IMG/VR virus record: IMGVR_UViG_3300025137_000295
Coordinates: 1-23,637 of that record
Length of the DNA: 23,637 bases
DNA from: a virus
Strand: one strand, 5' to 3'
Of this stretch, positions 1 to 23,637 are shown in pieces. The notes beneath the pieces were generated by a model that saw only the letters and a program-made list of their open reading frames with translations, was not told the DNA's origin and did no database searches. The position numbers and the translations under genes are program-made. How positions within the stretch are numbered: position 1 is the first letter of the stretch; each line of letters begins with the position of its first letter.

Positions 1-951
1 AAAATCAAATGCCACACCATTAGATGTGAAGATAAGATGACCACCATCTGAAGATATTGATTCGTTAGCATCGTGGAATTGTAAAGTAGGTGTACCACCA
101 CTATCTGTTAATAGTAATCCTGTATTATGTACATGAGTTAGTTTTATTTCTGAGTCTGCACCAAAGTTAAGAACAGCTGCATCACTAAGTAATAATAGGT
201 CATCACCAATAACTGCATCTGCGGCTACTGATAGACCACCATCTGTTTGTAATGAACCATCTGTTGTAGAAGTTGCAGCGGTTGTGTCGTCTGTTTTAAT
301 AATACCACTAGCAGTTATAGCAGCAGTTGTAGTTGCTCCTGCAACATCAACAACACCAGAGAAATCTCCAGTTGCAGCATCTATCTCACCAGAAATAGTT
401 AGATTTCGCATACCAGTTGAATCTATGTTTGCGTCTGTCGTAACTACTTTAGATGCAATTGCTGTACCAGCAGTTAGACCATCTAATAGTTCTAGTTCTG
501 CTTCAGCAAGAACAGCACTACCAGCAGTAAACCCTGCACCAGATATTACACCAGTTACATCTAAATTACCACCAGAGGATAAAGTCATTTTTGTGGTTGC
601 AGTTTCACTTGCACCAGTTTGGAATATTAGTGATGTTGCGTTTGCAGATGAACTAAAGTCACCTTCTGAAATAGCTGCGATTGCACCAGCAACTAATATT
701 GCATCTGTGCCAGCACCTTCATCGGGTGCTTGGAAATTAATCCTACCCAATAAATCATTGACAGCAATGTCTGTATCCCCAGTTTGAAAAGTAAGTTCGG
801 GAAAACTGTCATCTGCTGTTGCAGCATGTTTTAAAATTAGTCCGTCATCTGGATCATGTGTAAGAGTGATCTCTTTGTCGGCACCAAAGTTAAGAACACC
901 AGAGTCGGTACTAAACCCAACTAAGTCTGCAATAATTCTAGCTCTACCCAT
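1..951 (-). CDS. Tail-fibre-like repeat protein, C-terminus cut by window edge
   Basis: The frame opens with ATG at 951 and stays open for 317 codons to base 1, so the C-terminus lies outside the window. Start support is good: an AAAGGA ribosome site (959-964) seven bases upstream and a TATAAATA box at 969-976. The protein begins almost at once with the fibre repeat (LNFGADKEITLTH, near residue 20). It then has a block with INFQAPDEG near residue 73 that is closely shared with the 897-residue fibre upstream. A segment with ELELLDGLTAGTAI follows near residue 150, then a DGSLQTDGGLSV block near 230 and a second repeat near 256-279. Unlike the two upstream fibres it shows no separate N-terminal adaptor domain. 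It probably forms a trimeric beta-structured fibre or a fibre segment. The receptor-binding end is not visible. The fibre class is firm; the position in the particle is inferred. Confidence 0.8.
   Translation of the reverse strand, partial: MGRARIIADLVGFSTDSGVLNFGADKEITLTHDPDDGLILKHAATADDSFPELTFQTGDTDIAVNDLLGRINFQAPDEGAGTDAILVAGAIAAISEGDFSSSANATSLIFQTGASETATTKMTLSSGGNLDVTGVISGAGFTAGSAVLAEAELELLDGLTAGTAIASKVVTTDANIDSTGMRNLTISGEIDAATGDFSGVVDVAGATTTAAITASGIIKTDDTTAATSTTDGSLQTDGGLSVAADAVIGDDLLLLSDAAVLNFGADSEIKLTHVHNTGLLLTDSGGTPTLQFHDANESISSDGGHLIFTSNGVAFDF
149..183. repeat. 35-base direct repeat, copy 1 (partner 3318-3352)
   Basis: Thirty-five bases are identical to 3318-3352. They encode the AVLNFGADSE/D part of the fibre repeat in two different genes. 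Another exact match between the same two genes is 245-268 with 1680-1703 (24 bases, the SLQTDG block). Confidence 0.9.
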
Positions 952-968
952 TTCTTATTCCTTTACCT

Positions 969-976
969 TATTTATA
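969..976 (-). promoter_or_regulatory. T4-type late promoter box TATAAATA for the left-end fibre gene
   Basis: On the minus strand this is an exact match to the T4 late consensus TATAAATA. It lies in the only sizeable intergenic gap, 17 bases upstream of the ATG at 951. A start five to seven bases downstream of the box would give a leader of about a dozen bases that contains the ribosome site. The box sits in a 20-base string (956-975) repeated identically at 3708-3727 before the 897-residue fibre. Confidence 0.75.
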
Positions 977-983
977 TAGTCTG

Positions 984-998
984 TCATGTTTGACATGA
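984..998. repeat. Short inverted repeat between fibre stop and late box
   Basis: TCATGT and ACATGA form a six-base-pair stem around a three-base loop. Reading the plus strand, the hairpin is followed by a T-rich run (1003-1011), so it resembles a weak terminator facing transcription from the left. Reading the minus strand there is no T-run, so it is not a convincing terminator for the fibre genes. The stem is AT-rich and may be chance. Confidence 0.3.
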
Positions 999-1009
999 GC
1001 AATTTTTCT

Positions 1010-3703
1010 TTATCTTGTTATTTGTACATTTACATTCAACGAGTTTGCGAAAGCAAATGATGAATTAATTGTTTCAAATCTAACGCTGCCTACTGCTGGA
1101 GTTGTAGTCCTGCTAAGTGCTGTTATAAATCCACCATTAGTGGTGGTTGATGCTTGTACAGATGTAGTTAAACTAACACAGTAATTTACATCAGGCATAT
1201 TAGTAGCAAAATTAGCTGTGAACAGACCAGTTCCATGATCCGTAATACTACTTACATTACCAGAATCTCTTATGGCAACTGTACCAGTACCATTAAAGTT
1301 CACCCAAGCTCTTACACCAAAAGCAATACCAGCAGATCCAAATCCTGAATCAAAACCAAAGTTAGTTGTACCAGTAGGAATAACTGCAACATCAGCATCA
1401 GCATCATTTTTGATTGTTACATCATTTGTAGAACCTTGACCTGTTAAAATCAAACCTTCAGCACTTGTAAATCCAATAGCTGCATTATCACCAGCGGCAG
1501 TATCAGCTGTTGCTTCTAATGTTGTTGCAGTAAGTGATCCATTTGCAGTCAATCCTGTATCAGCTGCATGAGTTAATGTAATATCACTATCTGCACCAAA
1601 TTTTATTACTGTACTATCTGATAACAATAATAAGTCATCACCAATAACAGCATCTTTTGCTACAGACAAACCACCATCAGTTTGTAATGAACCATCTGTT
1701 GTACTTGTTGCATCTGTAGCATCATCTGTTTTTAGAATACCACCTGCTGTTAATGCACCAGTAACACCTAATGTTCCTGCCATAGTTACATTAACTGTTC
1801 CAGTAGGAATTTCAATTACATCTGCGTCTGCATCATTTTTGATTGTTACATCATTAGTAGAACCTTGTCCTGTTAAAATTAAACCTTCAGCTGCGGTATA
1901 ACCTATAGCAGCTGCATCTCCAGCAGCAGTATCTCCGTCTGCATTTAAAGTAGAACCAGTAATATCACCAGTAACATCAAGAGTACCATTAGAAGTTAAA
2001 CCAGTGTTATGAACATGAGTGATATTGATATCACCATCTGCACCAAATTTAAGAACAGATGCATCTGAAGCAAGAGTTAAGTCATCTCCAATACTTGCAT
2101 CTCCACTAACAGTTAGATTACCAGCAGAGGACAATGACATTGTTTCAGCTGCAGCTGCAGAAGCAGCAGTTCTGAATGAAAGTTTAGTTGCATTATTATC
2201 TGCGGCAAAGTCACCTTCTGATACAGCAGCAATTCCTGCCGCAACCAAAATAGCATCTGTACCAGTTCCTTCATCTGGTGCTTGGAAATTGATAACACCA
2301 ATAACATCATCAGCAGCAATATCTGTTTCTGCGGTTTGCAGAGTTAAACTTGTTGGTGAGTTATCAGAGGTATTTGCTCTATCAATAATAAGACCAGAGT
2401 TGTGGTCGTGTCTTAGTATAACATCTTGGTCTACACCAAATAATATTTCACCACCATCTGCAAGGAATAAATCACTAAATTCTAATGAACTTGTTCCAAG
2501 TGCAGCTCCATTTGAAGCGTCTGGAACAAACGCAGTAGTTGCAGTTATTGTTGCAACTTGTAATGTACCAGAAACTTCTACATTACCATTTATATCAATA
2601 GTTGTAGCATTAATTTCTATCTCTGTGTCTGCTACTAAATCGAGGACTCCATCTGCACTTTGTGAGATGTGTGTTCCAGAGTCACCGAACTGTAATTGTC
2701 TTGAACTGTTTAGTAGGATACCTGTGTCTGCGACATGAGTTAATGTTACATCATTGTCTGCACCTAGTCCTAAAACAGCTGCGTCTGAATTTAATTTGAG
2801 GTCATTACTTACAAGAACGGCAGTTGATGCGTTAAGGTCAATAGTTGCCTCACCATCAATAGTCATTACTCCATCAGAACTTTGATGAATAAAGGTTGCA
2901 CTATCACCAAATTGTAATTTTCTTGAACTATTTAATAATACTCCTGTGTCATTAACATGTGTCAATGTTACATCTTGGTCATTACCAAACTGAATTGTTC
3001 CAGCGTCTGCCAAGAATAAATCACTAAACTCTAATGCAGGCGTACCTAAAGCTGCACCATCTGAAGCGTCTGGAACAAATGCAGTAGATGCAGTTATGGT
3101 TGTTCCAGATATTGTACTTGCACCAACTATTGTACCTTGAACATCTAAGTTTGCATTAACATCAACCAAAGTTGCATTTAATTCTATTTCGTCTGTTGCA
3201 TTGATATCAAGAATAGTATTACTAGGCGCACCAATATTTTGTGATGCGTCATTAAATTGGATTACTGATGTACTATTTAAAAGTAGTCCTGTATCTGCGA
3301 CATGAGTAAGAGTTACATCTGAGTCTGCACCAAAGTTAAGAACAGCTGCATCTTTACTAGCACTAATATTACCAACAACAGATACATTATTACTAAAAGT
3401 ACCACCATTGCCTGCACTTACCATATCTGCAAGTGTAAAGACATCATGTACGATTACTTCTACTTCATCATTTGCAGATAAAGCAGTAAGTCCTGCAACT
3501 GTATTACTAGTGTTTAAATTGTAGTCTGTATTAAGTTTAAGACGAACACCATTAAGATAAACATCAACATATTCTGGATCGCTGAAAGTAAGAGAAATGC
3601 CTCTAGAATCAGTTCCACTAACTGTAGTATCACCAGCTGAAGCTAGATATAAAAATCTCTCTCTAATTCCAAATCCTTCATTACTTTTTCCAATATATGG
3701 CAT
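1010..3703 (-). CDS. Large tail fibre with beta repeats and conserved tip domain
   Basis: This 897-residue protein has three parts. Residues 1-105 form an N-terminal domain (RERFLYLAS, VDVYLNGVRLKLNTDY, EVEVIVHDVFTLADMVSAGN) of a type common at the virion-proximal end of marine phage fibres. The shaft holds six copies of a unit built around FGADSDVTLTHVADTG, near residues 118, 234, 309, 418, 548 and 698. It also has two copies of a block containing LILTGQGSTNDVTIKNDAD and one INFQAPDEG block. Residues from about 788 to the end (VRAWVNFNGTGTVAIRDS, then ITDHGTGLFTANF) look like the compact C-terminal domain found at many phage fibre tips, probably the receptor-contacting part. The start is supported by AAAGGA at 3711-3716, seven bases away, and by a late box at 3721. 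The role in host attachment is inferred from architecture. Confidence 0.85.
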   Translation of the reverse strand: MPYIGKSNEGFGIRERFLYLASAGDTTVSGTDSRGISLTFSDPEYVDVYLNGVRLKLNTDYNLNTSNTVAGLTALSANDEVEVIVHDVFTLADMVSAGNGGTFSNNVSVVGNISASKDAAVLNFGADSDVTLTHVADTGLLLNSTSVIQFNDASQNIGAPSNTILDINATDEIELNATLVDVNANLDVQGTIVGASTISGTTITASTAFVPDASDGAALGTPALEFSDLFLADAGTIQFGNDQDVTLTHVNDTGVLLNSSRKLQFGDSATFIHQSSDGVMTIDGEATIDLNASTAVLVSNDLKLNSDAAVLGLGADNDVTLTHVADTGILLNSSRQLQFGDSGTHISQSADGVLDLVADTEIEINATTIDINGNVEVSGTLQVATITATTAFVPDASNGAALGTSSLEFSDLFLADGGEILFGVDQDVILRHDHNSGLIIDRANTSDNSPTSLTLQTAETDIAADDVIGVINFQAPDEGTGTDAILVAAGIAAVSEGDFAADNNATKLSFRTAASAAAAETMSLSSAGNLTVSGDASIGDDLTLASDASVLKFGADGDINITHVHNTGLTSNGTLDVTGDITGSTLNADGDTAAGDAAAIGYTAAEGLILTGQGSTNDVTIKNDADADVIEIPTGTVNVTMAGTLGVTGALTAGGILKTDDATDATSTTDGSLQTDGGLSVAKDAVIGDDLLLLSDSTVIKFGADSDITLTHAADTGLTANGSLTATTLEATADTAAGDNAAIGFTSAEGLILTGQGSTNDVTIKNDADADVAVIPTGTTNFGFDSGFGSAGIAFGVRAWVNFNGTGTVAIRDSGNVSSITDHGTGLFTANFATNMPDVNYCVSLTTSVQASTTTNGGFITALSRTTTPAVGSVRFETINSSFAFANSLNVNVQITR
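1401..1855. repeat. Tandemly duplicated fibre shaft segment
   Basis: Bases 1401-1426 and 1830-1855 are identical, and the flanks remain very similar over about 70 bases. They encode the two LILTGQGSTNDVTIKNDAD blocks of the 897-residue fibre, about 143 codons apart. This looks like an internal duplication of a shaft module that has since diverged. Confidence 0.8.
3318..3352. repeat. 35-base direct repeat, copy 2 (partner 149-183)
   Basis: Identical to 149-183 and in the same orientation and reading frame, in the first shaft repeat of the 897-residue fibre. The copies are about 3.2 kb apart, so recombination between them would join the front of one fibre gene to the back of the other. Confidence 0.9.
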
Positions 3704-3720
3704 TCTCTATTCCTTTACCT

Positions 3721-3728
3721 TATTTATT
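3721..3728 (-). promoter_or_regulatory. Late promoter box variant AATAAATA
   Basis: The minus strand reads AATAAATA, one base from the T4 consensus and fitting the NATAAATA form reported for T4-like cyanophage late genes. It lies in the 29-base gap before the 897-residue fibre. The downstream leader, including the ribosome site, is identical to the leader of the next fibre gene (20 shared bases, 3708-3727 and 956-975). Confidence 0.6.
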
Positions 3729-3732
3729 ATAT

Positions 3733-4587
3733 TTACGCAATCGTTGCAATCGGAGATGCAACAGATTCTACTTGCCAAACTCCATTTGTTCCATCATCTG
3801 TTAAACAAGTAATTCTTGCTCTTGATCCAACAACTGAACCAGCAACAAATGTAAATGTATCTCCTGCATTATCAAAAACTGCGTTTGCAGCAGTACCACC
3901 AGCAAGACTTAGTGAACCAACAAAGTTGCCACCAGAACCAGCTATATTAATTTGTGTAGTTTTACCAGACCCAACTGCTGTCAATACAATAAAATCATAA
4001 AACAGGCCGGGATTTGTCGTGGCCGCAGCAGGTAGGTTAATTGAGTTATCAAGAGTACCATGAATTAATACAGTAGATCCTGATTCTGCAACAGTTAATG
4101 TAGCAGTAATCGCACCCGAAGCATTAAATTCAGTTTTGATTCCTTTTCTACCAGCTAATGTTGTTGCAGTAAATGTTCCATTTGTAGTTAGTCCAGTATC
4201 AGCTGCGTGAGTTAATGTAATATCACTATCTACACCGAAGTTAAGAACAGCGGAATCTTTGATAAGACTAAGATTACCACTAATAGAAAAATCTTTTGCA
4301 CCTAAAAATGCATTTGGACTAAGGGTGGACAAAGCTCCTGCTTGGTGGACAGCATAAATTACTTCACCATTTGCTGGAGTTCCAGTAAATGCAAGAGTTG
4401 TACCAGAAACAGTATAAGCGACAAGAGGATTCTGACGAACATTACCTACAAATACTTCAAGGTCAAGTTCAGAAGTTACTGCTCTCGATAGAGTAAAATT
4501 AGTTGCGCTACCATCGCCCGCAAAAGTGTCTTTGATTGTGGTAACAAATCCACTCCCAAAACCTAAGTCTGTACCTATGTATGCCAT
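3733..4587 (-). CDS. Short fibre or adhesin-like virion protein, 284 aa
   Basis: Residues 1-95 form an N-terminal domain (FAGDGSATNFTLSRAV, LEVFVGNVRQNP, GTTLAFTGTPANGEVIYAVH) of a kind often seen at the base of marine phage fibres. One copy of the shared fibre repeat (VLNFGVDSDITLTHAADTG) follows near residues 112-135. Residues about 150-284 form a different C-terminal beta domain (NSINLPAAATTNPGLFYDFIV, then DTFTFVAGSVVGSRARITCL and a tryptophan near the end). It could be a short fibre, a fibre base or a decoration protein. The start follows AGGGG at 4594-4598, which overlaps the stop of the gene before. No late box is visible directly upstream, so it is probably co-transcribed with the 108-residue gene. 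Confidence 0.78.
   Translation of the reverse strand: MAYIGTDLGFGSGFVTTIKDTFAGDGSATNFTLSRAVTSELDLEVFVGNVRQNPLVAYTVSGTTLAFTGTPANGEVIYAVHQAGALSTLSPNAFLGAKDFSISGNLSLIKDSAVLNFGVDSDITLTHAADTGLTTNGTFTATTLAGRKGIKTEFNASGAITATLTVAESGSTVLIHGTLDNSINLPAAATTNPGLFYDFIVLTAVGSGKTTQINIAGSGGNFVGSLSLAGGTAANAVFDNAGDTFTFVAGSVVGSRARITCLTDDGTNGVWQVESVASPIATIA
4208..4231. repeat. 24-base repeat shared with the large fibre (1569-1592)
   Basis: Twenty-four bases are identical to 1569-1592, in the same frame, encoding DSDITLTHA in the 284-residue protein and in the sixth shaft repeat of the 897-residue fibre. Confidence 0.85.
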
Positions 4588-4596
4588 TCTTTGCCC

Positions 4597-4923
4597 CTAT
4601 GAACTAATTGTGTCAACACGACTTACCCATGCATCAATTGAAGTAGCAGTATCAGATTGTACTTTCAACGCATCTCCACTTTGCAATACAAACTTCGCAC
4701 CACCATCAAGTACTTGTAGTGCGGCTGAAGCAGGGATAGGTGCATTTTTGACCAAATAGTAATCAGCACTACTATTTGTTACAAACACACTTACTTTAAC
4801 TTGTGATGTTATTGTATTTGCTAAGTTAATACCAACAACTGCATCATCACTATTTGCTGTAAAAATAGTTACTGCTGTAGTTCCGATATTTCTTGCAATG
4901 TTTCGTTCAAAATCCTGTGCCAT
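4597..4923 (-). CDS. Small beta-rich virion protein of unknown function
   Basis: The product has 108 residues, no signal peptide and no membrane segment. It has alternating hydrophobic stretches (VSVFVTNSSADYYLVKNAPI, then ALQVLDGGAKFVLQSGDALK) typical of a small beta-sandwich. Proteins with this VKNAPIP and LQSGD pattern occur in marine phage tail regions, as far as I recall, but I cannot assign a function. The gene has its own exact TATAAATA box and a GAGGAAG ribosome site (4928-4934) four bases from the ATG, so it may be needed in many copies. It could be an adaptor between baseplate and fibre or a fibre-associated cap. Confidence 0.7.
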   Translation of the reverse strand: MAQDFERNIARNIGTTAVTIFTANSDDAVVGINLANTITSQVKVSVFVTNSSADYYLVKNAPIPASAALQVLDGGAKFVLQSGDALKVQSDTATSIDAWVSRVDTISS

Positions 4924-4947
4924 TTTACTTCCTCTATTACTCTAGTC

Positions 4948-4955
4948 TATTTATA
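4948..4955 (-). promoter_or_regulatory. Late promoter box TATAAATA overlapping an upstream stop codon
   Basis: An exact TATAAATA on the minus strand, 24 bases from the ATG of the 108-residue gene. The TAA stop of the 204-residue gene (4951-4953) lies inside the box, so the same bases end one gene and promote the next. Confidence 0.75.
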
Positions 4956-5565
4956 ATGCAATTGCCATAGCGGTTGCTAAACCTGTTGAGGCAGATTGGT
5001 TAATTTCTGCAGCTGTTTTTGTAATTGCAGTTCCGTTTAGTGATAATGCACCAACTAAGTTTGTTGTTCCTGTAACAGTCAAATTATCTGCGACTGTTGT
5101 TTCTGATGTTGTGTGACCAATTGTAACTGCAATACCAGAAGTATTCGTTGCAAGTTTTAAAACACCAGTTTTGTTATCAATAAATGAGTCAGTACCATCA
5201 TGGTAAATATCCATGTCTGAAGCAGCACCAAATCTTAATCTTGCATCAGTTGCAGCACCACTATCTCCAAACAAAAGTGCTGTAGATGCACCATCAAGTA
5301 ATGTACCTGTCATTATCAATGTTCCAGTAGCATCTGGAATTGTTACTGTTCTATCAGCTGTAGGGTCTGCAACAGTTAGTGTTGTTTGATGGCCATCATT
5401 GGTTGCACCCTCAAATGTGATATTACCATCTTCTGCAACAGTAATAAATGCAAAGTTGGAAGTACCATTTTCTAGTCCGTCAACATCTGTAACTAGATTG
5501 TTAAACTGAACCCTAAACTGTTCTAGGGTTGATGAGGTTGTGACTTCTGATGATGATATTGACAT
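4951..5565 (-). CDS. Short fibre-like structural protein, 204 aa
   Basis: The N-terminus (STLEQFRVQFNNLVTDVDGL, residues 13-32) looks helical and resembles openings seen in marine phage fibre proteins. Then come an ADRTVTIPDATGTLIM motif near residues 70-86, common in phage fibre shafts, a divergent copy of the shared repeat (RLRFGAASDMDIYHDGTDSF, near 113-132) and a C-terminal LNGTAITKTAAEIN segment. It probably trimerises as a short fibre or fibre stub. The ATG shares a base with the stop of the 75-residue gene (TAATG), which suggests translational coupling. A GATAAATA box at 5627-5634, inside the upstream gene, may add a promoter. The C-terminus lacks any recognised receptor-binding domain. 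Confidence 0.75.
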   Translation of the reverse strand: MSISSSEVTTSSTLEQFRVQFNNLVTDVDGLENGTSNFAFITVAEDGNITFEGATNDGHQTTLTVADPTADRTVTIPDATGTLIMTGTLLDGASTALLFGDSGAATDARLRFGAASDMDIYHDGTDSFIDNKTGVLKLATNTSGIAVTIGHTTSETTVADNLTVTGTTNLVGALSLNGTAITKTAAEINQSASTGLATAMAIAL

Positions 5566-5792
5566 TAGTTTCTATCCAATAATTTTTTTAACATATCTTT
5601 TATTTCGTGCATCTCGCACTTTAAAGTATTTATCTCTCTTGTAGCACCACGAATTTCATCTCTTTGTTTTTTTGCTTCAGATGCTCTGCGTTTTGCCATT
5701 TCGTATGCACTACGATTTTTATTTACAATCGCACCAGAGTTACTATCTCTGAATAAATCTTGTTTTCCTTCAACCTGTAAATATTCTGCCAT
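5565..5792 (-). CDS. Small helical protein, likely conserved in marine T4-likes
   Basis: The product has 75 residues. Residues 1-30 contain a RDSNSGAIVNKNRSAYEMAK motif. Residues 30-75 are strongly charged and alpha-helical (KRRASEAKKQRDEIR, then EINTLKCEMHEIKDMLKKLL) with heptad spacing, so a coiled coil is likely. I recall similar short proteins downstream of the DUF4815 gene in marine T4-like phages, but know no established function. It could be a clamp, chaperone or scaffold for the neighbouring structural proteins. The start codon is one base after the TAA of the 2130-residue gene (TAACATG). No clear ribosome site is visible, so coupling to the upstream gene is likely. Confidence 0.75.
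   Translation of the reverse strand: MAEYLQVEGKQDLFRDSNSGAIVNKNRSAYEMAKRRASEAKKQRDEIRGATREINTLKCEMHEIKDMLKKLLDRN
5627..5634 (-). promoter_or_regulatory. Possible internal late box GATAAATA
   Basis: The minus strand matches the NATAAATA form of the late box 62 bases upstream of the 204-residue gene. It lies inside the 75-residue coding sequence, and such strings are expected by chance in AT-rich DNA. Confidence 0.3.
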
Positions 5793-5793
5793 G

Positions 5794-8700
5794 TTATGTT
5801 GCCAATGCTAAGACTCTAAGGTCTTTTATTCTTGGTGGATTAGCTGCATCTGAACTTTGCATCACAATCTTGATTGCAAATTGATTGAACTCTGGAAGTG
5901 GTTCTCCAATGTCGTCATCATTAATGCCAGCGGTATATAGGTATTCTTGGAAATCATTTCTACCTAATGAAGCAGGAACAGTTTTATCTGGACTTCCATC
6001 AGTATTAAAGAAGGTATAACCCAAGTCATCAAAATCATCTGATTGGTCTGACCTTAATATTTTAAATAATAATTTAAATTCAGATGTGTTTGTCTTATGA
6101 CCAGCAAAGAATATTCTTAGTGAAGTAGCAGGATTTTCAAGAGCTATTTTTTTAGTAATATAAACTGCAACATTTCCATCACCATCTGGTTCAGTCATTG
6201 CAGCATATTCTGATGTAGGATAAACATCTGAACTACTGTCAATATTATTAATTCTGTTTGCAACTAGAATTGCTGACAACCTTGCAGTATCAATAACAGG
6301 AGATAAACTTGTATCTGTTGTTGAAAGCGTTAGTGGTAGTGTAAATGATTTTGCAGAACTTAATTCATTTATTTCATTAATATTAGAACACACCATAGAG
6401 GTAGTATCTAAATCAATTGTTTCATCTAAAGAAATAGAACTAGAAGTTGTTTCTACAATAAATGAACTCTCTGCACCACTAGGACTTGTAGCTGAAGTCT
6501 TTTTAAGTTCAGCACTAATAACTGTGTTTGGTAATTCTAAGAGAGCAATGTTTGTTTTCAATGTTTCAAATCTATAGTTCTCTGATGCGTAAGTAAGAAT
6601 ACCACCGCTGTCAACATCAGCAGATGAACCACTAACTGTTGGAGCTGTAGTAAGAGCAACTGTGTAAGAGTCTATATTAATATTTGCAATTGCAGTATGT
6701 GTCTTATTGATTTCAATAAGAGGAGTACCGAACAACTGATAGAGTTCTACTGTAGTACCAATAGCATATGCAGCTGCAACTCCATCTTCAACACTTCTTG
6801 TTAAACTTGAGATTGTTGTACCAGACAATGTACCAAATAATATTTCAGTACCAATCTTGACATAACATCGTGAGGACAAATTACTTGCAGCAAAGTTTGT
6901 TGCAGAAGTAAGTGTCAATGATGTACCAGTTGCAGTAAGTGCAGCTGAAAGTGTAGTAGATATACCAGAATTTACACCAGTAATTGTAACATTATTAGAT
7001 GTAGAGTACATACCATGATCGCCATGATTAATCTTTGCTACAGTAGAACTGTTGGTTAATCTAATTGGGTTCTGTTGTAATCTACGACCATAAACTGTAT
7101 CACCATCTTCAGCTAAAACTGAGTCACCAATATTATCATTCGTTAATGTACAAACGCCTGTCGTTGTGGTAAACTCTGCTTTGTGTAATTTGAATTTTAA
7201 ATCTTGTGATTGAACAGCAGTCCAAGTCTTATCGTTTTGTGATTTGAATAGAACACCAAGAGTTGGTTGTTTAGAAACAACTCTGTTAGAACCACTCACA
7301 TCAAGTTCACCCATTTGAGCAATCCATACTAAATAGTTAAGACTGTTTGTTCTAAGAACCACACAATATTCTATACCACCCTGTATATAAACAGGAGAGT
7401 CAAAAGTAAATGTTGTTGCAGTTGCACCAATTGTATCATCAACATTAATTTGAGATGGTTCTAATAATTTTCTACCGAAAGGAAGAATTTTAGGGCCGGG
7501 ATATCCATTAATAACATTTCTAATTTCTACCCACATTGGTAAAGTGTCATCTTTTGCAGCAACAAACACATCAATTTTTGTTAAGAAACAACCATTCTCA
7601 TCTTCTGATATAAATGTTTGAGCAAGTGGATCAAGTCTTTGTATAACCCTATTGGTATTGATAGTATCAAATTGAGAAGTTGTTTCTGAAACATTTGTTT
7701 GTACAACTGTTGCATTTCTTGTTGCAATAATAGTTTCTTGTTCTGTTTCAATAATACCAGTAGCAGCATATATTGTAGATCCTGCTGTTGCTGGGTCTGA
7801 AGTAACACCACCAAGTCCAGCTCTTGCATTTGTTGGACTAGATGTAAGTCTAAATTCTACTTCGCCTGTTTTAAATTTAGGAACAGAAGTTTGACCTTTA
7901 AACTTATAATCTGGAATATCGAAAGTACCTTCTACTTTTCCAGAAACAGTACAAATCAAAGGACTGCCCGCAATGATTGTAGTGTCTGTTGTATATGTTG
8001 AAGAATCAGGAGTGACATATGCACTGATATCTTTACCTTCAAAGAAAGGATAAACTCTTGTGTTTGGTAAGAACCCTTGTCCTACAAAAGTAATTTGTCT
8101 AGGACGAACAAATGGAACTAGAGCTCTTGAAATAACTTTATTGCCTTGTGATTCCTCTACAATGTTTTCTACAACTTCAGTTCTTAAACCAGTTCTTTCT
8201 AGATCAGAACGTACTGTTTGAATAGTTCTCTGCCAAACACCAAGTCTTGCAAAACTAAGAGTAGATTGTGTGCTTACAACACCACTCCATTGAGTTTCCC
8301 ATGAGTTCCAAAGTGTTCCTATATTATTTCTGTTTGCATTTACAACAGAACTAAAGTTACCATCAACATTGATAATTAGATCAGGAGCAGTTTCAGTTTC
8401 AAACCAGTTATCACTATCTGGAGTTAATTGAATCTGACCAACCCAAAAAGCACTAATATATGGCTGTAGGTTTTCAACTCTAGTAGCATATGGTTGATCG
8501 ACAAGAGTTACATCACTGTATGGTAGTGTAATTAAGTCACCAGTTTTTTGATAACCAACAGCAAGTCTTGCAGTATCACTAGTTGCTAGTTCAGTCAATT
8601 CTGCATTTCTCAAAACACAAACTGGTCTTGCTTCGTTTAGTTGAGGGTCAATAGCAATTTGATAATCAGCATTTATAGTATCACCAACTCTGTGTCCAGC

Positions 8701-11700
8701 AAAGTTATCAACAACGAAACCAGATTTGAAACGATTGAGTCCATTTGCATCTTGAATTTCAAAAGACTCTGCATCTCTTTCTAAAAGAGAAAGTGCAGTC
8801 ATAGATTCAACTTTTTCTAATCTATCTTTAATCCTACCAATATCACGCATGGTAAATCTTTGAGTTTTAAATCTTTGAACCAATACATCTTTAGGAGTAA
8901 ATGTATATGGTGGAATAGAAAAACTTGCAAGTATCATTGCATTGTCTATTACTTTAGGTGGAGAAGGATTTTCAGCTGAAACTCCCTCAATAATTTTAAA
9001 ATCACCACTAGCAGTTAAGAATAATGTAGCTTCTTTTGCAAGATAAAATTCAAAATCAGATTGAAGATTACTTGTTGGTTGTGGCATATCAACAGTTACA
9101 GCACCAGTTCCATCAAACTGACGATTTTCAAAGTTAAATGAACTTCCTGTAATTTGATCTACCACAGACAATGTAGTTGATGAACCAGTAATGTTTTCTG
9201 CTGTTGGTCTAAAGTCGTAAGAGTTTGCAAGTGGGAATAGACCAGATGGCGTTGGGCTATCTGGATCTACTTTCGTTCCTGTGTATGTTGGAATATCATC
9301 ATACTCCATTTGACCAGCAACACTTGAGTAGGAGTCTACAGTGAAACAATCTCCAGCACCATGAGAGAAGAAATCATATACTACAAGCAATCTACCTATA
9401 GGTGATGCCGCAGAAGGTTTTCTAACAATTCGTGAGATGTCATAAAAGTTATCTCTCATTCCTGAGTCAAAAGTAAATCTTGAGGTAATAACTTCACTAC
9501 CAGCAGTAAGAGCAGATACAGTTGCAGTTGCACCAGAGAATGTACCAGTAATTGTATCAGAGGTTGTAAAGTCTGTTGCACCAAAACCATCTGTCAATAC
9601 ATATGACATTGGACTAGTAGTTTCTATAATTCTTGCTATTGCATTAGAAGCAGAACCAGTAATCTTTTCACCTCTAACAAAAGTTCCAGTGATATTTGTA
9701 AGTGTTAGTTTTGGAGTAGTCGCATCAGCTGAAGTTGATTGTGAATCGAATACACCAACAAGTTTAAATCCATCAGCACGACCAAGAGAAATTTCTCTGT
9801 CTGTTGCCCGAACACCATGTGCGCCATCTGCATCTGAGGAAAGAACTTTAAGTTCCTTCATCAAGTTAGTTGTTTTTGTTTTTGGTTGAACAGAAGTTCT
9901 TGTTATAGTACCGATGAACTTAACTTTTGCACCAGCACCAAGAATAGTATCTTCTGTGACTGTCGCAGACCCAGTACCAGTACCAGAAATCTTACTAGCT
10001 ACAGTTACCACTTGACCAGCTACACCTGTACCATCACCAGCAGTTATGATTGTCAATAAATAATCTTTTGCTGCATATGCGTTGAATGTTTCATTAGTTC
10101 CAGCAGTAAATGTAACTGCACCAGAAGAATTTGTTGTTCCAACAAACTGTCTGCGAATAACAAACTGTGTATCACTTGCACCAGAATTGGTTGCAGTCAA
10201 AAGTGTTTTAACTGGAGCCTTTGGAAATTTGAATACAGATAAACTTTTTTCAGGTTCAATAAGTTTTGCAACTCTTTGTGTTTCAAGAGTAACTCTAGTT
10301 GAGTTATCTTCTTCTATTACTTTTTCAGCGGCATCAGTTGCATTAGCATCTGTACCATCAATTAACATATTACCATCTTCATCAACAAGGGCCATGATAA
10401 GGTCAGCAGTAAATATGCTGTCATCAATAACCGAACGAACCTCATCAAATCTATGAGTAACAACTGCGTTGTGTCCACCGAAAGTACCAGAAGTAAGAAC
10501 TAAGTCTGTGTTATCTCCGTTTTCAATTATTGTATCAGTTTCAGCAGAATCAGATGCAGTAAGTTTTTCACCAGAAACAAATGTACCAATAACATTAGTA
10601 AGTGCAACTCTACCACCACTAGTAGCACCAGCATATACAAGTCCAGTTGCACCAGAAGTTACACCAGTAATTTTTACTCCACCAGTAGTGTGTGTTGCAG
10701 TAAGTAATGGTGAGGGTGTGCAATGATATACATCAGCATCAGTTCCATTACCTAGATTTAGGTATGTGAACATTCGCACATCAAATAAGTATAACTTAAA
10801 TTGTGCATCATTGTTACCAATAGTACCAGAGAAGTATTCAACTGCACGAACTCTTGATACACCAACTTGATAGCCAGATGCGCTACCTCTAGTTGCAGTA
10901 AAGTCTGTAAATAGTCCAACCTCTTTATATGGAGTAGTTTCACCAGAGATATTACCAATGTCTGGAGTACCAAAAAGATTAGTAGCAAATGCAAAGTTAC
11001 CCATCTCAAAGGTTGTAACACCAGCATTTACTGTATTAAAATCTCTAGCCTTGTTTAGGTCTAAGAATGTTGCTGCAGTTTTTTCTATTTCATAACCCTT
11101 GACATATGCTTTGCCTGGCGTAATTGAAACAGAAAGTAAAGATTCGTCAGCGGTATTGTTATCATCAGTTGTTCCAGCAGTACCATAAATACCAACATTG
11201 GTTTCTCCTGCATAATCATTATCAATAGATTCATTTACTGAAAACTGAAATGGTCTTACTGTATAATCACCAGACTCATCAAATGTTCTACGAGCAAGTG
11301 TATCACCAAGAACAGCATAATCTGTTCCTCTTGTAAGTTGAGTTACTCTACCTGATGTTGTTCTAATCAATTCAACAAAAAGTGAATCATCAACAGAGGT
11401 TGTATCTAGTTTAGCTAAGGTTAGAGTAATTTTTAATCTGTGTGCGCCACTAGCAGCATAGTTATTTGAACCAGTTGCATTATCAGTTAAAGTTGTATCT
11501 GCTTCTGGAGAAACTAAAGTTTCATTAATAAGAAAACCAACTCTAGCAGTTTCAGTTTTTGATGTATTACTTAATACTACTGTTTGTTTTTCGTTTCTTA
11601 CAAAAGTACCACGAATATAATAAATCCCAGCTTCAACAGTTACAGCAGAACCAGTTCCAGATGCACTTGAGGAAAAAGTTGTTCCTGATGCAATGTTTGC

Positions 11701-12186
11701 AGCATAAGATGTTGTGTGAGTAACAACAGAATCAGCAATAATGTTTTCACTATCTGAAAATACACCAGTGTTATTATCAGTACCAGTTTGAACATATTGA
11801 ACATAAAGATATGGTTGACTAGTAGTAGACCCTTCGGCATATCCTATAACTTGTGCCTTAACACCAGAGGTTACACCAGTAAGTGTAACAGGTGTTGTTG
11901 CGTTGTAGTATTGGCTTGGTCTTACATCTTCACCGCCAAATGTTGATTCAAGTGCAAGAGAATAATAAGCATCAGAATAAGATACTTGGCCTGGGATTAC
12001 AACAGAACCTTCTTTGAAGACATGGTTGCCCTGTTGTTCAATTTGATTTTGAAGAATAGATTGTAGGGTTGTTAGTTCCCTTGCCTGAATAGAAAAGCCG
12101 GGGCGAAATAAAACTCTATGAAAAGCATCTGCCTTATCAAAGTCATCATAATATGGTGATACATTTAAATTTGTAAGTTGGGCCAT
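5794..12186 (-). CDS. DUF4815-type giant virion structural protein, 2130 aa
   Basis: The N-terminus (SPYYDDFDKADAFHRVLFRP, residues 10-29, then SIQARELTTLQSILQNQIEQ) is typical of DUF4815 virion proteins. Further conserved-looking stretches are YAVLGDTLARRTFDESGDY near residue 290, NSYDFRPTAENI near 985, and a helical DIGRIKDRLEKVESMTALSL segment near 1110-1135, probably coiled coil. Beta modules of the GTFxxGEKxT type occur near residues 505-555 and 825-860. The C-terminus ends in an FNQFAIKIVMQSS and RIKDLRVLALA block. There is no signal peptide or membrane segment. The gene follows gp8, where T4 has gp9 to gp12, so a peripheral baseplate or fibre-anchoring role is likely but inferred. The AGGAAA ribosome site (12191-12196) overlaps the gp8 stop. 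Family assignment is from remembered sequence features. Confidence 0.82.
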   Translation of the reverse strand: MAQLTNLNVSPYYDDFDKADAFHRVLFRPGFSIQARELTTLQSILQNQIEQQGNHVFKEGSVVIPGQVSYSDAYYSLALESTFGGEDVRPSQYYNATTPVTLTGVTSGVKAQVIGYAEGSTTSQPYLYVQYVQTGTDNNTGVFSDSENIIADSVVTHTTSYAANIASGTTFSSSASGTGSAVTVEAGIYYIRGTFVRNEKQTVVLSNTSKTETARVGFLINETLVSPEADTTLTDNATGSNNYAASGAHRLKITLTLAKLDTTSVDDSLFVELIRTTSGRVTQLTRGTDYAVLGDTLARRTFDESGDYTVRPFQFSVNESIDNDYAGETNVGIYGTAGTTDDNNTADESLLSVSITPGKAYVKGYEIEKTAATFLDLNKARDFNTVNAGVTTFEMGNFAFATNLFGTPDIGNISGETTPYKEVGLFTDFTATRGSASGYQVGVSRVRAVEYFSGTIGNNDAQFKLYLFDVRMFTYLNLGNGTDADVYHCTPSPLLTATHTTGGVKITGVTSGATGLVYAGATSGGRVALTNVIGTFVSGEKLTASDSAETDTIIENGDNTDLVLTSGTFGGHNAVVTHRFDEVRSVIDDSIFTADLIMALVDEDGNMLIDGTDANATDAAEKVIEEDNSTRVTLETQRVAKLIEPEKSLSVFKFPKAPVKTLLTATNSGASDTQFVIRRQFVGTTNSSGAVTFTAGTNETFNAYAAKDYLLTIITAGDGTGVAGQVVTVASKISGTGTGSATVTEDTILGAGAKVKFIGTITRTSVQPKTKTTNLMKELKVLSSDADGAHGVRATDREISLGRADGFKLVGVFDSQSTSADATTPKLTLTNITGTFVRGEKITGSASNAIARIIETTSPMSYVLTDGFGATDFTTSDTITGTFSGATATVSALTAGSEVITSRFTFDSGMRDNFYDISRIVRKPSAASPIGRLLVVYDFFSHGAGDCFTVDSYSSVAGQMEYDDIPTYTGTKVDPDSPTPSGLFPLANSYDFRPTAENITGSSTTLSVVDQITGSSFNFENRQFDGTGAVTVDMPQPTSNLQSDFEFYLAKEATLFLTASGDFKIIEGVSAENPSPPKVIDNAMILASFSIPPYTFTPKDVLVQRFKTQRFTMRDIGRIKDRLEKVESMTALSLLERDAESFEIQDANGLNRFKSGFVVDNFAGHRVGDTINADYQIAIDPQLNEARPVCVLRNAELTELATSDTARLAVGYQKTGDLITLPYSDVTLVDQPYATRVENLQPYISAFWVGQIQLTPDSDNWFETETAPDLIINVDGNFSSVVNANRNNIGTLWNSWETQWSGVVSTQSTLSFARLGVWQRTIQTVRSDLERTGLRTEVVENIVEESQGNKVISRALVPFVRPRQITFVGQGFLPNTRVYPFFEGKDISAYVTPDSSTYTTDTTIIAGSPLICTVSGKVEGTFDIPDYKFKGQTSVPKFKTGEVEFRLTSSPTNARAGLGGVTSDPATAGSTIYAATGIIETEQETIIATRNATVVQTNVSETTSQFDTINTNRVIQRLDPLAQTFISEDENGCFLTKIDVFVAAKDDTLPMWVEIRNVINGYPGPKILPFGRKLLEPSQINVDDTIGATATTFTFDSPVYIQGGIEYCVVLRTNSLNYLVWIAQMGELDVSGSNRVVSKQPTLGVLFKSQNDKTWTAVQSQDLKFKLHKAEFTTTTGVCTLTNDNIGDSVLAEDGDTVYGRRLQQNPIRLTNSSTVAKINHGDHGMYSTSNNVTITGVNSGISTTLSAALTATGTSLTLTSATNFAASNLSSRCYVKIGTEILFGTLSGTTISSLTRSVEDGVAAAYAIGTTVELYQLFGTPLIEINKTHTAIANINIDSYTVALTTAPTVSGSSADVDSGGILTYASENYRFETLKTNIALLELPNTVISAELKKTSATSPSGAESSFIVETTSSSISLDETIDLDTTSMVCSNINEINELSSAKSFTLPLTLSTTDTSLSPVIDTARLSAILVANRINNIDSSSDVYPTSEYAAMTEPDGDGNVAVYITKKIALENPATSLRIFFAGHKTNTSEFKLLFKILRSDQSDDFDDLGYTFFNTDGSPDKTVPASLGRNDFQEYLYTAGINDDDIGEPLPEFNQFAIKIVMQSSDAANPPRIKDLRVLALAT

Positions 12187-12194
12187 TTGATTTC

Positions 12195-13691
12195 CTAAAA
12201 TTCAATTATAATTTTTATATCTTCCGTTTGGTCAGAAGCTCGTTGAATTGGTTTTCTATTTTCTAAGTAAATCATATTACCACTATATGATTCAAGTTCT
12301 GGATTTGCATAACCAGAAGTAAGAGATAGTGTAGAACCAGAAGCAAGTGTAACAGATTCAGTTGTAGTGGATGGTGTACCTGTTGCACCAGATGTTCCAC
12401 CTGTAATTAGGTTTGCACCACTAAAGGCAACATACGCACCAGAAGTAGCATTTGTTCCAAATCCCTTGAAACTTTCTTGTTGATAATAAAGAAGGTTTAA
12501 TGTAGGATCAAACTCAACAACTTTACCAGATGCACCAGTTGATGCTTGTGTAATTACTTCATCGGGTTCAAATGTACCAGAGTATGTTGCAAGTTTAACA
12601 ACATAACTTTGACGAAATGTAGAACCAGTTGCAACAGTAGTTGTTCCAAAAAGTGTTGGGTCAGCAATAAGACCTACTGTTCTGAAATCATTTCCAGCAG
12701 TAAAGTCATCACCCTCTGCAGCTGTAAGTGTTGTTGCAGACATAATGTAATGACCACCAAGTTCTGTGATTGCACTAAATCCATGTCCACCATTTGGTGA
12801 AATGATAACTTCAATTGCACCACCAGTACCACTTCCTATAGAGGAAGAAGATGACAATGCTGTGTCAGAGAAGGTGAATGAAGAACCTAAATTTATATAA
12901 CCAAAAGTATAACCAGCTCCTGCGGCATGAATAGTTGTATCTGTACCAGCAGTCAATCCGAATGAAACAATAGAACCAGATGCAATTGTAATTCTAACAA
13001 TCGCACCAGATGATGTTCCAGCACTTGTGCCATCTCCGTATATAGCAGCATAGTATGTTCCGTTAGTATAACCAGACCCAGCAGTAACTTTGAGAGATTC
13101 AATAGCACCATCAGTTGCGGCAGCTGAAACAGTACTATTAGTAGAAACTGGTATAAAGTCTGTAGTTAAATATTTTGAAGAATCTGACTGAGAAATTGTG
13201 TACATATATTTAATGACATATCCACCAATCGCAACAGGGGAGTTACTTGTGTCTGTTGGTTCTGCACCATTATAAGCAGCACCACCATTGTTGTCAAGAA
13301 CTTTATAAACATTATAGTCAGAAGTCATAAAGAAAAATGTTGAGTCATAAAGGTTTGTTGCACCTGATGTCGAAGTAGTATCTGAATTATAGTTGTGTTG
13401 ATACATATCATAGATAGTACCATTCGACCAGTTTCTACGAGGAAGTGCAAAAGTAATGTCAGTTGAAGCAATGTTCTTTGCAGCCAACATAGCATCCCAT
13501 GCACGAAATTCCTCTTGAGGACTATCGCCTGGAATTGGAGGAATACCATCTGAACCACCAGTTGTACTACTAGTGAACGGAGTTGCTTTTCCTAAAAATA
13601 AATAATATTTATTTAGAGCTGTTTCAGTAAACGATTCAAAGAATTGATTCGCATTGTGTTGTCTAAATTTTTCTGTAATGATTGCCGACAT
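12195..13691 (-). CDS. 8: Baseplate wedge protein gp8
   Basis: Homology to T4 gp8 is visible at both ends. An ALPRRNWSNGTIYDMY stretch near residues 83-98 matches the T4 IPRRDW region. A MIYLENRKPI stretch, followed by DQTEDIKIIIEF at the C-terminus, matches T4 MIYMENRPPI and DQTEEINILF. T4 gp8 has 334 residues and this has 498. The extra length is mainly beta-rich, glycine- and serine-rich repeats in the middle and C-terminal part (GSGYTNGTYY near 203, GAGYTFGYINLG near 253, GTFEPDEVITQASTG near 375, ITGGTSGATGT near 430). gp8 dimers are part of the wedge that joins gp7 and gp10 in T4. The start has AAAGG (13702-13706) ten bases upstream and an exact late box at 13711. Comparison is from memory, not a computed alignment. 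Confidence 0.9.
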   Translation of the reverse strand: MSAIITEKFRQHNANQFFESFTETALNKYYLFLGKATPFTSSTTGGSDGIPPIPGDSPQEEFRAWDAMLAAKNIASTDITFALPRRNWSNGTIYDMYQHNYNSDTTSTSGATNLYDSTFFFMTSDYNVYKVLDNNGGAAYNGAEPTDTSNSPVAIGGYVIKYMYTISQSDSSKYLTTDFIPVSTNSTVSAAATDGAIESLKVTAGSGYTNGTYYAAIYGDGTSAGTSSGAIVRITIASGSIVSFGLTAGTDTTIHAAGAGYTFGYINLGSSFTFSDTALSSSSSIGSGTGGAIEVIISPNGGHGFSAITELGGHYIMSATTLTAAEGDDFTAGNDFRTVGLIADPTLFGTTTVATGSTFRQSYVVKLATYSGTFEPDEVITQASTGASGKVVEFDPTLNLLYYQQESFKGFGTNATSGAYVAFSGANLITGGTSGATGTPSTTTESVTLASGSTLSLTSGYANPELESYSGNMIYLENRKPIQRASDQTEDIKIIIEF

Positions 13692-13710
13692 TTTTTTTAT
13701 ACCTTTATGT

Positions 13711-13718
13711 TATTTATA
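13711..13718 (-). promoter_or_regulatory. T4-type late promoter box TATAAATA for gp8
   Basis: An exact TATAAATA on the minus strand, 19 bases before the gp8 ATG, in the 36-base gap after the gp7-like gene. It likely starts the transcript for gp8, the DUF4815 protein and the genes behind them. Confidence 0.75.
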
Positions 13719-13727
13719 CAAATTGTC

Positions 13728-16700
13728 TTAGTAAGTTATACCAGTTGCTCCTTCAAATTGTATATTATCTCCTGTATTTAATAATAAAAATCCATGCGTA
13801 CTGTCTGTTGCATCTTCTAATGCTACATCGCCAGTATCTCTAACATGAATATCAGATGATCTCACAACAGGGAGTCCACCTTTACTACTATTTATAAGTA
13901 AATTTTCATCAGGAATTTGACCAGAACTTAAAACAATGTTTGTTGTTTCAAGTACGATAGCTGATGTGGTTGCAGTGGTGTCTGTTGTGTATGTACTCTT
14001 AAACCATTTTCTTGATTCTGTTGCATCTTCTAATACGATAACATCTTCATTTGTTTCATCAAGCAACTTATCAATGACAGAAATTGTAGAATAACTTTCT
14101 ATAATAAGATTACCATTTTCTTCTAAATTAAATCTATTTCTTTTTGTAGTTTCTTGACCTATGTACTCTCCGTCCTCTGCCAAAATCTGACCAAAGCTTT
14201 CTAGTTCAATACCAACATCAACTCCAGCATTAACACCAAAATTATTTGTTCGTCCATCGTTAACAATAATTTTATCTTGTTTTATAATGTCACTAAAACG
14301 ATAGTTACTAATTTGTGATAATGGAATAGTTTCTTCATTGTTATTGTTTCCGTCTAGGATAATTCTATCACCTTCGTTTACTACATATCCAGCTGGGAAG
14401 TTCCACTCTCCACCTTCTTGTAATATCCTTGATGCTCCATCATCTTCTTCTCCCAAGATATTAAATGTTTCATAGTCTTGACTTCCAGCAACATCTTCTT
14501 CAAGTCTAAAGAATGTGTCTGCTTGGTCGAGAGGTAATGTTCCATCTAACTGAAGAACATCTTCAGAAAAAGTTGTACCCTCTAGAATTATACCATCTCC
14601 ACCCAATTCATTTCCAAATGGATATTCTGCTAGATACACTAACAAGTTTCTTGTAAATTTAGGACTTGGCCTTGCAGTAATCTTTGTTACAATTTCTTTA
14701 ACAAGAATCCTGTCACCTTTTTCTGATGGAGCATATGACTTCTCTGTCATTATATGACTACCACCAGTACCAGTACCAGAAGTCCTGTCACTAGTATGTG
14801 TTACTGTTCTATCTTCCCACAATAAAGAGTCACCTGTCATTTGGAATCCATCTTCCAAATCCATACCTAGTCCATCTTCAAAGAGTATGTTTGAACCCAC
14901 ATCAGTTGAGGCTGCACTTGCATCAAGTACAAGATTGTCGCCAGGCAAACTTCCATCTTCTTGAATAATCTTCTGGTCACGAACACCAACTTCTGCAACA
15001 GGATATGCCTGAAGTCTTGTCTGTAGAAGTTGGTCAAAGATAGTCTGGAATGTAGATGCAAGTATTGGTGAGAATGTATCTGTGTCACCTGTGTATGCAG
15101 CAATACCAGCACCAGCATTACCAATTTCTACTGATACTAAGGTTGCAAGAGTAACTCTACCAAATGGTTGGAAACCAGCAGGGTGAACTGCTTTCTTTAA
15201 CTCATTCACATAACTTGAAAATGATGCACCAATCTGAACTTCATACGAAAAGTCTTGATAATAATAAGAGTCTTGAATACGAATCAAATCTTCACCAAGT
15301 CTATGTTGAACATTAGCATAATCTGAATCTGTAGTAGATAACACATCAACACTCGTTGTACCAGTAGCAATATCAGCTGTAATAACTGTTCCAACTGCAC
15401 CACCTGAATCCTGAATAGTAACATCTTTTCCAGAAAAATCTATTGGGTCTTCATTGATGATATGGTCATCAGCATCAACTAAATCAGTTGCAGTAGAATC
15501 AAGAGTGATTTGACCATCACCAGTTTCGTCATCTAATAAGAACCCATCTCTTGCATCTGTTTCATTAGCATCAGTAGCTTCTAAGATAAGAGTGTTACCA
15601 AAATCTTCGTTTGCAAGTTTAGAATTAGCATTTAAACTAGAGCTGTCTGTTCCATTAAGAATAATGTATTGATGACTGAGAGCATTTGTTGTATCGTTTT
15701 CTCTGCGAATACTTGCTTGTAAAAGTTTTCCACCAGATGTCGATTGTTGTACAAGTTTACTTTGGTTAGAATCAAAATCTTCATCTAATAAGAAACCACC
15801 AACACCTTGACTTTCAAGTTGAATCCTATCCGTTGCATTTCCTACTGTGCCACTTTCTTGTAAGAAGAAATGGTCGAACCTATCAGTACCATCTATGATT
15901 ATATTAGAACCTTCATCAAGAACTATAGTATCGTATACATTAGTTGCAATGGAAGCACCCATACCAGAATGATTGGTGCAGTAGTAATATAATACAGGTG
16001 CGTTTGATGCAACAACAATTTGAATGTATGCTCCATTTGTACCAATGTCTATTGACGCAGCTGATTTTGTAACACCAGTAGTATATTCAGTACCACTGTT
16101 ATGAGTTCCATCAAGAGTTTCAGATAGTCTTAGTATGTGTTGACCTGTTGTCGCAACATTGTATAGTGTCGGGTCTGACAAGTCAAAGTAATAAGTATTA
16201 CCTTCATACAAAACTAATTCTGCTTGTGGTGTACCATTAATATAAAATATATTTTGTTCTAGTGTTGTGCTATAGTAAACTTGAACTTTATATGTAAAGG
16301 TCTGAGGTAATGGTGTAAATGTTCCTGTACCATTTAAAAGAATACCTTCAGTATCATCAAACTCTTGTTCGTCCTCAAGAAGAATACCTTCGGGAAGAAG
16401 AAGTTCTGTACCCTGCTCAAGCTGGATACCTTCTTGGAATGTTGATGTTTGTTCTTGTTCAACTCTTATGACATTTTCAAATGTTGTGTCAAGAACTTTA
16501 GTGGTACTATTCCACCCACTAATAGTTCCAGTATGTCCTGATGAAGTTAATGTATTACCAACTTCAAAAGCACCTGTTATATCTTTAAGAACAAAGTGTG
16601 CATTGTATGATAACTCTGGTGGATTAGTACTACTGTATCTAAATCCAGAGTTTTTAATTTTTGTTGCTTTAATAGAACCAATGTCTGTAGTTGTTGCGTG

Positions 16701-18515
16701 TATACTTACACCACTACCAGTAGTACTTGTTATAGCAACTGTTGGAAGTTTTGTATAACCATACCCACCATCAGTCACTACAGCTTTAATAACATGTCCA
16801 GCTTCTTGTGAATTAGCACCATTAATATTTGTAAAGGTATCAGACTCTAAAACAATCTGATCGTTTGTAGTTGTATATGTGTCTAATGTTTCTACAGTTT
16901 GTTCAGTAAGTATTTGATGTCCTGCACCTAGAATAACACTTTCTTCATCTACAGTAATAATAGATGTGCCATTTAAAACTAAAGAGTCTACTAGATTACC
17001 ACGAACATATATTTTAGTATTAAGTGGTACTGAATATGTAAATGATATTTGTGTACTTGTTGCAGTCCAGTTTACAGTAGTGTCACTTGATGTTGCTGGT
17101 AAAAACACATCATCAAATGTTACATAAAGTTCATCTAGTGTTCCACTTGTGTTTACAAGATTAAATACTTTGGTTGTACCATCTCCAATGAAACTATCTG
17201 AGTCAGTTGTTTCAAGAACAATTGTAAATGATTCAAATTGAGTAGTGGTCGCATCCTCAAGTGTGATAGTATCTGAACCAGATTCTTGGAGAATACCGCC
17301 ACCAACCATACTTACAATACCAGAGGCTTCTTTAACATCTGTGTCAGCTGCATTCTTGGTAAATGTAAGAACATCACCTACTTCATATTCTGTACCAGCT
17401 GTTTCTACAATGAGTTCACTTACAGAACCAGTGTTAATACCATCAACAACAACATCTGCAAAATCATTACCAATCGCTTCTACATTAACAGTTTCGCCAT
17501 CAGTATAAAGTATACCATCATTTGTTACCGCAGTATCAGAAACAATACCCAATACTGTAAATGAAATTTCAACATCTTTTTCTGTGGAAAGACCAGATAT
17601 GATTTCTCCATCACTAAATGTTCCTATAACATTTTCAACAGTAAACTCAATAACAGAATCATTGTATGTCGCATTAGATTCTATTCTAGTAACAGACTTT
17701 TCTACAATCGCAGTAGCACCAGAAGTTGCACCAGTAATTAATTGATTAGTAATTTCAGATCCTACAGAAGAACCAACAGCAGTTGCTCTAATAACAGATG
17801 AGGATTGCCAGATACCAGCAGAAGGTTTCATTACATAAATGTTAGGATAGAAAATTTCAGAGTCTTCACCTAACAACATACGCATAAAGAGTTTGTGGCC
17901 CTCTGATGTTCCTTTGGCAGAATAGAGGTCTTTAATGTTTTTAATTAGATTTCTTTTATTAACACCAGACGCAAGAGTCTCAGGAATTGCTTGCATGAAC
18001 TCATCACGCATATTATCCAAAAACTCGTAAAGAGTATTATCTACGTTTGCATATTCCAACATCTGTTGGATACTTTGAATTGGGTTTGCTTGATACGAAT
18101 CAACAGTACCATTAGAACCAGATGTTCCACCTGTTACTGTTTCACCAGTTATAAATTGTTGTTGTCCTGTGACATAAAGATACGAGTTTCTAGAATCATC
18201 AACCAGAACTTTTGCGGTTACTTTTGAAGTACCACCAGTAATAGTTTCACCAGCTACAAAATGACCTAGAGTACCAGCTCCAAGTTCAGTAACAATCCTA
18301 TCACCAGTTTCTTCTAAAATATATGAAACAGTATTTGTTTCTTGTGAGATATAATCTACATTGGCAGTAAGAGTTAATCTGCCTGCTTCCAGAAATTGAA
18401 AATAATCTTTTACAAAATCTACAAATACTGGATGGTCTGCTTGAACAAAGTCAGGCACTTGTCCTTCAATAAGAGGAGAAACCTTCGTAGTAAATTTTGA
18501 AATATTCTTTGACAT
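13728..18515 (-). CDS. 7: gp7-like baseplate wedge protein with large beta insertion, 1595 aa
   Basis: Two separated stretches resemble the C-terminal part of T4 gp7. Residues 28-230 have HPVFVDFVKDYFQFLEAG, an LYEFLDNMRDEF helix and DLYSAKGTSEGHKLFMRML (T4: DFYSTKGIEASYKFLFKVL). Residues about 1105-1122 have ELKKAVHPAGFQPFG (T4: RFVHPVGFGF). About 880 residues lie between them. That insertion holds GExITGGTSG-type modules (near 85-140, 258-312, 640-660), GYxYT-type modules, a cupredoxin-like domain (739-860) and acidic LEDG/ILLEDE repeats that continue to the C-terminus. The N-terminal half of T4 gp7 seems absent. Position between gp6 and gp8 agrees with gp7. In T4, gp7 links gp6, gp8, gp10 and gp53 in the wedge. 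The start is preceded by tandem stops (TAATAAATG) and has no visible ribosome site, so coupling to gp6 is likely. Homology is from memory and needs profile comparison. Confidence 0.75.
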   Translation of the reverse strand: MSKNISKFTTKVSPLIEGQVPDFVQADHPVFVDFVKDYFQFLEAGRLTLTANVDYISQETNTVSYILEETGDRIVTELGAGTLGHFVAGETITGGTSKVTAKVLVDDSRNSYLYVTGQQQFITGETVTGGTSGSNGTVDSYQANPIQSIQQMLEYANVDNTLYEFLDNMRDEFMQAIPETLASGVNKRNLIKNIKDLYSAKGTSEGHKLFMRMLLGEDSEIFYPNIYVMKPSAGIWQSSSVIRATAVGSSVGSEITNQLITGATSGATAIVEKSVTRIESNATYNDSVIEFTVENVIGTFSDGEIISGLSTEKDVEISFTVLGIVSDTAVTNDGILYTDGETVNVEAIGNDFADVVVDGINTGSVSELIVETAGTEYEVGDVLTFTKNAADTDVKEASGIVSMVGGGILQESGSDTITLEDATTTQFESFTIVLETTDSDSFIGDGTTKVFNLVNTSGTLDELYVTFDDVFLPATSSDTTVNWTATSTQISFTYSVPLNTKIYVRGNLVDSLVLNGTSIITVDEESVILGAGHQILTEQTVETLDTYTTTNDQIVLESDTFTNINGANSQEAGHVIKAVVTDGGYGYTKLPTVAITSTTGSGVSIHATTTDIGSIKATKIKNSGFRYSSTNPPELSYNAHFVLKDITGAFEVGNTLTSSGHTGTISGWNSTTKVLDTTFENVIRVEQEQTSTFQEGIQLEQGTELLLPEGILLEDEQEFDDTEGILLNGTGTFTPLPQTFTYKVQVYYSTTLEQNIFYINGTPQAELVLYEGNTYYFDLSDPTLYNVATTGQHILRLSETLDGTHNSGTEYTTGVTKSAASIDIGTNGAYIQIVVASNAPVLYYYCTNHSGMGASIATNVYDTIVLDEGSNIIIDGTDRFDHFFLQESGTVGNATDRIQLESQGVGGFLLDEDFDSNQSKLVQQSTSGGKLLQASIRRENDTTNALSHQYIILNGTDSSSLNANSKLANEDFGNTLILEATDANETDARDGFLLDDETGDGQITLDSTATDLVDADDHIINEDPIDFSGKDVTIQDSGGAVGTVITADIATGTTSVDVLSTTDSDYANVQHRLGEDLIRIQDSYYYQDFSYEVQIGASFSSYVNELKKAVHPAGFQPFGRVTLATLVSVEIGNAGAGIAAYTGDTDTFSPILASTFQTIFDQLLQTRLQAYPVAEVGVRDQKIIQEDGSLPGDNLVLDASAASTDVGSNILFEDGLGMDLEDGFQMTGDSLLWEDRTVTHTSDRTSGTGTGGSHIMTEKSYAPSEKGDRILVKEIVTKITARPSPKFTRNLLVYLAEYPFGNELGGDGIILEGTTFSEDVLQLDGTLPLDQADTFFRLEEDVAGSQDYETFNILGEEDDGASRILQEGGEWNFPAGYVVNEGDRIILDGNNNNEETIPLSQISNYRFSDIIKQDKIIVNDGRTNNFGVNAGVDVGIELESFGQILAEDGEYIGQETTKRNRFNLEENGNLIIESYSTISVIDKLLDETNEDVIVLEDATESRKWFKSTYTTDTTATTSAIVLETTNIVLSSGQIPDENLLINSSKGGLPVVRSSDIHVRDTGDVALEDATDSTHGFLLLNTGDNIQFEGATGITY
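13889..13896 (-). promoter_or_regulatory. Possible internal late box TATAAATA
   Basis: An exact TATAAATA on the minus strand inside the last 170 bases of the gp7-like gene, about 200 bases before gp8. It could be a second gp8 promoter. It also encodes part of a leucine-isoleucine-asparagine stretch, so it may be coincidental. Confidence 0.3.
15936..16301 (-). other. Cupredoxin-like domain within the gp7-like protein
   Basis: Residues about 739-860 form a self-contained beta domain. It opens with TYKVQVYYS and a GNTYYFDLSDPT strand, has GQHILRLSETLDGTHN around H793, a glycine-rich linker, and ends with PVLYYYCTNHSGMGASI carrying C846, H849 and M852. Type 1 copper proteins bind copper with an upstream histidine and a C-terminal C-x2-H-x(n)-M cluster; the x2 spacing to Met is that of amicyanin. 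The 53-residue gap between the first His and the Cys lies in the range of known cupredoxins. The ligand pattern is seen directly; copper binding is inferred. A domain that kept the fold and ligands for stability only is the main alternative. Confidence 0.6.
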
Positions 18516-18518
18516 TTA

Positions 18519-20453
18519 TTAGTACGCCGATGGTGACGAGGTAGATGACGTTGAAGTCACTGTTGTCGTTGTTGTTCCGCCTGTAGTAGTTGTTGTATAA
18601 CCAATGCCAGTTGAGGCAGTAGCATCAATTCCAGCAACAACTGTAGAGTTCACAGTATCAAGTTCAAGAATTTGATTTCGTACAGGAATAACATCATATG
18701 AGTTTGGAATTACAGTAACACGAATCTGTGTAGAAACCACACCATCAACATTAGATATAGCAGAAATCATAATTGGGTTTAGTGTTATTTTTCCATTTGT
18801 ATAATCTACTGCTCCAGCACTAAGATTAGAATAAACTCTTGTACCAGCAACTAAAGAATATATTCTGAGATTACCAGAACCATCATCATCTAAGAAATAT
18901 TCTTTTGTTGAATCAATAGAACTCATTGAGAATCCTGTTGAAGAAATGACACCACCATTATCTTTATTATGTCCTGCGTGTGGATAATAAAATGCATTAT
19001 TAAAATTCAAGATATAAGAAGTCGAAACATTTACTGTTGGTACAATATATTTGGCCATGATAACTGTTGTTGTATTATTCAAAATAGAACTGTCTGTATT
19101 ATCAATGAGTCCTAATAACTTTGAATGTCTGAATGGTGCATTAAAAGTTTGTAGGTCTGATGTATTGTAAGATGAAATAACATTAGTTACTCTAGTGGCT
19201 AATTCAGTTGCACTATAAGTGGTTGCACTTGAATCATACTGAACTGTTGTATTTAAAATAACAAAGGTTGTTTCTGCGTCAACGATTACAGGAGTAATAG
19301 AACCCACTTTGTATGGAGATAATCCAGCAACCAAATTTGATTTCTGTACATCAGTTAAACTATTTCCAGTAGTAGACTTTATCGAAATGAAAACCTTACC
19401 ATACTCTGGTGTAGAACTTACACCTGTACTTGTATCATAACTTCCATCTTCCCCACCCCAAACAGAAACCGCTTGAGCATTTGCAAAAAGTTTTCTTACA
19501 AATGTTTTGTAATCATTTGTTGTAACTGCACGACCTTGTGCTGCGTAATCTAAAGGTGCATTTAATTTAACAGAGGCTATTGATTCTGGTTCTGCACCAC
19601 CAGTTGCAATACCTACTGTTGTTACAGTAATATCTGTTATACCATTAATAGCAGAGGGAGAACTAAACACTCTTGCACCATTTGCTTCAGATTTGTTTGT
19701 AACAACATATTGTAAAGAAACAATGTTACCATCAGATACCGCTTGACTTAAAACACCATCACCAAAGTATACTTCAAACTTTCCTGTTTCTACTTCTTGT
19801 AAAAAGTATACTGTGCTTGCATCAGTAAGTTCAGAAATGTCAGTTGCTTTAGTATATGTTCTAGTAAAGGTATCACTTGCAGATGTTTGTACCTTTACGA
19901 TAAGTGTTGTTGTGTCTGCTCTTGCGTCATCAATAATAAATCTTTGTTCTTCGTCAGAACTGTCTACTAGATATTTTGATGTAATCCAAGTTCCTTCATA
20001 GATTGAAGTGCTATCAAAGTTTACACTAGTACCAGAGTTGTTTGATGTTATATCAGAGGTTGTAACAAAGTTATAATTTGTACCATCTACTGTTGTTGTA
20101 AATGTCGTGCCTGCTGGCATTGTTCTTGATGATAGCCCTGTTGTAAGAGAAATATTAACTGTCGCTTTAGGAGCTCGACATGAGGAAACTTCGTATCCTA
20201 ATTTCTTTGCGTGTGAAACAACACTTGATCGTAGAGATGCACTATCCAAAAACATTTCGTTTGCAACCATGTTAGCATTGTAAGCCATGTAGTGTGTATT
20301 GTATGCAAGTGTATCTAAAAGAACACTCATACCAGAACCTTCAAAGTCATAGTCGGTAAATTGGTTCTGTGCTTTTAGAAAAATTTTCAGGTTGTCTTTA
20401 ATATCATCAAAGTCAAGTTCTGTAACTCTAAGTCTTTTGTCGTTTACTGCCAT
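18519..20453 (-). CDS. 6: Baseplate wedge protein gp6 (baseplate J family)
   Basis: The 644-residue length is close to T4 gp6 (660). The N-terminus (RLRVTELDFDDIKDNLKIFL, then FEGSGMSVLLDTLAYNTHYM) and a YKTFVRKLFANAQAVSVWGG stretch near residue 314 are hallmark sequences of the gp6/baseplate J family. A SYILNFNNAFYYPHAG stretch lies near 480. gp6 dimers form the inner ring of the T4 baseplate and connect the wedges. The C-terminus is odd: from about residue 615 it becomes a threonine- and serine-rich low-complexity tail ending in SPSAY. The ATG shares one base with the gp25 stop (TAATG), so translation is probably coupled. A GAGAGA purine run in the end of gp25 may serve as ribosome site. 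Confidence 0.95.
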   Translation of the reverse strand: MAVNDKRLRVTELDFDDIKDNLKIFLKAQNQFTDYDFEGSGMSVLLDTLAYNTHYMAYNANMVANEMFLDSASLRSSVVSHAKKLGYEVSSCRAPKATVNISLTTGLSSRTMPAGTTFTTTVDGTNYNFVTTSDITSNNSGTSVNFDSTSIYEGTWITSKYLVDSSDEEQRFIIDDARADTTTLIVKVQTSASDTFTRTYTKATDISELTDASTVYFLQEVETGKFEVYFGDGVLSQAVSDGNIVSLQYVVTNKSEANGARVFSSPSAINGITDITVTTVGIATGGAEPESIASVKLNAPLDYAAQGRAVTTNDYKTFVRKLFANAQAVSVWGGEDGSYDTSTGVSSTPEYGKVFISIKSTTGNSLTDVQKSNLVAGLSPYKVGSITPVIVDAETTFVILNTTVQYDSSATTYSATELATRVTNVISSYNTSDLQTFNAPFRHSKLLGLIDNTDSSILNNTTTVIMAKYIVPTVNVSTSYILNFNNAFYYPHAGHNKDNGGVISSTGFSMSSIDSTKEYFLDDDGSGNLRIYSLVAGTRVYSNLSAGAVDYTNGKITLNPIMISAISNVDGVVSTQIRVTVIPNSYDVIPVRNQILELDTVNSTVVAGIDATASTGIGYTTTTTGGTTTTTVTSTSSTSSPSAY

Positions 20454-20881
20454 TATCGTAATCTCTCTAACATTATGGATAAGTCAACTAATTCTGTGGG
20501 AGCATTAACGACATAAAATTCTATCGAAACTTCGTATGAGTTTTTATCCAAGTTTGGGTTTGCTGTAATACCTACTAATCTTACTCTTGGTTCAAAGTTA
20601 TTAATTACATCTTCAATCTTTCTTGAAAGTATCTGTGCTGTAATTGGAGTCATGTTTTCAAACAACATATCCCGAACACCAGAACCAATCTCTGGGTGGA
20701 ATGGTTTTTCATAATGATTAGTTAATACCAGATTACGAACAGAACGCTTAACAGCTTTAATATCAGTAATGCTTTGAATATCATCATTGGAAGTTTTTTT
20801 TCCAAAGAACAAATCTATGTCTGAATATATCCTAGCACTACGTTTGCTATTATTGGTTGTTGTTGCATCAAACTGCGCCAT
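20453..20881 (-). CDS. 25: Baseplate wedge and sheath-initiator protein gp25
   Basis: The 142-residue product matches the GPW/gp25 family in length (T4 gp25 has 132) and sequence. NHYEKPFHPEIGSGVRDMLF spans residues 55-74. The EPR motif, E97-P98-R99, is present; it is conserved in gp25 and in the type VI secretion protein TssE. In T4, gp25 sits on the gp6-gp7 core bundle and starts polymerisation of the gp18 sheath. The ATG follows AGGGG at 20891-20895 with nine bases between. Having gp25 directly before gp6 is usual in marine T4-likes but not in T4 itself, where gene 25 is elsewhere. Confidence 0.95.
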   Translation of the reverse strand: MAQFDATTTNNSKRSARIYSDIDLFFGKKTSNDDIQSITDIKAVKRSVRNLVLTNHYEKPFHPEIGSGVRDMLFENMTPITAQILSRKIEDVINNFEPRVRLVGITANPNLDKNSYEVSIEFYVVNAPTELVDLSIMLERLR

Positions 20882-20897
20882 CTGTAAGAACCCCTAG

Positions 20898-20905
20898 TTT
20901 ATATA
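20898..20905 (-). promoter_or_regulatory. Weak late-promoter-like TATATAAA before gp25
   Basis: The 40-base gap before gp25 reads CTAAATAGTATATAAAC on the minus strand. Neither TATATAAA here nor CTAAATAG beside it is a full TATAAATA match, but the location before a ribosome site fits a degenerate late promoter. Confidence 0.3.
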
Positions 20906-20921
20906 CTATTTAGGAAATTTA

Positions 20922-22130
20922 TTACTCGTCTTTTTTAATTCCTGCATCTATTTTTTCATTATATTCATAAGTTATTTTTATATAATCCCAAGTAACTTCT
21001 GCTAAGTCATATTGTTCGCCATCAAACTCAAAGAAAGTAACGCCAGCATCCTGAACAATACTTACATTTAAAGCGGCGAGGTTTTTTGTGACAATATCCC
21101 CATTTTTTATTACTTTAGTGCCCGAACGCCGATATATAAGACCTGTTGTTATTACTTTAGTGCCTGCGTCATTTAACCTAACTTCTACAGCACCAGCACT
21201 TAAAATCTTGGTTGGCATTGGGAAGTATGTTTCTTTTTCAATAAAATCACTGAGCTCACTATAATCAAATGCTTCTTCGTTCAGCCATTGGACAGCATCA
21301 ATTGGTATATCAAAGTCTTTGTATTTTCTTGTTTTGTTAGCCACACCACCTACAGGTTTTCCATCTGGTGTTTTTAAATCCATTATTGCTCGAAATTCTG
21401 GACTAATATAGACAAGTGTTTTTTTGCCTTTTTTATAAGCAAATCCTTTTTCAGAATATCCCGAAGCACCAGCATCAGATTTTGTAGTAGCTGATACTTT
21501 AGTTCCAGCAGGTGTTGTTATGTTTGTTGATTTTTCAGTTATTTCATATGTGGTTTTATCTGCGTATGATGCAGTTGTAGATTCTAGTTCAGCCTTTAGT
21601 GCAGTTGCATTAACATTATCTGATACAGTTGAAACTTCTTCATCTATAGCATTTTCAAGTGCAGCCTTTACACCTTCTGCTTTTTCTAAAACCTCTCCGC
21701 CTGCTGCAGGCAATTCAAGATTAGGTACAACTCCACAAACATTTCCACCACCAGAAATAGCATCAGTTGCAGATGATACTAAACTATCAAAATCTTTTCC
21801 AGACTTAGTAAGGGTATCACCAAACTTTAATTTTAAATCATTGAGTTTTGATGTGTACTGTGTCAACCCCTGTGGAGTTGATATGTCAAAAGATATAAGA
21901 CTTGTAAGTTCTGATTGAAAATTTAGATTTGGTAGTTCTGGTAAATCTGGAACAAGTCCATCAAGTCCTAATTTGACATCTGTAAGTTTGCTCTCAATAG
22001 CAGCCTTTGCAGCAGATGCCTCTGCATTTATCTGTGAAGTTATTTGTGATTCTAAATCTGCAATCCTCGATGACGCAAGATTAAGTTCAAGACTTGCACC
22101 ACAGAGATCGGGTATTTTAAAATTTGCCAT
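20922..22130 (-). CDS. Unrecognised 402-aa protein, probably baseplate-associated
   Basis: I do not recognise this protein. The N-terminal half is helical: LNLASSRIADLESQITSQIN at residues 16-35, and further helices to about 120 and at 145-195, with a leucine/proline-rich turn (LVPDLPELPNL) near 60. A glycine-rich break with NVCGVVPNLEL lies near 134. From about 200 the protein is beta-rich, with FAYKKGKKTLVYISPEFRAI near 233, then TGLIYRRSGTKVIKNGD and TFFEFDGEQYDLAEVTWDYI near the end. No signal peptide or membrane span. It sits between gp5 and gp25, starts six bases after an AGGAAA ribosome site (22137-22142) that overlaps the gp5 stop, and so is probably made with gp5. A hub or wedge accessory protein, or an assembly chaperone for the spike, is a reasonable guess. 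Confidence 0.75.
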   Translation of the reverse strand: MANFKIPDLCGASLELNLASSRIADLESQITSQINAEASAAKAAIESKLTDVKLGLDGLVPDLPELPNLNFQSELTSLISFDISTPQGLTQYTSKLNDLKLKFGDTLTKSGKDFDSLVSSATDAISGGGNVCGVVPNLELPAAGGEVLEKAEGVKAALENAIDEEVSTVSDNVNATALKAELESTTASYADKTTYEITEKSTNITTPAGTKVSATTKSDAGASGYSEKGFAYKKGKKTLVYISPEFRAIMDLKTPDGKPVGGVANKTRKYKDFDIPIDAVQWLNEEAFDYSELSDFIEKETYFPMPTKILSAGAVEVRLNDAGTKVITTGLIYRRSGTKVIKNGDIVTKNLAALNVSIVQDAGVTFFEFDGEQYDLAEVTWDYIKITYEYNEKIDAGIKKDE

Positions 22131-22140
22131 CTATACTTTC

Positions 22141-23613
22141 CTAAGCGTTAGGTACATTTGTAGTTGCCTGTGTGTCACCATCACTATCTGCATCTTGAGT
22201 ATGAGTATGAGTTGTAAGACCGATAGCAACACCAGACCCATTGTTTGCAATAAAGTTACTTCCATCACCAGAGAATGTAAATGTTCCAATGCCAGTTGAT
22301 GTTCCAGTAAATGTAGTTTCTGAACCAACAGTCATTGCAGTTGCAGATTTCATATTTAAAGTTGTACCAGATTTGATTGACATAATACCAGAGGTAGTAT
22401 CAATCGAAACATTCCCACTCGCATTAAGTGTTAAAGTACCACCAGTTGTAGCTGCAAAAATATTACTCTTTGCTACCAACTTATATGTTCCGTTATTAAT
22501 TCTTTGTTCATTACCTTCTGTGGTAACATCAACATCTTCTCCGATACGCCCCTTAATATTATTTGAAATATTAAATGCGTGATTCCCTTTTATTTCTTCT
22601 TCAAGGTTTCCACCAGAAACACCAGCTCCAATTTTTGTACGCATATTCTTGTGTATCTTTTGCGTATAGTTTCCTTCAACTTCTAAATGATAATCACCCT
22701 TGACAAGATGACGAACAGTTCCACCTATTGTTAGATTAACTGCACCAGCAATATAAACATCTGAACCACCCATAATGATTTCACAATTATCACCGATAAC
22801 TTTTACTGTCTTGCTTCCGTTTGCAATTATTTCTTCGTATGTTCCAGACTTGTGTTCTTTTAATATTCTTTCACCGCCGGGCGAATCATCTATTTCTGTA
22901 ATGTGTCCAGACTCAGATTCAAATACATGGTTGTATGGATATTGTGAAGAAAAATATGGATCTGCATTTTCAAGAATACCTTTGGGGTCTGGTTCGTTAA
23001 AAGTATCGCGAGTTTCAATTACTGCACTATCCGATACTGTAGATAAATTAGGTTGTGTTGCAGTTGGAATATCTTTTTGTTGATTGGTTCTTCTTCTTAT
23101 AAGTGCATCGTGTTCTTCAGAATATTGTCCTTGTGCAAGTTTATTTGTATCTGATTCACCAATACTATGACCAGATGGCATATCGTATTCTTCACCATCT
23201 ACAGGATAGGGGCCATATGATGGAGTTCCTAGATAATCTTCTTGAAAGGAATTTGCACTACGAGGATCATTAAATCCTTTTGTTGGGTCAGCAGCATCAA
23301 GTGGTATGCCCGGCAGGCTTCCTATTATGATAGGTTGTTGTTTTAAATTTGCATCAGAAAAGAAACCGATTACCCAACTACCTTCAACAAGAAAGGAAGG
23401 ACTGTTGCCTAGTCCTTGCATTGAGGGATCAGTAACAGGATGCATAACAGTTGCCCACGGCAAGTCTGCGGTTGGTATATCAACTAGATCCTCTGTATGA
23501 AATCCAAGACAACGAACACGAACCCGACCAAGTTTATCTGGGTCGTTTCTATCTTCAACAACACCAGTAAACCATACGAATCCGTCAAGACCCATAAAGT
23601 AATTTTCAGACAT
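22141..23613 (-). CDS. 5: Baseplate hub and spike protein gp5, lysozyme-less
   Basis: Residues 10-115 form the N-terminal OB-fold seen in T4 gp5 and VgrG (FTGVVEDRNDPDKLGRVRVR, LPWATVMHP, WVIGFF, QPIIIGSLPG). A linker with LIRRRTNQQKD near 168-178 follows. From about 228 the spike begins (NHVFESESGHITEIDDSPGG, HKSGTYEEI), followed by short-period repeats (VKVIGDN, VYIAGAV, LTIGGT, HLEVEGN, KSGTTLNM) suited to a trimeric beta-helix. The last 23 residues carry H469-T-H471, like the HxH tip of P2 gpV and phi92 gp138 that binds iron. The lysozyme domain of T4 gp5 is missing. The start has TAAGGAG (23621-23627) seven bases upstream. The protein caps the tail tube and pierces the outer membrane. 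Confidence 0.93.
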   Translation of the reverse strand: MSENYFMGLDGFVWFTGVVEDRNDPDKLGRVRVRCLGFHTEDLVDIPTADLPWATVMHPVTDPSMQGLGNSPSFLVEGSWVIGFFSDANLKQQPIIIGSLPGIPLDAADPTKGFNDPRSANSFQEDYLGTPSYGPYPVDGEEYDMPSGHSIGESDTNKLAQGQYSEEHDALIRRRTNQQKDIPTATQPNLSTVSDSAVIETRDTFNEPDPKGILENADPYFSSQYPYNHVFESESGHITEIDDSPGGERILKEHKSGTYEEIIANGSKTVKVIGDNCEIIMGGSDVYIAGAVNLTIGGTVRHLVKGDYHLEVEGNYTQKIHKNMRTKIGAGVSGGNLEEEIKGNHAFNISNNIKGRIGEDVDVTTEGNEQRINNGTYKLVAKSNIFAATTGGTLTLNASGNVSIDTTSGIMSIKSGTTLNMKSATAMTVGSETTFTGTSTGIGTFTFSGDGSNFIANNGSGVAIGLTTHTHTQDADSDGDTQATTNVPNA

Positions 23614-23620
23614 GAATAAA

Positions 23621-23627
23621 CTCCTTA
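23621..23627 (-). promoter_or_regulatory. Strong ribosome binding site of gp5
   Basis: TAAGGAG on the minus strand, seven bases before the ATG at 23613, is the best Shine-Dalgarno match in the window and fixes the gp5 start. Confidence 0.8.
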
Positions 23628-23631
23628 CATG

Positions 23632-23637
23632 TATTTA
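23632..23637 (-). promoter_or_regulatory. Possible late promoter box cut by the right edge
   Basis: The first six bases of the minus strand are TAAATA, the last six bases of the late consensus TATAAATA. They lie 18 bases before the gp5 ATG, the same distance as the other late boxes. The first two bases of the box are outside the window. Confidence 0.4.

Follow-up and report, generated by a model that had tools for sequence, protein, structure and literature searches.

The stretch of viral DNA analysed here (IMG/VR virus record IMGVR_UViG_3300025137_000295, positions 1 to 23,637; 23,637 nt in all, hereafter the window) raises the question of whether a phage baseplate protein can carry a cupredoxin-like domain with the full ligand set of a type 1 copper site, and what such a domain would do there. 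Metal is familiar in virions as the iron and zinc clamps of tail tips and fibres. We knew of no type 1-like copper site on baseplates or fibres before this work. A literature search combining cupredoxin, blue copper or copper-binding with phage tail, baseplate, cyanophage or marine returned titles and opening lines of abstracts that described no such domain, and the consulted portions of PMC7824862, PMC7029224, PMC3037559 and PMC10665884 described no copper domain in a virion.

The protein in question has 1595 residues and is encoded within a run of baseplate genes, whose gp numbers are borrowed from annotated relatives:

20453..20881, minus strand: baseplate wedge protein at the gp25 position (phrog_261, E 1.7e-46; gp25 in P-HM2 and Mosig)
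18519..20453, minus strand: baseplate wedge protein at the gp6 position (phrog_219, E 3.2e-178; gp6 in P-HM2)
13728..18515, minus strand: gp7-position baseplate wedge protein, 1595 aa, carrying the cupredoxin-like domain
12195..13691, minus strand: baseplate wedge protein at the gp8 position, next downstream (phrog_438, E 1.7e-126; annotated as Gp8 in Mosig)

Pfam Baseplate_wedge (PF23786) matched residues 16-225 of the 1595-aa protein (E 3.2e-9, 37.1 bits against a cut-off of 27), and its best PHROG match, 'head closure Hc2' (5e-49), was followed by two named 'baseplate wedge subunit' (1.1e-43 and 3.2e-40). Genes upstream of it fell into the PHROG families of a baseplate hub/lysozyme and two wedge subunits, and the downstream gene into that of a wedge subunit. 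The gp7-position gene stands directly after two wedge genes, as it does in HTVC008M, Mosig, Melnitz and P-HM2; the order in HTVC008M runs gp25-type, gp6-type, structural protein, wedge protein and VrlC, and additional genes separate the gp7-position gene from the later wedge gene in Mosig and Melnitz. GenBank relatives of the N-terminal 234 residues matched at 55% (Melnitz), 40% (HTVC008M) and 37% (Mosig), the best among the matches listed, and those of the gp6-position protein at 52% (Melnitz), 51% (Mosig) and 50% (HTVC008M), among the best 6 of 2349 records. Gene order and profile matches together identify the 1595-aa protein as the gp7-position wedge protein of a T4-type baseplate, in agreement with the initial annotation, which had called it gp7-like. 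The phage itself is T4-type and related to marine phages.

According to PMC7029224, which concerns pelagimyophages, T4 gp7 is held to be absent and VrlC to stand in its place, so that the label 'gp7-like' rests here on position and profiles. Like T4 gp7 and the marine gp7-position wedge proteins, the window protein follows the gp25 and gp6 genes and matches Pfam Baseplate_wedge; unlike them, it holds an apparently inserted domain. For cyanophage S-CREM2, PMC10665884 gives 91 unique peptides for ORF122, which we take from its gene order to be the gp7-position protein, indicating that gp7-position proteins occur in virions. A 402-aa open reading frame between the hub/lysozyme-like and gp25-position genes (20922-22130, minus strand) had no PHROG match at E 0.01.

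The domain, its predicted ligand positions and the stretch around it lie as follows:

15936..16301, minus strand: cupredoxin-like domain, residues 739-860 (AlphaFold2 model, fold matches, profile alignment to Copper-bind members)
16137..16139, minus strand: H793, first ligand position, just before model strand 66-69; kept in 289/299 distinct domains
16101..16103, minus strand: H805 in DGTH, a fifth His that is frequent but not invariant
15978..15980, minus strand: C846, last residue of model strand 113-117; kept in 290/299 distinct domains
15969..15971, minus strand: H849, second His ligand position
15960..15962, minus strand: M852, axial ligand position (Gln in loci L344 and L351, Leu in L174)
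15933..16487 (approximate), minus strand: stretch unaligned in blastp against the gp7-position protein of Melnitz, residues about 677-861

The location given in the initial annotation held, with the gene now placed on the minus strand, for which it had given none, and so did the limits of residues 739-860, the four named residues and the two motifs GQHILRL (residues 791-797) and YYYCTNHSGMG (residues 843-853). The arrangement His / Cys-x2-His-x2-Met, with its loop of amicyanin length, was likewise borne out by the sequence and by its conservation. C846 is the sole Cys of the 1595-aa protein. Among 33 distinct domain-bearing gp7-like orthologues, 29 of the 37 Cys residues fell inside the domain across a total of 47,472 residues, indicating that the ligand pattern goes beyond chance.

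When the whole protein was compared with its 896-aa Melnitz counterpart by blastp, residues 1-676 and 862-1168 aligned, and the roughly 185 residues left out hold the domain. On the Melnitz protein the aligned pieces cover 1-570 and 412-717 and so overlap, as expected of repeats, which blurs the limits of the insertion. This one alignment suggests that the domain was probably inserted into a gp7-position protein. We also fetched 46 loci by the N-terminus, of which 44 gave a gp7-like open reading frame and 34 of these 44 carried the domain. The remaining ten frames were 237-764 aa long and stopped short of a complete domain, nine of them at contig ends; the tenth (L322) ends at a stop codon, and its contig has the domain as another locus (L011). 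As all ten are too short, no sufficiently long gp7-like frame without the domain was found in this lineage. In one gp7-like orthologue (L324, residues 771-1004 of its frame) the domain is interrupted by an inserted stretch that separates one half of the ligand set from the other.

To see whether the domain has the expected fold, we examined AlphaFold2 models of the window domain and of a compact relative (L024). The window model reached pLDDT 80 and pTM 0.78, with the five models spanning 62-80. Foldseek against the PDB gave a best E of 3.1e-3, with none below 0.001, and 48 of the 50 rows were copper proteins (best 50 of 1347 matches with E up to 10), namely pseudoazurin, rusticyanin, laccases and other multicopper oxidases; ranks 1 and 50 were SO1698, called an aspartic peptidase. 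With VIA, all 50 rows listed were cupredoxins, the best being rusticyanin (Z 9.7, 107 aligned residues, 2.9 A). The L024 model had higher values (pLDDT 96, pTM 0.87); its best Foldseek E was 0.18, with one cupredoxin in the 50 rows listed, which were mostly antibody or Ig-like chains. VIA on the same candidates placed cupredoxins in its first 27 rows, the best at Z 7.5 (89/104 residues, 2.6 A), below the advised threshold of Z 8. In the L024 construct the sequence stops shortly past the Met, by a few residues, and the last strand cut in this way may be a partial cause of the weak matches of this model. The ligand positions fall in the models with one His before a strand, the Cys ending another strand, and the second His and the Met in the next loop. 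Cupredoxins have the same layout, with a His before a strand, the Cys at a strand end and His and Met in the loop that follows. The models thus predict a Greek-key cupredoxin-type sandwich for the window domain, with modest scores. The fold check proposed at the outset therefore came out in favour of a cupredoxin-like window domain, but more weakly for L024. Among viral models (BFVD), 57 matches reached E 0.001, and the named ones among the 50 listed were mostly phage structural or uncharacterised proteins. They also included proteins named after pithovirus or marseillevirus, most of them called 'beta-sandwich' (E 5e-6 to 5e-5, 16-20% identity to the window model).

Profile alignments were consistent with this fold. 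The family aligned with the Copper-bind member set at P 2.7e-4 (HH probability 41%), with the pseudoazurin-like part of that set at P 1.5e-4 (51%), with a Bacteroidetes domain (L376) at P 8.7e-11 (97%) and with an amicyanin-like protein (L388) at P 0.005 (7%); reversed controls gave P 0.08-0.57, and no profile relation to an azurin-like set was seen (P 0.05). The Bacteroidetes domain itself passes the Pfam Copper-bind cut-off (29.3 vs 21.2 bits). All four ligands were in register with the whole Copper-bind set, the Bacteroidetes domain and L388; when the pseudoazurin-like part was used by itself, the upstream His lay a few columns out of register. At the PF00127 cut-off, the window domain had no match, 4 of 45 aligned relatives matched weakly (best E 0.027), and two bacterial relatives scored 13.5 and 13.8 bits, below 21.2. 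NCBIfam gave no match for two domain queries and two lipoproteins, and the three matches of the full-length protein were all under curated cut-offs. All 45 members of the domain alignment matched PHROG profiles that include the domain but do not name it. These comparisons point to a sequence relationship with the cupredoxin superfamily, and to a predicted cupredoxin-like family, the scored members of which passed no Pfam or NCBIfam cut-off, that serves as a module of phage tails and baseplates. A PDB sequence search with the domain and with the 45-member domain alignment listed only antibody and nanobody chains at E 0.1 or worse, which we rejected as YYC look-alikes.

We then compared the ligand positions across 299 distinct domains that covered both ends, drawn from a 282-locus census, 37 SAR86 and other bacterial loci and the gp7-like orthologues; eight of 308 distinct strings not covering both ends (the split domain among them) were set aside, and a DSD- row (residues 445-520 of L315), a spurious match elsewhere in the protein, was dropped, bringing 300 to 299. 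The results showed 287 HCHM, 2 HCHQ, 1 DCHL and 9 domains lacking the first His as well as the Cys, counts that are not independent events because a large share of the census was retrieved by scans with the ligand motif in their patterns and the sequences are related. His, Cys, His and Met in this order and conserved, as in type 1 copper proteins, were therefore present in 287/299. The nine double losses (2 DATM, 2 AATM, YAP-, NSAM, KAAA, YAHM and FSFM) belong to about five lineages: a PSS2-type stand-alone protein, L302/L300, L315, L316 and the SAR86-order domain L346. The first His was lost in 10 domains, with the Cys gone too in 9 of them, and no domain among the 299 had lost the Cys while retaining the first His. 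The ligands are thus not freely lost, the outcome that would have spoken against the proposed site, but some homologues do lose them.

Cleaner samples gave a similar picture. Among the gp7-like orthologues, retrieved through their N-terminus, 22 of 25 distinct single-piece domains were complete and three lacked the site. Scans with a ligand-free query kept H-C-x2-H-x2-M in 74/75 distinct domains from new loci and in 75/75 distinct domains (2 partial ones excluded), a narrow sample made up of the best 80 loci of each (out of at least 586 and at least 544 relatives, at 79-90% and 73-91% identity to the query). A motif-based scan had the ligands in 71/71, a count not used alone because its patterns included the ligand motif, a bias shared by 27 genome-contig domains. 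The equivalent of H805 was present in 68/71 in that scan and in 213/250 domains with all four ligands; 22 of the 37 exceptions have a gap there. Clustering of the 282-locus census at 60% identity gave 20 clusters, of which 19 were complete. The best matches in a profile-found bacterial set comprised 36 HCHM, 2 HCHQ and 1 NSAM (n=39). Codons in 250 distinct domains were CAT 141/CAC 109 for H793, TGT 146/TGC 104 for C846 and CAC 142/CAT 108 for H849; with both synonymous codons in use at the His and Cys places, it is the residue that is conserved, not the DNA. The joint losses, which include three gp7-like orthologues, point to one metal site that is dispensable while the domain remains, and the three orthologues indicate that the site is not essential to the baseplate. 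The earlier suggestion of a structural relic would suit this minority of lineages; elsewhere the ligands are kept. Two SAR86-order domains (L344 and L351) have the axial Met replaced by Gln, a stellacyanin trait. In phage PSS2 the domain forms a gene of its own, 112 aa long (L082:3995-4333), in which His, Cys and His are all replaced and which RefSeq calls a baseplate wedge subunit.

The domain is not confined to this phage. At E 1e-5, tblastn detected it in 25 of the 50,697 phage records, some of them repeat records of one phage; the carriers were cyanophages and pelagiphages, plus two phages that are uncultured or unassigned. Three viral scans yielded at least 588, at least 586 and at least 544 confirmed relatives. 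Of 15 whole phage records searched with a profile, 14 contained it, 10 of them picked for a prior hit; of the other five, four were positive, namely Melnitz (in a tail fibre gene), Mosig (in a fibre gene adjoining the gp7 position), P-HM2 (in five places) and Sf-FR1 (in two partial places), and the whole record of HTVC008M was negative. H..C-x2-H-x2-M is present in the annotated gp7 'baseplate wedge initiator' of P-HM2 and in CPMG_00035 of MED4-213, a RefSeq baseplate wedge subunit. After domain masking, 284 host reading frames, bacterial ones included, formed 34 groups. Seven phage host proteins matched PHROGs named tail fibre, tail, wedge or virion structural protein, plus ones of unknown function, with some of these matches falling over the domain itself. 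The cultured carriers are marine: P-HM2, MED4-213, Melnitz, Mosig and HTVC028P. Judged by these matches, the domain is a mobile module of many phage tail proteins and not special to this baseplate.

The same domain is present in lipoproteins of SAR86, which are bacterial surface proteins. The 26 genome-contig loci appeared to us to be in part phage fragment-like and in part cellular. Within the order of a SAR86-titled genome (G002), 54 of 151 genomes carry the domain. We read 37 bacterial loci, from the SAR86 order, a few Photobacterium, a Bacteroidetes, Epulopiscium and other Gammaproteobacteria; a simple lipobox pattern was found in 11 of the 37 host frames and, by eye, in several more, usually with a glycine run next. 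One gammaproteobacterial host protein (L111) also has cadherin-like, Ig-like and subtilase domains. The initial annotation had set the domain in a T4-type baseplate; the gp7-position wedge bears this out, but the setting is not peculiar to it, the module recurring in unrelated tail and bacterial surface proteins. Two SAR86 genomes (L112:4764-8231 and L115:4839-8376) have a domain lipoprotein followed by a 966-997-aa protein with an exported-like start, which had no Pfam family over cut-off in either; the two genes are possibly a conserved pair. Both lipoproteins also gave weak, below-cut-off matches to a plant At5g54830-like domain (PF25489), which may hint at a family reaching eukaryotes.

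We put the probability at about 55% that this is a real cupredoxin-fold domain with an intact putative type 1-like copper site, acting as an exposed spacer or attachment module stiffened or tuned by copper. The beta-sandwich would be exposed and would serve for spacing or attachment, much as Ig-like domains do in phage tails; a module exchanged between fibres, wedges and the surface proteins of bacteria is likelier to be such a sandwich than an enzyme. Tail proteins assemble in a copper-poor cytoplasm, and the site would thus fill after lysis: the domain would fold metal-free during assembly in the cell and acquire copper once released. The metal would then stiffen the sandwich or set its binding face, and where it is unneeded the ligand set would decay and the domain stay. 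A broader claim, that marine tailed phages commonly have genuine type 1 copper centres on tails and baseplates, from the family that also occurs in bacterial surface lipoproteins, and that these act at host contact in copper- or redox-dependent adsorption or triggering, we regard as doubtful. If the copper site is real, the scan counts would make it common among phages, and it would tie phage particles to marine copper; the cultured carriers make it testable now.

Among the alternatives, a purely structural clamp for another metal, whether Zn or Cu(I) only, is unlikely. Cupredoxin ligands can take Zn, and metal clamps do exist in phage tail tips and fibres, but type 1 copper sites are the ones that typically show His-Cys-His-Met, with Gln as an axial variant. 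Such sites are adapted to electron transfer, and a ligand set so complete and so strongly kept would suit a redox or electron-transfer device or a sensor, in which a change of copper state at host contact alters the wedge or its binding. We find this rather improbable: no redox partner family was found over cut-off among 12 window proteins (6 searched against Pfam and 7 against PHROGs, one against both), the module sits in many unrelated proteins, and three orthologues manage without the site. A plain Ig-like beta-sandwich, with a ligand pattern inherited without metal function, would explain why the domain persists after ligand loss in the five lineages above and why the best-confidence model matched antibody and Ig-like chains in Foldseek; we hold it to be just as improbable, given four residues kept in nearly all distinct domains and in 19 of 20 clusters, joint losses, an axial place that varies to Gln and the use of both synonymous codons. 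A copper lure, in which a host surface protein for copper binding or uptake takes the copper-loaded virion part and so aids adsorption, is very improbable, a shared binding partner being conceivable from the presence of the same domain in bacterial lipoproteins.

The family stands close to several known systems. Amicyanin and pseudoazurin (PF00127) share the upstream His, the Cys-x2-His-x2-Met seen in L388 and ligands at matching strand ends. They are separate periplasmic electron carriers, unlike the window domain, which is part of a structural protein and has a His-to-Cys spacing of 53. Stellacyanin-type proteins resemble the two bacterial members with axial Gln; the window domain has Met. 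Phage tail and capsid proteins also contain Ig-like domains, which are likewise portable beta-sandwiches found in many structural proteins, but the present family differs from them by a conserved, predicted four-residue metal site. Cyanophage plastocyanin (petE) is a phage-carried cupredoxin too, but a host-type photosynthesis gene and no tail protein. PMC3037559, which covers cyanophage virion proteomics, counts petE among genes enriched in cyanophages.

A further predicted metal-site domain of tail and baseplate proteins is YHYH (PF14240), which differs in its ligands and is a predicted hydrolase. PMC7824862 describes it as a predicted Zn-binding, tail-associated hydrolase, and PMC7029224 reports YHYH and lectin domains in pelagimyophage structural proteins. 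We found YHYH in the gp7-position proteins of P-HM2 (L331:7905-16657, E 4.3e-27) and Sf-FR1 (L332:8986-18687, E 2.3e-29) as well, so that P-HM2 gp7 combines two predicted metal-site domains, YHYH and the cupredoxin-like one, in one baseplate protein.
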